Part shown: positions 1-64,000 of the stretch, piece after piece
Position numbering within the stretch: the stretch's first letter is position 1
Layout of the letters: each line of letters opens with the position of its first letter
Assembly (NCBI RefSeq): GCF_000517625.1
Contig: NZ_CP007055.1
Location: 806,001 to 870,000 of the forward strand
Length of the DNA: 64,000 nt
Direction: 5' to 3'
DNA from: Halostagnicola larsenii XH-48
GTDB lineage: Archaea > Halobacteriota > Halobacteria > Halobacteriales > Natrialbaceae
Position numbers and translations under genes: made by a program
The notes under the pieces: generated by a model
What the model saw: only the letters and a program-made list of their open reading frames with translations
What the model was told of the DNA's origin: nothing
Databases searched by the model: none

Positions 1-1057
1 CCGTCTCCTTGTCGACGGGGACGCTTTCGCCCGTGATCGGCGATTGGTCGACCGCGCTCTGACCCTCCGTGACCGTCCCGTCGGCCGGGATCTTTTCGCC
101 GGGCTTGACGATGACGGTGTCGCCGATATCCAGGGTGTCGGCCGCGACGACCGCCTCGCTCCCGTCGTCTCGGCGGACGGTCGCCGTCTCGGGCGAGAGG
201 CTCATCAACTCGCGTAACGAATCGCGCGCCCGGTCCATCGAGTACCGCTCTAGCAACTCCGCGACGGAGAACAGTACCGCGAGCATTCCGCCTTCGAACG
301 GGTGGTGGGCCGCGACGCTGGCGACGATCCCGGCGCTCATCAGGAAGTCGATGTCGAGGCTGCGATTTCGCAGCGAGTAGTAGCCGTTTCGCAGAACCGG
401 CAGGCCGGCGACGGCCACCGCACCGATGAACAGGAGCTGTGAGAGCGCGTAGGTTCGTCCGAACACGGTCGCGACTGCCGGATCGAGCCCGGGAACCGCG
501 AACTGGAGCACCATCCCGACGGCGACTAGCGCACCGCCGATGGCCGTTCCGATCGCTCGGCGACTCCGCCACACCGCTCGAGATTCGCCGAGTCCGTCCG
601 CTCCCTCCTCGATCGGTTCCCCCTCGTACCCCGCGTCGTCGATGGCCTCGACGACCGTCGCCGTCTCGAGGTCGGAGCCCCCGCTCACCGTCACCCGTCC
701 GGACGCCGGTCGGGTTTCGATCTCTCGAACGGCGTCGACGCGCTCGAGGGCGTTTTCGACTTTGGTTGCACACGACGCACAGTCCATGTCGGGAACCGAG
801 ACCGTGAGTTCGCTCTCGTCTCCCGCGATGGCGTAGCCCGCGGTCCGCACGCGAGTCCGTATCTCGTCCTCGCTCGTGAGCGTCGGATCGTAGGTCACGA
901 CGAGGCGACCGCTCGTTACCTGCGATTCGATCCCCTCGATTCCCTCGAGACGTTCGATGCTGTTCGTCACCTTCCCGGCGCAGGACGGACAGTCCATCTC
1001 GGGAACCCGAAGCTCGAGGGTCGACCTCGAGTCGGGCGACGAAGCGGCGTCTGTCAT
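1..1057 (-). CDS. Heavy-metal translocating P1B-type ATPase, N-terminal part (3' end outside window)
   Basis: Pump that uses ATP to move a soft metal (probably copper) across the cytoplasmic membrane. About 352 residues are visible. Two heavy-metal-associated domains carry MDCPSC (residues 21-26) and MDCASC (91-96), each with the usual Cys pair. They are followed by membrane segments from about residue 165 and the start of the actuator domain with TGES near residue 343. The gene runs off the window before the membrane metal site and the DKTGT motif, so the metal cannot be assigned. The ATG at 1057 precedes a normal HMA start. Upstream lie an 18-bp palindrome and an HTH_10 regulator, which suggests metal-responsive control (inference). 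Confidence 0.93.
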   Translation of the reverse strand, partial: MTDAASSPDSRSTLELRVPEMDCPSCAGKVTNSIERLEGIEGIESQVTSGRLVVTYDPTLTSEDEIRTRVRTAGYAIAGDESELTVSVPDMDCASCATKVENALERVDAVREIETRPASGRVTVSGGSDLETATVVEAIDDAGYEGEPIEEGADGLGESRAVWRSRRAIGTAIGGALVAVGMVLQFAVPGLDPAVATVFGRTYALSQLLFIGAVAVAGLPVLRNGYYSLRNRSLDIDFLMSAGIVASVAAHHPFEGGMLAVLFSVAELLERYSMDRARDSLRELMSLSPETATVRRDDGSEAVVAADTLDIGDTVIVKPGEKIPADGTVTEGQSAVDQSPITGESVPVDKET

Positions 1058-1092
1058 TAGCTGATGCTACGCGCCGAGTGAGGATAGCAATT

Positions 1093-1110
1093 ATTTGGCG
1101 CACGCCAAAT
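1093..1110. promoter_or_regulatory. Perfect palindrome upstream of the metal ATPase
   Basis: ATTTGGCG, a 2-bp spacer and CGCCAAAT form a perfect inverted repeat 36 bp upstream of the ATPase start codon, in a short gap (1058-1162) downstream of the HTH_10 gene. Position and symmetry suggest an operator for the ATPase, perhaps read by the neighbouring regulator. No binding evidence is available from sequence alone. Confidence 0.5.
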
Positions 1111-1162
1111 AGCGGTTGGTTCCGGCTATGGAAGACGACGCGGTCCGAACGCGGTCGGTCAC

Positions 1163-1909
1163 TCAGATTTCCGGTGCGAGCGCCTCGATGGAGGCATCGG
1201 CGTCGACGAACGTCGTCGCGAGCGCCGCCTCGGCGCGCCGGAGTCGGTACGACAGCGTCGAGCGCGGCACGTCGAGTTCCGTTGCGAGATCCGAGAGTTC
1301 GATCTCTCTCGGCGTCTCGTAGTAGCCGTGCTCGACGGCCGCCCGGAGCGCAGCCTGCTGGGACTCCGGAAGCGCCCCATCGGGATCGGGCCGCGCGCGC
1401 TCGGGGTCGACTTCCGTCAGCCGGATCATCTCCATTCCCGTACACTCGCCCACTTCGTCGCCGAGAGCGTCGAAGAAAGTGTGAACCGACGCGTCGCTCG
1501 AGAGGACGATCCGCCAGCGGTAGCGCTGGCCCTCGCGGTAGGTCTCGAACAGCAGCCCCTCACCGAGGTACTCGAGCGCGAGGTGGGGAATCGACGTACA
1601 GACCGGCGTCCGATCCCAGTAGGTGTAGACGACGAGCGTGTCGTTCGATCGATCGAGGACCTGGACCTCACACTCTGCACCGCAATCATCCTTGACCAGA
1701 CAGTCCGCGAAGTAGGTCGCGTCCCGATAGGCTTCCTCGAGATCCTCGAGGACCGCCGGCGAACCCGTCGCGTGGTCGACCCGCCAGAGGCTCTCGGGGG
1801 TGACGTGACACGACAGCGAGCGGACCGAGGCGTCGGGATTGTCCGCGAGTACGTCTGCAACCGGGTTCGTTCCCGGTTCGTACTCCAGCGCGAAGACGAA
1901 TTCTCTCAT
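1163..1909 (-). CDS. HTH_10 (Bat-type) transcriptional regulator
   Basis: A 248-residue DNA-binding regulator. The C-terminal part (about 185-240) is a bacterio-opsin-activator-type helix-turn-helix: a stretch like HGYYETPREIELSDLA followed by a VPRSTLSYRLRRAE recognition region. The N-terminal part is a sensor-like domain with three Cys close together (residues around 90-100, the CLVKDDCGAEC area) that could bind metal (inference). The ATG at 1909 was chosen because the protein then starts MREFVFALEY, as usual for this family; the frame can be read further upstream but that part is not protein-like. It lies directly upstream of, and on the same strand as, the metal ATPase, so it may regulate it. 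Confidence 0.88.
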   Translation of the reverse strand: MREFVFALEYEPGTNPVADVLADNPDASVRSLSCHVTPESLWRVDHATGSPAVLEDLEEAYRDATYFADCLVKDDCGAECEVQVLDRSNDTLVVYTYWDRTPVCTSIPHLALEYLGEGLLFETYREGQRYRWRIVLSSDASVHTFFDALGDEVGECTGMEMIRLTEVDPERARPDPDGALPESQQAALRAAVEHGYYETPREIELSDLATELDVPRSTLSYRLRRAEAALATTFVDADASIEALAPEI

Positions 1910-2077
1910 ATCCACCCGTACGAGTCGACGGGAAAAAGGGTTCCCGGTGGTCGTCGTGGCACCGGTCGTGGTGTCGAGCGCACTCGAGTTGCTTCGAGAT
2001 CGCTGGCGGTTTCCTCGCGTACACCCAGATCGGCGCACACGCAGCCGCGGCCGCATGCTGTACAAAGCGAGGATACA

Positions 2078-2164
2078 GCGGACAGGTCGAACGGTGATAC
2101 GAACTCCGACAGCGACGATGGCGATACAGATTCGGACGGTGACGATGGCGAGACGGACTCGGAC
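2078..2164 (+). repeat. 27-bp tandem repeat coding for an Asp/Ser-rich tail
   Basis: Three units of 27 bp (2078-2104 degenerate, 2105-2131 and 2132-2158 close copies, then 6 bases of a fourth). They read on the + strand as nine-residue Asp/Ser/Gly/Thr units and end at a TGA at 2168. They lie in the 285-bp gap between two minus-strand genes. The frame continues upstream only as antisense of the HTH_10 gene. This looks like the acidic 3' tail of a secreted or surface protein gene whose body is gone, or a simple low-complexity expansion. Confidence 0.6.
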
Positions 2165-2194
2165 CCCTGACGGACTACACTCGTCGAAAACGCG

Positions 2195-2734
2195 CTACTC
2201 TCCCCCTCCGGCCTTCGCTGGTGCATGCTCGACTGCCGGCGCTCCAGCGCCGCGACGGACGATGGCGTAGCCGCCGACGATGAACAGTCCGCCCCAGAGC
2301 AAAAACCCGGCGTCCCACAGGAACACGCTTCCGGGACCGGCCGGCCAGACGTGATGGATCCCGAGGAGGTGGTGATTAACGATCCCTTCGATTACGTTGA
2401 ATAGTCCCCACCCGAGGATCACCGATCCGAACAACGCCCGACCCGACTTGGGAACGCCAGGTCGCCCCCACGCGCGCCACAGCAGGACGATTCCGAGAAC
2501 GGTGAAGACGTACGTCCCGGCGTGAAAGAACCCGTCGGCCATGACGTTCAACTCGAGGTTACCCGCAATGGTCGGGTCGGCGTGAGAGGAGACCATGTGG
2601 TGCCACTGGAGGATCTGATGCAAGACGATCCCGTCGAAAAACCCGCCGAGTCCCAGGCCGAGGAGCACGCCGGCCTGGACGAGCGGTTTGACGCGTCGTG
2701 GGAGACCGAGCCAGGTCCCGTCCCGATCGCTCAT
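2195..2734 (-). CDS. DUF2243 family membrane protein
   Basis: A 179-residue membrane protein with about four transmembrane helices (roughly residues 18-38, 70-90, 100-120, 140-162). It contains the GGFFDGIVLHQILQWHH signature of DUF2243, with several His residues at membrane edges. The function of the family is unknown; related proteins are often annotated only as DUF2243. It sits downstream of the phosphomevalonate decarboxylase gene on the same strand with a 126-bp gap, so co-transcription is uncertain. Confidence 0.85.
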   Translation of the reverse strand: MSDRDGTWLGLPRRVKPLVQAGVLLGLGLGGFFDGIVLHQILQWHHMVSSHADPTIAGNLELNVMADGFFHAGTYVFTVLGIVLLWRAWGRPGVPKSGRALFGSVILGWGLFNVIEGIVNHHLLGIHHVWPAGPGSVFLWDAGFLLWGGLFIVGGYAIVRRGAGAPAVEHAPAKAGGGE

Positions 2735-2860
2735 GATCTCGATTACAGGAAGGACGGGGAAAGCGATAGTGCCGGCATATTCCCGGCGACCTCGAGACTC
2801 GTTCGAATTGCCGTCTTTCGGCCCCGAGATCTGCCCAACGGCGCGGTCGATACTCGAGCT

Positions 2861-3847
2861 TTAGAACAACTGCTCGGCGTCGTCCTCGAGGATCTGTGCA
2901 GGTCCGCCGACGCCCCAGACCATCGTCTCGACGCCGCAGTCTGCGACCTCCGATTCGACGCGATCGGCGTGTTCCTCGAGCGTATTGACGTAGACGCTCG
3001 CTCCGGTATCGGTCGAGAAGTAGACCGGGATATCCTCCTCCTGACGGAGCTTCCGAACGCGGTTGAAAATCTCGAGCGTCGCCGGTTGCCAGTACACCCA
3101 GCCCGAGGGACCGGTCATCGTCGTCGCGGCCAGCGACAGCGAGTCGTGTTCGGCCAGCGAGAAGGCGGCGTCGAAGTCGTCGTTTCGGAGCGCGTCGCGC
3201 ATCTCCGCGATCTGCCCGTGGATGTGGGCGTTACGCGCCTGGAACATGTGGCTGTCGGCGGCCTCGTTGTGTGCGTCTTCGGTCTCCTTGTGGTAGGGGA
3301 CGAGGCCGACGACCGTCGTGAGGTCGTCCTCGAGTCCCGTCTCGATGCGGCGGGATCGACAGTCCTCGTCGTTCAATCCGGTGTAGAGCTGCGAAAACGC
3401 CCCGGTAACCGCTCGAGCGGCCGACGCCGAACCGACGCGGGCGATCGTCGAAATCTCCTCCCGATCCGCGTCGATGCCGGCGGCTTCCGAAAGCGCCATC
3501 GCCGCGGCGGCAAACCCCGACGACGACGATCCGAGTCCGACGTTCGTCTGGAAGTCGTTCTCGCTCACCAGTCGAACCGGCTGTTCGGCATGGTCTGAGT
3601 CGGTTTTCTCGCGAACCTTCTCGAGAACCGCGTCGACGCGTTCGGCGCCACGCCCCTCGAGTTCCTCGCCGTCGACGACGAACGTGTCCTCGTCGTACTC
3701 CGCGGAGAACTCGGCCGTCGTCTTGGTGTGACTCGGCGCGGTGCAGACGCTGATACTGTCGTGGTACGGAAGCCGCTCGATATCGTCGCGCATCCCGTGA
3801 TACTTGACCAGCCCCTGAATCGGATGTGCCAAAGCCGTGGCTTTCAT
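2861..3847 (-). CDS. Phosphomevalonate decarboxylase (MVD/MvaD family, archaeal mevalonate pathway)
   Basis: GHMP-fold enzyme that decarboxylates a phosphorylated mevalonate to give the C5 isoprenoid precursor for archaeal lipids. With the start at 3847 it has 328 residues, the normal family length. It begins MKATALAHPIQGLVKYHG, has the phosphate-binding loop GLGSSSSG at 104-111 and a TDTGAS segment near 279-284 where the catalytic Asp of the family lies. The frame stays open to 3985, but those extra residues are basic and unlike the family. A TATA element at 3872-3877 places the transcript start on the ATG at 3847. Haloarchaeal members of this family act on mevalonate 5-phosphate (family knowledge). 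Confidence 0.92.
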   Translation of the reverse strand: MKATALAHPIQGLVKYHGMRDDIERLPYHDSISVCTAPSHTKTTAEFSAEYDEDTFVVDGEELEGRGAERVDAVLEKVREKTDSDHAEQPVRLVSENDFQTNVGLGSSSSGFAAAAMALSEAAGIDADREEISTIARVGSASAARAVTGAFSQLYTGLNDEDCRSRRIETGLEDDLTTVVGLVPYHKETEDAHNEAADSHMFQARNAHIHGQIAEMRDALRNDDFDAAFSLAEHDSLSLAATTMTGPSGWVYWQPATLEIFNRVRKLRQEEDIPVYFSTDTGASVYVNTLEEHADRVESEVADCGVETMVWGVGGPAQILEDDAEQLF

Positions 3848-3871
3848 ACCCAGACTGGCGAGTACCGGCCG

Positions 3872-3877
3872 CTTAAA
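3872..3877 (-). promoter_or_regulatory. TATA element for the phosphomevalonate decarboxylase gene (leaderless)
   Basis: On the minus strand the bases read CTTTAAGC, centred about 27 bp before the ATG at 3847. This is the spacing that puts transcription start at or next to the start codon, so it supports the shorter protein. Confidence 0.6.
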
Positions 3878-4217
3878 GGTCACGGGATGGTGCGGACGTG
3901 GTACCGCAGTGGCTTCGACATTCGTTTGTGCTGGGTAATTGATCTGCTGTGTGCGCAAGTTGGTTTCGTTCATCTTGATGACCACTCGAGGAGATACCGT
4001 CGAGTGAATTCCTACTAGTTATATCCTATTCAACTAGTATTATGTTGGGTTATGTATTATGTGAGTCATGTATGCCATTGATCCAACTGACAACTCCACG
4101 GAGTCCTGCAAAACCACGGAGAAAGGTCGACGGATTCGACCAGTCGAGTAGCTATCCGAGACGAACGGATATCTCTCTTGAGAAACGAACGGCAGACATC
4201 TCAACGGAGGCCCAGGC
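3878..4217. other. AT-rich gap and structured leader before the methionine synthase gene
   Basis: No gene is seen here. ACTAGT occurs twice (4014-4019 and 4033-4038), flanking a TATA-like TTATATCC at 4019-4026. Downstream, a hairpin with arms GGTCGA (4125-4130) and TCGACC (4136-4141) and a repeated CCACGGAG lie in what would be a leader of about 170 nt. GGAGG at 4206-4210 is a clear ribosome binding site 7 bp before the GTG at 4218, which is unusual next to the many leaderless genes here. Confidence 0.45.
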
Positions 4218-5291
4218 GTGACGGGTCCCGCTTTGCGCGACCAATTCAAACCGGGGGATCACCCGCACGATCACTTCCTGCTGACGACCGTCGTCGGTGC
4301 TGCACCCAAACCGAAGTGGCACAATCGCGCTCGAGACCAGTTCGAAGATCCTGACGCTGACTTCGGTCGATCGGAGTGGAAGGAAGCTAAAGATGACGCC
4401 GCCCGACTCGTCACGACCGACCACGAACGCGTCGGGCTAGATGTCGTCACCGACGGAGAGATGCGACGCAACGAGATGGTCGAATACTTCGCAGAACGGA
4501 TCGACGGATACGAGTTCAACGGCCTCGTGAAGGTATGGGGACACAATTACTTCGATAAGCCCAGCGTCCGTCGCGAGGTCGAGTACGGGGGGACGTGGCT
4601 CGTAGACGAATACGAGTTTACCAGCACGGTGGCGTCTCGGCCGGTTAAAGTCCCGATTACTGGTCCATACACCCTCGCCAAGTGGTGCTTTAACGAAGTC
4701 TACGAAGACGACGCCGAACTCGCCGCGGCCGTTGCTGAGCTGGTCAACACCGAAATTCGAAAACTCGTCGACGCTGGCGCGCGCTACATCCAGATCGATG
4801 AAGCGGCTCTGGCGACGACGCCCGAGGACTACGCCATCGTCGGCGACTGTCTCGAGACGGTCGTCGAAGGAATCCCCGAGGACGTCTACATCGGTCTCCA
4901 CGTCTGTTACGGCGATTACTCCCGAATCTACCCCGAGATCCTCGAGTTCCCGGTCGACGAGTTCGACCTCGAACTCAACAACGGCGACTACGGCCAACTC
5001 GAGGTGTTCGAGGAACCGGAGTTCACCAAAAGCCTTGGATTCGGCGCCGTCGACGTGCACACTGCCGAGGTCGAATCCGTTGAAGAAATCAAAGCCAACA
5101 TCGAACGCGGCCTGGAGGTCGTCCCACCGGAGCGCCTCACAATTAGCCCGGATTGCGGTCTGAAACTCCTTCCACGCGAGATTGCCTTCGGCAAGATGCG
5201 AAACATGGTGCGGGCAACTCGAGCGATCGAAGCCGAACTCGACGATGGAACGCTCGAGGTTGGCGACCGAGGTGTCGGTCTCGGCAACTGA
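4218..5291 (+). CDS. Cobalamin-independent methionine synthase, core MetE type
   Basis: Transfers a methyl group to homocysteine to make methionine. The 357 residues correspond only to the catalytic C-terminal barrel of MetE. Zinc ligands can be recognised: His and Cys in GLHVCYGDYS, a Glu in FDLELNNGDYG and the Cys in SPDCGLKLLP. The first segment LLTTVVGAAPKP matches the usual barrel entry. The GTG start is supported by GGAGG 7 bp upstream. Haloarchaea often have two such genes in tandem; here only one is present, so the methyl donor (folate or corrinoid protein) cannot be stated. It is followed by nth about 100 bp downstream. Confidence 0.88.
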   Translation: MTGPALRDQFKPGDHPHDHFLLTTVVGAAPKPKWHNRARDQFEDPDADFGRSEWKEAKDDAARLVTTDHERVGLDVVTDGEMRRNEMVEYFAERIDGYEFNGLVKVWGHNYFDKPSVRREVEYGGTWLVDEYEFTSTVASRPVKVPITGPYTLAKWCFNEVYEDDAELAAAVAELVNTEIRKLVDAGARYIQIDEAALATTPEDYAIVGDCLETVVEGIPEDVYIGLHVCYGDYSRIYPEILEFPVDEFDLELNNGDYGQLEVFEEPEFTKSLGFGAVDVHTAEVESVEEIKANIERGLEVVPPERLTISPDCGLKLLPREIAFGKMRNMVRATRAIEAELDDGTLEVGDRGVGLGN

Positions 5292-5389
5292 TCAGTGTCG
5301 TCTGTCTCGACGGGAGATATTCGACCAACCTCGGCTTTGAACCGACCCCAAATCCGAACGCTGAAAGCCCGACAGTCCAAGCGGAGGTT

Positions 5390-6073
5390 ATGGGAACGCC
5401 ACGCGAGACGCGGACCGAGCAGGCCGCAGAAATCGTCGATCGGTTGGAGGAGACCTACCCCGACTCGACGATTTCGCTTCGGTACTCGAACCGACTCGAG
5501 TTGCTGATCGCGGTCATCCTCTCCGCGCAGTGTACCGACGAGCGGGTCAACAAGGAGACGAAGCCCCTGTTCGAGACCTACGACGGCCCGGAAGACTACG
5601 CGAACGCGCCGCAGGATGAACTCGCCGAGGCGCTGAACTCGATCACCTACTACAACAACAAGGCGAAGTACATCCGAAACGCCTGCGAGACAATCGTCGA
5701 GGAACACGACGGCGAGGTGCCGGATACGATGAGCGAACTCACGGACCTGCCGGGCGTCGGCCGGAAGACGGCCAACGTGGTCCTCCAGCACGGCCACGAC
5801 ATCGTCGAGGGGATCGTCGTCGACACGCACGTCCAGCGACTCTCGAGGCGACTCGGGATCACCGAAGAGAGCTATCCCGAACGGATCGAGGGGGACCTGA
5901 TCGAAATCGTTCCCGAAGACTACTGGCAGCAGTTTACGCACCTGTGTATCGACCACGGGCGAGCGATCTGTTCCGCGCAGAATCCCGATTGCGGCGACTG
6001 CGTGCTCGCGGACATCTGCCCGTCCGAAAAAGGCGACAGCGAAATCGATCTGGCGTCGGGAGAACCGTGGTGA
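5390..6073 (+). CDS. nth: Endonuclease III (DNA glycosylase/AP lyase)
   Basis: Base-excision repair enzyme that removes oxidised pyrimidines and cuts the abasic site. It has 227 residues, with the helix-hairpin-helix LPGVGRKTANV (120-130), catalytic Lys126 and Asp145 (VDTHVQR). The 4Fe-4S ligands Cys194, 201, 204 and 210 have the classic 6-2-5 spacing. ATG 5390 was chosen because it gives the normal family length; the frame is open further upstream only over the end of the methionine synthase gene. Confidence 0.96.
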   Translation: MGTPRETRTEQAAEIVDRLEETYPDSTISLRYSNRLELLIAVILSAQCTDERVNKETKPLFETYDGPEDYANAPQDELAEALNSITYYNNKAKYIRNACETIVEEHDGEVPDTMSELTDLPGVGRKTANVVLQHGHDIVEGIVVDTHVQRLSRRLGITEESYPERIEGDLIEIVPEDYWQQFTHLCIDHGRAICSAQNPDCGDCVLADICPSEKGDSEIDLASGEPW

Positions 6074-6198
6074 TCCGGGGCGCGTTCTAAGAGGAGAAAT
6101 CCGGATTCGAGAGCGCTACTATCAAACATCAGGGCGCATATTCAGGCCCAAGGCCTTTTCAGTGGAGTGGGGTACACACCCAATACGAGGTGACCACT

Positions 6199-6423
6199 AT
6201 GTCCGAAAAAGACGAGCACGGCCGAGACGTAGAACTGGCGAAGGAGGATACCGAGGCCGAGGACGACGACGAACTCACCGAGGAAGAAAAGGAGGCTCGC
6301 GAACGCCAGGACGAAGAACAGCGCCGCCAGGACATCGAACACAAATCCGTCGAACGCGAGAACGACGCACTCGAACAGGAAAATCCCGACAACCACCGGG
6401 ACGAAGAGCCATACAACAGCTAA
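6199..6423 (+). CDS. Small, highly charged hypothetical protein
   Basis: A 74-residue protein made almost entirely of Glu, Asp, Arg, Lys and Gln, with no Cys and no membrane segment; it probably forms helix or coiled coil or is disordered. ATG 6199 is preferred over GTG 6190 because GAGG at 6187-6190 sits at a ribosome-binding distance from it. Its composition matches many short haloarchaeal unknowns. No function can be assigned. Confidence 0.6.
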   Translation: MSEKDEHGRDVELAKEDTEAEDDDELTEEEKEARERQDEEQRRQDIEHKSVERENDALEQENPDNHRDEEPYNS

Positions 6424-6461
6424 ACGGGCCGCTCAGAGCACAGAATCGTCTCGACCGACCC

Positions 6462-7250
6462 TCATTCGCTCTTTCCTGAAATCGCGAACGTCGAGAGCGA
6501 TCCATCCGCAGTAATGTGGACGCGCGTGTCGGCAGTGATTGTCTCGAGCGTTCGCCCGTCGACCGACACCGCCACGGCGTCCTCGTCGCGTTCGATCGAA
6601 AGAGAGAGGTCCTCGTCCGGGAGCACCCAGCGATCGGTGTGCGTGTCGAAGGGGGCGATCGGTGCCGCGACCACGGCCTCGATGGCAGCGGAGAGTATCG
6701 GTCCGTCGACGGCGTTGGCGTATCCGTGACTGCCCGATGGCGTCGCGACGACGACGCCGTCGGCCCGAAACTGATCGATCGACTCCCCTCGACTCTCGAT
6801 ACCGTACTCGGAGATTCGGGCGGGTTCGTCGGTCGCCAATGTGATGTCGGACAGCGCTCGTTGCCCCTCCCCATCACCGATACGGACCTCGAGAAGCGGC
6901 TGCTCGCAGACGCGTGCGTCCCCCTCGAGAACGGTTTTGGTTGCGTCCACGAGGGCTGTCCGTCGAATTCCGACCGCCCCTGAGCTACAGTCGACGGGAA
7001 GGACAGGGGTCTCGGCCCACTCAGCCGACTGGAGAACGTCGAACAGCGCTTCGTCGCCGAACGCCACGACGAACGAGGGGTCCGCCTCGCGGACGGTCTC
7101 GGCGTGACCGGTCACGACCGACCCGTCGTATTCGTCGAGGAGTGTCTCGAGCGAGTCGACGAGGCGGTCCTCGTTTGCCGCCGAATCCGGGTCGGCGTCT
7201 ACGACACCGACGACCGGTTGGTCGCCCGCAGTCCACGCGGCGGATTCCAT
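6462..7250 (-). CDS. NAD kinase-like protein with degenerate nucleotide-binding motif
   Basis: A 262-residue protein of the ATP-NAD kinase fold. The second conserved block is present as TPSGSHGYANAVDGP, the place of TPTGSTAY in true NAD kinases, and the C-terminal beta-rich region is recognisable. The GGDGT block that is nearly invariant in active enzymes reads AFGDEA (residues 63-68), so only one Gly and the Asp remain. It may be an inactive paralogue, a regulatory protein or an enzyme for another substrate. ATG 7250 was chosen over 7277 because it starts after a Pro-rich leader unlike a protein start. Confidence 0.78.
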   Translation of the reverse strand: MESAAWTAGDQPVVGVVDADPDSAANEDRLVDSLETLLDEYDGSVVTGHAETVREADPSFVVAFGDEALFDVLQSAEWAETPVLPVDCSSGAVGIRRTALVDATKTVLEGDARVCEQPLLEVRIGDGEGQRALSDITLATDEPARISEYGIESRGESIDQFRADGVVVATPSGSHGYANAVDGPILSAAIEAVVAAPIAPFDTHTDRWVLPDEDLSLSIERDEDAVAVSVDGRTLETITADTRVHITADGSLSTFAISGKSE

Positions 7251-7295
7251 AGGACCCAGTTCCGGCGGCCCGACCAAAAACGTGCGGATGTGCGT

Positions 7296-8633
7296 TTAGT
7301 TTCCGTCCCGGTCGTACGGCCAGTCACCCGTTATTCGCATGCCCTCGGCCAGGCCCTGATCCTCGAGGTCGGCGGCGATCGCTTCGGGCGGCCTGTGTTC
7401 GATCGTGGCGTCGTCGCTCGCGAGGTGGACGACGAGTTCGGTGAGCAACACCGCCTGTTCGCGCAGGGTCCGTTTCTCGAGTTTCTCGAGCGTGTCGGCG
7501 TAGGTGTGGCCCCATCCCCGACCGACGTCGTCCGACGTGCTCGTGACGTGATAGCCCGGCACGCCCCACTGGACGAACGGCCAGTGATCGCTATGGGGAC
7601 CGAGACCGGGATCCGTTTCGATCGGGTGGTCGTATCGCTCTGAAATCGTCTCCACCGCGGACTCGAGGCCGTCGAACCCGTGGCTAATTAGCGAGAGCGT
7701 CCGATCGCCGACGACGCCGTCGTTGTTGACGACGGCGACGATATCGTCGTGGGCCGTCTGCTCTGCGTGGTGTTCCGACCCGACGAGACCGACCTCCTCA
7801 GCGCCGTAGGCGACGAACTCGACTCGCGTCTCGAGGTCGTCTTCGCGCCCCGCAAGGGCGTTCGCGAGTTCGACAACCATGGCGGTGCCAGCGCCGTTGT
7901 CGAGCGCTCCCTCTGCGATATCGTGTGCGTCGACGTGACTCGTCACGAGAATCCGTTCGTCGGTGTCGGGGCCGAGTTCGGCGTGGACGTTCTGGCTCGT
8001 CGCGCCGCCGATATCGGCCTCGACACTAATCTCGATGTCCTCACCATCGAACCGTCGTGCGAGGCGCGCGCCGAGTTCGCTCGAGACGCCCAGAGCCGGA
8101 ATCTCCCCGATCGGAGCCGCGGGCGTTCCGACGCTTCCGGTCGGTGGCAGGCAGCCCTCGACGTGATTTCGATAGAGGAACCCGACCGCGCCGTTGTCGA
8201 CCGCGTGGTAGTACTTCTCCCGGCGGTGAACGTAGCGCTCGTAGTGGTCCGGAACGTCGCTTCTGACCATGACGATCTTGCCGTCGATGTCCGTCTCGGC
8301 GAACGAACCTGGGAGTCCGTACTCGAGGTCGACGAGTTCCGCAGTAACCGTCTTCGATGGACTCCGCGGAAGCGCGATCGAGGCGTGTTCGAGTCCGGGC
8401 GACAAACTGGAACGCTCGCCGCGAATCGAACTCTCGCCGCGAGTCCACCCCTGCACGTCGAACGTCTCGAGGCGTGCGTTTCGCGCGCCGGCGTCTGAAA
8501 GCGCCGTCCGCGTCAGCGTTGCGGCCTCGCGCTCGCCGTCGCTGCCTGCCATCCGAGTACCGATACCGACCAGCTTCTCCAGGTGATTCCAGCCGACATC
8601 GCTCGTGAACGTCTCGCCAATCCACGTGCTCAT
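7296..8633 (-). CDS. M28 family zinc aminopeptidase with PA insert
   Basis: A 445-residue metallopeptidase. Metal ligands of family M28 are visible: HVD at 233-235, the bridging Asp in GALDNGAG (245), the catalytic Glu pair in AEEVGLVGS (279-280), Asp in NNDGVVGD and the final His in GHTYADT. Residues about 95-210 form a protease-associated domain typical of this group. No signal peptide is seen, so it is probably cytoplasmic and works in peptide turnover. It lies 45 bp upstream of, and on the same strand as, the NAD-kinase-like gene. Confidence 0.9.
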   Translation of the reverse strand: MSTWIGETFTSDVGWNHLEKLVGIGTRMAGSDGEREAATLTRTALSDAGARNARLETFDVQGWTRGESSIRGERSSLSPGLEHASIALPRSPSKTVTAELVDLEYGLPGSFAETDIDGKIVMVRSDVPDHYERYVHRREKYYHAVDNGAVGFLYRNHVEGCLPPTGSVGTPAAPIGEIPALGVSSELGARLARRFDGEDIEISVEADIGGATSQNVHAELGPDTDERILVTSHVDAHDIAEGALDNGAGTAMVVELANALAGREDDLETRVEFVAYGAEEVGLVGSEHHAEQTAHDDIVAVVNNDGVVGDRTLSLISHGFDGLESAVETISERYDHPIETDPGLGPHSDHWPFVQWGVPGYHVTSTSDDVGRGWGHTYADTLEKLEKRTLREQAVLLTELVVHLASDDATIEHRPPEAIAADLEDQGLAEGMRITGDWPYDRDGN

Positions 8634-8743
8634 GGAGAGACGTACGCACTCGAGGGTGTAATCCTTCGGGCATCGACGACTCGGTTCGGTCGTCGCGTTC
8701 GGCGCGCTCTGTGACTGGAAGAAGGGATGTTCTCGCCCGTCGT

Positions 8744-9550
8744 CTACTCCTCGTCGGGTTGTAATCGTTCGGTGGTTTCGACGAGCGGGTGTCGGGCGTA
8801 GTCGACGACGTCGATGTCCTCGATCCCCTCGAGGTTCTCTTTGGCGGCCGTTTTCGCCATTCCGAGGTCGATTTCTCGATCGATGACGATGACGTACGCG
8901 TCCATCTCGTCGATCGACAGCCGATCCGCCGCGAGCACTCGGTGGTGACCGTCTGCCAGCATCAGGGTTCCGGCGTTGTCGATGACGACCAGCGGTTCGG
9001 CCAGCCCGTGTTCGAGTTCGTACCGCCGTCCCTCGAGTTCGTCGGCGTATACCCGCCCCTGCGTCGGAATCAGGTCGTACAACGGAACCGTCCGTCGCTC
9101 CTGGGTGAGATCGATCTCGTGAATCTGCTCTAAGGTCCGGATCAATTTTCCGACCTTTTCGGGGGTGGCCCGCTCGATCTGGCTTCGAATCACGTCTGCG
9201 TTCGAGATGATTCCCACGAGGTTACCGGCGTCGTCGACGACGGGAAGCTTCTGGATTCCCGACCGGAGGATAACTCGAGCGGCATCGGTCAGTTTCATCT
9301 CGGGATGGGCGACCAGAAGATCGGTCGTCATCACCTTGAAAATCGGTTCGTCGTCGTCGGCCAACAGGAGATCTCGCGCGCTGATGAATCCTTCGACGCG
9401 GCGCCGATCACAGACGGGAAAGCCGCTGTGCTCGTCGCTCTCGGCGATCCGCGTTGCGACATCGAATACGGTCGAGTCGGGCGAGACCGTTTCGACCTCT
9501 CGCGTCATGTACTCTTTGACCGGCGGTTTCCCCTCCGGAACAACGTCCAT
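8744..9550 (-). CDS. CBS-domain pair fused to a ParB/sulfiredoxin-like domain
   Basis: A 268-residue protein. Residues 10-125 form two CBS domains (starting KEYMTREVETVSPDSTV) that commonly bind adenosyl nucleotides. Residues about 155-245 form a ParB/sulfiredoxin-like domain with ADGHHRVLAA at 199-208, the motif that in this superfamily lies at the nucleotide site. The fusion suggests an energy- or nucleotide-sensing enzyme, perhaps a CTPase or kinase-like activity (inference). ATG 9550 gives an M-D-V-V-P start; the frame is open 27 bases further but that part lacks conserved residues. Confidence 0.8.
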   Translation of the reverse strand: MDVVPEGKPPVKEYMTREVETVSPDSTVFDVATRIAESDEHSGFPVCDRRRVEGFISARDLLLADDDEPIFKVMTTDLLVAHPEMKLTDAARVILRSGIQKLPVVDDAGNLVGIISNADVIRSQIERATPEKVGKLIRTLEQIHEIDLTQERRTVPLYDLIPTQGRVYADELEGRRYELEHGLAEPLVVIDNAGTLMLADGHHRVLAADRLSIDEMDAYVIVIDREIDLGMAKTAAKENLEGIEDIDVVDYARHPLVETTERLQPDEE

Positions 9551-9670
9551 ACGCGTTCGTTTGGTGCCGGACCGCAAAAGTACTGTGCGTTCCCGCCGTC
9601 CGCTATCCAGTTGCGACGCGATTTACAGGCGGTTCAAGGCGAATGCCAGGTGGCTTGACCTCGAGGCGCT

Positions 9671-11170
9671 TCACGCCGACTCGCCGTCGTTTTGTTCGCC
9701 TTCGTCCGGTTGGAACAACCACTCGCTGGTGCGGTCGTAGGCCCCCACGGGCGTGCCGGGTCGCGTTCGAATCGCTTCGAAGAATCGATCGGTGATCACC
9801 TCCTCGATGACGCTGAAAATCGAGTTGCGTTCGTCCTCGTCGTCGGCGCTACCGAGAATCCCGATCTCGAGTTGTGCGCCGGCCATATCGGCGTGTCCAC
9901 CCGCGCTGCCGATCGGGTCGAACGCGTCTCGAAGGGTTTCGCCGAGGTCGACGTTACTCGCCCGAGACCGTGCCGACAGAAACACCATCTCGTCGCGGAA
10001 CCCGAACACGAGCGTCGTACTCACGCCTTCCATCGCGAGGAGTTGATCCGCCGCCTGCGGTAACGCGTCTCGATCCCCGAGGCGTCCAACGCCCGCGACG
10101 GCGACCGACTCGCGCTGCTCGCGGTTTTTGATCGCTCGAGCGATAACCTCGAGCGTGTCGCCGCCGACCGTCGGCTCTTCGATCTGATCGATTTTCGCCC
10201 CATCGACGGCTGGCAACAGGGTCGATGCCGCCTCGAAGTCCATCGCCGATACCTCTCGAGTAAAGTCGTTGGTGTCGATCCGAATACCGTACAGTAACGC
10301 GGTCGCAACCCGCGAATCGAAGTCGACGCCGAACCGGACGAGGTATTCCGTGAGGATCGTACTCGTTGCGCCGGCCCCCTCGCGGAGGTCCACGAACTCA
10401 CCCGCCACAGGCCCTCGCGGCGGATGGTGGTCGATTACAATATCGACGTGAAGCTCCTCAGGGAGCTGATCGTTGACGCCGGGGCGGGCGTGATCGACCA
10501 GCGCGAACGCGTCGTAGGCGCCGAGCGGATCGTCTCGCTCGAAGTTCGTGAGATCCAACTCGAGGAGGTTCACCATCGCCCGGTTTTCCTGATGAGAGAT
10601 CTCCCCGAAATAGCACGCGTCGGCCTCGAGTCCGACTCGCTCGGCGATTTCGACGAGCGCGACCGCGCTCGCGATGGCGTCGGGATCGGGATTGTCGTGC
10701 ATGAACACGCCGAGCCGTCCGTCGATCTTCGAGAGTTGCGCTCGGAGGTCGATCGCGTTCTTCGCCGACGAACTGGCCGTTTTGTCGATGATATCCGCAG
10801 CCAGTGCCGCGGACGGATCGATGACCCTGTCGGCTCGCGATTCGAACGCCTCTCGATCGGCTTCGTCGGCGTTTCCACCGAGGTAGGCGACGATGGAGAC
10901 CGCCGGGAACCGCTCGCGGGCCCGCTCGAGTGTGACCCGATTGACGTCGGTTCGATCGCTCGCGATGAAAATTTCGTCCGGCGTCTCGAGTCCCTCGAGA
11001 ACGGCGGGATCCGTCGGATCGTCGTGACGTGCCGGAATACTCTCGTCTCGAAGCGTCTCGACGAGGCTCGCGGTGTCCGCGATGACGAGCAGCCGGCCGT
11101 CGCGCGTTGTGAGTTGCTCGACGATCGGCTGGCCGACGGTGCCACAGCCGAGCACGAGCCGAAAAACCAT
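9671..11170 (-). CDS. TrkA-N (RCK) plus DHH/DHHA1 phosphoesterase fusion
   Basis: A 499-residue protein. The N-terminus is a Rossmann RCK domain (LVLGCGTVGQPI at 6-17, about 1-125). It is followed by a DHH phosphoesterase with HDNPDPDAIAS (158-168) and DHH (247-249), then a DHHA1 domain with GSAGGHADMAGA. DHH/DHHA1 enzymes of this type cleave short oligonucleotides or cyclic dinucleotides; the RCK part suggests control by NAD(H) or another nucleotide. No transmembrane segment is present. It is convergent in function, but not in operon, with the nuo genes upstream. Confidence 0.88.
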   Translation of the reverse strand: MVFRLVLGCGTVGQPIVEQLTTRDGRLLVIADTASLVETLRDESIPARHDDPTDPAVLEGLETPDEIFIASDRTDVNRVTLERARERFPAVSIVAYLGGNADEADREAFESRADRVIDPSAALAADIIDKTASSSAKNAIDLRAQLSKIDGRLGVFMHDNPDPDAIASAVALVEIAERVGLEADACYFGEISHQENRAMVNLLELDLTNFERDDPLGAYDAFALVDHARPGVNDQLPEELHVDIVIDHHPPRGPVAGEFVDLREGAGATSTILTEYLVRFGVDFDSRVATALLYGIRIDTNDFTREVSAMDFEAASTLLPAVDGAKIDQIEEPTVGGDTLEVIARAIKNREQRESVAVAGVGRLGDRDALPQAADQLLAMEGVSTTLVFGFRDEMVFLSARSRASNVDLGETLRDAFDPIGSAGGHADMAGAQLEIGILGSADDEDERNSIFSVIEEVITDRFFEAIRTRPGTPVGAYDRTSEWLFQPDEGEQNDGESA

Positions 11171-11210
11171 ACCGCGGCTTGCGACTCCGGAAGGTAAAAG
11201 CTACCGGGTT

Positions 11211-12719
11211 TCAGGCAACGATCGCTGCCGCAGCGTCGACGGCGGCGTCGGCAACCGGGCCGAAACCGGGCAGAACGACGACCGTCATCACGGCCGCAAA
11301 GACGATCGCGGCGTAGAGGCCGAGCGGTTGCGCGAGTGCGTCGCGCTCTCCGACCGGCTCTTCGATCCAGAGGGCCTTGACCAGCCGCGAGTAGTAATAC
11401 AGCGAGAGCGCGCTGTTTATCACCAGCGCGGCGGCGACGACGAACAGGCCTGCTTCGATCGACGCGGTGAACAGGAAGTACTTGCTGAAGAAGCCGCCAA
11501 AGGGCGGAATTCCCGCGAGACTGAACATGAACACCGTCATCGCGACGCAGGCGATCGGTGCCTTCGCCGACAGCCCGTTGTAGTCCTCGAAGGTCCGTCC
11601 GACGCCCCAGTATTCGGCCAGGCCGACGAAGAGGAACGCGCCGGTGTTCATGAAGCCGTAGACGAACAGGTGCATTAACGCAGCACCCATCACGACGTCG
11701 TTTGCACCGGCCCCGAGTCCCGCCAACCCAATCAATGCGTAGCCGGCGTGGCCGACCGAGGAGTACGCGAGCATTCGCTTGACGTTTTCCTGCGTGGCCG
11801 CGGCGAAGTTCCCGACCGTCATGGTCACGATGGCCAGCACCATGAAGAGTACCGACCAGTCGATACCGACCGCAGCGGCGGTCGACTCGAGCGGGAAGGC
11901 CGTCGTGAACACGCGGAACGCGATGACGAAGCCTGCGGCCTTCGACGCCGAGGAGAGAAACGCCGCGATCGGTGCGGGCGCTCCCTCGTAGGCTTCGGGT
12001 GCCCAGAAGTGGAACGGAACGCTCGCGGTCTTGAACGCGAAGCCGCCGATCAACATCAGGATGCCGAGTCCGAGCAGCGGCCCGTACTCGCCGTCGATGT
12101 TGTTCGCGATCGACTCGAGCTGGAGGAACCCGGTCGCGCCGTAGACCAGGCTGACGCCGTAGACGAAGATCGCCGAGGAAAGCGCTCCGATCAGGAAGTA
12201 CTTGAGCCCCGCCTCGACGCTGCCGCGATTGTCCTTGAGGATCGCGACGAGCGCGTAGGACGGCAGACTCGTTAGCTCGAGGGCGATGAAGATGGTAACG
12301 AGGCTGTTCGAGGCTGCCATCGTCGCCATGCCGGTCGCCGCCAGTATCGTGAGCGAGTAGTACTCGGCTTGGTAGGTGTGGCCGTCCATGTAGTCGTAGC
12401 TCGCGATGGAGACCAGCGACGTAACGGTCGTGATGACGACCATGAAAAACAGCGCTAGCTGGTCGACGACGAGTTGGCCTTCGTGGAGTTCGATGACGCC
12501 GAAGCCACCGTCTGCCTGCGGCGTTCCGACGCCAGCGAGCAGGAACCAGACGGCGACGCCGAGTGCGAGGAGCGACCCCGCGGTCGCCGTCCCCGCAAGC
12601 AGCGTGCGATTCGTTTTCCGCGGGTCGATGCTATCGACGGCAAAGAGGACGAGGGCGGTCGCCACCAGCACGTACACCGGCGCGAGCCCCGCCCAGCCGG
12701 CGAACTCTATCGGCAACAT
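11211..12719 (-). CDS. nuoN: Complex I subunit N (antiporter-like proton channel)
   Basis: A 502-residue membrane protein with about 14 helices and the Proton_antipo_M domain. It provides one of the three antiporter-like proton routes of complex I. It contains the conserved helix-7 to -8 region with FKTASVPFHFWAPEAYEGAP and helix-12 SLAGIPPFGGFFSKY. The ATG at 12719 overlaps the stop of nuoM by one base, so GTG codons 3 and 6 bases further upstream were not used. It is the last gene of the nuo operon. Confidence 0.95.
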   Translation of the reverse strand: MLPIEFAGWAGLAPVYVLVATALVLFAVDSIDPRKTNRTLLAGTATAGSLLALGVAVWFLLAGVGTPQADGGFGVIELHEGQLVVDQLALFFMVVITTVTSLVSIASYDYMDGHTYQAEYYSLTILAATGMATMAASNSLVTIFIALELTSLPSYALVAILKDNRGSVEAGLKYFLIGALSSAIFVYGVSLVYGATGFLQLESIANNIDGEYGPLLGLGILMLIGGFAFKTASVPFHFWAPEAYEGAPAPIAAFLSSASKAAGFVIAFRVFTTAFPLESTAAAVGIDWSVLFMVLAIVTMTVGNFAAATQENVKRMLAYSSVGHAGYALIGLAGLGAGANDVVMGAALMHLFVYGFMNTGAFLFVGLAEYWGVGRTFEDYNGLSAKAPIACVAMTVFMFSLAGIPPFGGFFSKYFLFTASIEAGLFVVAAALVINSALSLYYYSRLVKALWIEEPVGERDALAQPLGLYAAIVFAAVMTVVVLPGFGPVADAAVDAAAAIVA

Positions 12720-14254
12720 CACCACTCACCTCCGTTCTCGAGGATCGGATCAACTGCGTCGGTTATCATGTCGAAGATCAACTCCGGTGCGACGCCGAGT
12801 GCGATGATGATCGCGAGCAACACGAACATCGGCGCGATGTCGTGCAGCGGCGCACGACCAATGTCGTAGTCGGTCTCCAGCAGATACGGCCCGAAGACGG
12901 CCCGCTGGAGCGCAAACAGCAGGTAGCCGGCCACGATGACGATGCCGAACATCGCCACCGCGGTGATCAGCGGCGCGTACTCGAGGAACTCCGAGCCGAA
13001 CGAGCCGAAGAAGATGAAGTACTCCGCGGCGAATCCGCTCATCAGCGGCAGGCCCATGTAGGCGAACGAGCCGGCGATGAGCACGCCGACGGCGAATGGC
13101 ATCTTGTCTGCCAGTCCGGACATGTCGGTGAGCATCCGGGTGTGGGTCGCGTTGTAGATGACGCCGACCGCCATGAACATCAGTCCCGAAACGAGGCCGT
13201 GTGAGACCATCTGGAAGGTCGCACCGCCCACGCCGAACTGGGTGAACGCGACCAATCCGAGAATCACGTAGCCCATCGAGGAGACGGAGGAGTACGCGAC
13301 GACGCGTTTGAGGTCCGTCTGTGCGAGCGCCAACAGCGCGCCGTAGATGACGCTTATCGCGGCGATAACCGCGATCGGGACGGCGAACGTGCTCAGAACT
13401 TCCTCGGGGAACATCGTGAAGTTGAATCGCAAGAGCGCGTACGTCCCCATCTTCAGCAGGACGCCCGCCAGCAGCACCGACGCGGGCGTCGGCGCTTCCA
13501 CGTGGGCGTCTGGCAACCACGTGTGGAACGGCACGACCGGCACCTTCACCGCGAACCCGAGGAACATCGCGAGGAAGACCGCCGAGGCGAGCGACGTTCC
13601 ACCGAGACCGAAGATTTCGGTCTGCGGCCCGGTCTCGAGCATCGCGGCCGTTATCTCGGGCAGTGCGAACGTCGTCACGTCGAGGCTGAACACGAGCGTG
13701 ATGAACGCGCCGAACATCACGAGCGACGCCACGTTCGTGTAGACGAAGAACTTGATCGCGGCGTACTTCCGGCGCGGGCCGCCCCAGATCCCGATCAGCA
13801 GGTACATCGGGATGAGGACCGCCTCCCAGAAGATAAACCAGAGGAAGAAATCGAGCGCCGCGAAGACGCCGATCAGGTTCGCCTCGATGAACAAGAGGAG
13901 CCCGTAGAACTGCGACTCGCGGTCGTCGATCGGCGTCCACGAACTCACGATGGCGAGCGTGGTCAACACCGTCGTTAGGACGACCAGCGGCAGGCTGATC
14001 CCGTCGAGGCCGACGAACCACGAAATCGTGTATTCGCCGAGTTGAATCCACTCCGTCGAGGACTCGAAGGCGATCACACCGCCGTCGGCGAGCAACGCGT
14101 TCCCGCTTCCGTCGAACGCGGTGAGCAAGAAGACGCTCAGTGCCACCGGCACGAGGCTGATCGCGAACGCGAGCTTTCCTGCGATGCGATTCGGCGCGAC
14201 GAACGTGACCAGCGCGCCGAGCAGTGCGACGCCGATTAGTAACTCGATCATCAT
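12719..14254 (-). CDS. nuoM: Complex I subunit M (antiporter-like proton channel)
   Basis: A 511-residue polytopic membrane protein of the complex I antiporter family. It shows the conserved FLWFIFWEAVLIPMYLLIG helix 5 with the key Glu, and VKVPVVPFHTWLPDAHVEAP with the channel Lys and His. The ATG at 14254 overlaps the nuoL stop as ATGA, which sets the start instead of the GTG at 14263. It is translationally coupled to nuoL and nuoN. Confidence 0.95.
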   Translation of the reverse strand: MMIELLIGVALLGALVTFVAPNRIAGKLAFAISLVPVALSVFLLTAFDGSGNALLADGGVIAFESSTEWIQLGEYTISWFVGLDGISLPLVVLTTVLTTLAIVSSWTPIDDRESQFYGLLLFIEANLIGVFAALDFFLWFIFWEAVLIPMYLLIGIWGGPRRKYAAIKFFVYTNVASLVMFGAFITLVFSLDVTTFALPEITAAMLETGPQTEIFGLGGTSLASAVFLAMFLGFAVKVPVVPFHTWLPDAHVEAPTPASVLLAGVLLKMGTYALLRFNFTMFPEEVLSTFAVPIAVIAAISVIYGALLALAQTDLKRVVAYSSVSSMGYVILGLVAFTQFGVGGATFQMVSHGLVSGLMFMAVGVIYNATHTRMLTDMSGLADKMPFAVGVLIAGSFAYMGLPLMSGFAAEYFIFFGSFGSEFLEYAPLITAVAMFGIVIVAGYLLFALQRAVFGPYLLETDYDIGRAPLHDIAPMFVLLAIIIALGVAPELIFDMITDAVDPILENGGEW

Positions 14255-16290
14255 ACGAACCACCCTCCGTACACGCCGAGGACGACAAGTAACCCGACGA
14301 ATCCGCCGACGATCAACGCGGCGTAGTTAGTCACGATTCCCGTCTGAATCCGTTTGATCCAGCCGCTTCCGAACAGGCTCACGCTCGAGACGCCGTTGAC
14401 GACGCCGTCGATAACCGACTGATCGAACCGGTCCGCCGTTCGAGCGGTCGGCAGCGTTAGGCCCTCCGCGAGCCACACCTGGAACTCGTCCTGGTAGTAG
14501 TTACTCCGGAGGAGTTCGCGAACCGCACCCAGTCGCTGGGTGTGTGGTTCGGGTTCGGAACCGCCGTAGAGCGTCCACGCGAGCCCCGCCCCGCTGAGGG
14601 CCAATCCGAGCGACAGCGCGGCCCCGACGAGCAACGTCGTCTGTTCGGAGCCGGCGATCGCTCCCGTTTCGTGTGCCAGCGTGTCGCTGTAGGCACCGTA
14701 GGTGAGTTCCTCGAGGCCGCCGTAGTGGCCGTCGAGCCACATCTCGAGGAACATGATGTCCATGTCCAGTAGCTTGCCGATGGGCGCGAGGTTCGCCACG
14801 CCGGCGGTTAGCGAGAGGAGACCGAGGACGATCAGCGGTGCTTTGACGCTCCAGCCGATGTCGTGTGGGTCTTCTGCGGCCTCCGAGCGCGGCTCTCCGT
14901 GGAACGTGAGAACCACCATGCGGAAGGTGTAAAAGCCGGTGAAGAAGACGGCGATCAGCCCCATCGCGTAGGCCGCGAGGTAGACCTCGTTCTCGAGGCC
15001 GAGGATGAGCGCGTCGTAGAGCACCTCGTCTTTGGACCAAAAGCCCGAGAACGGAATGATGCCGGCGAGTGCGAGTGCACCCGCGAGGAAGGTGTAGTAG
15101 GTGACGGGTGCCTTCTCTTTCAACCCGCCCATCTTCCACATGTTCTGTTCGTGGTGCATGAGGATGATGACGGCACCGGCACCGAGGAACAAGAGCGCCT
15201 TGAAGAAGGCGTGGTTCATCAGGTGGAAAACCCCGGCGACGTAGCCGCCGACGCCGAGGCCGAGCATCATGTAGCCGTACTGGCTTATCGTCGAGTACGC
15301 CAGCACCTGTTTGATGTCGTCTTTGACGACCGCCATCGACGCCGCGAACAGCGCGGTAAAGCCGCCGACGAAGGTGATAATTCCGAGTGCGGTCGGTGAG
15401 AGCGCGTAGTACCCGAACATCCGTGCGACGAGGTAGACGCCGGCCGCGACCATCGTCGCCGCGTGGATGAGCGCCGACACGGTCGTCGGCCCCTCCATCG
15501 CGTCGGGGAGCCAGGTGTGTAGCGGGAACTGTGCGGACTTGCCGATCACGCCGCCCAACACGAGCAGTCCGGTGATCGTAATCCACGTCTGGGCGTCGAA
15601 CCCGAACAGGGTTTCGCCGCCCTCGAGGGCGGCTTCCGCCTGGGCGACGAACGAGTTGTCGCCCGCGAACGCGAGCGTGCCGAACGTCGCGCCGATCGCG
15701 ACGACGCCGATCAGGAAGAAGTAGTCACCGAAGCGGGTGACCAGAAACGCCTTCTTCGCGGCCGAGGGTGCAGACTCCGTCCGGAACCAGAAACCGATCA
15801 GGAGGTACGAGCACAGCCCGACCAGTTCGAAGAACATGAACGCCATCAGCAGGTTGTCCGCGTAGACGAACGCGAGCATGCTGAACGTGAACAGTCCGAG
15901 TTCGGCGTAGTATCGCGGGAGTCCCGTCTCGCCCTCGGCGTTCATGTAACCGAGGCTGAAGACGTGGACGAGCAGCGCGATCAGCGAGACGATCACGAGC
16001 ATCAGCGCCGAGAGCGGATCGATCAGGATGCCGAACGTGAACTCGATCCCCTGGGCTGCGCTGTGGCCCGCCGTCTCGCCGGCGGCCCACTGGTAGTACG
16101 TTTCGTGGTGTACCTCGCCGCTCGCGACGGCCGCGAGCATCAACAGCGAGAGGCCGAGCGAACCGGCCGTCGCGAAGATACCCGCGATGGCACCCTTCTT
16201 CGGCATCGCGTTGCCAAAGCAGAGTGCGACCACGAAGGCCGCGAGCGGGAGCAGTGCTATCGCCGGTGCGTAGGTAAAGATCCCTTCCAT
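14251..16290 (-). CDS. nuoL: Complex I subunit L (antiporter-like subunit with lateral helix)
   Basis: A 679-residue membrane protein, the largest antiporter-like subunit, with about 16 helices. It has the FFELVGLCSYLLIGFW helix 5 Glu and the GKSAQFPLHTWLPDAMEGPT channel segment with Lys and His. The C-terminal extension beyond residue 500 matches the lateral helix that clamps the membrane arm. It starts 4 bp after the nuoK stop. Confidence 0.96.
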   Translation of the reverse strand: MEGIFTYAPAIALLPLAAFVVALCFGNAMPKKGAIAGIFATAGSLGLSLLMLAAVASGEVHHETYYQWAAGETAGHSAAQGIEFTFGILIDPLSALMLVIVSLIALLVHVFSLGYMNAEGETGLPRYYAELGLFTFSMLAFVYADNLLMAFMFFELVGLCSYLLIGFWFRTESAPSAAKKAFLVTRFGDYFFLIGVVAIGATFGTLAFAGDNSFVAQAEAALEGGETLFGFDAQTWITITGLLVLGGVIGKSAQFPLHTWLPDAMEGPTTVSALIHAATMVAAGVYLVARMFGYYALSPTALGIITFVGGFTALFAASMAVVKDDIKQVLAYSTISQYGYMMLGLGVGGYVAGVFHLMNHAFFKALLFLGAGAVIILMHHEQNMWKMGGLKEKAPVTYYTFLAGALALAGIIPFSGFWSKDEVLYDALILGLENEVYLAAYAMGLIAVFFTGFYTFRMVVLTFHGEPRSEAAEDPHDIGWSVKAPLIVLGLLSLTAGVANLAPIGKLLDMDIMFLEMWLDGHYGGLEELTYGAYSDTLAHETGAIAGSEQTTLLVGAALSLGLALSGAGLAWTLYGGSEPEPHTQRLGAVRELLRSNYYQDEFQVWLAEGLTLPTARTADRFDQSVIDGVVNGVSSVSLFGSGWIKRIQTGIVTNYAALIVGGFVGLLVVLGVYGGWFV

Positions 16291-16294
16291 CTTC

Positions 16295-16600
16295 TTACCA
16301 CCTCATCGTCGACGGGACCGTGACGTCGACGTCACGGAAGTTGCGATACAGTACCAGGATGATGCCGAGTCCGACGGCAACCTCCGCGGCCGCGAGCGCC
16401 ATCGTAAACAGGGCGAAAACCTGCCCCGTGAGGTTGCCGTGATAGAACGAGAACGCGATCAGGTTGACGTTCGCCGCGTTGAGCATCAACTCGACGGACA
16501 TCAAGAAAAGCAGCGCGTTCCGCCGCGTGAGCACGCCGAACAGCCCGATACAGAACAGGGCCATCGACAGCAGGACGTAGTGTTCGATCCCGACGCTCAC
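16295..16600 (-). CDS. nuoK: Complex I subunit K
   Basis: A 101-residue membrane protein with three helices. Conserved Glu residues lie in SVELMLNAANVNLI (helix 2) and AAAEVAVGLGI (helix 3) and take part in the proton path. It starts with GTG at 16600, which overlaps the stop of the preceding nuoJ2 gene as GTGA. Confidence 0.95.
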   Translation of the reverse strand: MSVGIEHYVLLSMALFCIGLFGVLTRRNALLFLMSVELMLNAANVNLIAFSFYHGNLTGQVFALFTMALAAAEVAVGLGIILVLYRNFRDVDVTVPSTMRW

Positions 16601-17109
16601 ACGCTCTCACCTCCGTCAGTGGAGCGGTCGATGCCATCGTCGGGTTCACCTGCCGTGCTGTCTGTCGATGAACCCGAATCCGTTCGAAAGCTCTCACCAC
16701 CGTCGGTCGCCGCCCCGAGATTCCCGCGACGGCTGGTTCCCGCCTGCGTTGAAGTGGGTTCTGCGTCGGTCGTGGCACTCGAGAGCGCCGCGACTGTCTG
16801 GCCTTCGTCCTCGCGTTTTGCGAGGACGAGTGCGGCGTCGAGTGCGGCGTCCAGCACGATCGCAATCAAGAGGAACGAAACGAGAAACGGCTCGGTGTTC
16901 GTCATCGGCCCCTCGGTCGGCTGTAAGGCCTCGAGATCGAACAGCGCGTACCCGATTTCGGCGGTTATCGAGGAGACGCCGGAGAATCCCTGCAGCGAGC
17001 CGGTAAACGTCGTGTTGAACACGATCGCCGCCATCAGCCCGAACAGAGCGACTGCGAGCAGGCCGGGGACGAGCGTCTTGCCGAGTCGTAGCTTCGGACG
17101 CGTCGTCAC
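16597..17109 (-). CDS. Complex I subunit J, second half, with Ser/Asp-rich tail
   Basis: A 170-residue protein with helices near residues 14-34 and 78-96, covering the C-terminal part of NuoJ. In Halobacteria NuoJ is split into two adjacent genes, as here. The last 60 or so residues are a hydrophilic Ser/Thr/Gly/Asp tail, probably facing one side of the membrane and of no known function. It starts with GTG 17109 overlapping the nuoJ1 stop as GTGA. Confidence 0.88.
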   Translation of the reverse strand: MTTRPKLRLGKTLVPGLLAVALFGLMAAIVFNTTFTGSLQGFSGVSSITAEIGYALFDLEALQPTEGPMTNTEPFLVSFLLIAIVLDAALDAALVLAKREDEGQTVAALSSATTDAEPTSTQAGTSRRGNLGAATDGGESFRTDSGSSTDSTAGEPDDGIDRSTDGGESV

Positions 17110-17381
17110 GACTGGCTCACCTCCGTCTCCTCGAGATCGGCGGTCTCGTCCTGGGTCAACATCACGGCGAACGTGATGAGGATGAGCACGCCGCCCACGT
17201 AGACGAGGATCTGCATCATCGCGACGAACTCCGCCGCGAGCATGATGTAGTACACCGCGACGCTCAGCAGCGAGATGCCGAGCGCGAGCGCCGAGTGCCA
17301 GGGTTCCTCGAAGAGGACGACCCCCAGCGCACTCGAGAGGGTAATGGCCGCGAACAGCGCGAACGCGATCGTTTCCATCAT
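17106..17381 (-). CDS. nuoJ: Complex I subunit J, first half
   Basis: A 91-residue membrane protein with three helices matching the N-terminal part of NuoJ. The key pi-bulge-helix region is recognised as the EFVAMMQILVYVGGVLIL stretch with conserved Glu and Tyr. ATG 17381 overlaps the nuoI stop as ATGA, which fixes the start; the frame is open for 216 bases further upstream, over nuoI. Confidence 0.92.
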   Translation of the reverse strand: MMETIAFALFAAITLSSALGVVLFEEPWHSALALGISLLSVAVYYIMLAAEFVAMMQILVYVGGVLILITFAVMLTQDETADLEETEVSQS

Positions 17382-17839
17382 TGGTAATCGACCTCCCCTT
17401 CGCCCTCGCCGATCCAGGCGCCCCGATCGGGTTCTCGAGACTCGAGCGGGTCGATATCCTTGTACCACGGCACGGCTTTGAGCTGTTCTTTGTTGTAGAC
17501 GAGGTCGTTTTTCGTATCGCCCGTGAACTCGAAGTTCTGCGTGAGCAAGATCGCGTCGACGGGACAGACCTCCTCGCAGAGTCGACAGTAGATACACTGG
17601 CCGATGTGGAGGTTGTACTGTTCGCCGTTGCGCTTGTCGTCCATCACGATCTGAATCGTGTCGTTCGGACAGACGTTCTCACACTGGCGACACCAGATAC
17701 AGCGTTCCTGACTGAACTTGTGAACGCCGCGAAACCGCGGGGAGACGTCCGGCGCAGTTTCGGGATACTCCACGGTGAACGTAGAGCCATCCAGTGCGTG
17801 TTTCATCGTCGTTGCCATCGATTTGAGTATCCCAATCAT
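17378..17839 (-). CDS. nuoI: Complex I subunit I (two 4Fe-4S clusters)
   Basis: A 153-residue ferredoxin-like subunit carrying clusters N6a and N6b between the input part and NuoB. Ligands are Cys47, 50, 53, 57 (CIWCRQCENVCP) and Cys82, 85, 88, 92 (CIYCRLCEEVCP). ATG 17839 overlaps the nuoH stop as ATGA. The family knowledge for Halobacteria is that this complex lacks NuoE, F and G, so the electron donor to this subunit is unknown. Confidence 0.96.
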   Translation of the reverse strand: MIGILKSMATTMKHALDGSTFTVEYPETAPDVSPRFRGVHKFSQERCIWCRQCENVCPNDTIQIVMDDKRNGEQYNLHIGQCIYCRLCEEVCPVDAILLTQNFEFTGDTKNDLVYNKEQLKAVPWYKDIDPLESREPDRGAWIGEGEGEVDYQ

Positions 17840-18927
17840 GCTATCAGCCCCACGATAATTGCGGTGAGCAAGAGGTTTGCAAACGAAAGGACCAGCAGGC
17901 CCTTCCACCCGATCTCGATCAACTGGTCGATCCGGACCCGCGGCACCGCCGAGCGGAGCCACTGGGTCATCATGAAGACGCCCCAGATCTTGATCAGGAA
18001 CCAGACGATTCCCAGGAACGCAGGCCCGGGTCCGGCGGGACCGCCGAGGAAGATCGTCGCGATGATGGCACCGCCGAGGAAGATGTGCAAGAACTCCCCG
18101 AGATAGATCAGGACGAAGTAAACCGAAGAGTACTCCGTCTGATAGCCGGCGACGATCTCAGTCGGTGCCTCCGGGGTGTCGAATGGGTTGCGTCCCACCT
18201 CCGCGAAGTTCGCCGTGAGGAACAACACGAACGCGAAGGGGTTGACGAGCGCGTACCACTGGGGAATCGAAACGACGCCGAGATCGATCAGCGCCTGCGA
18301 CTGCGCTTCGACGATCGTGCTCATCTGTAGCGAACCTGCAAAGAGCACGACTGACATCCCCGTGACGACCAGTGGAATCTCGTAGGCGACGTTCTGTGCG
18401 ACCGCCCGAAGCCCGCCAAGCAGCGAGTACTTGTTCGCCGATGCGTAGCCCGCCATCACCAGTCCGAGACTCGCGATGCCGGAAACGGCGAAGACGAACG
18501 CCAGTCCAACTTCGGGGTCCGCGAGTTGAATCCCGCTTCCCATCGGAATAACGGCAAACCCGAGCATCGCAGACGAGGCGACGACGATCGGCGCGAAGTC
18601 GTAGGCCGGTCGGTCGACGTTTTCGGGAATGATGTTCTCTTTCGAGAGCAGTCGAACCGCGTCGGCGACGATGATGAACACGCCGGCCGGACCGAGGTGA
18701 TTGACCGCGATTCGGTCGGTAAAGGCGGCGGTAATCTTTCGTTTCGCCCACGGTCCGGCGACCCCGGTCATCGCGAGCATCAAGCTGCCGATAATGAAGG
18801 CTGCGAGAAACGCAGCGACCAACTCGCCTGCCACGCCGAGCTCGCCGAGTCCGGTGAGGTCGCCGATTCGCTCTGGAAGCATCGGCTCGCCCACTTGCAG
18901 TACCATTTCGGGTGCGCCCCGGCTCAT
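17836..18927 (-). CDS. nuoH: Complex I subunit H (quinone-site membrane subunit)
   Basis: A 363-residue membrane protein with about eight helices, forming the membrane side of the quinone chamber. It has [19 protein letters not shown] and the [19 protein letters not shown] loop with the conserved acidic residues. ATG 18927 overlaps the nuoCD stop as ATGA. Confidence 0.96.
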
Positions 18928-20579
18928 CGATCCACCTCGCCGAGCACGATGTCTAAGCTGCCCAGGGACGCGACCAGATCAGGGATGTACTCTCCCTGTA
19001 CCATCTGCTCGAGCGCCGAAAGGTTGTGGAAACACGGACTCCGGATCTTGAACCGGCCGGGTTTGTCCGTCCCGTCCGATCGGATGTAGATCCCGAGTTC
19101 GCCCTTCGCACCTTCGACGGCGCGGTACACTTCGGTATCAGGGTCAGGTTTCAACGTTCGAGGAACGTTGGCCTGTACTTCCCGTTCGTCTTCGGGCCAC
19201 TCTTCGATCAAGTCGAGACACTGCTCGATGATTTTGGCGGATTCTTCGACTTCTCGCATCCGGACGAGGACGCGGCTGTAGTTGTCACAGCCGTCCTCGG
19301 TGACGACGTCCCACTCTAAGTTTTCGTAGTAGCCGTAGGGATCGTCGCGCCGGAGATCGAAGTCGATTCCCGATCCGCGTGCGACGGGACCGGTACAGCC
19401 GTACTCTTTGGCGACTTCGGGCTCGAGAATCCCGGTGTCGACACAGCGAATCTGGAAGATCTCGTTGCTCGTGAGCAGATCGTTGTACTCGTCGACCTTC
19501 GCCGGGAGTTCGTCGAGGAAATCACGCGTCTGTGCGATGAACTCCTCGCGGGGTTCGGGGAGATCCCAGGCGACCCCGCCGAGTCGGAAGTAGTTGAACA
19601 TCAACCGCTGGCCGGTGAGGTCCTCGAGAATGTCCTGGATGACCTCGCGGTCGCGGAAGGCGTACTGGAAGACGGCGGTGAAGTCGCCGTAGACGTCCAG
19701 CGCGAACGTTCCGAGCGCCAGCATGTGCGAGGCGATCCGGCAGAGTTCGGCCCCCATGGTTCGGATAACCTGTGCGTACTCGGGGACTTCGATGTCCGCG
19801 AGATCTTCGGCCACTCGAGCGTACGCCCACTCGTTTAACAGGCCGGAGGAGACGTAGTCCCAGCGATCGGGGTAGGGCATGATCTGGTGGCGATACGTTC
19901 CCTGCTGGCACATCTGCTCCTCACAGCGGTGCAGATAACCGATGTCGGGGTCGACGTCGAGGACCGTTTCGCCGTCCAGCACCGTCTTGATGTGCAAGAC
20001 GCCGTGGGTCGCCGGGTGGTGCGGTCCGACGTTGAGGAACATCGTGTCCGATTCGGAATCGAGGTGGTCCGGCTGAATCGGGTTCTCGTACTCCGAGAGG
20101 GTGACGACCTGCGGTTTCGTCTGGTCGTAGTCGAGACTCAGCGGATGGCCCTGCCAGGTCTCCGGCAGGAGGATCCGACGCGGGTCCGGATGCCCTTCGT
20201 AGTCGATTCCGACGAGGTCGAACGCTTCGCGTTCGTGCCAGTCTGCGGTTCGAAAGACAGGCTCTGCGGACTGGCTCGTCGGCTCCTCGAGCGTCGTCGG
20301 GACGACGACGCTGACCTCCTGAGTGGGGTCGGCGTACTTCTTGAGGTGGTAAATCGACTCGTACCGGTCCTCGTACTGCTGTGCGGTGAGACAGGAGAGG
20401 TGGTCGAACCCGGCCTCATCGCGTAGGTCGGAGAGGACGTCTTGGACGTCATCCGGGTTGATGACGAACCCCGGCGCGTTCAGGTGATCGTCGCGTGCGA
20501 TTGCACGGTCGCCGATCAGCGCCTCGAGTTCGTCCTCGGTGGTCTCGGCAGTTCGTGGTGGTTCGATGTCCGTGCTCAT
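18924..20579 (-). CDS. nuoCD: Complex I fused subunit C/D
   Basis: A 551-residue fusion of the 30-kDa (C, about 1-165) and 49-kDa (D, about 175-551) subunits. The C part has [13 protein letters not shown]. The D part has [12 protein letters not shown] with the quinone-site His pair and ends with the [11 protein letters not shown] and [12 protein letters not shown] blocks normal for NuoD. The fused form occurs in many archaea and bacteria. ATG 20579 overlaps the nuoB stop as ATGA. Confidence 0.96.
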
Positions 20580-21280
20580 GGTGAATCAGCCCAGTTGTAT
20601 CGCATGACGAGATCGTCCTCGTCGATCTCACTGGCCAGTTTCTGGACGAGTTCGTCCTGTGGAAGGTCGCCGAACTGCTCGAGTTCGTAGGGTTTGACGA
20701 CGACGGGGGACGACTCGCTGTTTCTGATCCGCTCCTGGAGCTTTAGGACTCCGTACACGAGCGCCTCGGGTCGCGGTGGACAGCCCGGCACGTGGATGTC
20801 GACGGGGATTATCTCCTCGGCACCCTTCACGACGTTGTAGCCCTCCTGGAACGGGCCGCCGGAGATCGTACACGATCCCATCCCGACGACGAACTTCGGT
20901 TCGGGCATCTGATCGTAGACGCGTTTCATCCGGGGGCCGAACTTCGAGACGATCGTTCCGGGGACGATCATCACGTCGGCCTGTCGCGGCGACGCGCGGG
21001 GGACGCCTGCGCCGTAGCGATCGATGTCGTGTTTGATCGCGTACGTGGACATCATCTCGATGCTACAGCACGCGATTCCGAACTGGAGCATGAACATCGA
21101 GTTCCCCCGGACCCAGTTCATGAACTTATCGAACTTCGTGAGGATAAACGGTGACGCGCCGAAGGCCTCACGAAGCTTGGAATTAAAGCGGTTGTCGACC
21201 CCCTCGCCAATCCGCGCATCCCGGGTGTCGGTCGAGGGTGCGGTACTATCGTATATTTGTTGCCGTGGTTCGTTGCTCAT
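20576..21280 (-). CDS. nuoB: Complex I subunit B (cluster N2)
   Basis: A 234-residue subunit with the N2 4Fe-4S cluster. Ligands are the tandem Cys pair in [11 protein letters not shown], then Cys in GSCTISGG and in [11 protein letters not shown]. It has an N-terminal acidic extension of about 40 residues and an acidic C-terminal extension of about 40, usual in Halobacteria. ATG 21280 overlaps the nuoA stop as ATGA. Confidence 0.96.
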
Positions 21281-21690
21281 GGTCGATCAGCCTCAGTTTC
21301 GACCTGGTACGGACTTCGTGCCCACTGTACTGCACCGCTGCGCCACGCCCAGGCGAGTCCGACGAGGAGGATTGCGACGAACACCAACATCGGACCGAGT
21401 ATCTCGAGAAGCGACACGGCATCCGATTCGACGGCATCCAGGTAGACGACCGCCCACGGAAACAGGAGGACGGTTTCGATGTCGAAGACGAGAAAGAGAA
21501 GTGCGACCATGTAGTACTGGATGTTAAACCGAATGCGTGTCCCACCGGTCGGGACCTCGCCACTCTCGTAGGTGGCGCGTTTGCTCGTTTCGGGTACGCT
21601 GGGTCGAATGAGATACGATACCGCCATCATCGAGAGCGGAATCAGTAATCCCACGAGCGCCAGCATCCCCACAGCGATCCATTCATTCAT
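21277..21690 (-). CDS. nuoA: Complex I subunit A, first gene of the nuo operon
   Basis: A 137-residue membrane protein with three helices. It contains the conserved loop segment with KRATYESGEVPTGGTRIRFN (place of the YECG motif) and FLVFDIETVLLFPWA. ATG 21690 was chosen because a TATA element at 21723-21728 puts the transcript start near 21700; the in-frame ATG at 21720 would lie upstream of that point and so would not be in the mRNA. Confidence 0.92.
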   Translation of the reverse strand: MNEWIAVGMLALVGLLIPLSMMAVSYLIRPSVPETSKRATYESGEVPTGGTRIRFNIQYYMVALLFLVFDIETVLLFPWAVVYLDAVESDAVSLLEILGPMLVFVAILLVGLAWAWRSGAVQWARSPYQVETEADRP

Positions 21691-21722
21691 CTCCGTAACG
21701 TTCGCAGGTTCAAACCGCATGC

Positions 21723-21728
21723 ATATAA
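21723..21728 (-). promoter_or_regulatory. TATA element of the nuo operon
   Basis: On the minus strand CCTTATATGC (21721-21730) is a strong archaeal TATA box. With the usual 26-bp spacing the 11-gene transcript would start near 21700, about 10 nt before the nuoA ATG at 21690. No other clear promoter was seen inside the operon. Confidence 0.6.
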
Positions 21729-21876
21729 GGGTTGATTCTTGCGATTCCCGGTTGATCTGCCGATAAACGGCCGTATGGAGGTGTTCTAGCGACGAACAAT
21801 CATCCACAAATAACTACAGGACGAGATTCAACGGTAATGGGCCATTGGCACAGTCTCGTGTATCTCGACCGAGATC

Positions 21877-22515
21877 TTACTGATCGCCAGATCGATATGC
21901 CGCGACACCGCCATCGTGAAGGGCCCGAGACACCGTTCCAACCTCGGATTGGAGCGACTCGTGGTAGGCGACGAGTCGGTCTCGGACGTCGTCGTGTTGC
22001 CGTGCGAGAATCTGGGCGGCTGACAACGCAGCGTTGAAGGACTTCCCCGCGTCGACCGCGACCAGCGGCGCACCCGTCGGCATGCCGATGACGCTGTCGA
22101 CGGATTTCTCCTGTACCGGGACGCCGATGACGGGCAGCGGATACGCGATCGACGCCGTCATGTTCGGGAGGTCCGCGGACTTCCCGCCCGCGCCCGCGAT
22201 GATAACTTCGAGACCGCGCGCTTCTGCCGTCTCAGCGTAGGCCGTCATCAAGTCAGGCGTCCGATGGGCCGATGTCACGTACGTCTCGAAGGTAAAGCGC
22301 TCTTTGGGTGTCGTTTCGTAGTCAGTCTGTTCGGCAAAGTCGAGTTCTTCGACCAGTGCGTCGTACGCTCCGGGCCGGCGGCCCCCGGTCATCATCACCT
22401 CGAGGTCCGAATCGCTCCCCATGACGATACCGATGTCCGGGGTTTCCTCGGTCGGTCTGTCCTGTTTTGCTTCCTCGTATAATCGATCGATGAGGGTTGT
22501 CACAGAATCTGCCAT
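21877..22515 (-). CDS. purE: N5-carboxyaminoimidazole ribonucleotide mutase
   Basis: Purine synthesis enzyme converting N5-CAIR to CAIR. It has 212 residues, longer than the usual 160-170. The GSDSDLEVM motif and the SAHRTPD motif are both present but are separated by an extra segment of about 25 residues, a feature I associate with haloarchaeal PurE. GAGGKSADLPNMTAS and the PVIGVP block are normal. It is preceded by purK on the same strand with a 26-bp gap, so the two form an operon. Confidence 0.94.
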   Translation of the reverse strand: MADSVTTLIDRLYEEAKQDRPTEETPDIGIVMGSDSDLEVMMTGGRRPGAYDALVEELDFAEQTDYETTPKERFTFETYVTSAHRTPDLMTAYAETAEARGLEVIIAGAGGKSADLPNMTASIAYPLPVIGVPVQEKSVDSVIGMPTGAPLVAVDAGKSFNAALSAAQILARQHDDVRDRLVAYHESLQSEVGTVSRALHDGGVAAYRSGDQ

Positions 22516-22541
22516 TGAGGTCGATACCGCGTTCGAGGTAG

Positions 22542-23780
22542 TTAGTCGGTCCGAAACGTCACCGCCTCTCGAAGGGCTCGAGCAGTTTCGAGGTGGGACT
22601 CGAGAACGCGGTCTTCGGCCCCGCCCCGCGTCGAACCATTGTCGTCTCCAGTCGATCGTTTCGCTGCCGACGCCTCGAGATCGACGGAATCGCGCGCACT
22701 GACGGTCACGTGTCCCATCTTCCGCAGCGGTCGAGCCTGCTTTTTCCCGTACCAGTGGAGGTGCGCCGACGGCGTCTCGAGGATCCGCTCGACGTTGTGC
22801 AGCGTCGCCGCTCGCTCCTCGTCGACGTCGCCGAGTAAGTTCGTCGAAACCGTCGGGGAACGCAGCGCCGTCGAGCCGAGCGGCCAGCCCAGCACGGCCC
22901 GGACGTGTTGTTCGAACTGCGAGCTGTGGGCCCCCTCGATCGACCAGTGGCCGGAATTGTGCGGTCGCGGCGCGATCTCGTTGAGCAACAGGTCGCCGTC
23001 GCGGGTCTCGAACAGTTCGATGCCGTAGACGCCGCGGCCGTCCATCACCTCGAGTACGTCCGTCGCGAGTTCCGTAGCCCGCTCTCTGACTTCGGGCTCC
23101 GAGCGGGCGGGGACCAGTGTCTCGCGGAGGATTTCGTCCTCGTGGACGTTTTCGCCGACGGGGAAAGTAGCCGTCTCATCGTCTCCCTTGACGGCGATGA
23201 CCGAAACCTCACGGGCGAAGTCCACGAAGGACTCGACCATCGCCGGTCCGGCGACCGACTCGAGGGCCGACTCCGCGTCGGCCTTCGACTCGATGGGGAC
23301 GTTGCCGCGTCCGTCGTAGCCGCCGGTTCGGGCCTTGAGCATCACCGGCGCGCCGTAGTCGTCGATCGCCGTCCGAATGTCGGCCGCGTCCTCGACGGCG
23401 CGAAACGGCGGGACCGGGATCCCGGCGTCGGCGAGTTCGCGCTTCTGGACGAGTTTGTCGTGAATCGTCTCGAGCGTCGAGGGCTTCGGGTGAACGGGGG
23501 TTCCGGTATCCTCGCTCACGCGCTCTAACACGTCCTGATCGGCGAGTTCGATCTCAAACGTGAGGACGTCGGCGCGTTCGGCGAGTTCGTGGATGTTCCC
23601 CTCGTCGTCGAAGTCGGCGACGATCTGATCTCGGGCGAGCGATGCTGCGGGACAGTCCGGCGTCGGATCGAGAACGATCACTTCGACGCCGAGCGGGCCG
23701 GCCGCCTCGGCGAGCATTCGTCCGAGCTGACCGCCGCCGACGACCCCGAGCGTCGGTCCTGGCGACTGTAGCGTGGTCAT
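22542..23780 (-). CDS. purK: 5-(carboxyamino)imidazole ribonucleotide synthase
   Basis: ATP-grasp enzyme that carboxylates AIR with bicarbonate, supplying PurE. It has 412 residues starting MTTLQSPGP, with the N-terminal GVVGGGQLGRMLA loop, the KARTGGYDGRGN ATP-grasp segment and the NEIAPRPHNSGH metal/ATP block. ATG 23780 was chosen because a TATA element at 23806-23811 predicts a leaderless start there; the frame reads further up over the promoter. The C-terminus has a charged extension of about 30 residues. Confidence 0.94.
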   Translation of the reverse strand: MTTLQSPGPTLGVVGGGQLGRMLAEAAGPLGVEVIVLDPTPDCPAASLARDQIVADFDDEGNIHELAERADVLTFEIELADQDVLERVSEDTGTPVHPKPSTLETIHDKLVQKRELADAGIPVPPFRAVEDAADIRTAIDDYGAPVMLKARTGGYDGRGNVPIESKADAESALESVAGPAMVESFVDFAREVSVIAVKGDDETATFPVGENVHEDEILRETLVPARSEPEVRERATELATDVLEVMDGRGVYGIELFETRDGDLLLNEIAPRPHNSGHWSIEGAHSSQFEQHVRAVLGWPLGSTALRSPTVSTNLLGDVDEERAATLHNVERILETPSAHLHWYGKKQARPLRKMGHVTVSARDSVDLEASAAKRSTGDDNGSTRGGAEDRVLESHLETARALREAVTFRTD

Positions 23781-23805
23781 CGAGCGGCGGTTGTCCGCGG
23801 CTCCG

Positions 23806-23811
23806 CTTAAG
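23806..23811 (-). promoter_or_regulatory. TATA element for purK-purE
   Basis: CCTTAAGC on the minus strand lies 27-28 bp from the purK ATG at 23780, consistent with a leaderless transcript. Confidence 0.5.
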
Positions 23812-23895
23812 GATTGGCAATCGGCTAGCTGCCGATCGACTGCCCTGATCGATCGGGGCTCGAGTCGGCGCAAACTCGCTCGAGAACGGTACCTC

Positions 23896-23900
23896 TTTTA
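23896..23900 (+). promoter_or_regulatory. TATA element for ribH
   Basis: TCTTTTACC (TTTTA core) lies 26 bp before the ribH ATG at 23924, consistent with a leaderless transcript divergent from purK. Confidence 0.45.
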
Positions 23901-23923
23901 CCCGTCCTCACTACCGCTGGCGT

Positions 23924-24373
23924 ATGACCACGCTCGGCGTGGTGGTCGCGGAGTTCAACCGCCCGATCACCGAGCAGATGGAACGAGAGGCGCTGGAAGC
24001 CGCACGCGCAGCGGGTGCAACTGTCGACCGGACGATACAGGTTCCCGGCGTGTACGACGCGCCGCTGGCCGCCGATCGGCTCGCCCGTCGCGAGCCGATC
24101 GACGCGGTGGTCGTCGTGGGTGCGGTGATCACCGGCGATACCGACCACGATCAGGTTATCACCGACGCGACCGCCCAGCGACTCTCCGACGTCAGCCTCG
24201 AGCGTGATACGCCCGTTACACTCGGCGTAACGGGTCCCGGTATGTCCGCCGCCGAAGCACGCGAACGGGTCGAAAACGCCGCGAAAGCAGTCGACAGCGC
24301 GCTCGACCTCGTTGAGGAACTTCCCGATCCGGATCCGAACACCGGTTCAGATTCAGACTTCGATCACCAATGA
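23924..24373 (+). CDS. ribH: 6,7-dimethyl-8-ribityllumazine synthase
   Basis: Riboflavin pathway enzyme that condenses a ribityl pyrimidine with a four-carbon phosphate. It has 149 residues, with N-terminal VVVAEFNRPITEQM, the PGVYDAPLAA substrate loop, and the VVGAVITGDTDHDQ block with the catalytic His. The C-terminal tail is acidic (last 15 residues). Its stop overlaps the next gene's ATG as ATGA, so it is co-translated with the aminotransferase. Confidence 0.93.
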   Translation: MTTLGVVVAEFNRPITEQMEREALEAARAAGATVDRTIQVPGVYDAPLAADRLARREPIDAVVVVGAVITGDTDHDQVITDATAQRLSDVSLERDTPVTLGVTGPGMSAAEARERVENAAKAVDSALDLVEELPDPDPNTGSDSDFDHQ

Positions 24374-25518
24374 CCCTGGAATTCACCGACCGCGTAACCC
24401 GAGTCGAACCGTCAGCAACGCTCGCGATTTCCGCACTCGCGACCGAACTCGAGGCCGAGGGCAAAGACGTCGTCGACCTCTCGGTCGGCGAACCCGACTT
24501 CCCGACGCCCGAGAACGTCATCGAGGCCGGACAGGACGCGATGGACGCCGGCCACACCGGCTACACGACCTCCGCGGGGATCCTCGAGCTACGGGAATCG
24601 ATCGCCGACAAACTGGCCGACGACGGCCTCGATTACGGCCCCGAGAACATCATCGTCACGCCCGGCGCGAAGCAGGCGCTGTACGAAATCGTCCAGGCCC
24701 TGATCGGCGACGGAGACGAGGTCGCTCTCCTCGACCCGGCATGGGTCTCATACGAGGCGATGGTCAAGATGGCCGGCGGCGACCTCGCACGCGTTGATCT
24801 CTCCGCACACGACTTCCAGCTCGAGCCAGCGCTCGACGATCTGGCTGCGGCCGTTTCGGACGACACCGAACTGCTGATCGTCAACTCGCCGTCGAACCCG
24901 ACCGGTGCCGTCTACTCCGACGCGGCGCTCGAGGGCGTTCGCGATCTGGCCGTCGAACACGACATCACCGTCATCTCCGACGAAATCTACAAGGAGATCA
25001 CCTACGGCGTCGAGCCGACGAGTCTGGGTACGCTCGAGGGGATGGCCGACCGGACGATCACCGTCAACGGCTTCTCGAAAGCCTACTCGATGACCGGCTG
25101 GCGGCTGGGTTACTTCGCCGGCCCCGAGGAACTGATCGATCAGGCCGGCAAGCTTCACAGCCACTCGGTCTCCTCGGCCGTAAACTTCGTCCAGCACGCC
25201 GGTCTCGAGGCGCTCGAGAACACCGACGAAACCGTCGTCGAGATGACCGAGGCGTTCGAGCAACGGCGAGACCTCGTCGTGGAACTGCTCGAGGACGAAG
25301 GCGTCGACGTGGCGGTTCCCGAGGGTGCGTTTTACATGATGCTCCCAGTCGATCAGGACGATCAGGCGTGGTGTGAGGGTGCCATCGAAGACGCCCACGT
25401 TGCGACGGTTCCCGGCAGCGCGTTCGGCACGCCCGGATACGCTCGAATTTCCTACGCTGCGAGCGAAGAGCGACTTCGCGAAGGAATCGGTCGACTGGTC
25501 GCAGAAGGTTATCTGTAG
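24370..25518 (+). CDS. Class I pyridoxal-phosphate aminotransferase (aspartate aminotransferase-like)
   Basis: A 382-residue transaminase of fold type I. The cofactor Lys is Lys237 in FSKAYSMTGWRLGY; the NSPSNPTGAVY block and the C-terminal YARISYA segment with the carboxylate-binding Arg are present. It probably acts on aspartate or an aromatic amino acid; the exact substrate cannot be read from sequence. It is coupled to ribH by a 4-bp overlap. Confidence 0.9.
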   Translation: MTLEFTDRVTRVEPSATLAISALATELEAEGKDVVDLSVGEPDFPTPENVIEAGQDAMDAGHTGYTTSAGILELRESIADKLADDGLDYGPENIIVTPGAKQALYEIVQALIGDGDEVALLDPAWVSYEAMVKMAGGDLARVDLSAHDFQLEPALDDLAAAVSDDTELLIVNSPSNPTGAVYSDAALEGVRDLAVEHDITVISDEIYKEITYGVEPTSLGTLEGMADRTITVNGFSKAYSMTGWRLGYFAGPEELIDQAGKLHSHSVSSAVNFVQHAGLEALENTDETVVEMTEAFEQRRDLVVELLEDEGVDVAVPEGAFYMMLPVDQDDQAWCEGAIEDAHVATVPGSAFGTPGYARISYAASEERLREGIGRLVAEGYL

Positions 25519-25536
25519 CCTGAAAACGCGTATAAT

Positions 25537-25781
25537 GGTTGGTGGCGAGACGTAAAACGGAACGCGCTGGATCGAGACGATTATTCGTGCCAATATTGTG
25601 GCGTCACGCGTGACGAGATTGGACACGAACCGGATATCCACTACATTAAACCAGTTCGGCGTTCAACGATCCGCAGCTCGCACACACCCTTGATAACGTC
25701 GTTTGTCTTTGCCGAAGTTATGATCGGTATGTTGAGATCGAATCAATCGACGCCTTCTCCTCCGGCGACGAGCAAACATAA
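25537..25781 (+). pseudogene. HNH endonuclease remnant with a frameshift
   Basis: Two adjacent frames together read as a small haloarchaeal HNH nuclease. The first (25537 to about 25659) has WWRDVKRNALDRDDY, then CQYCGVTRDEIG and a P-D-I-H-Y-I-K-P-V-R block. The second (from about 25659) has FNDPQLAHTLDNVVCLC followed by R-S-Y-D-R-Y and runs to TAA at 25779-25781. A one-base deletion near 25659 joins them. A His of the HH pair is replaced by Tyr, and the second CxxC/His site is lost (CLCRSYD). No start codon remains. It is decayed and probably not functional. It lies just before tRNA-Gln. Confidence 0.75.
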
Positions 25782-25821
25782 CTCATAAGCCGTTCTGTTG
25801 CCAACCGATAGTTGCACGTCA

Positions 25822-25894
25822 AGTCCCGTGGTGTAGTGGCCAATCATCTGAGCCTTTGGAGCTCAGGACGGCAGTTCGAATCTGCCCGGGACTA
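25822..25894 (+). tRNA. tRNA-Gln (UUG anticodon)
   Basis: A 73-nt cloverleaf. The acceptor stem AGTCCCG (25822-25828) pairs with CGGGACT (25887-25893), with discriminator A at 25894. The anticodon stem TGAGC/GCTCA encloses the loop CTTTGGA with anticodon TTG. The T arm contains GTTCGAATC. No CCA is encoded and no intron is seen. Confidence 0.93.
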
Positions 25895-26252
25895 TGACCG
25901 TTATTTTATATTATTCGCTCTTCTCGAGCACCCGCTAACCCGACCACAAATCTACGAGTTTGGCGGGCACGGCATCCCTCGAGCGAACGACGATTCGAAT
26001 TGTCTCAGGTCAGCCATCGCTGGGCCACGATACCCAGTGAACTGCACGATGGCGGAGACGGGACGTTCGTCGACAACCGGTGGACGGTAAGTGAGGTGGA
26101 ATCGGTGTTCACGCCTCACTGCGGCGGTGTTCTGCATATCGGTTTACGCTTCGTAATCACTCGTCTCCGGTCAGTTTCTCCTCACAATGGCGACTCATTT
26201 GGGATGTGATATCAGGCCAAGGGTTATTCGTGCGCCGTCCCTAGACTAGGCT
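25895..26252. other. Gap without a recognised gene
   Basis: A 358-bp stretch between tRNA-Gln and the SPFH gene. Short open frames exist but have no haloarchaeal composition. The only feature supported is a TATA-like TTATTC at 26224-26229, placed so that transcription would start at the ATG of the SPFH gene (leaderless). Confidence 0.5.
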
Positions 26253-27404
26253 ATGATCGCTCCCGAACTCGTTCAGTCCGTAGCCGTTCAGTTCGTCCCG
26301 CTCCAACTCGAGGGTGTTTCGGGGGCCGCCATCGCCGGCGGACTCGTCCTCGTGCTTGCGATTATCACCGTCTGGCAGATGGTCGAAATCGTCGACGCCT
26401 ACGACAGGGGTGCGCTGACGGTCTTTGGCGAGTACCGCAAACTCCTCGACCCGGGCCTAAATATCGTCCCGCCGTTCGTCTCGCGGGTGTACACGTTCGA
26501 TATGCGAACCCAGACGCTCGACGTGCCGACCCAGGAGGCGATCACCCGCGACAACTCGCCGGTGACCGCCGACGCCGTCGTCTACATTCGTGTGATGGAC
26601 GCCAAACGGGCGTTTCTCGAGGTCGACGACTACAAACGGGCCGTTTCGAACCTGGCCCAGACCACCCTTCGGGCCGTTCTCGGCGACATGGAACTCGACG
26701 ACACGCTCAGCAGGCGAGAGCGCATCAACGAGCGGATTCGGACCGAACTCGACGAACCGACCGACGAGTGGGGGATCCGCGTCGAGAGCGTCGAGGTTCG
26801 AGAGGTGACGCCGTCTCGAGATGTCAAGGGTGCGATGGAACAACAGACGTCCGCCGAGCGAAAACGCCGCGCCATGATCCTCGAGGCCCAAGGTGAACGC
26901 CGCAGCGCCGTCGAGAAAGCAGAAGGTGACAAGCAATCCGAAATCATCCGCGCACAGGGTGAAAAACAGAGCCAGATCCTCGAGGCACAGGGTGACTCGA
27001 TCTCGACCGTCCTGCGCGCTCGCTCGGCCGAATCGATGGGCGAACGCGCCGTCATCGACAAAGGGATGGACACCCTGACCGAAATCGGCCAGAGCGACTC
27101 CACGACGTTCGTGCTGCCCCAGGAACTCACCTCGATGGTGGGCCGCTACGGCAAGCACCTCACCGGCAGCGACGTCGAATCCGACGGCACCGAACTCGAC
27201 AGCCTCGAGTTCGACGAGGAAACCCGCGAACTGATCGGACTCGACGACATCGCCGAGATCATCGGCGAAATCGACGAGCAAGCCGAGATGGACGTCGAAG
27301 CGATGGAACAGCAGGCACAGGCCATCAAGGAAGGGAAGGGGTCGGTTAGCGGACCGAACGCCGAACCCGAAACGGCCGGTGCCGACGGCGATACCGACGA
27401 TTAA
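26253..27404 (+). CDS. SPFH/Band 7 membrane protein (stomatin/HflK-C-like)
   Basis: A 383-residue protein anchored by one N-terminal helix (about 22-45), followed by the SPFH domain (50-210) with PGLNIVPPFV and QEAITRDNSPVTADAVVY blocks. A long Glu/Lys/Gln helix (about 200-265) then forms a coiled coil, with repeated A-Q-G-E motifs, typical of oligomer-forming stomatins. The acidic tail is low-complexity. Such proteins make membrane scaffolds and often work with a protease; no NfeD gene is next to it here. A TATA element at 26224-26229 implies a leaderless mRNA. Confidence 0.92.
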   Translation: MIAPELVQSVAVQFVPLQLEGVSGAAIAGGLVLVLAIITVWQMVEIVDAYDRGALTVFGEYRKLLDPGLNIVPPFVSRVYTFDMRTQTLDVPTQEAITRDNSPVTADAVVYIRVMDAKRAFLEVDDYKRAVSNLAQTTLRAVLGDMELDDTLSRRERINERIRTELDEPTDEWGIRVESVEVREVTPSRDVKGAMEQQTSAERKRRAMILEAQGERRSAVEKAEGDKQSEIIRAQGEKQSQILEAQGDSISTVLRARSAESMGERAVIDKGMDTLTEIGQSDSTTFVLPQELTSMVGRYGKHLTGSDVESDGTELDSLEFDEETRELIGLDDIAEIIGEIDEQAEMDVEAMEQQAQAIKEGKGSVSGPNAEPETAGADGDTDD

Positions 27405-27490
27405 TCGCTCACGTGGGGGCCAATGCCGCCGTCGTGATCGACCCCACTGATGATTTTTCTTCGCTCGCGACGTAGTACCGGACGATTCGC

Positions 27491-27910
27491 ATGATCTCAC
27501 GCGTTCTCGTTCCGGTTGATGAATCCGAAATGGCGACCTACGCGCTCGAATACGCCCTCGAGGCCTATCCCGAGGCCGACATCACCGCGTTACACGTCGT
27601 CGGCGTTCCGTCGTCGATGTGGGGCGAAGCGTCCGGAATCGCTCTCTCGGATGACCTCGAGGAGGCAGCGAAAGAACACGCACGCACAGTCCTCGAGGGG
27701 GCGCGTGAAACCGCTGGGGCCTACGACGCGGAACTCGCGACCGACATCGAACTCGGCCATCCGGTTCGGGCGATCCTCGAGCGGGCCGACGGGTTCGATA
27801 CGATCGTTATCGGCGCACACAGCGGGACCCTCTCGGAGCGATTGTTCGTCGGGAATGTCGCGGAAAAGATCGTTCGGCGCTCTCCCGTTCCGGTGACGGT
27901 GGTACGGTAA
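27491..27910 (+). CDS. Universal stress protein (UspA family)
   Basis: A 139-residue single-domain Usp. The start SRVLVPVDESEMATYALEYAL is typical. The nucleotide loop near the C-terminus reads G-A-H-S-G...F-V-G-N-V, a variant of the G-x2-G-x9-G-S/T motif in which the second Gly is Ser, so ATP binding is uncertain. It is monocistronic between the SPFH gene and the leucyl-tRNA synthetase gene. Confidence 0.9.
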   Translation: MISRVLVPVDESEMATYALEYALEAYPEADITALHVVGVPSSMWGEASGIALSDDLEEAAKEHARTVLEGARETAGAYDAELATDIELGHPVRAILERADGFDTIVIGAHSGTLSERLFVGNVAEKIVRRSPVPVTVVR

Positions 27911-27997
27911 ATCGGGTCGACGGCGGCGGCTCGGAGACGCGGTGGCGAACAATGATATAGCCGGCACGCCCACGTGGAGACAACGGACCCTTCGATA

Positions 27998-30730
27998 ATG
28001 ACCAGCCACTACGATCACGCGCAGGTACAGGAGTTTTGGCAGTATATCTGGGAGCGCGACGACGTCTACGAGCTTTCGGAGGCCGCCGTCGATCCGACCT
28101 ACGTGCTCGGCATGTTTCCGTACACCTCCGGGACGCTTCACATGGGCCACGTCCGTAACTACGCGATTACGGACGCGTACGCGAGGTACCGACGGATGAA
28201 CGGCGACGACGTGTTACACCCGATGGGGTGGGATGCGTTCGGGCTCCCGGCCGAAAACGCCGCGCACGAACGCGCAAGCGATCCGGAATCGTGGACGCAG
28301 GCGTGTATTCGACGCATGCGCGAGGAACTCGAGACCATGGGCTTTGGCTACGACTGGTCTCGAGAGATCACGACCTGCGAGCCCGAGTACTACCGGTGGA
28401 ACCAGTGGCTGTTCAAACGGCTGTACGAGGAGGGACTCGTCGAGTACGAGGCGGCCTCGGTCAACTGGTGTCCCGACTGCGAGACGGTCCTCGCCGACGC
28501 GCAGGTCGAGGTGCGATCACGCGAAACAGACGCCGAAACTGCCGAAAACGGCGATCACGGGAGCTCGGACTCACAGACGCGCGTCTGCTGGCGGTGTGAA
28601 ACGCCGGTCGGTCGCCGTGAACTCGATCAGTGGTTCTTCACGATCACCGACTACGCGGAGGAACTGTACGACGGACTCGAGGACCTCGAGGGTTGGCCCG
28701 ACGGCGTCAGGCAGATCCAGCGAAACTGGATCGGGCGACAGGAGGGGTATCGAATTTCGTTCGACGTAGCGGTCCCCGACGGTGATTCAGAGGCCGACAT
28801 CGAGTCCGTCGACGTCTTTAGCACGCGTCCGGAGACGGTTTACGGCGCGACGTATCTGGCGCTCTCGCCGGGCCACGAACTCGCTCGAGCGGTCGCCGAA
28901 ACCGATGAACGCGTCGAGGCGTACATCGAGGATGCGCGCGAAAGAGAACCTGGATCTGTCGGCTACGACGGCGTCCGAACCGAGCTGACCGCAACCCATC
29001 CGCTCACTGGAGAGGAGTTGCCGGTTTACGTCGCCGGCTACGTGCTAAAAGACGTCGGAACGGGAGCCGTGATGGGCGTCCCAGCGCACAACGAACGCGA
29101 TCACGAGTTTGCACAGGAACACGACGTTCCGGTCGAACGCGTGATCGTTCCCGATGGCGACGAAGGAGCCGGAACCGACGAGAGGGACTCCCAGGCAGAA
29201 CTGTACACCGGATCGGGGGATCTCACCAACAGCGGCGAGTACGACGGCCTCGAGTCCGCGGTCGCCGGCGAACGAATCCCGTCGGAACACGATGCCTTCG
29301 AAGCGGACGTGACATACCGACTTCGCGACTGGCTGATCTCCCGCCAACGCTACTGGGGGACGCCGATTCCGGTCGTACACTGCGAGGACTGCGGCCACGT
29401 GCTGGTTCCCGACGACGAGTTACCGGTCGAACTGCCCGAGTTCGTCCGGACGACCGGGAACCCGCTCGAGGCACAGGAGTCGTTCGTCGAGACGACGTGT
29501 CCGGACTGCGGTGGTCCCGCCCGGCGCGAGACGGACACGATGGATACTTTCGTCGACTCCTCGTGGTACTTCCTGCGCTTTCTCTCGCCCGACCTCGACG
29601 ACGCGCCGTTCGACGCCGAACTGGCCGACGAGTGGATGCCGATCGACGTCTACGTCGGCGGCGACGAACACGCAATACTGCACCTCCTGTACATCCGATT
29701 TTTCACCCGGGCGCTCGCCGATCTGGGCTTGCTCGAGATCCGGGAACCGGTCGAACGGCTCATCAGCCAGGGAACGGTGCTCTACGAGGGCGAGAAGATG
29801 TCCGCTTCCAAGGGCAACACCGTGGCACCACAGGAGTACGGCGCGGAAACGACGCGGCTGTTCGTCCTCGCAGCGGCCCACCCCGAGCAGGACTTCGAGT
29901 GGACGGCAAACGACGTTCGGGGTGTCTACGACCTCCAGCAGTCGCTGTACGGGATGGCAACGGCGTTCATCGACGAGACGAACACGCGGATCGAACGGGC
30001 CGCCCACGACGAGTACGTCGACCGGGAAATCGACCGAACGATCGCCGCGGTAACCGAGGAGTACGAGCGGTTTCGGTTCCACCGCGCGGTCACGGAGATC
30101 CAGGGTCTGGCCGGATTGCTCCGACGATATCGCGTCTACGAGACGCCACAGGAAACCGTCTACCGCCGGGGTCTGTTGACCCTCGCGGCGCTAATCGCAC
30201 CGATGGCTCCCCACCTCGCCGAGGAACTATGGAACAAACTTCGCGGCGACGGGCTCGTCGTCGAAGCCGACTGGCCAGAACCCGAACGCGACGTCTCCGA
30301 CGCCCATCTCGAGCGGCGACTCGTCGAGACGACTCTCGAGGACGTTCGAGACATCGTCGACGTGGCCGAAATCGAGGCTCCAGAACGGATCGAACTCGTC
30401 GTCGCCGAGGACTGGAAGTATCGAGCCGCTGAACTCGTCGCAGAGCGCGATACGACAGCGCACGAGGCGGACGTTGCCAACAGCGTTCTGGCCGACGAGG
30501 AACTCGAGGCCGATCCAGAAGCTGTCGCGGCGTTCGTAGCCGACCGGCAACGACAGCGAGGAGAGCTCGATCCGTTACCAGATTCGAACCGCGAACGTGA
30601 GATTCTCGAGCGCTCGCGGTGGTTACTCGAAGACGAGTTCGGCGCGGCGGTCACCGTTCGTCAAGCGAGTGCAATGAGTGCGCTCGCCGAGAAGGCGAAA
30701 CCGGGAAAACCGGCCATACACATCGACTAG
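27998..30730 (+). CDS. leuS: Leucyl-tRNA synthetase, bacterial type, with altered KMSKS loop
   Basis: Class I synthetase of 910 residues that should attach leucine to tRNA-Leu. The HIGH motif is HMGH at 48-51, followed by GWDAFGLPAENAA, a block of bacterial rather than archaeal/eukaryal LeuRS. The CP1 editing domain has STRPETVYGAT (about 274) and a GTGAVMGVPAH block (about 354) with the conserved RD. Zinc-like Cys pairs are present (CWRC, CEDC, CPDC). The KMSKS loop reads KMSAS (600-604), so the catalytic second Lys is Ala. ATG 27998 matches the usual start better than GTG 27974. It could be a second, altered LeuRS. Confidence 0.92.
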   Translation: MTSHYDHAQVQEFWQYIWERDDVYELSEAAVDPTYVLGMFPYTSGTLHMGHVRNYAITDAYARYRRMNGDDVLHPMGWDAFGLPAENAAHERASDPESWTQACIRRMREELETMGFGYDWSREITTCEPEYYRWNQWLFKRLYEEGLVEYEAASVNWCPDCETVLADAQVEVRSRETDAETAENGDHGSSDSQTRVCWRCETPVGRRELDQWFFTITDYAEELYDGLEDLEGWPDGVRQIQRNWIGRQEGYRISFDVAVPDGDSEADIESVDVFSTRPETVYGATYLALSPGHELARAVAETDERVEAYIEDAREREPGSVGYDGVRTELTATHPLTGEELPVYVAGYVLKDVGTGAVMGVPAHNERDHEFAQEHDVPVERVIVPDGDEGAGTDERDSQAELYTGSGDLTNSGEYDGLESAVAGERIPSEHDAFEADVTYRLRDWLISRQRYWGTPIPVVHCEDCGHVLVPDDELPVELPEFVRTTGNPLEAQESFVETTCPDCGGPARRETDTMDTFVDSSWYFLRFLSPDLDDAPFDAELADEWMPIDVYVGGDEHAILHLLYIRFFTRALADLGLLEIREPVERLISQGTVLYEGEKMSASKGNTVAPQEYGAETTRLFVLAAAHPEQDFEWTANDVRGVYDLQQSLYGMATAFIDETNTRIERAAHDEYVDREIDRTIAAVTEEYERFRFHRAVTEIQGLAGLLRRYRVYETPQETVYRRGLLTLAALIAPMAPHLAEELWNKLRGDGLVVEADWPEPERDVSDAHLERRLVETTLEDVRDIVDVAEIEAPERIELVVAEDWKYRAAELVAERDTTAHEADVANSVLADEELEADPEAVAAFVADRQRQRGELDPLPDSNREREILERSRWLLEDEFGAAVTVRQASAMSALAEKAKPGKPAIHID

Positions 30731-30896
30731 TTTATCATGATCGTTCGGGGACAGCGGTGCAGATCGTGTCGCTTTGAATAGGTTTCGTCGAACCGTTTGG
30801 ATTCGACACCTGCAGCAGATGGCCATTTTTACGTTTTTTCGGTGTTCCATTCGTTGAACAGATCAATATACAAGAACAAGTATGGCAGAAGGACAG

Positions 30897-30904
30897 TTTT
30901 ATTT
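30897..30904 (+). promoter_or_regulatory. TATA element for the HalOD1 gene
   Basis: TTTTATTT lies about 27-34 bp before the ATG at 30931, consistent with a leaderless or nearly leaderless transcript. Confidence 0.45.
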
Positions 30905-30930
30905 CACCGGCTTGGGAACTATCTGACAGG

Positions 30931-31203
30931 ATGGCGAACGGCGGAGATACGGTCGATACGTCGATTCGAACAGCAATGAGCCAGGCAGTCGTCAAAGCGG
31001 TTTCGAATGCGGAGGGGGTTCCACCTGCAGAGCTCTGCCCGCCGGAGTACGAGCCGTTACACGACGTGATCGATCCGGAAGCGCTCGACGCGCTCTTTGC
31101 TCCGCGAAGCAACGGCGGGCCGCGACCGGGTGGCACGGTGACGTTTACCTACTGTGGCTACGACGTGACGATTGAGAGCGACGGAACCGTTCACCTCAGC
31201 TGA
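30931..31203 (+). CDS. HalOD1 domain protein (haloarchaeal output domain)
   Basis: A 90-residue protein consisting of one HalOD1 domain: an N-terminal helix (SIRTAMSQAVVKAVSNAEG), a middle P-P-E-Y-E-P-L-H-D-V-I-D segment and the final beta part with TVTFTYCGYDVTIESDGTV. HalOD1 is thought to be an output module of haloarchaeal signalling proteins; free-standing copies like this are common and their function is unknown. It is followed at 168 bp by the DUF420 gene. Confidence 0.85.
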   Translation: MANGGDTVDTSIRTAMSQAVVKAVSNAEGVPPAELCPPEYEPLHDVIDPEALDALFAPRSNGGPRPGGTVTFTYCGYDVTIESDGTVHLS

Positions 31204-31371
31204 GGCTGTCTTTCCTGAATCGCCATCTCCTGCCAGCGAACGAAAGACCGCTCACTGTTCCACGCTTTATGTCTCGAGCAGGACTCTTGCTTTGATAGAG
31301 CCGTTCAGGGAACGACCGACCCTGCTTCCGGAAAAGCAAGACAAATACCCGATCTATCCCAAGACCCAGCT

Positions 31372-31980
31372 ATGGCTACCGCGGATGCACGGCGACGGCT
31401 CCGAGAACGTCCACTCGAGACGACGATTTTCCTCTCGATCGTCGGCTACGCACTGGTCATCGGCACCTTCGTCCTCGATCTGCCGATCTACCCCGATCTA
31501 ACCCTCCAGCAGGTGAACACGCTGTCGCACCTGACTGCGATCATCAACGCGGTGACGACGGTGTTGCTCGTTCTGGGCTGGTACTGGATCAAAGCCGGCG
31601 AGATCGAAAAACATCGCGCCGCGATGGGAAGCGCCTTCGTTTCGATCATGCTGTTTCTGGTGGTCTATCTCGTTCGAGTCGGCGGCGGAAGCGGCGAAAA
31701 ATCGTTCATCGGGCCGGATCTCGTCACGTACGCCTACCTGCTCATGCTCGCAATTCACATTATCCTCTCGATCGTCTCGGTCCCCGTCGTTCTCTACGCG
31801 CTGATTCTGGGGCTCACGCACACGCCCGCGGAACTGCGAGAGACCGCCCACGCTCGCGTCGGCCGGATCGCCGCGAGCGCCTGGATTCTCAGCCTGGTGT
31901 TGGGTGTCGTCACCTACCTGCTTCTCAACCACGTCTACGACTACGAACTCGCGGCGATGATCGCGCCGATCGCGTTCTAA
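31372..31980 (+). CDS. DUF420 family membrane protein
   Basis: A 202-residue integral membrane protein with about five helices (roughly 22-40, 52-72, 86-106, 120-142, 165-188). It has conserved His residues in NTLSHLTAIINA, AIHIILSI and RETAHARVGRIA. DUF420 relatives in bacilli (YozB/CtaM-like) assist cytochrome oxidase maturation; whether that holds here is inference. It is convergent with the ABC permease gene, and a metal-pumping ATPase lies 2.6 kb downstream. Confidence 0.8.
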   Translation: MATADARRRLRERPLETTIFLSIVGYALVIGTFVLDLPIYPDLTLQQVNTLSHLTAIINAVTTVLLVLGWYWIKAGEIEKHRAAMGSAFVSIMLFLVVYLVRVGGGSGEKSFIGPDLVTYAYLLMLAIHIILSIVSVPVVLYALILGLTHTPAELRETAHARVGRIAASAWILSLVLGVVTYLLLNHVYDYELAAMIAPIAF

Positions 31981-32039
31981 ACCAGCGGTTTCTGTTCTCG
32001 ATTTCGGTCCCGTTAGCAACCGACCGGTACGCAGGACGA

Positions 32040-32813
32040 TCAATCCGTGCGTGGAATCGAGTACGCACCGAACGCGAAGGCGACGACCGCGAGCACCGCG
32101 AGGATTCCCAGATTGGCGAGTGCGGGCTCGAGACCGAACACTGACGCCGTTCCTGCGTCGGGATACGTGGCTGCTCGAACGCCGCGGGAGAAGTACGTCA
32201 GCGGCGAGAGATTGACCAGCGGACCGAACCAGCCGGGAAGCTGCTCGAGCGGGATGAACGTTTCAGAGAGGAAAAGCAGCGGCAGTCCGAGGGCGTTGCT
32301 CGCCGCCACCGCGCCGTCCTGGGAATCGGTGTAGCTGCCGAGCATGGACCCGATCGCACAGAAGCAGACGACCCCGACGAGGATGTACGCGACGACAAGC
32401 GGCGAGAACGCGATGTCCGCTCCCGTCAGGACGACGACGAGCACGAGGATCAACAGACTCGCGAGCGCGATGATCGCGGCGTTGACGAGCGTCTGGCCGA
32501 GCAGCCACTCGCCGCGGGTCACCGGCGTCGTCGCGAGCTTTTCGAAGCGGTTTCCCTCGCGGTGGCGGGCGACTTCGCTGCCGAGCCTCGAGAACGGGGT
32601 AAAGAGGACGACGACGGCGAGATAGCCGGGGACGTAGTACGCCGCCGGCTCCGCGAACAGCCCGCCGCCGGTCGGATCTGTCTGGATCAGCGCGCCGAAG
32701 ATGACGATCAGGATCACCGGGAAGAAAAAGGTGAAAAAGACCGCAGTGCGCCGTCTGACGAACGCTCGCCACCCGGCGCTGGTCTGTGCGCGAACGCGTC
32801 CGAGTCGACTCAT
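32040..32813 (-). CDS. ABC-2 type exporter permease
   Basis: A 257-residue membrane protein with six helices, of the ABC-2 family. It has the FFFPVILIVIFGALI first helix and the late LFLSETFIPLEQLPGWF and LSPLTYFSRGVRA segments typical of drug or polysaccharide efflux permeases. It overlaps the ATPase gene by 4 bp, so together they form one exporter. The substrate is unknown. Confidence 0.9.
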   Translation of the reverse strand: MSRLGRVRAQTSAGWRAFVRRRTAVFFTFFFPVILIVIFGALIQTDPTGGGLFAEPAAYYVPGYLAVVVLFTPFSRLGSEVARHREGNRFEKLATTPVTRGEWLLGQTLVNAAIIALASLLILVLVVVLTGADIAFSPLVVAYILVGVVCFCAIGSMLGSYTDSQDGAVAASNALGLPLLFLSETFIPLEQLPGWFGPLVNLSPLTYFSRGVRAATYPDAGTASVFGLEPALANLGILAVLAVVAFAFGAYSIPRTD

Positions 32814-33850
32814 CGGCTCCCCTCCGTTGGCTGGTCTCTGTCGGCCGTACCGATACCATCCGTGTCGTCACCGTCCGCGCTGCCACCACCCGGCGTCGCC
32901 TCCGCGAGCGATTTCGACCGACCCGTTCGAGCTACTTCCGCGTCGTCGGCGAGCGCGAGGTAGGCCCGCTCGAGATCGGGTTCGGCCCAGGTGAGGCTGG
33001 TGTACCCGATCTCCTCGGCCTCGAGCACGTCGACGATGGCCTCGATGGCCGTCGGCGAAACTCCTTCGAAGACGATCGAGCCGTCTCGCGCGTCGATTTC
33101 GGTCGCATCGATCTCAACCGGTCGATCCTCGAGTCCGCCAAAGAGATCGGTCGAGACCTTGGTAGCTGTTTCGACGGTGAGACGGCTCGAGCCGCCGTGG
33201 TTTTCGATCAGCGTCGCCGGTGGCCCGGAGGCGACGAGCGAGCCGTCGGCGAGCAGTCCGACTCTGTCGGCCAGCCGCTCGGCTTCGGCCATGTCGTGAG
33301 TGGTGAGCAGGACCGTCGTGCCCTCGGCTGCTAGCTCCTCGATCAGTCGCCAGACGGTTCGCCGGCCCGCGGGATCGATACCCGTGGTCGGCTCGTCGAG
33401 AAAGAGCACGTCGGGATCGTTGACTATCGCGCTACCGACGCAGACTCGTCGTTTCTGTCCGCCGGAGAGGTTCTCGTACCACGTTTCGCCCGCGTCCGCG
33501 AGGCCGACATCTGCGAGGACGCGTTCGGGGTCGCGCGCGTCGTCGTAGAGCCCGGCGTAGTACTCGAGCAGTTCCCGCGCGCTGAGGCGATCCGGCGGGG
33601 AGAACTCCTGTGGAAGGACCCCGAGTCGCCCCTTGTCGACGGCCGTCGGTGCGCGCTCCCACAGCCGGGCCGTTCCTGCATCGGGGACAGTCGTGCCGGT
33701 CAGCGAGCGAACGAGCGTCGTCTTTCCGGCCCCGTTCGGCCCGATGAGTCCGAATATTTCGCCGTCCTCGACGGACAGCGAGACGTCCTCGAGGGCGACG
33801 GTCTCGCCGTACGTCTTCCTGAGGCCTGCGGCCTCGACCACGGCAGTCAT
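32810..33850 (-). CDS. ABC exporter ATP-binding protein
   Basis: A 346-residue nucleotide-binding subunit that powers the permease encoded next to it. Walker A is GPNGAGKT (37-44), the signature is LSGGQ (128-132) and Walker B is VLFLDEP (148-154), followed by a HDMAEAERLADRV switch region. A C-terminal extension from about residue 215 resembles that of CcmA/DrrA-type subunits. ATG 33850 was chosen since residues before it are Pro/Gly-rich and unlike the family. Confidence 0.92.
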   Translation of the reverse strand: MTAVVEAAGLRKTYGETVALEDVSLSVEDGEIFGLIGPNGAGKTTLVRSLTGTTVPDAGTARLWERAPTAVDKGRLGVLPQEFSPPDRLSARELLEYYAGLYDDARDPERVLADVGLADAGETWYENLSGGQKRRVCVGSAIVNDPDVLFLDEPTTGIDPAGRRTVWRLIEELAAEGTTVLLTTHDMAEAERLADRVGLLADGSLVASGPPATLIENHGGSSRLTVETATKVSTDLFGGLEDRPVEIDATEIDARDGSIVFEGVSPTAIEAIVDVLEAEEIGYTSLTWAEPDLERAYLALADDAEVARTGRSKSLAEATPGGGSADGDDTDGIGTADRDQPTEGSR

Positions 33851-33934
33851 ACGTGGCGGTATCCACCCGTTCCGGGTAAGGTGTTCGATTTGGCCGCCTC
33901 CCGGGCCGGCAGGTCCGCATCCCGGACACCGCGA

Positions 33935-33942
33935 CATATTTG
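33935..33942 (+). promoter_or_regulatory. TATA element for the AlkA-type glycosylase gene
   Basis: CATATTTG is placed so that transcription would start near 33965, about 10 nt before the ATG codons at 33975 and 33978. Confidence 0.4.
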
Positions 33943-33974
33943 TGGGCTCGCGCCCTCCAATTTCGCCACCAACT

Positions 33975-34568
33975 ATGATGGAACAGGCGGAACGGGTGTT
34001 GCGCCAGGACCCCGTGATGGCGGATCTCGTCGATCGGTACGACCCGTACGTCGAACCGGACTGGACCGCCTACGAGCGGCTCTGTATCTCCATTATCAAC
34101 CAGCAGCTTTCGACCGCGAGCGCGGCCGCCGTCCGAGAGCGGGTGTTCGAGCACTTCGACGGCGAACTGACGCCGGCTCGAGTGCTCGCGGCCGACGAAA
34201 CGCCGCTCCGCGAGGCGGGGCTCTCCCGGATGAAAGTCGAGTACCTCCAGAACGCCGCTCGAGCGTTTCAGGAGAACGACTACACGCGTGCCGGACTCGA
34301 GGACCACTCCACAGAGGAGGTCCGCGCTCGGCTCACCGAGATAAAAGGGGTGGGCGAGTGGACCGCGCGAATGTACCTCCTGTTCGTGCTCGAGCGGCCG
34401 GATATCCTTCCGCTCGGTGATCTCGCCGTTCGCCGGGGGATCGAACAACTGTACGGCGACGGCGAGGAGTTATCGCGAGACGAGATGCGCGAGATTGCAG
34501 AGCGATGGCGGCCGTATCGCTCGGTCGCGACGCGGTACATCTGGGCCGAGTACGAATCCGATGTGTGA
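33975..34568 (+). CDS. AlkA-type DNA-3-methyladenine glycosylase
   Basis: A 197-residue HhH-GPD base-excision enzyme that removes alkylated bases. The helix-hairpin-helix is EIKGVGEWTARMYLLF and the catalytic Asp is in LPLGDLAVRRGI. No Fe-S cluster is present, which fits the AlkA rather than the Nth subgroup. The tandem ATG at 33975/33978 gives the normal start; the frame is open further upstream, over the promoter and the ABC ATPase start. Confidence 0.9.
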   Translation: MMEQAERVLRQDPVMADLVDRYDPYVEPDWTAYERLCISIINQQLSTASAAAVRERVFEHFDGELTPARVLAADETPLREAGLSRMKVEYLQNAARAFQENDYTRAGLEDHSTEEVRARLTEIKGVGEWTARMYLLFVLERPDILPLGDLAVRRGIEQLYGDGEELSRDEMREIAERWRPYRSVATRYIWAEYESDV

Positions 34569-34590
34569 GACGTCACCCGGTCCCTGGTGA

Positions 34591-37128
34591 TCACTCCATC
34601 GGGGGAGACCGCGACGAGTTCGCCAGGATGAGCAGGCCGGTCACCGCGACGGCCGCGGTCGCAAAGAGCGGATTCAGCGCGCCGATCACCGCCAGCGGTA
34701 TCACCGCCGCGTTGTAGACGAACGCCAACCCGAGGTTCTGTCTGACCCGACGCCGGGTGGCGTTCGACAGGGCGAACGCCTGCTCGACCGACGTGAGGTC
34801 GTCGTCGACGATCGCCAGATCGGACGCGTCGGATGCCAGCGCCGTCCCGCTTCCCATCGAGATGCCGAGGTCCGCCTGCGCCAGCGCCGGCGCGTCGTTC
34901 GTCCCGTCGCCGACCATCGCCACCCGGTCGGTTTCCTGTAGTCGACGGATGGTCGCGGTCTTTCCGGTCGGCGGAACGTCCGCGAACACCCCATCGACGC
35001 CCTCATGTCGATCGAAGAAGTCGGTCGCGCCCTCGTCGTCGCCGGTCAGCACGACAACGTCGACGCCGTCGTTGCGTAGTTTCGTGACCGTCTCGTCCCA
35101 CTCAGCCCGCGGTTCGTCGCCGACGACGAGGACGCCCGCCGCACGTCCGTCGACTCCGACGGCGACGGGAAGCCGCCCGAAGCCGCGGGCGTCCGCGACT
35201 CGAGACTCAATCGCTTCGTCGAGTTTCCAACCCTGCTCCCGGAAGAGATCCGGATGGCCGACGAGTATCCGTTTCCCGTCGACGACACCTTCGACGCCGC
35301 CGTCGTGGGTCTGGAAGTCCTGAACGCGCCGATCGTCGCGCTGGCCGTCGGATCGCTCGAGCGGGTCCGCCGATTCGTTTGATTCGACTGCAAACGCCGA
35401 GGCGATAGCGTCCGCCGCTGGATGCGACGCGCGTCGTTCGACGAATCCGGCGGCCGCAAGCACGTCCTCGGGCGCGTCCGCCTCGAGGACCGTCATGTTC
35501 CCGGTCGTCAGCGTTCCCGTTTTGTCGAAGACGACGATGTCGACGGCGCGAAGCCGCTCGAAGACGGTCTCGTCGAAGACGACGATCCCGCGTTCCATCG
35601 CGTCGGTGATGCTCGAGGCGACCGAGAGCGGCGTCGCGAGGCCGATCGCCCACGGGCTCGCGACGATGACAGTCAGAAGCGCGCCCATCGCTGCGTCAGC
35701 CGTTCCGGCACCCAGAATCACCAGTGCAACACCGACGATGACGGCCGACCCAATGACGAGCGGAACGCACGTATCGGCGAGTTCGTCGGCCCGGCGCTGG
35801 AGGCCGTGGGCGGCGCTCTGGACGTTCCAGACCGCCCGCGTGAGTCGGTCGATGCTGCTCGTGGTTTCCTCGCCAACTCGCACGATTGCGGCGTCGTTCG
35901 TGACGACTGACCCGCCGAGAACGCCCTCGCCGGGCGCTTTCGATACCGGCAGGGATTCGCCGGTGACGACCGATTCGTCCACCGTACACGCGCTCTCGAT
36001 CAGGACGCCGTCGACGGGGATTCGCTCTCCTTCGCGAACCAGCACCCGGTCGCCGGCCTCGAGCGCGTCGACGGGGACCTCGCTGGGCCCGTCGGCCTCG
36101 AGACGCCGGGCGTGGTCAACCTGCGAAATCGTCAGTTCGGTGAGGCGGTTCATCGCGCGACGCTTGACCGTCGATTCGTAGTAGACCGCGGCCATCACCG
36201 CGGCCGCGACGACGATGGTCAGATCGTAGTAGACGTCATTGCTGCCGAGTAGGACTGCCAGCGTGCCGTAGATATAGGCGCTTACCACCGTCAGCGCCAC
36301 GAGCAGGTGCGTGTTCGGCCGGCGCAGTTTCAGGCTGATATACGCGCCGCGCAGGACGGGCATCCCGGTCAAGTAGAGGACGACGCCGGTGAGGACGGTA
36401 AACAATCGCACGAAGAGCATGCCGTCGAACGTATCGAAGGCCCCCTCGTAGAGAGACAACACCCACCAGTCGGTGAACGACGAGAGGTAGACAGGATACA
36501 GGATTGCGATAAACGGAACCAACAGGAACGTTCCGAAGACGATGCCCACGATGTAACGAACCTCGAGCATGTCCTCGCTTCTGCGCTTTCTGAGGCCGCT
36601 CATCTCGCGCGAGCGGCGGGTGGTTCCGGTTTCGGCTTCTCCGAGTTCGGATTCGGCGGCCGCGTCCGAACGGAGGTATGCCGTGTATCCGACGCCGCTG
36701 ATCGCATCCCGAAGCGTCGATTCCGAAACCGTCTCCGGGTCGTGATCGACCCGCACCGTTTCGGTCACGTAACTCGCCGTCGCGTCGCGGACGCCCGCCT
36801 GCGACGAGGCGACCGACTCGAGAAACGCTTCGCACGAGGCCGAGTGCATCCCGTCGACGCGGAAGAACGCCCGAACGAGCCCGTTTTCGGCCCGTTCGCT
36901 GGAACCCGCTGCCGAATTAGCCGCCTCGATGGGCTCAGAGCGGTCGCTCGATTTGGGCCGCTCACTGGGCGCGCCGAGTTCGTCGTAGACACCGCGACAC
37001 CCCGGCGAACAGAATCCGTCGCCGGGGTGCGAATCGGCGGCCGATCCGCCGATCGGTCCGGCGGCGGGTCTCGTCAGTGTCGTTCCGCAAAAGCGACAGC
37101 GCTCGCGTTCCGCTCGAGGGTCGCTCAC
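34591..37128 (-). CDS. P1B-type ATPase with atypical SPW membrane metal site
   Basis: An 845-residue metal ATPase. The N-terminus has a TRASH/YHS-like Cys motif (Cys11, 14, 40, 44). The HMA domain has GMHSASCE (93-100) with only one Cys instead of the CxxC pair. The catalytic core is intact: TGES, DKTGT with Asp535, GDGTNDAPAL. The helix-6 motif that is CPC in copper and zinc pumps reads SPW (491-493), and the late membrane helices lack the Met/Ser residues of copper pumps, though the YN pair (FVYNAAVI) is present. The metal, and whether it transports at all, is unclear. Haloarchaeal copies may be linked to oxidase assembly (inference). Confidence 0.88.
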   Translation of the reverse strand: MSDPRAERERCRFCGTTLTRPAAGPIGGSAADSHPGDGFCSPGCRGVYDELGAPSERPKSSDRSEPIEAANSAAGSSERAENGLVRAFFRVDGMHSASCEAFLESVASSQAGVRDATASYVTETVRVDHDPETVSESTLRDAISGVGYTAYLRSDAAAESELGEAETGTTRRSREMSGLRKRRSEDMLEVRYIVGIVFGTFLLVPFIAILYPVYLSSFTDWWVLSLYEGAFDTFDGMLFVRLFTVLTGVVLYLTGMPVLRGAYISLKLRRPNTHLLVALTVVSAYIYGTLAVLLGSNDVYYDLTIVVAAAVMAAVYYESTVKRRAMNRLTELTISQVDHARRLEADGPSEVPVDALEAGDRVLVREGERIPVDGVLIESACTVDESVVTGESLPVSKAPGEGVLGGSVVTNDAAIVRVGEETTSSIDRLTRAVWNVQSAAHGLQRRADELADTCVPLVIGSAVIVGVALVILGAGTADAAMGALLTVIVASPWAIGLATPLSVASSITDAMERGIVVFDETVFERLRAVDIVVFDKTGTLTTGNMTVLEADAPEDVLAAAGFVERRASHPAADAIASAFAVESNESADPLERSDGQRDDRRVQDFQTHDGGVEGVVDGKRILVGHPDLFREQGWKLDEAIESRVADARGFGRLPVAVGVDGRAAGVLVVGDEPRAEWDETVTKLRNDGVDVVVLTGDDEGATDFFDRHEGVDGVFADVPPTGKTATIRRLQETDRVAMVGDGTNDAPALAQADLGISMGSGTALASDASDLAIVDDDLTSVEQAFALSNATRRRVRQNLGLAFVYNAAVIPLAVIGALNPLFATAAVAVTGLLILANSSRSPPME

Positions 37129-37186
37129 ACGGTGTTCGTTGGGCTAGCGAACTACAAATACTGACGGTGTTCGACGCAGACGTCGA

Positions 37187-38533
37187 CTACTCCTCCTCTT
37201 CTTCGGGCGTGTCGGGTGCGTCTCGATCGATGCGCTTGCTCACGTCGACGCGGTAGTTCTCGAGGATGTCTCGGCCGAGGAGGACGGGATAGTCCATGTG
37301 GCTCCGATCTTCGACGCTCGCGGTGACGGTGTGTCGGTTTCCGCCGACGCCGACGACGACGTCGACCACCGGACGACTCTTCGAGGTTTTCGAGCTTCCC
37401 GACTTGACTCGAGTGACCGATTTGATCGGTCCAGCGCCGATATCGGCGGCGAGACTGGTGTCGATGCTGGTTCGCGTCGCACCCGTGTCCGATTTTGCGA
37501 GGATGGACTTCGATCCGCTCGTTCCCGAGAGGACGACTTCCTCCGTGTACCCGATCGTCGTGGGTTCGTCGGTGGTCGTCGGCGTCTGGGGAGGTCGCGC
37601 CGACGGCTCGGTATCGTCGAGCGTCCGGCTGAGTTCCTCGACGCGGTCGTCGTCGACGGAGCCGCCGGCACGTTCGATAGCGAGCTTTGCGATGTAGGGG
37701 GCGGGACTGATCCCCGTGGCTTCATAGAGCCCCTTGAACCCGGCGGTGGGATTGACCTCGAGAACGTACCAGCCGTCCTCGCCCTCGACGAGGTCGACGC
37801 CCGCGTAATCGAGGCCGATGGCGGTCGCGGATTTCGTCGCCATCTCCGCTGCGCTCTCGGGAAGGTCGTCGGTCGCGTCCTCGACGGCGCCGCCGAGTGC
37901 GACGTTCGTTCGCCAGTCGTTGTCCGGCGCGTACCGGTACATCGCGCCGACGATGTCGCCGTCGACGACGTAGACGCGAAGGTCGCGGTTTGGCCCGTCG
38001 CCTTCGCCGATGAGTTCCTGTAAAAACGCATATCGATCGCCGACCTTCGAGTTGACCATGTCGTCGGGGCCGACCTTCCACGTTCCGCCGCCGTGGGTCC
38101 CGATCGCCGTCTTATAGACGGCTTCGTCACCGTACTCGTGACGAGAGGCGTTGAGTCGGTCGCTGCTCAGTGCGAGCAGCACGTTCGGCACGCGAACGCC
38201 GTTGGCCGCGAGCGTTCCCGCCGTCGAGAGTTTGTGGATCGCGGTGAGCACCGATTCAGGACTGTTGAGCATCGGCTTCAACGGCGAGAACGTGTTGACG
38301 AGACCGAGTTCCTCGCAGGGCTGTTCGGTATTCGAGAGCAACATCCGGTTTGCGATGACGTCGACGTCCGGCTCGAGGACGACCGAACCATCCTCCACGC
38401 GGACGCTCGTGTTCTCTTCGCGGAGCCACTCTGTATCGTGATCCAACGCCTCCGCTGCGTTGAGTATCGCCTTCGTTTCCTTGCTCGTGTGGAGGCTGAG
38501 TACCCCAACCGTAATAGAATCTGTTGTAGTCAT
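37187..38533 (-). CDS. ATP-grasp ligase fused to retropepsin-like protease (RimK-RimB-like)
   Basis: A 448-residue two-domain protein. Residues 1-295 form a RimK-type ATP-grasp domain with the glycine-rich KTAIGTHGGGTWKV (141-154) and the E-V-N metal motif (259-261). After a Pro/Thr-rich linker (305-325), residues 330-435 form a retropepsin-like domain of the RimB/DUF785 type with the active-site DTGA (349-352) and MDYPVLLGRDIL (413-424). The ligase adds amino acids, often glutamates, to a protein or peptide, and the protease can remove them (family knowledge). ATG 38533 is supported by a TATA box at 38565-38572. Confidence 0.88.
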   Translation of the reverse strand: MTTTDSITVGVLSLHTSKETKAILNAAEALDHDTEWLREENTSVRVEDGSVVLEPDVDVIANRMLLSNTEQPCEELGLVNTFSPLKPMLNSPESVLTAIHKLSTAGTLAANGVRVPNVLLALSSDRLNASRHEYGDEAVYKTAIGTHGGGTWKVGPDDMVNSKVGDRYAFLQELIGEGDGPNRDLRVYVVDGDIVGAMYRYAPDNDWRTNVALGGAVEDATDDLPESAAEMATKSATAIGLDYAGVDLVEGEDGWYVLEVNPTAGFKGLYEATGISPAPYIAKLAIERAGGSVDDDRVEELSRTLDDTEPSARPPQTPTTTDEPTTIGYTEEVVLSGTSGSKSILAKSDTGATRTSIDTSLAADIGAGPIKSVTRVKSGSSKTSKSRPVVDVVVGVGGNRHTVTASVEDRSHMDYPVLLGRDILENYRVDVSKRIDRDAPDTPEEEEE

Positions 38534-38564
38534 ACTCGAAAAACACCTACAACTCGCAAAAGCG

Positions 38565-38572
38565 TTTATAAT
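38565..38572 (-). promoter_or_regulatory. TATA element for the ATP-grasp/protease gene
   Basis: On the minus strand TTATAAAC, followed by the ATG 32 bp on, places the transcript start near 38542, about 9 nt before the ATG at 38533. Confidence 0.55.
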
Positions 38573-38705
38573 ATTATCGGCCAATGGTATTTGTGAACGA
38601 GGCTGTTTGTCGCTGCCATCCCAGCGACCTTGTATCGGAGATCACGTCGTCAGAGGTGATTTGATGTCTTCTTAACCCTCTATCGCGGTGATCCGATATC
38701 TGCGT

Positions 38706-40175
38706 TCACGTAACGACCGACTGAACTTGCTGGAGGTCGAGCAACCCACTCGCGACGGCAAGCACACCCCACGTGACGACGCCGAGGGCGATCGCACCAG
38801 CTAACATGACGAGATTCGAGATCAGCGGCGTGACGAGCAACACCGCGCCGGCCATCCCGCCAGTAATCCCACAGATACGTCCGAGCGAGCGCGCGAGCGG
38901 CCGGAGATGAAGCGACAGTTCGCTGTGGACGATATAGAGGTTGACCAGCACGTACACCGTGTGCGTTGCGACGGTCGCGATCGCTGCCCCGACGACGCCG
39001 ACTACCGGAATGAGGGCGACGTTGAGTGCGAGATTCGCAATCGAGGTTCCACCCTTCGCTATCGCGCGAGACCGAGCACGACCGAGATAATCGAGACTAT
39101 CGCTCGTGAGGTTCGTGATCGCCTGCAGGACGATAAACAGCGAGAGCACCTGCATGACCGGAACGGCGCCCGCGTACTCGGCGCCGAACACCATCGTCAT
39201 GAACGGGTCGGCGACCAGTGCGAGGCCCACCGCCGCTGGCACGTACAGGAGCATCGCGTTCGTCAGCGCCATCTCGTAGATCCGTCGGGCATCCTCGAGT
39301 TGGCCCGCGGCTTTCTGCTCGCCGAAGTTCGGCGAGATGGTAAAGCCGAGCGACTCCGCGGGTGCGAGAACGAAGTCCGTAATCTGTTTCGCGAGCGTGT
39401 AGAACGCGACGGCGACCGGGTTGAGGAAGAATCCGACGAGAACGATATCGATCTGTTTGTCGATGACGTTCGCGCTCCGGGTCGCCGTCAGGGGCACGCT
39501 GTACTCGAGCAAGCGCCGGGATAGACCGTCTTCGAACTCGTCGGCGATTTCGTATTTCCGGTAGACCTTATAATAGAGCAGTGCGAGCCCGATAGCCGCA
39601 GCGACCGCGTAGCCGACGATATAGCCGAAGAAGGCCCCGAGTGCGCCGAGTCCAGCGAGGACGAACCCCACGGCAAACACCAGTCGAGCCGCCCCACTAA
39701 TGGCCTGAATCGCGGCGCTGTAGACGAGTTGGTTGTACCCCTGAAAGACGATCTGTGCGAAGACGTTGAAGGAGTTGACCGTGATGTAGACTACTCCTGC
39801 AGCCAGAAACGGTGCCGCGCCGGGGTCGCCCAGTAGACTCGCGATGTGTTCGTGAAAGAGCAATAACGTGTACGCGACGACGGCGATTACGACGAGCTTA
39901 GCGGTGACGGTCGTCTGCAAGAGATGCGGGATCTGGCTCGGGTCATCCTCGCGGTATTCGGCGACGTACCGCGCCGCCGACTTCCCTAAGCCGACGTCGG
40001 CGAACAACTGCACGACCGCCAGGATCCCGATCGCCCAGTACAGTTCGCCGTAGCCCGTCGGATCCAGCAGGTACCTGGCGAGAACGAGCATCAACACCGC
40101 ACTCGAGAGCATGTAGACGGCTCGAGCGACGAGCGTCGCTTTGAATCCCTGAAGGATGTGGGCTTGTCTATCCAT
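38706..40175 (-). CDS. Polysaccharide/lipid-oligosaccharide flippase (Wzx/RfbX-like)
   Basis: A 489-residue membrane protein with about 14 helices, of the MATE-like flippase superfamily (polysaccharide transporter family). The N-terminal FKATLVARAVYMLSSAVLML segment and the middle NVIDKQIDIVLVGFF and PNFGEQKAAGQLEDARR segments match the family. It probably moves a lipid-linked sugar across the membrane for glycosylation or surface polymer synthesis. No glycosyltransferases are near, so the substrate is unknown. ATG 40175 was chosen because upstream residues are not hydrophobic or conserved. Confidence 0.85.
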   Translation of the reverse strand: MDRQAHILQGFKATLVARAVYMLSSAVLMLVLARYLLDPTGYGELYWAIGILAVVQLFADVGLGKSAARYVAEYREDDPSQIPHLLQTTVTAKLVVIAVVAYTLLLFHEHIASLLGDPGAAPFLAAGVVYITVNSFNVFAQIVFQGYNQLVYSAAIQAISGAARLVFAVGFVLAGLGALGAFFGYIVGYAVAAAIGLALLYYKVYRKYEIADEFEDGLSRRLLEYSVPLTATRSANVIDKQIDIVLVGFFLNPVAVAFYTLAKQITDFVLAPAESLGFTISPNFGEQKAAGQLEDARRIYEMALTNAMLLYVPAAVGLALVADPFMTMVFGAEYAGAVPVMQVLSLFIVLQAITNLTSDSLDYLGRARSRAIAKGGTSIANLALNVALIPVVGVVGAAIATVATHTVYVLVNLYIVHSELSLHLRPLARSLGRICGITGGMAGAVLLVTPLISNLVMLAGAIALGVVTWGVLAVASGLLDLQQVQSVVT

Positions 40176-40418
40176 GTGTTCCGTTTCTCCGATCGAACCC
40201 GTACTATCCGGTCGTGACTCGACCGGACAGATCGATACACTCACGAAACGACGCCGATGGGCAATTGTAATGGACGGACAACAGCCGGAAACATCGTACT
40301 ACACTGATCTCTCCGTCGTGGATGAACGTCGCTGCGTGGTGATACGGCGCGATAACGAGTCAGGCTCGTTCAATTTTCGGCCGAAGACGGAACGACCGCG
40401 AAAAACCGGCCCCGTACG

Positions 40419-41171
40419 TTAGAGATACGAGGCGTCCCAGCGGGTCGCTTTCCGACGGTTTCCGCAGTTGTTGCACTCGATCCGTCCCATGGTGTCCATC
40501 GCGTTGTCGATCGAGTCGCAGTTCCCACAGAGCCAGCCGTATCTTTCCTCGAGTTCGCCGGTCCCGTACGCGGAGTAAAACGGCGATTTCGACCCGCGAG
40601 CGGCTTCTCCGTAGCTCACGTAGACGTTCTCGCCGTCGATCTCGAGCTGATCGATCGCGTCCCAGTCCTCGTCGCTATCGATATCGGCTTCGACGTAGAC
40701 GTTCTCGGTGAACGTTTCGTCGCCGATATCGACCTCTCGCTGGCCGGCCCGTTCGAAGCCGTGGTCTTCGTAGAAGCGGTTTCCACCCTCGTTGTCCGCG
40801 AGGACGAAACACCGAACCTGGTCGGCGCCTTCCTCGAGCAACCGCTCTCGCGTGCGGACCAGCAGTCGAACGCCCATCCCGCTCCCGCGGTAGTCGGGAT
40901 GGACGTGCAACCAGAGCAGTTGTCCGGTCCCGTACCGTTGACCGACGAGCACGCTCTGAGAGAACGCCGCGATCTCGCCGTCGCGTTCGGCGACGAGAAA
41001 CAGCGTGTGATCGTCGCGTACGTCATCGGCGAACGAGTCGCCGTACCACTGCTCGAGTGCGCCGTCGATCGTATCCTCCGACAGAAAGTCCGTATACAGC
41101 GAATTGAGAGAGTCTTTTGCGACTTGACGGATCTCGTCGACATCTGCTTCGGTTGCCTCACGAAGGTCCAT
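40419..41171 (-). CDS. GNAT-family N-acetyltransferase with C-terminal zinc ribbon
   Basis: A 250-residue protein. The N-terminal 165 residues are a GNAT acetyltransferase, with the acetyl-CoA loop in LHVHPDYRGSGMGVRLL and the later DNEGGNRFYEDHGF. Residues 215-245 hold CGNC and CNNC, a zinc ribbon. The acceptor is unknown. It is divergent from the AstE-type peptidase gene with an intergenic gap of 107 bp, so the two may share control. Confidence 0.86.
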   Translation of the reverse strand: MDLREATEADVDEIRQVAKDSLNSLYTDFLSEDTIDGALEQWYGDSFADDVRDDHTLFLVAERDGEIAAFSQSVLVGQRYGTGQLLWLHVHPDYRGSGMGVRLLVRTRERLLEEGADQVRCFVLADNEGGNRFYEDHGFERAGQREVDIGDETFTENVYVEADIDSDEDWDAIDQLEIDGENVYVSYGEAARGSKSPFYSAYGTGELEERYGWLCGNCDSIDNAMDTMGRIECNNCGNRRKATRWDASYL

Positions 41172-41251
41172 GGTTCTCAGTAGCATGCCCTCGTACAAAA
41201 CATATGCCCTCGAGGGACGTTTCGCCGGTTGGTCACGACAGCGGTACACGT

Positions 41252-41257
41252 TTTATA
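41252..41257 (+). promoter_or_regulatory. TATA element for the AstE/AspA-type peptidase gene
   Basis: TTTATA followed by CCGGG lies 25 bp before the ATG at 41279, so the transcript is expected to be leaderless. Confidence 0.6.
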
Positions 41258-41278
41258 CCGGGACCCGACTGGGGTAGC

Positions 41279-42358
41279 ATGAGCGATACTCGAACGGACG
41301 AACCGCCCGATACCGATGCGGACGGTGAGGACGTGTTCACGTACAACGGCGGTCGTGTCGATCCCGGCGAGTCCGTCAACATCAGATACGGCATCAGCGA
41401 AACGTACCTCGGCGATCCCGTTCGGGTCCCCGTAACGGTCGTCAACGGCCAGTATCCGGGACCGACGGTGTTCCTCTCGGCTGCGGCACACGGCGACGAA
41501 CTCAACGGCATCGAAGTCGTCCGCGAAGTCGCCCACGACTGGGACCATACGGAGCTTCACGGAACGCTGGTCTGTCTCCCCGTGATGAACGTTCCCGGCT
41601 TTCTCGCACAGGAACGCTACTTACCGATTTACGACCGGGATCTCAACCGGTCGTTTCCGGGGCGGGAGGGGTCGACGAGCGCCCGACGGATGGCACACCG
41701 GATTTTCACGAACTTCATCGAACCCTGCGACCTCGGGCTGGATTTTCATACGTCGACCAGAGGCCGGACGAACATGCTTCACGTCCGCGCCGATATGGAA
41801 CACGCCGATATCGTCCGATTGGCGAACGCGTTCAGTTCGAACGTCATCATCGACGGACAGGGACCGTCGGGAACGCTGCGCCGCGAGGCGACGGACGCTG
41901 GGGTCCCCACGATCACCATCGAGATGGGCGAAGCCCACCGCTTCCAGCGATCGCTCATCGATCGGGCGTTGACGGGCGTCGCGAGCGTGCTCGCCGAGTT
42001 CGGACTCCACCGGGACTCGTCGGTCCACTGGCCGGGATGGCGGATCCTGATCGACGACACCGACGAAAAGACGTGGTTGCGCGCCGACGCCGGCGGGATG
42101 GTCGACATGAAACACGGACGCGGCGAACTCGTCCAGGAGGGAGACGTGATCTGTACGATTACGGACCCGTTCAAAGAGGAGGAAGACATCGTTTCGGTCG
42201 AAGCGCCGTTTACCGGCCTGATCGTTGGCGTCCTCGAGAACCCGGTCGTCTACCCTGGCAACCCGCTCTGTCACCTCGTCGGGCTCAAACCGGAAACGCA
42301 AACCGCGCTTGAGCGCGAGCGAAACGAGGGGGACCCGCTGTTACGGTATCTCGAGTGA
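41279..42358 (+). CDS. Succinylglutamate desuccinylase/aspartoacylase family zinc peptidase
   Basis: A 359-residue M14-related amidohydrolase. Zinc ligands are His71 and Glu74 (HGDE) and His157 (LDFHTST). A catalytic Glu is likely in TITIEMGEAHRF. The C-terminal 100 residues form a beta-barrel domain. Enzymes of this family remove acyl or amino-acyl groups from Glu/Asp derivatives. In many genomes such proteins accompany RimK-type ligases and DUF785 proteases (family knowledge), and the fusion of those two domains lies 2.7 kb upstream here. ATG 41279 is set by the TATA box. Confidence 0.88.
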   Translation: MSDTRTDEPPDTDADGEDVFTYNGGRVDPGESVNIRYGISETYLGDPVRVPVTVVNGQYPGPTVFLSAAAHGDELNGIEVVREVAHDWDHTELHGTLVCLPVMNVPGFLAQERYLPIYDRDLNRSFPGREGSTSARRMAHRIFTNFIEPCDLGLDFHTSTRGRTNMLHVRADMEHADIVRLANAFSSNVIIDGQGPSGTLRREATDAGVPTITIEMGEAHRFQRSLIDRALTGVASVLAEFGLHRDSSVHWPGWRILIDDTDEKTWLRADAGGMVDMKHGRGELVQEGDVICTITDPFKEEEDIVSVEAPFTGLIVGVLENPVVYPGNPLCHLVGLKPETQTALERERNEGDPLLRYLE

Positions 42359-42493
42359 TCGGCGGTAACTGCCGGTGACGAAGGCTCGAGAGACGAAGCC
42401 GATCGGTAGGTTTCGGATGGCAGTCCGGTTCACGGCGGTACCTCGGTGTGTGCAAGTTGGTCGTTTATCGACAGCGGTCGCCATACGATCGCT

Positions 42494-42712
42494 ATGGGCG
42501 AACTCAGTGATCGTCTCCTGATCCTGTTGATTGCAGCCACGGGGCTTCTCGTGTTACTCGTGGGCTGGGAATTGGCTCTCGTGGAAGCGCTGGAGATGGA
42601 ACTATCTGGTCGGGTCGAAGCGATCCTGTACGTCGCCGTCATCGTCGTGTTCGTACTGGTGGTTATCAGCGTCTGGATCGAAACCGAACGGATCGACGAG
42701 GATCGTGACTGA
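42494..42712 (+). CDS. Small two-helix membrane protein
   Basis: A 72-residue protein with two predicted transmembrane helices (about 10-29 and 42-62), a short acidic link between them and an acidic C-terminus. ATG 42494 was chosen over the non-AUG upstream start, since it begins right before the first helix with M-G-E-L-S-D-R. No family was recognised. It is 83 bp before the small zinc-finger gene. Confidence 0.6.
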   Translation: MGELSDRLLILLIAATGLLVLLVGWELALVEALEMELSGRVEAILYVAVIVVFVLVVISVWIETERIDEDRD

Positions 42713-42795
42713 TTCCGAGGTTCGCATGCCCAACCCGTGGAAAACGTTGGATTACGGCCAAAACATGAAAACCATTGGAACGTGACCCGGTCAGT

Positions 42796-42969
42796 ATGGC
42801 TCAGGAAGCGAACTGTCCGCACTGCTCGGAGGACGTCATGGTCGATATCGACTGGATCGTACTAAGAACGAGGAAGAAACCCCCAACCGTCAACAGCGAT
42901 TTTTCAAAATCCGCGACGTGTACCGAGTGCGGAGAGAAGTTCGCTTGCAAGGTCGACACTCCGTACTGA
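42796..42969 (+). CDS. Small zinc-finger protein
   Basis: A 57-residue protein with CPHC near the N-terminus and CTEC in the C-terminal half, a pattern of the small zinc-finger proteins frequent in Halobacteria. ATG 42796 starts M-A-Q-E-A-N before the first Cys pair. The role is unknown; such proteins have been linked to regulation in Haloferax, but no evidence is available here. Confidence 0.65.
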   Translation: MAQEANCPHCSEDVMVDIDWIVLRTRKKPPTVNSDFSKSATCTECGEKFACKVDTPY

Positions 42970-43243
42970 ACGCTTCTGCTCTGTCGAATCATCGGAAGGC
43001 ATCGGCCTCATTGACCGAGTCGTCCGACTCAAACTGTTATTTGAAGTGTTTTGAAGCTGTCCCCGGAGATCGGTTGCCGAATCTCGACTGTTGAACGCCT
43101 ACGGTCACAGCAACTCCAGAAGGGCGTTCAGATAAATCGCCTCGGGGTCAAGCACGAGATATTCTCCGATATTGGTTGATAAACTGTGAACTTAGTGTAT
43201 ATGCTGGCCCAGACGGCACGATATCCTCTCGGAAGAAGACATA

Positions 43244-43684
43244 TTACGGACTTCTCATTCTGATCTCAAATTCACCTTCTTCCGAGATTGTTAACTGAAA
43301 GGATTCATCGCTTGTTATCGAGTGTTCTGCAGAAATAAGTTCACCATTATTTTGGACTTCTAAACGAACTGTCGTAGAGACAGTACCATCTAGATTAGCA
43401 GTATCAAAGTTCACTTCCTTTGTTTCGATCGGTCCTGGGCCGATTTCCACTACTTTATCAATAAGATTATTTCCATTTTTCTGGTTTTTAACGACCATCT
43501 CGAAGCTATACGGTTGGTCATCAAGGTTTTCGATGTGGACCGCTGACTTGACGACGGTATCATCACTTTCGGACACCGGTAGAAATCCAATACAACCAAC
43601 CGTACTCGTAACACTAGCTGTTACTGCCGTTGCAATTACCGATCTTCGGTAATAGCTATTTTCCTTCCTCTCTTTCGCTCTCAT
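43244..43684 (-). CDS. Tat-type lipoprotein, AT-rich, unknown function
   Basis: A 146-residue protein with a twin-Arg signal (Arg13-Arg14) followed by a hydrophobic stretch and a lipobox ending at Cys31 (TVGC). It is therefore predicted to be exported folded and lipid-anchored. The mature part is beta-rich and contains several Asn and Lys residues. Its DNA is clearly AT-richer than the neighbours and its codon use differs, so it was probably gained recently. A short ORF-like end downstream (43150-43240) may be a gene remnant, but is not identifiable. Confidence 0.72.
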   Translation of the reverse strand: MRAKERKENSYYRRSVIATAVTASVTSTVGCIGFLPVSESDDTVVKSAVHIENLDDQPYSFEMVVKNQKNGNNLIDKVVEIGPGPIETKEVNFDTANLDGTVSTTVRLEVQNNGELISAEHSITSDESFQLTISEEGEFEIRMRSP

Positions 43685-43960
43685 CGGATCTGACTAAATA
43701 CAATATCCAGACATATTACTCTCTTTCAATTTTGAACGGGATCGATCACCTGCACGGGTATCACGACACCGTGGACATTCTCTCCGCACTGTTGGTTGGG
43801 TGAAACAGACCAAATGGCTCCCCCGCCTGAACTGCGGATAAATCGGTACCAACTTTCAAATAGTTCTTTGCTAAACAACGGAATGGGGCAGGGGGATACA
43901 GGCCACAGGCCGAACGGTACGATATACCGACGTTCCCAGACCCCGAACTGATATATGTCG

Positions 43961-43981
43961 AAAAGGCCTCCCCGGCCTTTT
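43961..43981. terminator. Hairpin with AT-rich arms
   Basis: AAAAGGCC, a 5-nt loop TCCCC and GGCCTTTT form a perfect 8-bp stem. Each strand ends in T residues, so it could act as a bidirectional terminator between the lipoprotein pocket and the sdh operon; other roles are possible. Confidence 0.35.
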
Positions 43982-44273
43982 CTGCGAAGAAACTCCCGAC
44001 CGTTTTTCCGACGAGTCCATTACTTCCACGTCGTTTTCGCTCGTTCAGTCATGAACTCGCCGAACATCGCAACCCCTTCGGATTTGCTCAATCCTGAACA
44101 GCCGCTCGAGTCCCGAACGTCCGCCGAGTCCGGCGCGTCTCGAGCGCACCCCGGCCGGTCTTCGCTTACCGGACCGCTCGATGTGACAGACGAACATCGA
44201 TTCGGCGATTCAGTACCTGATTCACTATCCTGTGAGTTGTATTTTTCCGGTTTTCCGCTCGGCGTGGAATCCA

Positions 44274-44286
44274 AGAAGTAACTTCT
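44274..44286. promoter_or_regulatory. Palindrome overlapping the TATA region of sdhCDBA
   Basis: AGAAGT, one base, ACTTCT is a perfect inverted repeat that runs into TTCTATAC (TATA-like, 44283-44290). The TATA spacing gives a transcript start near 44312, some 8 nt before the sdhC ATG at 44320. An operator bound by a dimeric repressor would block TBP here (inference). Confidence 0.45.
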
Positions 44287-44319
44287 ATACCCCCGCGGGC
44301 TAACCCACCACATGAGTGT

Positions 44320-44751
44320 ATGAGTCAGTCTTACAATCGCGGTCTCATCGAGGACTTCGGCCGGTGGAAGGAGTTCTCGGCCGGAATGTGGGCGTGGATT
44401 TTTCACAAATTCACCGGGTGGATGCTGATCGGCTACCTGTTTACCCACATCGCCGTGTTGAGCACAGCAATCGGTGCGGCGAATGGACAGATGATGATGG
44501 TCGGCGGTGAGGAAGTAAACGTCTTCACGGGAACGATCCAGGGACTCGAGGGGCTCTTTATCGTTCGCGTGCTCGAGGTCGGTCTCCTCGCAGTCGCGGT
44601 CTTTCACATCCTAAACGGCGTGCGACTGTTGATGGTCGACCTCGGTATCGGGCTCGAATCCCAAGACAAGAGTTTCTACGCGTCACTGGTTCTCACGGGC
44701 GCTATCACCGTCGCGAGCGTTCCGACCTTCCTCTCGGGGGTGGGCTTTTAA
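44320..44751 (+). CDS. sdhC: Succinate dehydrogenase cytochrome b subunit
   Basis: A 143-residue membrane anchor with three helices (about 27-50, 72-95, 118-140). The [17 protein letters not shown] segment matches the S/F-H-x2-T-G motif of SdhC and holds a candidate heme or quinone His; another is in VFHILNGVR. It feeds electrons from succinate into the quinone pool. First gene of sdhCDBA; stop overlaps sdhD by one base (TAATG). Confidence 0.92.
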
Positions 44752-45122
44752 TGGCTGAGCGTTATTCCTCGTTCACGCCCGGCGGGACCGGTTGGCTACT
44801 CCAGCGGATCACCGCCGCGTTCTTGGTCATCGTGCTAGCGTTTCACTTCTTCCAGTTGCACTTCGTCACGCACGCAGCCGAAGTTACCTTCGCGGGAACC
44901 AGCGCGAGAATGGAAAACATCGGATATTTCCTGACGATGGTGCTGTTCCTGATCACGGCCGCGTTCCACGGTATCAACGGCATCTACAACGCGCTCGTCA
45001 ATCAGGGACTCTCCGGTACGCCCAAAAAGGTCGTCTTCGCTATCCTGACCATCGCGGGCGTCGCACTCGTCGCACAGGGTATCTACGTCGCGATCGTCAT
45101 GGCGGGAGGGACCATCTCATGA
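44751..45122 (+). CDS. sdhD: Succinate dehydrogenase membrane anchor subunit
   Basis: A 123-residue membrane protein with three helices. It has the SSFTPGGTGWLLQRITA start, an F-H-F-F-Q-L-H-F-V-T-H region with several His, and AAFHGINGIYN. It pairs with SdhC to anchor the complex. Its stop overlaps sdhB's ATG as ATGA. Confidence 0.9.
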   Translation: MAERYSSFTPGGTGWLLQRITAAFLVIVLAFHFFQLHFVTHAAEVTFAGTSARMENIGYFLTMVLFLITAAFHGINGIYNALVNQGLSGTPKKVVFAILTIAGVALVAQGIYVAIVMAGGTIS

Positions 45123-45997
45123 GCACACAACAACAAGAACAACCCGACACGCAAGAGGCACCGACCGACCCCGAAATGAAGGGTGCCGAGTCGCCCCAGC
45201 AGGAGCGACTCGAGAAAAAAGAGCAGGGACTGGCCGAAGCGGAATCGGTCGACGAATCTGATCTCGAGGGTGAGTCGGTTCACCTGAAGGTGTTCCGCTA
45301 CGACCCCGAGGTCAGCGGGAAACAGGAGCCGCGATTCGACGAGTTCCACGTTCCCTTCGAGAAGGGGATGACCGTCCTCGACGCGCTGATCTTCGCGCGC
45401 GACGAGTTCGACTCGTCGCTGACCTTCCGTCACTCCTGTCGACAGGCGATCTGTGGATCGGACGCCTTCTTCATCAACGGTTCCCAGCGACTCGGCTGTA
45501 AAACCCAGATTTCGGACCTCCAACAGCCGATTCGCGTCGAACCGCTTCCACACCAAGAAGTCGTCAAGGACCTGGTCGTCGATATGGATCACTTTTACGA
45601 CCAGATGCACGCCGTCGAACCGTACTTCCAGCAGGAGGACCTCCCCGAGGGCGACCTCGAGGAGCAACGACAGGATCGCGAGAACCGCGAGAAGGTCAAA
45701 ATGTCCACGCGCTGTATCTGGTGTGGCGCGTGTATGTCCTCGTGTAACATCGCGGCCGGCGACAACCAGTATCTCGGTCCGGCGGCGATCAACAAAGCGT
45801 ACAAGTTCGCGATGGACGAACGCGAGGACGAGGAGATCAAAGAGCACCGACTTCGGATCCTAGAGCAGGAACACGGCGTCTGGCGCTGTCAGACCCAGTT
45901 TTCCTGTACCGAGGTCTGTCCGAAAGACATCCCCCTCACGGAGCACATTCAGGAGCTCAAACGTGAGGCAGTCAAGAAGAACCTGAAATTCTGGTAA
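45119..45997 (+). CDS. sdhB: Succinate dehydrogenase iron-sulfur subunit
   Basis: A 292-residue electron-transfer subunit. The 2Fe-2S site has Cys107, Cys112, Asp115 and Cys127; Asp in the third place also occurs in E. coli SdhB. The 4Fe-4S site is Cys199, 202, 205 (with Cys209), and Cys257, 263, 267 complete the 3Fe-4S and 4Fe-4S set. The first 50 residues form an acidic Gln/Glu-rich extension. It overlaps sdhD by 4 bp and is 3 bp before sdhA. Confidence 0.95.
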   Translation: MSTQQQEQPDTQEAPTDPEMKGAESPQQERLEKKEQGLAEAESVDESDLEGESVHLKVFRYDPEVSGKQEPRFDEFHVPFEKGMTVLDALIFARDEFDSSLTFRHSCRQAICGSDAFFINGSQRLGCKTQISDLQQPIRVEPLPHQEVVKDLVVDMDHFYDQMHAVEPYFQQEDLPEGDLEEQRQDRENREKVKMSTRCIWCGACMSSCNIAAGDNQYLGPAAINKAYKFAMDEREDEEIKEHRLRILEQEHGVWRCQTQFSCTEVCPKDIPLTEHIQELKREAVKKNLKFW

Positions 45998-46000
45998 ACA

Positions 46001-47845
46001 ATGTACGAACACGACGTAATCGTGGTCGGCGCGGGCGGTGCCGGCCTCAGGGCAGCGGTCGCGGCGAACGAGGCGGGAGCGGACGTGGCGATGGTCACGA
46101 AGCTTCACCCGGTTCGGAGCCACACCGGCGCGGCGGAGGGCGGTATCAACGCCGCGCTTCGCGAGGGCGACGACTGGGAACTCCACGCCTACGACACGAT
46201 GAAAGGGTCGGACTACCTCGGGGACGCGCCGGCAGTCGAAACGCTGGCACAGGACGCGCCCGAGGAGACGATTTCTCTGGAGCACTGGGGAATGCCCTTC
46301 TCTCGAGAGGACGACGGTCGCGTCTCACAGCGGCCGTTCGGTGGCCTATCCTTCCCGCGAACGACCTACGCGGGCGCAGAGACGGGCCATCACCTGCTGC
46401 ACACGATGTACGAGCAGGTCGTCAAACGCGGTATTCAGGTCTACGACGAGTGGTACGTGATGAACCTCGCGACCTCCGACGAGCCGGATCCGAACGATCG
46501 GACCTGCCACGGCGTCGTCGCCTACGACGTGCAGTCGGGTCAGGTCGAGGGATTCAAAGCGAACGACGGCGTGATTCTCGCGACCGGCGGTCCCGGACAA
46601 GCGTTCGATCACACCACCAACGCCGTCTCCTGTACCGGCGACGGCCACGCGATGGCATATCGTGCGGGCGTCCCGCTCGAGGACATGGAGTTCATCCAGT
46701 TCCATCCGACGACGCTTCCCTCGACCGGCGTGCTCCTCTCGGAAGGGGTTCGCGGCGAGGGTGGCATCCTCTACAACAACGAGGGCGAACGGTTCATGTT
46801 CGAGCACGGCTACGCGAACAACGACGGCGAACTCGCCTCTCGGGACGTCGTCGCGCGGGCTGAGCTGACGGAAGTCAGCGAGGGTCGGGGCGTCGAAGAC
46901 GAGTACGTCCACCTCGACATGCGCCACCTCGGCGAGGAGCGGATCCTCGACCGCCTCGAGAACATTCTCCACCTCGCGGAGGACTTCGAGGGTGCCGACG
47001 GATTGGTCGAACCGATGCCCGTCAAACCCGGCCAGCACTACGCGATGGGTGGGATCGAGACCGACGAAAACGGCGCGACCTGTGTCGACGGACTCTACGC
47101 CGCCGGCGAATGTGCGTGTGTGTCCGTCCACGGTGCGAACCGCCTCGGCGGAAACGCGCTCCCCGAACTCATCGTCTTCGGCAAGCGAGCGGGCTATCAC
47201 GCCGCTGGCGGCGACCTCGGCGAGGCAGAAATCGAAACCGGATACACCGATTCCGTCGAGGAAGAAGACGACACCGAGTTCCCCGTTCAGCCGGGTTCGG
47301 CCGGCCTCGAGCCAGCGGGCGACGACGTCGCGGCCGACGGCTCCGGACAGGTTACGGACGCCGACGGCGTGCTCCAGCGGGCCGTCGAAACCGAGTCCGA
47401 GCGCATCGATCGATTGATGAACAAAGACAACGGCGTCCAGCACGCCGAAATCCGGTCGAAACTTCAGAAGGCGATGACCGACTACGTCAACGTCTTCCGG
47501 ACCGAGGAAGGGATCAAACAGGCCCTCGAGATCATCCGCGAGTGTCGCGAGGAGTACCGCGACGTCTACGTCGCCGACCCCTCGACGACCTTTAACACCG
47601 ATCTCCAGATGACCTACGAGACCCGGAACCTAATCGACGTGGCTGAGACGATCGCACTCGGCGCGCTCGTCCGAAACGAGTTCCGCGGTGCCCACTGGCG
47701 ACAGGAAAACCAGATCCGCGACGACGAGAACTGGCTGAAACACACGCTGGTCTCCTGGAACGCCGGCAAGCCATCGATCTGGTACCGACCGGTCATCCTC
47801 GAGGGCGAAAGCAAGAAGTACGAGCCCAAAGAGCGCAGCTACTGA
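46001..47845 (+). CDS. sdhA: Succinate dehydrogenase flavoprotein subunit
   Basis: A 614-residue catalytic subunit. N-terminal VVGAGGAGLRAAVAAN binds FAD, and His41 in RSHTGAAEGGI is at the covalent-FAD position. SEGVRGEGGILYNNEGERF contains the catalytic Arg region, and HGANRLGGNALPELIVFG the substrate side. Length is normal for SdhA. There is a Glu/Asp-rich insertion near residues 412-455. Last gene of sdhCDBA. Confidence 0.96.
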   Translation: MYEHDVIVVGAGGAGLRAAVAANEAGADVAMVTKLHPVRSHTGAAEGGINAALREGDDWELHAYDTMKGSDYLGDAPAVETLAQDAPEETISLEHWGMPFSREDDGRVSQRPFGGLSFPRTTYAGAETGHHLLHTMYEQVVKRGIQVYDEWYVMNLATSDEPDPNDRTCHGVVAYDVQSGQVEGFKANDGVILATGGPGQAFDHTTNAVSCTGDGHAMAYRAGVPLEDMEFIQFHPTTLPSTGVLLSEGVRGEGGILYNNEGERFMFEHGYANNDGELASRDVVARAELTEVSEGRGVEDEYVHLDMRHLGEERILDRLENILHLAEDFEGADGLVEPMPVKPGQHYAMGGIETDENGATCVDGLYAAGECACVSVHGANRLGGNALPELIVFGKRAGYHAAGGDLGEAEIETGYTDSVEEEDDTEFPVQPGSAGLEPAGDDVAADGSGQVTDADGVLQRAVETESERIDRLMNKDNGVQHAEIRSKLQKAMTDYVNVFRTEEGIKQALEIIRECREEYRDVYVADPSTTFNTDLQMTYETRNLIDVAETIALGALVRNEFRGAHWRQENQIRDDENWLKHTLVSWNAGKPSIWYRPVILEGESKKYEPKERSY

Positions 47846-47959
47846 ATTTCTGAATCCGTTTTCGCAGCTTTTGATCGCATCGCGATTCGCCACTAACGTT
47901 TCGACGTTCACGTCACGATTGGGCCAAATCGGTTTCGCGCGTCGCGTCGGTCCACGTCA

Positions 47960-48154
47960 TCACCAGCCGAACGCCTCAACCAGGTCCACGCCGACGCCGA
48001 GGTACTCGACGAGCCTGTAGCCGACGTAGATGCCGATGATACCCATGATTCCGGGCAGCTCTGGCGGGGCCGGAATCGGGACGTTGAGAAACCGAAATAG
48101 CGCGCCGGTCGCCAGACCGGCCAGCAGCGCGAGAACGATAAGTTGGGTCGACAT
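47960..48154 (-). CDS. XapX (DUF1427) small membrane protein
   Basis: A 64-residue protein with two helices (about 5-23, 35-53) and the family P-I-P-A-P-P-E-L-P-G-I-M-G-I-I-G-I-Y signature of XapX/DUF1427. The role of the family is unknown. It is monocistronic and convergent with sdhA. Confidence 0.85.
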   Translation of the reverse strand: MSTQLIVLALLAGLATGALFRFLNVPIPAPPELPGIMGIIGIYVGYRLVEYLGVGVDLVEAFGW

Positions 48155-48359
48155 GCTCTGTTAGTACTCGCGAACCCGTCTACAAAAGCTGTCCGTCTGA
48201 CTATACCCGCCGCAGAGCCCTGAGAACCGGTAGCAGTGACCATTGATTCGACGATTCGCGAAATCGGCCCCTCGAGACGCTGTCCGGCGCTGTCAGTATT
48301 ATCGACGACCGACGAACTCCGTATCGACAGTGGTTCCGTTGCCCGTTTCGGCTACTCAA

Positions 48360-48397
48360 TTCGACGATCGTTGTAGAAGACATTTATTATCGTCGAA
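48360..48397. promoter_or_regulatory. Inverted repeat enclosing the TATA box of the small HTH gene
   Basis: TTCGACGAT (48360-48368) and ATCGTCGAA (48389-48397) are 9-bp perfect inverted arms around a 20-bp spacer that includes TTTATT (48383-48388). The TATA spacing puts the transcript start on the ATG at 48414. Such arms flanking TATA fit autoregulation by the HTH protein encoded directly downstream (inference). Confidence 0.5.
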
Positions 48398-48413
48398 AAA
48401 GACAGGGTCGAGT

Positions 48414-48638
48414 ATGGCACACTCAGCGACGACGACTCTCGACGCGTCGATTCCGACCGATCTCGATTCTGCGCGGGCCAAACTCGTCTATTTGTATCTC
48501 GCCGCGACCGGCGGAGCGACCGCGGACGACCTCTGTGATGATCTCTCGGTCACGAAAGGGACGGTTCTCTCGATTACGGGAACGCTCCAGGACCGGGGGT
48601 ATCTCGAGCGACGGAACGGTAGATACGAACTCGCGTGA
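48414..48638 (+). CDS. Small winged-helix DNA-binding protein
   Basis: A 74-residue protein that is nearly all winged helix: ARAKLVYLYLAATGG, then a TADDLCDDLSVTKGTVLSIT helix-turn-helix and a QDRGYLERRNGRYEL wing. It resembles TrmB/MarR-type HTH domains without an effector domain. ATG 48414 is supported by a leaderless-type TATA box. The inverted repeat at its promoter suggests autoregulation. Confidence 0.82.
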   Translation: MAHSATTTLDASIPTDLDSARAKLVYLYLAATGGATADDLCDDLSVTKGTVLSITGTLQDRGYLERRNGRYELA

Positions 48639-48652
48639 GACGGTTTCCGAAG

Positions 48653-49468
48653 TTATAGTTCGATCCGCTCGACGAGCTGGTCGTGGTTCTCGTTCGTGTT
48701 GACGGCGACGATTCGAATGTCGTCCTCGAGACCGGAGCCTCGGAGCTTGGCTTTCAGGAGGTTGTCGACCTGGTAGACGCCCGCGGCGTTGGTCATCGCG
48801 ATTTCGACCATCACGGGCCGACTATCGCCCTCGTGTAGTGACACGCGGCTGATCGCCTGACTCGAGAGGGTGTTGATTCCGCGTCCGCCCTGTTCGTAGG
48901 GGATCCGCGATCGACCACGCTCCATGTCCAGGGCGTCCGCGACGCGGATAATGCCGCCTTCAGTCGTCAGCGGTGTTTCGGCGGTGTGATGACAAATGAT
49001 CGCGTGGAGGATCTCGCCTTTCATCCGAACGCTGTCGGCGAGGTCGTAGAACTCGGGTAACACCCGATCGAGAATGTCGGCCGCGAGCGGGATCGAGTAG
49101 TAGGCGTGCTGGTCGCGGTGGACGACGTGTCCGATGTCGTGTAGCGTCGCCGCGAGCGTGATGATCACCGACTCGTCGGCTTCCTCGAGGCCCTGCTGGT
49201 TCGCCCCGTTGAACTCGACGTTTCCGGCTTTGAGTAGATCGTACAGACAGAGCGCGCGGTTGCGAACGATCTCGATGTGTTTCGCGCCGTGATCGTTGTA
49301 CCCCTTTCTATCGACTGCGTTGACGTTCTGGGCCTCGAGATAGGTCTGGATCTCCTCGTCGGATTTGATGAACTCGAGGACCTCGTTGCACTTCTCGTCG
49401 GGAAAGTGGTGATCCTCGTCGGGAACGTAGACGCGGCGAGCATCCTCGGCCGCTGAAGCGTCGCTCAT
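48653..49468 (-). CDS. HD-domain phosphohydrolase
   Basis: A 271-residue metal-dependent phosphohydrolase. HD-motif residues: His in DHGAKHIEIV, the HD pair in AATLHDIGHV and His residues in ICHHTAETP, with the final Asp in VADALDMERGRSR. The C-terminal 80 residues form an added alpha-beta domain. It may act on nucleotides, but the substrate cannot be deduced. ATG 49468 was chosen because preceding residues are basic and Arg-rich. Confidence 0.86.
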   Translation of the reverse strand: MSDASAAEDARRVYVPDEDHHFPDEKCNEVLEFIKSDEEIQTYLEAQNVNAVDRKGYNDHGAKHIEIVRNRALCLYDLLKAGNVEFNGANQQGLEEADESVIITLAATLHDIGHVVHRDQHAYYSIPLAADILDRVLPEFYDLADSVRMKGEILHAIICHHTAETPLTTEGGIIRVADALDMERGRSRIPYEQGGRGINTLSSQAISRVSLHEGDSRPVMVEIAMTNAAGVYQVDNLLKAKLRGSGLEDDIRIVAVNTNENHDQLVERIEL

Positions 49469-49558
49469 ATGCGGTGGTCGGCGGCGGAGTAAAAAAGCCC
49501 TCCGCCAGTCCAACCGTCGCCCGGACTGTCGCAGGAATCGCTCCTCGAATCCCGTCGA

Positions 49559-50038
49559 TCAGGACGCGTCGGCGACCGCGTCTTCGACTTCGGCGTACTC
49601 CGGTTCGACGCCCGGATCGTCAGTTACCCACGAGTAGGTGATTTCGCCGTCGCCGTTGATCACGAAGACGGAGCGTTTGGCGACGCCGTAGACGCCGAGG
49701 TCGTCGAAGTCCATGCGTACGCCGTAGTCGTCGATGATCTCCTTTTCGAAGTCGCTTAGCAGGTCGAACTCGAGGTCGTTCTGGTCGCGGAACTCGTTGA
49801 GCGAGAACGGCGAGTCGACGCTGATTCCGTACACCGTCGCGTCGAGGTCGTTGAACGCCGAGAGACGATCCTGGAACGTACACATCTCGGTCGTACAGAC
49901 GCCCGTAAACGCGCCGGGGAAGAACGCGAGGACGATCGGCGCGTCGTCGGTGAGACGGTCCGAGAGCGTGAACGAGTCGATGTCGCCGTTTGCGAGCGGT
50001 GCCGTGAAGTCTGGTGCGGTGTCGCCGGTTTCTGGCAT
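49559..50038 (-). CDS. Peroxiredoxin (AhpC/TSA family)
   Basis: A 159-residue thiol peroxidase that reduces peroxides. The peroxidatic Cys48 is in PGAFTGVCTTEMC with Thr45, and a second Cys53 lies five residues on. Overall it resembles AhpE/BCP-type enzymes. The ATG at 50038 is used and not the GTG one codon upstream. It is divergent from tatA. Confidence 0.93.
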   Translation of the reverse strand: MPETGDTAPDFTAPLANGDIDSFTLSDRLTDDAPIVLAFFPGAFTGVCTTEMCTFQDRLSAFNDLDATVYGISVDSPFSLNEFRDQNDLEFDLLSDFEKEIIDDYGVRMDFDDLGVYGVAKRSVFVINGDGEITYSWVTDDPGVEPEYAEVEDAVADAS

Positions 50039-50147
50039 CACTCGAGTTTACGCGTTGAGCGAAAAGACAGTTTCGTTCGCGAGACTGTACTGACGGAGAC
50101 TCTATCAGAGTGTTTGCGATTCGAATCGACTGTGCGGTCCAAAAAGG

Positions 50148-50153
50148 TTATAA
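50148..50153 (+). promoter_or_regulatory. TATA element for tatA
   Basis: GGTTATAATT lies about 30 bp before the ATG at 50181; the transcript would start only a few nt before the ATG. Confidence 0.5.
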
Positions 50154-50180
50154 TTGCCAGCGGATAAGCCACGCATAGAG

Positions 50181-50498
50181 ATGGCATTCGAAACTGCACC
50201 GCTGTTTGCTCCCATTCCAGGGGGGACGGAACTATTAGTCATCCTTTTCATCGCGATTTTGCTCTTCGGAGCAAACAAGATTCCCAAACTCGCTCGGTCG
50301 ACGGGAGAGGCGATGGGCGAATTCCAGAAAGGGCGTGAAAAGGTCGAAACTGAACTCGAGGAAATGCGCGAAACCGGCACCTACGACGATGTCGATGACG
50401 AGGAGGAAGAGTCCGACTTCGTCGACACGGAGCCTGTGACATCCGAGAACGACACGGCCACAGACGCCAAGACGGAGACGGAAACCGAATCGAACTAA
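50181..50498 (+). CDS. tatA: Twin-arginine translocase subunit TatA/E
   Basis: A 105-residue Tat pore-forming subunit. It has one N-terminal helix (about 17-35) with the F-G-A-N-K-I-P-K-L-A-R-S motif and an amphipathic helix (GEAMGEFQKGREKVE), then a Glu/Asp/Thr-rich tail typical of haloarchaeal TatA. The Tat system exports most haloarchaeal secreted proteins, including the lipoprotein at 43244 (inference). It is followed by tRNA-Arg. Confidence 0.93.
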   Translation: MAFETAPLFAPIPGGTELLVILFIAILLFGANKIPKLARSTGEAMGEFQKGREKVETELEEMRETGTYDDVDDEEEESDFVDTEPVTSENDTATDAKTETETESN

Positions 50499-50513
50499 CG
50501 CTTTTTCCGGGTA

Positions 50514-50586
50514 GGGCGTGTGGCCTAGCGGAGAGGGCAGGAGGTTCCTAACCTTCTGATCGTGGGTTCGAATCCCGCCACGCCCG
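50514..50586 (+). tRNA. tRNA-Arg (CCU anticodon)
   Basis: A 73-nt cloverleaf. The acceptor stem GGGCGTG (50514-50520) pairs with CACGCCC (50579-50585), with discriminator G at 50586. The anticodon stem GGAGG/CCTTC (one G-T pair) encloses loop TTCCTAA with anticodon CCT. The T arm has GTTCGAATC. No intron is seen. Its 3' end is repeated downstream, so it is an integration target. Confidence 0.93.
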
Positions 50587-50677
50587 TGCAGCGAGCCACG
50601 GAGTGGCGAGCGAACCGGCATGGCGGGATTCTTGAACCCTACCAGTCGCGCGCAGCGAAGCGAGCACGTCTGGTTTC

Positions 50678-50699
50678 GGTTCGAATCCCGCCACGCTCG
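50678..50699 (+). repeat. Partial tRNA-Arg 3' end, copy 2 (att-like)
   Basis: Matches the T-arm and acceptor 3' end of tRNA-Arg (50565-50586) at 21 of 22 positions; one C in the CCC of the acceptor has become T. It lies 113 bp downstream of the gene's own end. Confidence 0.65.
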
Positions 50700-50776
50700 T
50701 TTTCACTGCTCGCTGTCGCTCACAGAAAAACGAGCACGGGATCGAATCAGGGAGTGAAGCGAAGCGGAACGATCGT

Positions 50777-50798
50777 GGTTCGAACCCCGCCACGCCCG
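50777..50798 (+). repeat. Partial tRNA-Arg 3' end, copy 3 (att-like)
   Basis: Matches the tRNA-Arg 3' end (50565-50586) at 21 of 22 positions; one T is C in the T loop. The bases before it also resemble the tRNA (GATCGTG). It lies 99 bp after copy 2. Confidence 0.65.
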
Positions 50799-51099
50799 TT
50801 ATCGGCTTCACTATCGTTCGGCACGATGACGGGCCGTATGGGAGTCGAATAAGAGCCCAGCGAGCAAGGCGACCCGTTTGCGCGGTTCAAATCTCGCCCA
50901 TTTGTCTTTTCCCTGCGTTCCATGGACGGAGCAGAGAGATCCTCAGGCTTGATCAGGGGGTGAAGCCGTCACTGGATGACGTACCACGGTGATGCAAAAT
51001 CCTCACCGGTCACGCGCGAGCCGACGACACTCCTCAGACCGACAAGACTGTTCAGGCCCTCGAGTTACCCGACAACTCGAAGCGGACTCGCATGACGGC

Positions 51100-51981
51100 T
51101 CACTCGTCCTCGAGCGATGCCAGCAGCTCCGCTCGGTCGACCTCGGTGGATCCGTCGACCGGTCCATCGAGGACACGTTCGGTATAGATGCGTCGGGCCG
51201 CCGGATCGCGAGCGACTTCTGCCTGAAGAGAGTCGACGGTCTCGCGATCAGATTCTGCGCTCCGGTTGGTCCACATTTTCAGGTAATCGAAGAAGACGTC
51301 TTCGTCGTGTCTGGGTGCTGAAACGTCCTGGGTCGCCTGCTTCGCCCACTGCTCGACCCGCATGACGATTGCCTTCCGATGCGCCCACGGCAAGTCGATG
51401 AGACGATCCGTATCGACGCCGACGAACGGTTCCGCGGCCGCAGTCGCCTGTACGTTCGACGACGGAACTGCGTCGGTAGCCGGTTCTGCTGGATTACTCT
51501 CGCCGTCGGTTACGAGGACGTCGACCATCTCCCAGCACCGGAGCGGAATCTCGCCCTCTTCTTCCGCTCGGTACACGAAGTATCCGAACCCCGAGAGCAA
51601 CAACGAGATAAAAATCGTTGGAAATGCGGCGAGCAAGCCGATGATGATCGTCATCGCACCGTGCGGGCCGCGCGGTTTGTAAACGAACGAACGGGAGGAC
51701 AGTGAATCAGTGTCGACTATCGCGGAAATCCGTCCGTTCGTCGCCTCGCTTTCGCGTTCCTCGTCGACGGAACTCGAGCGTTCGGACCAGAGTCCGTCCG
51801 CGGCGGATGGATCGCTCGTTGCCTCCAGCGCGAGTCGGTCCGTCCCGCTGTGAGCCGCTAACCGATCCTCGATCATCTGCTGGGCGGACGTCAGGTCGGC
51901 GTCGTACTCGAGCGTTCTGGTCGTTGGTGCCTCCTCGAGCGTCGTCCGGGTGTATTCGAGCCGCGCCGGTCGCTCGTCCAT
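51100..51981 (-). CDS. Haloarchaeal membrane protein of unknown function
   Basis: A 293-residue protein with one hydrophobic stretch (about 109-137), probably a helical hairpin or a single long helix. The N-terminal part is acidic and soluble; the C-terminal half (from about 195) is a helical soluble domain. No known motif was recognised. It is not in an operon with its neighbours. Confidence 0.6.
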   Translation of the reverse strand: MDERPARLEYTRTTLEEAPTTRTLEYDADLTSAQQMIEDRLAAHSGTDRLALEATSDPSAADGLWSERSSSVDEERESEATNGRISAIVDTDSLSSRSFVYKPRGPHGAMTIIIGLLAAFPTIFISLLLSGFGYFVYRAEEEGEIPLRCWEMVDVLVTDGESNPAEPATDAVPSSNVQATAAAEPFVGVDTDRLIDLPWAHRKAIVMRVEQWAKQATQDVSAPRHDEDVFFDYLKMWTNRSAESDRETVDSLQAEVARDPAARRIYTERVLDGPVDGSTEVDRAELLASLEDE

Positions 51982-52060
51982 AGGTGTATCGAGAGAACTC
52001 TGCTGTATAAGCGTGTTTAGTTACGCTCCCACCCCCGCAAAAACGGGCGAATGAGTTCGG

Positions 52061-52219
52061 TTACTCCTCGAGGATCGTAAACTCAGTTCCGCCGCAGTCA
52101 CAGCCCTGGGGAGAGCCAATCGCGTACACGGACCCATCCTGCCGTTCGCGCACGGCGTGAAACGCGCCGCAGTGGGTACAGACGCCGACGGTTTTCGTTC
52201 CCGCTGATTGGTGTGCCAT
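52061..52219 (-). CDS. Small zinc-ribbon protein
   Basis: A 52-residue protein with C-x2-C (Cys14, Cys17) and C-x-C (Cys40, Cys42), forming one zinc ribbon with a beta hairpin between. ATG 52219 is supported by a TATA-like ATTTAA at 52241-52246, which predicts a leaderless mRNA. Similar short CPxCG-like proteins are numerous in Halobacteria; function unknown. Confidence 0.68.
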   Translation of the reverse strand: MAHQSAGTKTVGVCTHCGAFHAVRERQDGSVYAIGSPQGCDCGGTEFTILEE

Positions 52220-52534
52220 ATTGGACTGATTCGAGCGCGGTTAAATGTAATGGGCGTACCGTTCAAATCATTCGACTATATTATTCGAGCGAAAATCATT
52301 TTAATCGAACAATCAGTGTGATTGCGCGAGTTGCAAGTGTTCGAGTCGCCGTCTATTCGGGGTGACACAGCCCATGATCACGCTCCTCGATACTATTTGG
52401 CCAGCAGACGCTTGCAGCTTTGCCTTCGATTTCGACGAGTACGCAAAACAATCGCGTGAGACAGCCGATCGGCGTGACTCTGTCGGACGATAGTCGTCGC
52501 GTCCAGTGTGCCAGTGTGCCAGTGTGGTATGTCC
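52220..52534. other. Gap without a recognised gene
   Basis: A 315-bp stretch, AT-rich near 52260-52320. It holds the promoter of the zinc-ribbon gene (52241-52246) and a short tandem run of TGTGCCAG near 52505-52525. No open frame with haloarchaeal composition was found. Confidence 0.45.
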
Positions 52535-52930
52535 CTATTCGTTCAGGTGTGATCGATACCCCTTCGGCTCGAACCCGCGACGGCAGATGACGCGTTTGCG
52601 GCCGACGCTCAACGCGCTGACTTCGTTGTCGTTTTCCATCCCATCGATGACGTCCATCAGATGTTCCTGGGTCCACCCGGTTTCCTCGAGAACGGTGTTC
52701 TCGTCGACGCGCCCGCCGCGCTTGACGAGCATCCTGAGGACCTTGTCTTCGTCGGGAAGATCCCGCTCGTCGACGCCGTACTCCACCTGTTCGGCGTAGC
52801 TTAACGTTTCCTCAGCGTTGCTGGACGACCGGTCCGTTCCCCCCGAGGACGAACCATCAGTCGTCCCCGTCTCGGAGTCGTCGGTTTCCCAGAGGGACGA
52901 CAGTCGTGTCCAGAGCGCGTTAAATACCAT
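52535..52930 (-). CDS. Winged-helix transcriptional regulator, small
   Basis: A 131-residue protein. The N-terminal 40 residues are Ser/Asp/Gly-rich. Residues about 58-128 form a winged helix: DEDKVLRMLVKRGGRVDENTVLEETGWTQEH with helix-turn-helix spacing, then a wing with SVGRKRVICRRG. It resembles haloarchaeal DUF7343-type or MarR-like HTH domains. The target is unknown. Confidence 0.72.
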   Translation of the reverse strand: MVFNALWTRLSSLWETDDSETGTTDGSSSGGTDRSSSNAEETLSYAEQVEYGVDERDLPDEDKVLRMLVKRGGRVDENTVLEETGWTQEHLMDVIDGMENDNEVSALSVGRKRVICRRGFEPKGYRSHLNE

Positions 52931-53122
52931 ACGTATTACCCTCCACAGAGATAGTCGGTCGTTGAACGTACTTCTACCTTGGTTTTGTGGTTTGTGCGTT
53001 TCATATGTAGGTCCTCGTACCTGCGAACGGTCTCATCTACGGTGACGCGTAGGACGGCGAAAGCCGCCGGCCTTGCGACGTGCAAGGTGACTACGTGGTC
53101 GTCCATACCGACAGGTCAGCCG

Positions 53123-53353
53123 TCACAACTGTGTGCGAACCTTTCGCACAATGTCGTCGACATCGTAGCCGTCTGCCGATTTATCGAATACGACGTCGCC
53201 GTCACACCGAACGACGAACACGCCGTCGGATCCCGTCCGAAGCGTAACTGCCTCGAGTTGCTCGCCGAACGTCGTCAGGAGCGCGCGCTGGATATCGATC
53301 GCGCGGGAGAGGAACCCACACGGGACGCAGTATTCGATCTCGACCGTTGCCAT
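53123..53353 (-). CDS. Rdx (SelT/SelW/SelH-like) family protein
   Basis: A 76-residue thioredoxin-fold protein. Cys9 and Cys12 (CVPC) form a redox pair where selenoprotein W relatives have CxxU/CxxC. The remainder (VTLRTGSDGVFVVRCDGDVVF) matches the family beta-hairpin. It is probably a redox partner in oxidant defence, but the partner is not known. Confidence 0.85.
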   Translation of the reverse strand: MATVEIEYCVPCGFLSRAIDIQRALLTTFGEQLEAVTLRTGSDGVFVVRCDGDVVFDKSADGYDVDDIVRKVRTQL

Positions 53354-53430
53354 AGGTGCCCGTTCGCTATCCTGCTACAAATCATGCTGGGTCCTGCTCC
53401 ACTGACAGCGACCGGGAACGATAGCAGCAG

Positions 53431-54228
53431 TCATCGAAGGTGACTCCGGTAGCGCTCGACGAGTCGCTCGAGCGTTTCGTGATGATTCGTCGTGTGCGGT
53501 GCAGTCAACGGAGAGATACTGATACGGCCGTTGACGACGGCGTGGCGATCGGTTCCCGGCGGGTCGGAGATCGACTCGGGATTCATCTCCTCCCAGACGC
53601 AATCTCTGAGTCGGATCGAGTTACCGTTCAGGGTGGCGTCCATGTCGTAGCGCTTCGATGGGCGCGTAATCTCGATGTCCGCGGGCGTGCCGTTCGGCAT
53701 CGGGACGTTCACGTTGAGATACGCGGCGTGCTCGAAGATCCCGCTCTCGAGGGCGTGCTCGGCGAGGTAGGAGGTGATTCGCGTCGCCTCCCCGAACGAT
53801 TCCATCCCGAGTTCGATCTCGTCGAACGATCGATCTCCGGTCGCCGGCACGTACAGCGAGGTCGCGATCGCGGGAACGTCGAAAAACGCGGCTTCGACGG
53901 CGGCGCTGATGGTGCCGGACCGACCGAGTACGTACTCGCCGAGGTTCGCACCGCCGTTACAGCCCGAGACGACGAGATCCGGTTCGGGACCGAGTTCCGC
54001 GAGGCCGGCGACCACGCAGTCAGAGGGGGTTCCCTCGAGCGCGTAGCCGAGTTCGTGGTCGATCACGTTCGCTTCGTGAGAGATCGACCGGCCAACCGCG
54101 CTCTGGTCGGATGCGGGCGCAACGACGGTGACGTTTGCAACCTCCGATAGCGCGTCGTACAGCGCGCGAATGCCGGGGCTGTCGATCCCGTCGTCGTTCG
54201 TCAGCAGGATCTCGAGGGAGTCGGTCAT
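53431..54228 (-). CDS. surE: 5'-nucleotidase SurE
   Basis: A 265-residue metal-dependent phosphatase acting on nucleoside monophosphates and similar compounds. Metal ligands are Asp12, Asp13 (NDDG), Ser in PASDQSAVGRS and Asn in SGCNGGANLGE. The domain layout and length match SurE. It lies downstream of the Rsm22-like gene on the same strand with a 51-bp gap. Confidence 0.94.
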   Translation of the reverse strand: MTDSLEILLTNDDGIDSPGIRALYDALSEVANVTVVAPASDQSAVGRSISHEANVIDHELGYALEGTPSDCVVAGLAELGPEPDLVVSGCNGGANLGEYVLGRSGTISAAVEAAFFDVPAIATSLYVPATGDRSFDEIELGMESFGEATRITSYLAEHALESGIFEHAAYLNVNVPMPNGTPADIEITRPSKRYDMDATLNGNSIRLRDCVWEEMNPESISDPPGTDRHAVVNGRISISPLTAPHTTNHHETLERLVERYRSHLR

Positions 54229-54279
54229 AGTGGGTCGCTCGAAGGGAATCAGGAAAAGCCCACCGTTCGGGGACCCGCC

Positions 54280-55812
54280 TCAGACGAGGCGGTCGACGAC
54301 GGTCTCTTCGTCCACGACCAGGTTGTACGCGCCTTCGTCGTCGTTCCAGAGCGCGAGCGCGCCGTCGAACGAACAGACCTCGCCGTACTCGGCCTCGCAC
54401 AATGCGCGATTCATCGACGTCTCGTTCGTGAGAACGGCGTAGTGCTCGACGCGTTCGCTTCCATCGCTGATCTTGAACACGGGGTTGGTCGACCCCTGAC
54501 CGTCGTCGTCGCTCAGCGAGTGACTCAGTTTTGCGGCAACGAGATCGATCCGGTTCGGTACGTGTCGATCCATTTCGGCCATCTTCGCCCACGAACCCGG
54601 CTCGAGCGCCAGATCGATCCGGCGCTGTCCGTCGCGTCGCAGGATCGAATAGGAAAACTGGACGTCGGCGTTGACGAACTCGCCCTGAGTGTACGCCTCG
54701 TCGGTTTCGTCTGCGGCGTCCTCGAGCCGCTGCTGGAACGACGGAACGGCGAGGTCGGGTCGGACGTCGAACGACCAGCCGCGATCGGACGGGCGTTCGC
54801 CCGGCCAGAGTCGAACGGCGGGGCCGTAGACGCTGATCGAGTCCCGGTCGTCGCCCGCGGGTGCGTCCGTGGACCACTCGAGCGCGTCTTCGGCACCGAT
54901 CGCGTCGTCTTCGACCGCTCGCTCGAGTCGACGAAGCTGGATGCTCGTCTGTTTGTCCGCCGGTGCGATCGCGACCACCGCCCCGTCGGGCGCGAGCACG
55001 TCCAGTGCGGACCTGAGGACTGCTTCCGGGTCCTCGAGTTCGCTCAGGACGTTCGCGATCAGGACGAGGTCGAAGCCCTCCTCGGCTCGCGTCGGGTCGA
55101 ACGCCTCGCTGCTCGCGGCCGCCGGGTCGAAGGCTTCGATCGTCGTCCGGTGAATAGTCGGGTGAACGTTTCGCCCGGTTTCTTCGAGCAGTTCCTCGAG
55201 AACGTCGGCCGCCGCGCTCGGTTCGACCGCGTGATACTCGAGAAGCGAATCGTCGGGCAGGTAGTCCACCAGTCCGAGCGCGGGGCCGCCGACGCCGGCA
55301 CCGATGTCGAGCACGCGGAGGTTTCGCTGGAGTAAGCCACGCGTCGCTAACGAGTCGAGGGTGTACTGTGTGGCGGCGTAGTAGCCCGGCAGGTGGTAGA
55401 TCGCGTACCCAGCCGCGACGTCCTCGTCGTACTCGACGGGCGCGCCCTCGAGGTACTGCGCTTTGAATCGGCGGATCGTCGACCGGAGGAGGTCGCCCGA
55501 CGCGCCGTCGGCCCAGTTCGGCCCGTACCGGTCGGCCAGCAGGGATTCGACGCGCTGTTCGTACGCTGGCGGAAATCCGTCGACGGTGTCACGACGCGGC
55601 GGAACCGGTTCGTCGTCGGCGGGAACGAAGGTGCCGTCCTCGCGCTCGAGTAACTCGAGATCCGCCGCCTGTTCGCGGAGATCCTGGCGGACGACGGCGG
55701 GGTGTGGCGTGTCCTCGATGTACTCGCAGATCTCCTCCGGGTCGATCGGCCTGACGTTGCGAAGGTACTTCGCGTTCGACCGGACGGCCTCTCGTCGATC
55801 GGTTACGTTCAT
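54280..55812 (-). CDS. Rsm22-like (METTL17 family) methyltransferase
   Basis: A 510-residue protein. The N-terminal part is helical; residues 115-310 form a Rossmann methyltransferase with motif I VLDIGAGVGG (167-176) and a LVLIANVLSEL motif; the last 150 residues are a beta-rich domain. Rsm22/METTL17 proteins act in small ribosomal subunit assembly; in mitochondria they use a Fe-S site, but no clear Cys cluster is present here. The start overlaps the tyrA stop as ATGA, so the two are translated together. Confidence 0.8.
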   Translation of the reverse strand: MNVTDRREAVRSNAKYLRNVRPIDPEEICEYIEDTPHPAVVRQDLREQAADLELLEREDGTFVPADDEPVPPRRDTVDGFPPAYEQRVESLLADRYGPNWADGASGDLLRSTIRRFKAQYLEGAPVEYDEDVAAGYAIYHLPGYYAATQYTLDSLATRGLLQRNLRVLDIGAGVGGPALGLVDYLPDDSLLEYHAVEPSAAADVLEELLEETGRNVHPTIHRTTIEAFDPAAASSEAFDPTRAEEGFDLVLIANVLSELEDPEAVLRSALDVLAPDGAVVAIAPADKQTSIQLRRLERAVEDDAIGAEDALEWSTDAPAGDDRDSISVYGPAVRLWPGERPSDRGWSFDVRPDLAVPSFQQRLEDAADETDEAYTQGEFVNADVQFSYSILRRDGQRRIDLALEPGSWAKMAEMDRHVPNRIDLVAAKLSHSLSDDDGQGSTNPVFKISDGSERVEHYAVLTNETSMNRALCEAEYGEVCSFDGALALWNDDEGAYNLVVDEETVVDRLV

Positions 55813-56627
55813 TCCGGATCGCCTCCCTCGTGGCTCACGTCGTCAGGATCAGCGGTCCGGTCCCCGCCTGCAACCGGCTCCAGTTTCGTGTCATCGTGCC
55901 ACCGCTCGGCCGCCGATTCGTATAGCCCTTCGAACTCCTCGCCGTCCGCGTCGGCGATCCTCGCTGCGGCGTCGGCCACGGCGTCCGCGCCGTCGAAGGT
56001 CTGCTGGATCTCCCCGTAGACGTGCGGGGTTCCCCCCGTCACCGTCCTCGCGAGATCCTCGAGTCCGTCGTAGACGGGGGTTTCGAACCCGTCGGGAACC
56101 TGTCGCGCGGCGAGCGCGAACGAGAGGATCGCCGCGTGGGTCTGGGCCTGAATCGTCTCCATCGCCTCGTCGTGTTCATCGACCGTCGTCTCGAGCAGTT
56201 CGTTTCCGGCGTCGACCAGGTCCTCGAGAAGAGCCGCTGAGACCGGGCCGCTCGCCTCGCGAACGACGGCGACCGTTCCCGGTGCCCGCTCGGGCGCGAA
56301 AAGCGGGTGGAGGCTGACCCGTTCGAGGTCGGTCGCGTAGGCGTCCATCGCCTCGATTGGGGCAGCCATCACGCCCGAAACGTCGAGAATCGCCCGCTCC
56401 GCGAGCGGTGCGTACTCGGCGATCGCTTCGGCGACGTGATCCATCGGTACTGCGAGACAGACGGCGTCGTAGCGCTCCTCGCTCTCGAGGTTCGCGACCT
56501 GGCCGTTCGTCGCCTCAGCTGCGCTGATCGCGGCATCGGGATCGATGTCGGTGTACGCGACTGTCGCGTCGACGGCGCTGCCGAACCAAGTCCCCATCGA
56601 TCCGCCGCCGACGATCAGTACGTCCAT
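55809..56627 (-). CDS. tyrA: Prephenate dehydrogenase (TyrA)
   Basis: A 272-residue enzyme that oxidises prephenate on the way to tyrosine. The N-terminal Rossmann fold has LIVGGGSMGTWFG (4-16), and ERVSLHPLFAPERAPGT holds the conserved His region of the family. The C-terminal helical domain is present. It is coupled to the Rsm22-like gene by a 4-bp overlap. Confidence 0.88.
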   Translation of the reverse strand: MDVLIVGGGSMGTWFGSAVDATVAYTDIDPDAAISAAEATNGQVANLESEERYDAVCLAVPMDHVAEAIAEYAPLAERAILDVSGVMAAPIEAMDAYATDLERVSLHPLFAPERAPGTVAVVREASGPVSAALLEDLVDAGNELLETTVDEHDEAMETIQAQTHAAILSFALAARQVPDGFETPVYDGLEDLARTVTGGTPHVYGEIQQTFDGADAVADAAARIADADGEEFEGLYESAAERWHDDTKLEPVAGGDRTADPDDVSHEGGDPE

Positions 56628-56794
56628 CGAAACTCACTACCCGCCGACGTTGCAAAAGCGGTTCGATCGACGCCGTCCTGGGGTCTCGATAGCCCTTTGA
56701 GAGCGGCCGTGGGATCCGCTCGATTCTCGAGCGCGGTCGCGGCGACGGCGGATCGAGGCTTGGTTCTTTCACTGTCCGTCCCATCCCTGGGCGT

Positions 56795-57247
56795 ATGTAC
56801 GACTCGATCCTCGTTGCGACCGACGGGAGCGACGACGCGTCGGCCGCGGTGACGAACGCGATTTCGCTCGCTCGAGCGCTCGAAATCCCGCTTTACGGTG
56901 TCGCCGTCGTGGAAACGCGGACGGCCTACGATACCGGGATCGTCGATCCGGAGGAGGCCGAAGACCGGTTGCGAGACCAGGCCCGCGATTCGCTCGAAGC
57001 GCTCGAGCGGGCCGCGTCGGAGGCCGGCGTGTCGGTCACCACCGCGTTGCGAACCGGGCCGCCACACGAGGAGATCCTGGCGTACGCCGACGAACGCGAC
57101 ATCGGGCTACTGGTCGTCGGATCCCACGGACGGTCGTCGTTTCGACGAGCGCTGCTCGGGAGCACGGTGGACGCGGTCGTCCGCCTTTCCGAGCGACCCG
57201 TGCTCGTCGTCGACGACGAGGGGGCCTCCGGACGCACCTCGAGCTAA
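56795..57247 (+). CDS. Universal stress protein (UspA family)
   Basis: A 150-residue single-domain Usp with the complete nucleotide-binding loop G-S-H-G...L-L-G-S-T (about 108-122), so ATP binding is likely. The start SILVATDGSDDASAAV is typical. It is 81 bp before a second, divergent Usp copy. Confidence 0.92.
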   Translation: MYDSILVATDGSDDASAAVTNAISLARALEIPLYGVAVVETRTAYDTGIVDPEEAEDRLRDQARDSLEALERAASEAGVSVTTALRTGPPHEEILAYADERDIGLLVVGSHGRSSFRRALLGSTVDAVVRLSERPVLVVDDEGASGRTSS

Positions 57248-57328
57248 CGGACACGGCTCGGGAGACCTCCGACAGCCGTCTGTCGGCTGGGGCGAAGGTT
57301 TACTGTCGTCGTCGTGAATTACCGCTGT

Positions 57329-57775
57329 ATGACACTACTCGTTCCCTACGACGGGTCGAATCTGGCGACGAGCGCGCTCGAGAAAGCGACGGAGTTCAGC
57401 GACCTGTTAGACGAGGAACTGGTCGTCCTGACGGTGATTCCGGACGACGCGGAGTACGCCCAGGAACGGGGCTGGATCACCAGGGGCGAACCGTTCGACG
57501 CCGAGGCGATCGCAGCGGGCATCCGCGACCGCGCGCTGTCGGTCGCGCCGACGGCGACGTTCCGAACCGAACGCGTCGACTCCAACGAACCGACCGCCAC
57601 GGCGACCACGGACGTGGTCCGCGCGATTCGACTCGTCGCCGGCGAACTCGAGGCCTCCGTCGTCTTCATCGGCTCTGAGAACGCCGGGTCGGTCATCGCA
57701 CCGCTCTCGAGCGTCGGCAGCCCCGTTGCGAACGATCAGCGCTACGACGTGTACGTCGTTCGGCACACGGACTGA
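57329..57775 (+). CDS. Universal stress protein-like, degenerate loop
   Basis: A 148-residue Usp-fold protein (MTLLVPYDGSNLATSAL). The nucleotide loop is altered: G-S-E-N-A-G-S-V-I-A-P-L-S-S-V-G-S-P, so it lacks the regular G-x2-G spacing. It may not bind ATP. ATG 57329 was chosen over 57314 because residues before it are not conserved. It lies between a canonical Usp gene and acs. Confidence 0.82.
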   Translation: MTLLVPYDGSNLATSALEKATEFSDLLDEELVVLTVIPDDAEYAQERGWITRGEPFDAEAIAAGIRDRALSVAPTATFRTERVDSNEPTATATTDVVRAIRLVAGELEASVVFIGSENAGSVIAPLSSVGSPVANDQRYDVYVVRHTD

Positions 57776-57839
57776 ATCGGAGATCGGTTGTCTGGTCGGG
57801 GTTTGCGACCGCGAACAGCGTTCGAGAGCGACACGCGAA

Positions 57840-57881
57840 GTCGGTAAGACGCCATGGACGCCACACCACGTCGGTAAGACG
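57840..57881. promoter_or_regulatory. Two 12-bp direct repeats upstream of acs
   Basis: GTCGGTAAGACG occurs at 57840-57851 and, identically, at 57870-57881, a period of 30 bp or about three helix turns. TTTATT at 57901-57906 is the TATA-like box, giving a transcript start near 57927 and the ATG at 57935. Same-face spacing just upstream of TATA is typical for activator sites (inference). Confidence 0.55.
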
Positions 57882-57934
57882 TTGGCGCCTCGACAGAACG
57901 TTTATTCGTCTCTCTTCCGTCGATTGAGATAAGA

Positions 57935-59908
57935 ATGGTCGACCCGAACGGGTGGGACCGGAACGTCGCCGCGCCCACCGGACCGCCTCACAGCCCTCCG
58001 GACGCGTTCGTGTCGCAGGCGAACGTTTCCGACGCCGATGTCTATGCGGACTTCGAAGACACCTGGCCGGAGTGTTGGGAACGGGCAGCCGACTTACTCG
58101 AGTGGGACGAACACTACGACAACGTCCTCGAGACCGAAGACGCGCCGTTTTACCGGTGGTTTTCCGGCGGTCGGCTCAACGCGTCGTACAACTGTCTCGA
58201 CCGCCACGTCGAGTCGGGCCGGAAGAATCACGCCGCGATCCGCTGGGAGGGAAAACACGGCGAGACGCGAACCTACACCTATCGGGACCTGTACGTCGAG
58301 GTCAACGAGTGTGCCGCGGCGTTGCGGTCGCTCGGCGTCGAAGAAGACGACGTCGTGACGATATACCTCCCGATGATCCCGGAACTACCGATCGCGATGC
58401 TGGCGTGTGCTCGCATCGGCGCACCCCACTCTGTCGTCTTCGCGGGGCTCTCGGCGGACGCGCTGTCGACGCGGATGGACGCCGCGAGTTCGGAGTACCT
58501 GCTCACCTGCGACGGCTACTACCGCCGCGGCGACGCCTTCAATCAAAAGAGCAAGGCCGACAACGCTGTCATCGGGCTCGCACAGGACGTCGAGACCGTC
58601 GTCGTCGATCGGCTGGGCGAGGACCTCCCCCACGTACTCGGCGAGAACGAACGGGACTATCACGACCTGCTCGAGGAGTTCTACGGCGAGACGGTCGACC
58701 CGGTTTCGCGCGACGCCGATGACATGCTGTTCGTGATGTACACCTCGGGGACGACGGGCGAACCGAAAGGCGTCGTCCACGCGACCGGGGGGTACCTGAC
58801 GAACGTCGCCTGGACGAGCCACGCCGTCCTCGACATCAAACCGGAGGACACCTACTGGTGTGCCGCGGACATCGGCTGGATCACCGGCCACTCCTACATC
58901 GTCTACGGCCCGCTCGCGCTCGGGACGACCACCGTCCTCTACGAGGGCTCGCCCGACTACCCCGACCGCGATCGACTCTGGGAGATCGTCGACAGGAACG
59001 CGGTCGACGTTTTCTACACCGCGCCGACGGCGATCCGCGCGTTCATGAAGTGGGGCGAGGAGTATCCGAATCGCCACGATCTCTCCTCGCTTCGCCTGCT
59101 CGGCAGCGTTGGAGAGCCCATCAGCCCGCGACCGTGGGAGTGGTACCACGAACACGTCGGCGGCGGATCGTGCCCGATCGTCGACACCTGGTGGCAGACC
59201 GAAACCGGGGGGATCGCCGTCTCGACGCTGCCGGGCGTCGACGAGATGAAACCCGGCGCGGCGGGCCCGTCGCTTCCCGGAATCGACGCTCGAGTCGTCG
59301 ACGCCGGCGGCGACCCCGTCGAACCGGGACAGGCGGGCTACCTAACGCTCGCCCAGCCGTGGCCGGGGATGGTCAAGACGCTGTACGAGGGACACGAGCA
59401 GTTCGTCGACGAATACTGGCGACGATTCTCCGATCCCGAGGCAGACGAATGGGTGTACTTTAGCGGCGACGCGGCTCGAGTCGACGAGGACGGCTACCTC
59501 ACGGTGCTCGGGCGCGTCGACGACGTGATCAACCTCTCGGGGCATCGGCTGAGCACCATGGAAATCGAGGGGGCCATCGCTGACACGGAAGGCGTGGCCG
59601 AAGCGGCTGTCGTCGGCCGAACCACTGACTCGACCCGAACCGAAATCTACGCGTACGTGAGCACCGAACGCCGCGTCGACGACGAGGCGGCCGTTCGGGC
59701 CCGAATCGAGTCCAGCATCGAAAGCGCCATCGGTCAGATCGCGCTGCCCGAAGAGGTCGTCTTTACGCCCGAACTACCGAAGACCCGTTCGGGGAAGATC
59801 CTCCGCCGACTCCTCGAGGACGTGGCAAACGGCGAGGAGCTGGGAGACACCAGTGCGCTTCGAAACCCCGAAATCGTCGGCGAAATCCAGTCTGCCTCCC
59901 GCGAGTGA
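57935..59908 (+). CDS. acs: Acetyl-CoA synthetase
   Basis: A 657-residue AMP-forming enzyme that activates acetate to acetyl-CoA. The adenylation motif YTSGTTGEPKG is at 269-279 and the catalytic C-terminal Lys621 is in TRSGKILRRL, a site often controlled by acetylation. Other core motifs such as WWQTETGG are present. Length is normal. A second, very similar acs begins at 62771, with a regulator gene in between. Confidence 0.94.
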   Translation: MVDPNGWDRNVAAPTGPPHSPPDAFVSQANVSDADVYADFEDTWPECWERAADLLEWDEHYDNVLETEDAPFYRWFSGGRLNASYNCLDRHVESGRKNHAAIRWEGKHGETRTYTYRDLYVEVNECAAALRSLGVEEDDVVTIYLPMIPELPIAMLACARIGAPHSVVFAGLSADALSTRMDAASSEYLLTCDGYYRRGDAFNQKSKADNAVIGLAQDVETVVVDRLGEDLPHVLGENERDYHDLLEEFYGETVDPVSRDADDMLFVMYTSGTTGEPKGVVHATGGYLTNVAWTSHAVLDIKPEDTYWCAADIGWITGHSYIVYGPLALGTTTVLYEGSPDYPDRDRLWEIVDRNAVDVFYTAPTAIRAFMKWGEEYPNRHDLSSLRLLGSVGEPISPRPWEWYHEHVGGGSCPIVDTWWQTETGGIAVSTLPGVDEMKPGAAGPSLPGIDARVVDAGGDPVEPGQAGYLTLAQPWPGMVKTLYEGHEQFVDEYWRRFSDPEADEWVYFSGDAARVDEDGYLTVLGRVDDVINLSGHRLSTMEIEGAIADTEGVAEAAVVGRTTDSTRTEIYAYVSTERRVDDEAAVRARIESSIESAIGQIALPEEVVFTPELPKTRSGKILRRLLEDVANGEELGDTSALRNPEIVGEIQSASRE

Positions 59909-60067
59909 CACTCACGAGAACGGACGACGAGCGCGTTTCGGTCTCTTTGAATCTACGAAACGGAAGCTTCGAATACAATAGCCACAATTGAAAGGAGCTC
60001 CAGGAAGATAATGAAACGCGGGAGAAAGCCGATACTACTATGTTCGACCTCGTAGAAAGCGCGAAGC

Positions 60068-62404
60068 ATGACGATCGCGGAGCCTGATTCGTCGACGCTG
60101 ACGAGAGACCGGTACGACCGGCTTCTCGAGGCTGCAGAAACCTACCGAGAAGCGCTCGTCGTCAGGCTCTGCGGGGAGGTCGGGGTTCGGCCGGCCGAAC
60201 TCGCGCGGCTCTCGAGCGGCGATATCGATCGAGTTACTGCGGATCCACCGCGATATCTGCTCCGGATTCCAAACGGGGACTTCGAGGAGCACGCTGACCG
60301 TGATACTCCTCCCGACCGGACCCGGACCGCGTATCTCCCGACCGATCTCCAGCGCGATCTCGAGCGGTACGTTCGAAGCAACGATATCGCGGCTGCAGAG
60401 CGGATCTTTCCGGTGACACCGCGTCGAATCCAGATGCTCGTCTCCGACGTCGCCGACCGGGCGAGCGAGCGCGCGAACGACGATTCCCTGTCGTCGGTCT
60501 CCTCGAGCGATCTGCGCCGATACTTCGCGCGGTCGTCGCTGGTCACCCACGAGATCAACCCGCGGGTGGTCAAAACCGCCGGCGGCTGGAAGAGCTTCGA
60601 AGCCCTCGAGTCGTATCTCTCCGAGCCAACCGACGACGCGATCGTGGAAGCGTTCGAGGTCGTCGAAGACGGGGCTCGTTCGACCGACAATGCCGCGGAG
60701 ATGCGCGACGATAGCCTCGTCGGATCGATACTGGCTGCGACCGATCGGTGTGCGCTCATCAGATTGGATTCCGACGGCTACGTCGAACGCTGGAACCGAA
60801 GCGCGGTGTCGACGCTGGGGTACCACGCCGGCGAGATCGTCGGCACGCACGCGTCCGTTTTTTACGCCGAGGACGAGTTAACCGGCGACGAACTCGAGGG
60901 AAAACTCGCCGAGGCGACGACCGAGTCACCGCTCGAGGACGATAGCTGGTTCGTCCACCGGGACGGAAGCCGATTCCGAGCGACCGAACTCATCGTTCCG
61001 CTTCGCGAGGAACCGGGTGTCCGAGGAGGGTACGCCCTGTTCATCCACGACATCTCGAATCACCACGAACAGCTCGAGTCAGAACGCTCGAGAAACGACC
61101 GTCTCGAAGGGGCAAACGCCGTGACCCGCCGGTTCCGGAGCGTGGCACAGGAACTGCTCGAGGCCTCGGCACACGACGAGGTCGAAACCGACTGCTGTCG
61201 CGCACTCGTCGACGGGCCGGCCTATCAGTACGCCTGGATCGATCGAACGACGCGAACGGGTGAACGACAAAACTGGCGGACCTCGAGCGGTATCGATCCC
61301 GAGGCCGCTGACCGGTTGCTTCCCGATACATGGGACGGCGCGACGGCGGGGGGAGACGCCGCCCGTCGCCCATCTGGAAGTGAGTTCGACGACAACCCAC
61401 CAGAGTTCGATGATAGTCCACCTACGAGCTCCGGCGTCGGTACCGACGATGTGACTGGTACCGATGGCGGACCGTCGACCGGACCTGCGGCGGGTGAGCC
61501 GTCCGCCGGCGAGACTGTCGTCACGAGCGTTGCCGGACAGGTCGAAAACGAGTACGTCGAGGGAACTCTCGCGCGCGTCTGCGTGTCATACGGAGATACC
61601 GTCTACGGGACGCTCTCGGTCGTCACGGATCGGGAGGGCGCCTTCGACCGGGACGAACTGGCGTGGCTCGAGACGATCGGTCGACAGGTCGGGTACGCGA
61701 TCGCCGCCGTTCGCCGTCGCAACCTCCTGCTGTCGGATACGGTCGTCGAACTCGAGTTCGTCTGTCGCGACGAGCAGTCTTTCTTCGTCGATGCATCCGC
61801 CCAGCTCGGTTGCCGGTTCGAAATCGACTCGTTCGTCCCGGTTTCGGAATCGACTCAGCTCTACTACGTGACGTTGCAGGACGGCTCCCCGGCGACGGTT
61901 TTCGAACTGGCCGAGGCCGATCCGGGGATCGACGACTGCCGGCTGATCGAAACCTACGAGGACGGTTGGCGCGTCGAGTTCATCGTCGAGGGCTCGTCCC
62001 CCACGCTAACGCTCACCGAGTACGGCGTGACCGTACTCGAGACCGTCGTCGAAGGCGGGACGGCGACGATTGCCGCTGAGTGTGCTGGCGGGGCCGATCT
62101 GCGAACGATCGTCGACGGACTCCGATCTGTCTTTCCCGACTCCGAACTCGTCGGCAAACGCGAGGTCGAACGGACCGTCCAGACGGCCCACGAGTTTCGC
62201 GAAGGGCTCGCCGATCGGCTCACGGATAGACAGGAATCGGCGCTCAGAGCCGCGTATTTCGGCGGCTATTACGACTGGCCTCGAGAGAGCACGGCCGAGG
62301 AGGTCGCAGACGCCATGGGCGTTTCCTCGCCCACCCTGCACAACCACTTGCGCAAGGGTCAACACGAACTACTCAGAACGTTCTTCGACGCTTCTCAGGA
62401 GTGA
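60068..62404 (+). CDS. Bat-like regulator with degenerate tyrosine-recombinase N-terminus, PAS, GAF and HTH_10
   Basis: A 778-residue multi-domain regulator. Residues 1-190 resemble a tyrosine recombinase catalytic domain: Arg41 (RPAEL), S-D-L-R at 147-150 where integrases have H-x-L-R, Trp174 and Tyr183. The His is lost, so strand exchange is improbable. A PAS domain (about 215-335), a coiled segment, a GAF domain (about 345-560) and a Bat-type domain (565-710) follow. The C-terminal HTH_10 (about 715-770) has DRQESALRAAYFGGYYDWPR and VSSPTLHNHLRKGQ. It probably senses a small signal or redox state and controls the flanking acs genes (inference). Confidence 0.88.
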   Translation: MTIAEPDSSTLTRDRYDRLLEAAETYREALVVRLCGEVGVRPAELARLSSGDIDRVTADPPRYLLRIPNGDFEEHADRDTPPDRTRTAYLPTDLQRDLERYVRSNDIAAAERIFPVTPRRIQMLVSDVADRASERANDDSLSSVSSSDLRRYFARSSLVTHEINPRVVKTAGGWKSFEALESYLSEPTDDAIVEAFEVVEDGARSTDNAAEMRDDSLVGSILAATDRCALIRLDSDGYVERWNRSAVSTLGYHAGEIVGTHASVFYAEDELTGDELEGKLAEATTESPLEDDSWFVHRDGSRFRATELIVPLREEPGVRGGYALFIHDISNHHEQLESERSRNDRLEGANAVTRRFRSVAQELLEASAHDEVETDCCRALVDGPAYQYAWIDRTTRTGERQNWRTSSGIDPEAADRLLPDTWDGATAGGDAARRPSGSEFDDNPPEFDDSPPTSSGVGTDDVTGTDGGPSTGPAAGEPSAGETVVTSVAGQVENEYVEGTLARVCVSYGDTVYGTLSVVTDREGAFDRDELAWLETIGRQVGYAIAAVRRRNLLLSDTVVELEFVCRDEQSFFVDASAQLGCRFEIDSFVPVSESTQLYYVTLQDGSPATVFELAEADPGIDDCRLIETYEDGWRVEFIVEGSSPTLTLTEYGVTVLETVVEGGTATIAAECAGGADLRTIVDGLRSVFPDSELVGKREVERTVQTAHEFREGLADRLTDRQESALRAAYFGGYYDWPRESTAEEVADAMGVSSPTLHNHLRKGQHELLRTFFDASQE

Positions 62405-62584
62405 GTCGCTACCGGCTATCGCTCGAAACTATTCTCCACAGAGTCGTCTCTCGAACAGATTTGCTCCCGAAATCATATCGGAAATGACAGGCTGTGGAAC
62501 ACCCCTCACAGGCGATCAACCTATACCGGCGAGTGGGTCCTAAGTATCTAGACCCGAGACCGATCGTCCGTGTCCGGTCCTCGT

Positions 62585-62603
62585 AACCCGCCGACTGCGG
62601 GTT
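62585..62603. terminator. Hairpin downstream of the Bat-like regulator
   Basis: AACCCGC and GCGGGTT form a perfect 7-bp stem with a 5-nt loop, 180 bp after the stop codon and followed by TTGTTC. It may end the upstream transcript; archaeal terminators do not need hairpins, so this is uncertain. Confidence 0.35.
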
Positions 62604-62650
62604 GTTCATCGTTATATATCTCGACCGTATCCGGAAGCGTTAGCTCGGAA

Positions 62651-62663
62651 GACAATAATTGTC
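62651..62663. promoter_or_regulatory. Palindrome upstream of the second acs
   Basis: GACAAT, one base A, ATTGTC: a perfect inverted repeat 107 bp before the ATG at 62771. The bases just upstream (CTCGGAAGAC) loosely resemble the 12-bp repeats of the first acs promoter (GTCGGTAAGACG), so a shared regulator is possible. Confidence 0.4.
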
Positions 62664-62739
62664 ACACGGTTGGCGGGAAATTAATGAAATATAATGATGT
62701 TATTTGCTGGTGAGTTTACACAGCTAGATACTCCGTTTA

Positions 62740-62751
62740 GTACCCTGGTAC
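62740..62751. promoter_or_regulatory. Palindrome near the TATA region of the second acs
   Basis: GTACC-CT-GGTAC is a perfect inverted repeat 20 bp before the ATG at 62771, close to the expected transcript start. It would be well placed for a repressor. Confidence 0.4.
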
Positions 62752-62770
62752 CTCATTGATTGGGTGTACC

Positions 62771-64000
62771 ATGACAGACGAGAACGTCGATCTCGAGGTG
62801 CGCCTCGAAGAACAGGAGGCCTTCGAGCCACCGGAATCGTTCGTCGAACAGGCGAACGTCTCGGACGAGGGGATATACGAGGAGTTCGAGGAGAACTGGC
62901 CGGAGTGTTGGGAACGAGCAGCCGACATGCTCGATTGGGACGAGGAGTACGACAACGTACTCGTAGACGACGATGCCCCCTTCTACGAGTGGTTCACGGG
63001 CGGACAACTGAACGCATCGGAGAACTGTCTGGATCGCCACGTCGAAGGCGGTCGCGGCGACAGCGTCGCCATCGAGTGGGAGGGGGAACTCGGTGAAACG
63101 CGCACGTACACGTACGAAGAATTACTCGAGGAAGTAGATGAGTTTGCCGCCACGCTTCGTGGGCTCGGCGTCGAGGAAGACGACGTCGTCACGCTGTACA
63201 TGCCGATGATCCCCGAGCTACCGATCGCGATGTTGGCGTGTGCTCGACTGGGCGCACCCCATTCGGTCGTCTTCGCCGGCTTCTCGGCCGACGCGTTGGC
63301 CACCCGGATGAACTCGGCCGACAGCGAGTATCTCGTCACCTGTGATGGGTACTACCGCCGCGGCGACGCGCTCGACCACATCGAGAAGGCAAACGAAGGG
63401 CTCGAGGGCGTCGACCACGAGGTTTCCGACGTCGTCGTCGTCGACCGACTCGGCGACGAACTCGCACATTCGCTTGCCGACAACCAGCACGATTACGACG
63501 AACTCGTCGCCGACCACGCGGGGGAGTCCGTCGAACCGATCTCGAGAGACGCCGAGGATATGTTGTTCCTGATGTACACGTCGGGAACGACCGGGAAACC
63601 GAAGGGCGTGAAACACACGACCGGGGGGTACCTGTCCTACGCCGCCTGGACGAGCCACGCCGTCCTCGATATCGAACCTGAGGACACCTACTGGTGTTCG
63701 GCCGACATCGGCTGGATTACCGGCCACTCCTACATCGTCTACGGCCCGCTCGCGCTCGGAACGACCTCGGTGATGTACGAGGGAACGCCGGATTACCCGG
63801 AGAAAGATCGCATGTGGGAGCTCGTCGAGAAGAACGACGTCGATATCTTCTACACGGCCCCGACGGCGATTCGGGCGTTCATGAAGTGGGGGACCGAGTA
63901 CCCACAGCAACACGACCTCTCCTCGCTTCGCCTGCTCGGAACGGTCGGCGAACCGATCAACCCTCGCGCCTGGAAATGGTACTACAAACACATCGGCAAC
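62771..64000 (+). CDS. acs: Acetyl-CoA synthetase, second copy (partial, 3' end outside window)
   Basis: 410 residues are visible, in frame to the window end. The adenylation motif YTSGTTGKPKG is at 269-279, exactly the same position as in the first copy, and long blocks such as the AMLACARLGAPHSVVFAG region are nearly identical. The N-terminus differs (MTDENVDLEVRLEEQEAF). The catalytic C-terminal Lys lies beyond the window. Duplicate acs genes around a Bat-like regulator suggest two enzymes with different affinity or expression (inference). Confidence 0.93.
   Translation, partial: MTDENVDLEVRLEEQEAFEPPESFVEQANVSDEGIYEEFEENWPECWERAADMLDWDEEYDNVLVDDDAPFYEWFTGGQLNASENCLDRHVEGGRGDSVAIEWEGELGETRTYTYEELLEEVDEFAATLRGLGVEEDDVVTLYMPMIPELPIAMLACARLGAPHSVVFAGFSADALATRMNSADSEYLVTCDGYYRRGDALDHIEKANEGLEGVDHEVSDVVVVDRLGDELAHSLADNQHDYDELVADHAGESVEPISRDAEDMLFLMYTSGTTGKPKGVKHTTGGYLSYAAWTSHAVLDIEPEDTYWCSADIGWITGHSYIVYGPLALGTTSVMYEGTPDYPEKDRMWELVEKNDVDIFYTAPTAIRAFMKWGTEYPQQHDLSSLRLLGTVGEPINPRAWKWYYKHIGN

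Follow-up and report, generated by a model that had tools for sequence, protein, structure and literature searches.

The haloarchaeon Halostagnicola larsenii XH-48 encodes, in a single polypeptide, an ATP-grasp domain of the glutamate-ligase type and a RimB-like domain with a DTGA motif. Sequence comparison showed that the two domains appear intact and are conserved class-wide together with an AstE/AspA-type hydrolase. We somewhat favour the reading that these proteins form a haloarchaeal RimK-RimB-AstE kit, in which the fusion would write and trim poly-glutamate and the AstE-type enzyme would serve as a third hydrolase. The window analysed here is a stretch of 64,000 nucleotides (NZ_CP007055.1, positions 806,001 to 870,000), and its relevant features, numbered from its first letter, are the following:

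37187..38533, minus strand: RimK-retropepsin fusion, 448 aa (stop codon counted in the coordinates)
37634..38533, minus strand: RimK-type ATP-grasp ligase half, aa 1-300 (PF08443, AlphaFold2, PDB match 4iwx)
37751..37759, minus strand: E259-V260-N261 metal-binding motif of the ATP-grasp domain (E259 and N261 invariant in 45 orthologues)
37556..37612, minus strand: Pro/Thr-rich linker, about aa 308-326 (low model confidence, variable among orthologues)
37226..37555, minus strand: RimB/RloA-like retropepsin domain, predicted, about aa 327-436 (PF05618, 9g59/9g58 profiles, hhalign to RimB)
37478..37489, minus strand: DTGA catalytic motif, aa 349-352 (invariant in 45 orthologues)
37190..37225, minus strand: C-terminal acidic tail, last five residues Glu (76/78 orthologues end in E)
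38564..38574, minus strand: TATA-like element ATATTATAAAC, putative fusion promoter (read by eye, about 30 bp upstream of the ATG)
38706..40244, minus strand: Wzx/MOP-type flippase, a Natrialbaceae-only neighbour outside the core
40419..41249, minus strand: GNAT with DUF5816 zinc ribbon (PF00583, DUF5816), a neighbour in Natrialbaceae and Haloarchaeobius only, outside the core
41251..41257, plus strand: TATA-like element of the AstE-type gene (read by eye)
41279..42358, plus strand: AstE/AspA-type zinc hydrolase, 359 aa, partner gene (PF24827)

The fusion can also be read as a longer frame from a TTG start (37187-38584, minus strand), which ATATTATAAAC overlaps. The position of this element and the methionine at which the orthologues begin, which matches the ATG at 38533, indicate that this ATG is most likely the start. 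In haloarchaeal promoters with a very short leader, the TATA element is expected about 30 bp upstream of the start. Since ATATTATAAAC lies at this distance from the ATG, leaving a very short leader, the fusion is probably transcribed from its own promoter. Both halves scored above the Pfam cut-offs, at 82 bits against 21 for PF08443 (RimK; E 5.5e-23) and 38.5 bits against 27 for PF05618 (Zn_protease; E 1.3e-9). These matches bear out the preliminary description of a RimK-type ligase joined to a RimB-like retropepsin domain through a Pro/Thr linker, and the positions that it gave for EVN (259-261) and DTGA (349-352) are exact in the 448-residue numbering. D247, E259 and N261, the metal-binding residues of the ATP-grasp site, were unchanged across 45 aligned orthologues, as was DTGA.

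A scan of species genomes recovered 80 relatives with 62-82% identity, all under haloarchaeal names except one MAG filed only as Euryarchaeota. Co-occurrence was assessed in 145 Halobacteria genomes that are at least 95% complete. The fusion was present in 131 and the AstE-type gene in 132 of them; 131 had both, 13 had neither and one had AstE alone (Fisher p 1.2e-17, a value that ignores phylogeny and linkage, the co-loss counts being inflated by physical linkage). In the single AstE-only genome (G228, locus L191), what is left of the fusion next to the AstE gene is a stub of 79 residues. Absences of the pair are scattered, and in several cases it is missing from one species only, the rest of the genus carrying both genes. 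Because it occurs in 131/145 genomes and its catalytic residues are invariant in the 45 orthologues, the fusion is not a chance occurrence.

The partner protein matched AstE_AspA_cat (PF24827) with 168.7 bits (E 1.4e-49). Its residues H71, E74, H157 and E215 were invariant in 61 sequences, the first three being zinc ligands in the AstE/AspA family. It scored below the cut-offs of the AstE (25 vs 305.65), DoeB (95 vs 402.7) and aspartoacylase (34 vs 180) equivalogs. At most loci outside Natrialbaceae, the fusion and AstE genes are divergent with starts 18-228 bp apart (about 1 kb in Haloarchaeobius), and sdhC, of the succinate dehydrogenase cluster sdhCDBA, typically lies about 110 bp downstream of AstE (e.g. 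L004-L081). In the window, the AstE-sdhC spacing is replaced by a 2 kb gap (42358-44320) holding a lipoprotein-like ORF of 146 aa (43244-43684, minus strand).

Shared synteny beside sdhCDBA was considered as the sole cause of the link to AstE. This explanation is weakened by pairs found elsewhere: in settings outside the sdh synteny, a fusion paralogue of 45-49% identity has a divergent AstE paralogue for neighbour (L114-L116, L224-L230), the Halolamina pair is on a plasmid, and at L192-L199 both genes are kept though far apart in the genome. The proposal that the AstE-type gene belongs with the fusion is therefore upheld, by the co-occurrence counts, by divergent adjacency in most families and by duplication or mobility as a pair. 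All three enzyme types (RimB, RimK and AstE) are genetically linked in haloarchaea.

The other two neighbours behaved differently. In Natrialbaceae, the GNAT-DUF5816 gene and the flippase separate the fusion from AstE, with a gap of mostly 2.5-3 kb, and in Haloarchaeobius the GNAT stands alone between them. Neither gene was found between fusion and AstE in Haloferacaceae, Haloarculaceae and others. Given this distribution, the flippase and GNAT are lineage-specific insertions at the level of Natrialbaceae. The preliminary description had grouped all three neighbours with the fusion, the flippase and GNAT with reserve, and had named as one ground for refutation a fusion present without the three genes in most relatives. 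Half of that ground applies: the flippase and GNAT are missing from beside the pair in other families, while AstE co-occurs with the fusion. A four-gene surface or peptide-modifying system including both genes is very improbable: at 28 Natrialbaceae loci the flippase does occupy this position and points the same way as the fusion, but the distribution in other families largely refutes the idea, and downstream of the flippase the fusion is preceded by a TATA element of its own. The DUF5816 fused to the GNAT (40419-41249) is a zinc-ribbon domain without assigned function.

The family placement of the ligase half was analysed by scores, trees and models. AlphaFold2 gave a good model of this half (pLDDT mostly 75-97), whose top PDB matches were RimK 4iwx (E 1.1e-18) and LysX/ArgX 5k2m. 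Against TIGR00768, it scored 142.7 bits, and 144.1 in the genome search, for a subfamily cut-off of 143.4. It remained under the cut-offs of the equivalogs for S6-specific RimK (59 bits vs 331), LysX/ArgX (103.9 vs 275.6), MptN (122.2 vs 350) and CofF (54 vs 300), and fell outside the S6-RimK, LysX/ArgX and MptN clades of the ATP-grasp tree, which contained no confirmed CofF sequence. The haloarchaeal fusions and their paralogues formed a deep branch of their own, apart from these three clades, and the RimK of a methanogen gene triad described below grouped with S6-RimK. This tree gave no support to a descent of the ligase half from S6-RimK or the RimK of the methanogen triad. A separate ArgX/LysX is encoded in the H. 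larsenii genome (L002, L150: 285.9 bits). The same genome holds a second RimK-like ATP-grasp protein (L003 1435-2304, minus strand; G000:C1 ~274000) near the gene for ribosomal protein L10e; it sits on a very long tree branch and reaches no equivalog family. As the ligase half lies outside the S6-RimK clade and scores at the TIGR00768 cut-off, its presumed specificity for glutamate is only inferred.

This placement bears on a different reading, a small-molecule cycle. The ligase half would make a short glutamyl compound, the AspA/AstE-type enzyme would hydrolyse it, and the retropepsin domain would regulate the ligase; the products envisaged are a glutamylated coenzyme or an N-acyl-aspartyl/glutamyl osmolyte like NAAG, which is made in mammals by RimK-like enzymes. 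N-acyl amino acids are AspA/AstE substrates, as known for the family, and the ligase domain scores higher for MptN (122 bits) and LysX (104) than for the S6 ligase (59). Moreover, RimK-family enzymes modify coenzymes and small acyl amino acids (references 75 and 76 of PMC10219603). Methanogen coenzymes are among these substrates. However, the fusion falls outside the MptN and LysX clades and far under their equivalog cut-offs, and a protease of the poly-Glu-specific type together with a conserved Glu tail is ill-suited to a small molecule. We therefore regard this cycle as rather unlikely.

The C-terminal half matched, by profile, solved RloA-type retropepsin-like structures (9g59, E 2.8e-9; 9g58, E 3.8e-6), and aligned with RimB in hhalign (probability 92%, E 8e-7). 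Its predicted retropepsin identity is one of homology, based on these profile matches to RloA and RimB. AlphaFold2 models of this half, alone and in the full protein, were unreliable (pLDDT about 30-39). The homodimeric nature of retropepsins may defeat a shallow prediction made on one chain. A stand-alone retropepsin-like protein of 124 aa, annotated as a glutaminyl transferase, is encoded on a Natrinema plasmid (CP031304.1; L140 3977-4351), next to the gene of a zinc-ribbon protein.

Paralogues of the fusion with a decayed protease were also found. In genus g89 of family f4 (L118-L120, L133, L205-L216; over a dozen sequences), the ligase is intact, the catalytic motif has decayed (IDTAAS etc., a few still DTGA) and the flap region is deleted; these paralogues have neither an AstE neighbour nor a Glu ending. 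Being natural pseudoproteases, they would be useful as controls. Another dead-protease clade (L121-L123) retains LEE in two of its three members. The C-terminal domain could also lack proteolytic function and serve for dimerisation or allosteric control, the protein then being a regulated glutamate ligase. This would fit the lack of a reliable retropepsin fold in AlphaFold2, the paralogue clades which, without catalytic motif and flap, retain the domain and an intact ligase, and the stimulation of RimK ATPase by RimB (PMC7343187). Nevertheless, D349-T-G-A and many other residues of the domain are invariant in the main clade (45 orthologues), decay being confined to the paralogues, which makes a purely non-proteolytic role distinctly unlikely.

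The encoded C-terminus of the fusion was compared with those of 1023 neighbouring proteins. A terminal Glu was found in 76/78 fusions (97%) against 15.1% of the neighbours, a Glu-Glu ending in 69% against 1.2%, and at least five Glu within the last ten residues in 58% against 0.5%. General acidity of haloarchaeal proteins is an unlikely cause, because the last five residues of the fusions hold 263 Glu and 7 Asp, while the background holds 564 and 419. The tails otherwise vary (EEEE, EELLEE, EEYLE, RRVDAEE); thus, the terminal Glu is the conserved feature. No such tail was found in the bacterial RimBK and RimK proteins checked. Over sequences, an intact protease and a Glu ending were associated (53/4 vs 3/13, Fisher p 1.3e-8), which corresponds to about two independent losses. 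With so few events, and one clade keeping LEE in two of three members, the loss of the tail together with the protease is only suggestive.

The longest Glu run was most often four residues (33/79 fusion sequences), so that the encoded tail often has about the length that RimB leaves on RpsF. Pseudomonas fluorescens RimB trims RpsF Glu chains to a minimum of about four (PMC7343187), its cutting requires five to six contiguous Glu, and native RpsF ends in ADE in P. fluorescens and SEE in E. coli (PMC11957791, Table 1). By analogy with these values, the tail is closer in shape to a trimmed product or an acceptor than to a good protease substrate.

In the favoured poly-glutamate reading, the ligase half would extend an acceptor that ends in Glu with alpha-linked L-glutamate, at the expense of ATP. 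Dimers of the retropepsin half, possibly formed via the ligase oligomer, would shorten the poly-Glu chains until only a short stub is left. The products would then be cleared by the AstE-type enzyme, through removal of terminal Glu or deacylation of the released peptide. To our knowledge, archaea lack S6, and poly-glutamylation of protein C-termini has so far been tied to bacterial S6. The acceptor would therefore be something other than bacterial S6, and a class-wide module of the same enzyme types where S6 does not exist implies that poly-Glu is added elsewhere or used differently. With its genome-encoded Glu-ended tail, the fusion itself is one candidate: the tail would be extended by the ligase half and trimmed by the retropepsin half. 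We hold this self-modification to be unlikely as it stands. If true, tail length would reflect the cell's salt or glutamate/ATP state, and would tune the enzyme or release poly-Glu. Such self-modification would amount to a reversible switch by C-terminal glutamylation, contained in one protein, and to the first archaeal poly-glutamylation system according to the papers searched. With its AstE partner, its Glu tail and the pseudoprotease paralogues, the fusion can be approached genetically in Haloferax in the search for the acceptor.

Salt is a possible theme of the kit. RimK/RimB/AstE genes occur in marine and saline lineages, Photobacterium damselae RimK is 52-fold up at 1% NaCl (PMC10308900), and brackish bacteria have glutamate-modification genes, RimK orthologues among them, more commonly than marine ones do (PMC10219603). 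By analogy, these links to marine and salt-living lineages would make ionic adaptation one thing to test. At L136 and L138 (Salinivibrio/Vibrio), the RimK/AstE/RimB genes lie beside genes for a magnesium transporter and a mechanosensitive channel, hinting at ionic or osmotic adaptation.

Altogether, the fusion module is a real, conserved and coherent variant of the bacterial kit. Our literature search, outside of which lay the 2009 amidoligase survey of Iyer and colleagues (reportedly a comparative-genomics paper), returned no paper on the haloarchaeal fusion, and the papers searched describe a RimB/RimK hybrid in bacteria only. New here are the class-wide archaeal distribution, a ligase of separate lineage fused in reversed order, the partnership with AstE, backed by co-loss and paralogous pairs, and the encoded Glu tail, which makes self-modification testable. 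A fused write-and-erase enzyme, as proposed in the preliminary description, is not new in itself, since bacterial RimBK hybrids have been published in Desulfotalea psychrophila (DP2392), Flavobacteriales and Rhodobacterales, with RimB at the N-terminus (PMC11957791).

The haloarchaeal kit can be compared with several known systems. LysX/ArgX, MptN and CofF share the RimK-family ATP-grasp fold with the ligase half; the fusion nevertheless lies far below their equivalog cut-offs, LysX/ArgX and MptN forming separate clades. RloA/RloC of Pseudomonas (PMC12239564) provide the closest solved retropepsin structures and are encoded beside an ATP-grasp gene but, unlike the fusion, comprise a secreted protease with a membrane partner, RloB.

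Separate RimB, RimK and AstE-type genes form a tight operon at 11 loci of what are probably Methanosarcinaceae, and annotated operons read RimB-RimK-AstE in Salinivibrio and Acaryochloris and RimK-AstE-RimB in Vibrio europaeus. Their enzyme types are identical to those of the haloarchaeal kit, but they have three separate genes with an S6-type RimK, whereas haloarchaea have the fusion and a divergent AstE gene. Haloarchaeal AstE is sister to the triad AstE (support 89/71, with long outgroup branches). The ligase may have been exchanged in an old triad, or may have diverged along with it.

Bacterial RimBK likewise carries a RimB-like retropepsin and a RimK-like ligase in one chain; its RimB is N-terminal, however, whereas the haloarchaeal retropepsin is C-terminal and its ligase comes from a different RimK-family lineage. 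We also found hybrids of the RimB-first order in Thioclava and Aureibacter, with no AstE gene in their neighbourhood and no Glu tail. Poly-Glu cleavage is known for P. fluorescens RimB, where it depends on D31, and for D. psychrophila RimBK, which did not, however, glutamylate RpsF; RimB also raises poly-Glu synthesis by RimK (PMC11957791). Glutamate ligation and poly-Glu trimming by the fusion would thus have direct bacterial precedent. The RimABK system of P. fluorescens resembles the fusion in using a ligase and a retropepsin on C-terminal Glu chains, but it consists of separate genes, targets RpsF (S6) and is controlled by RimA and c-di-GMP.
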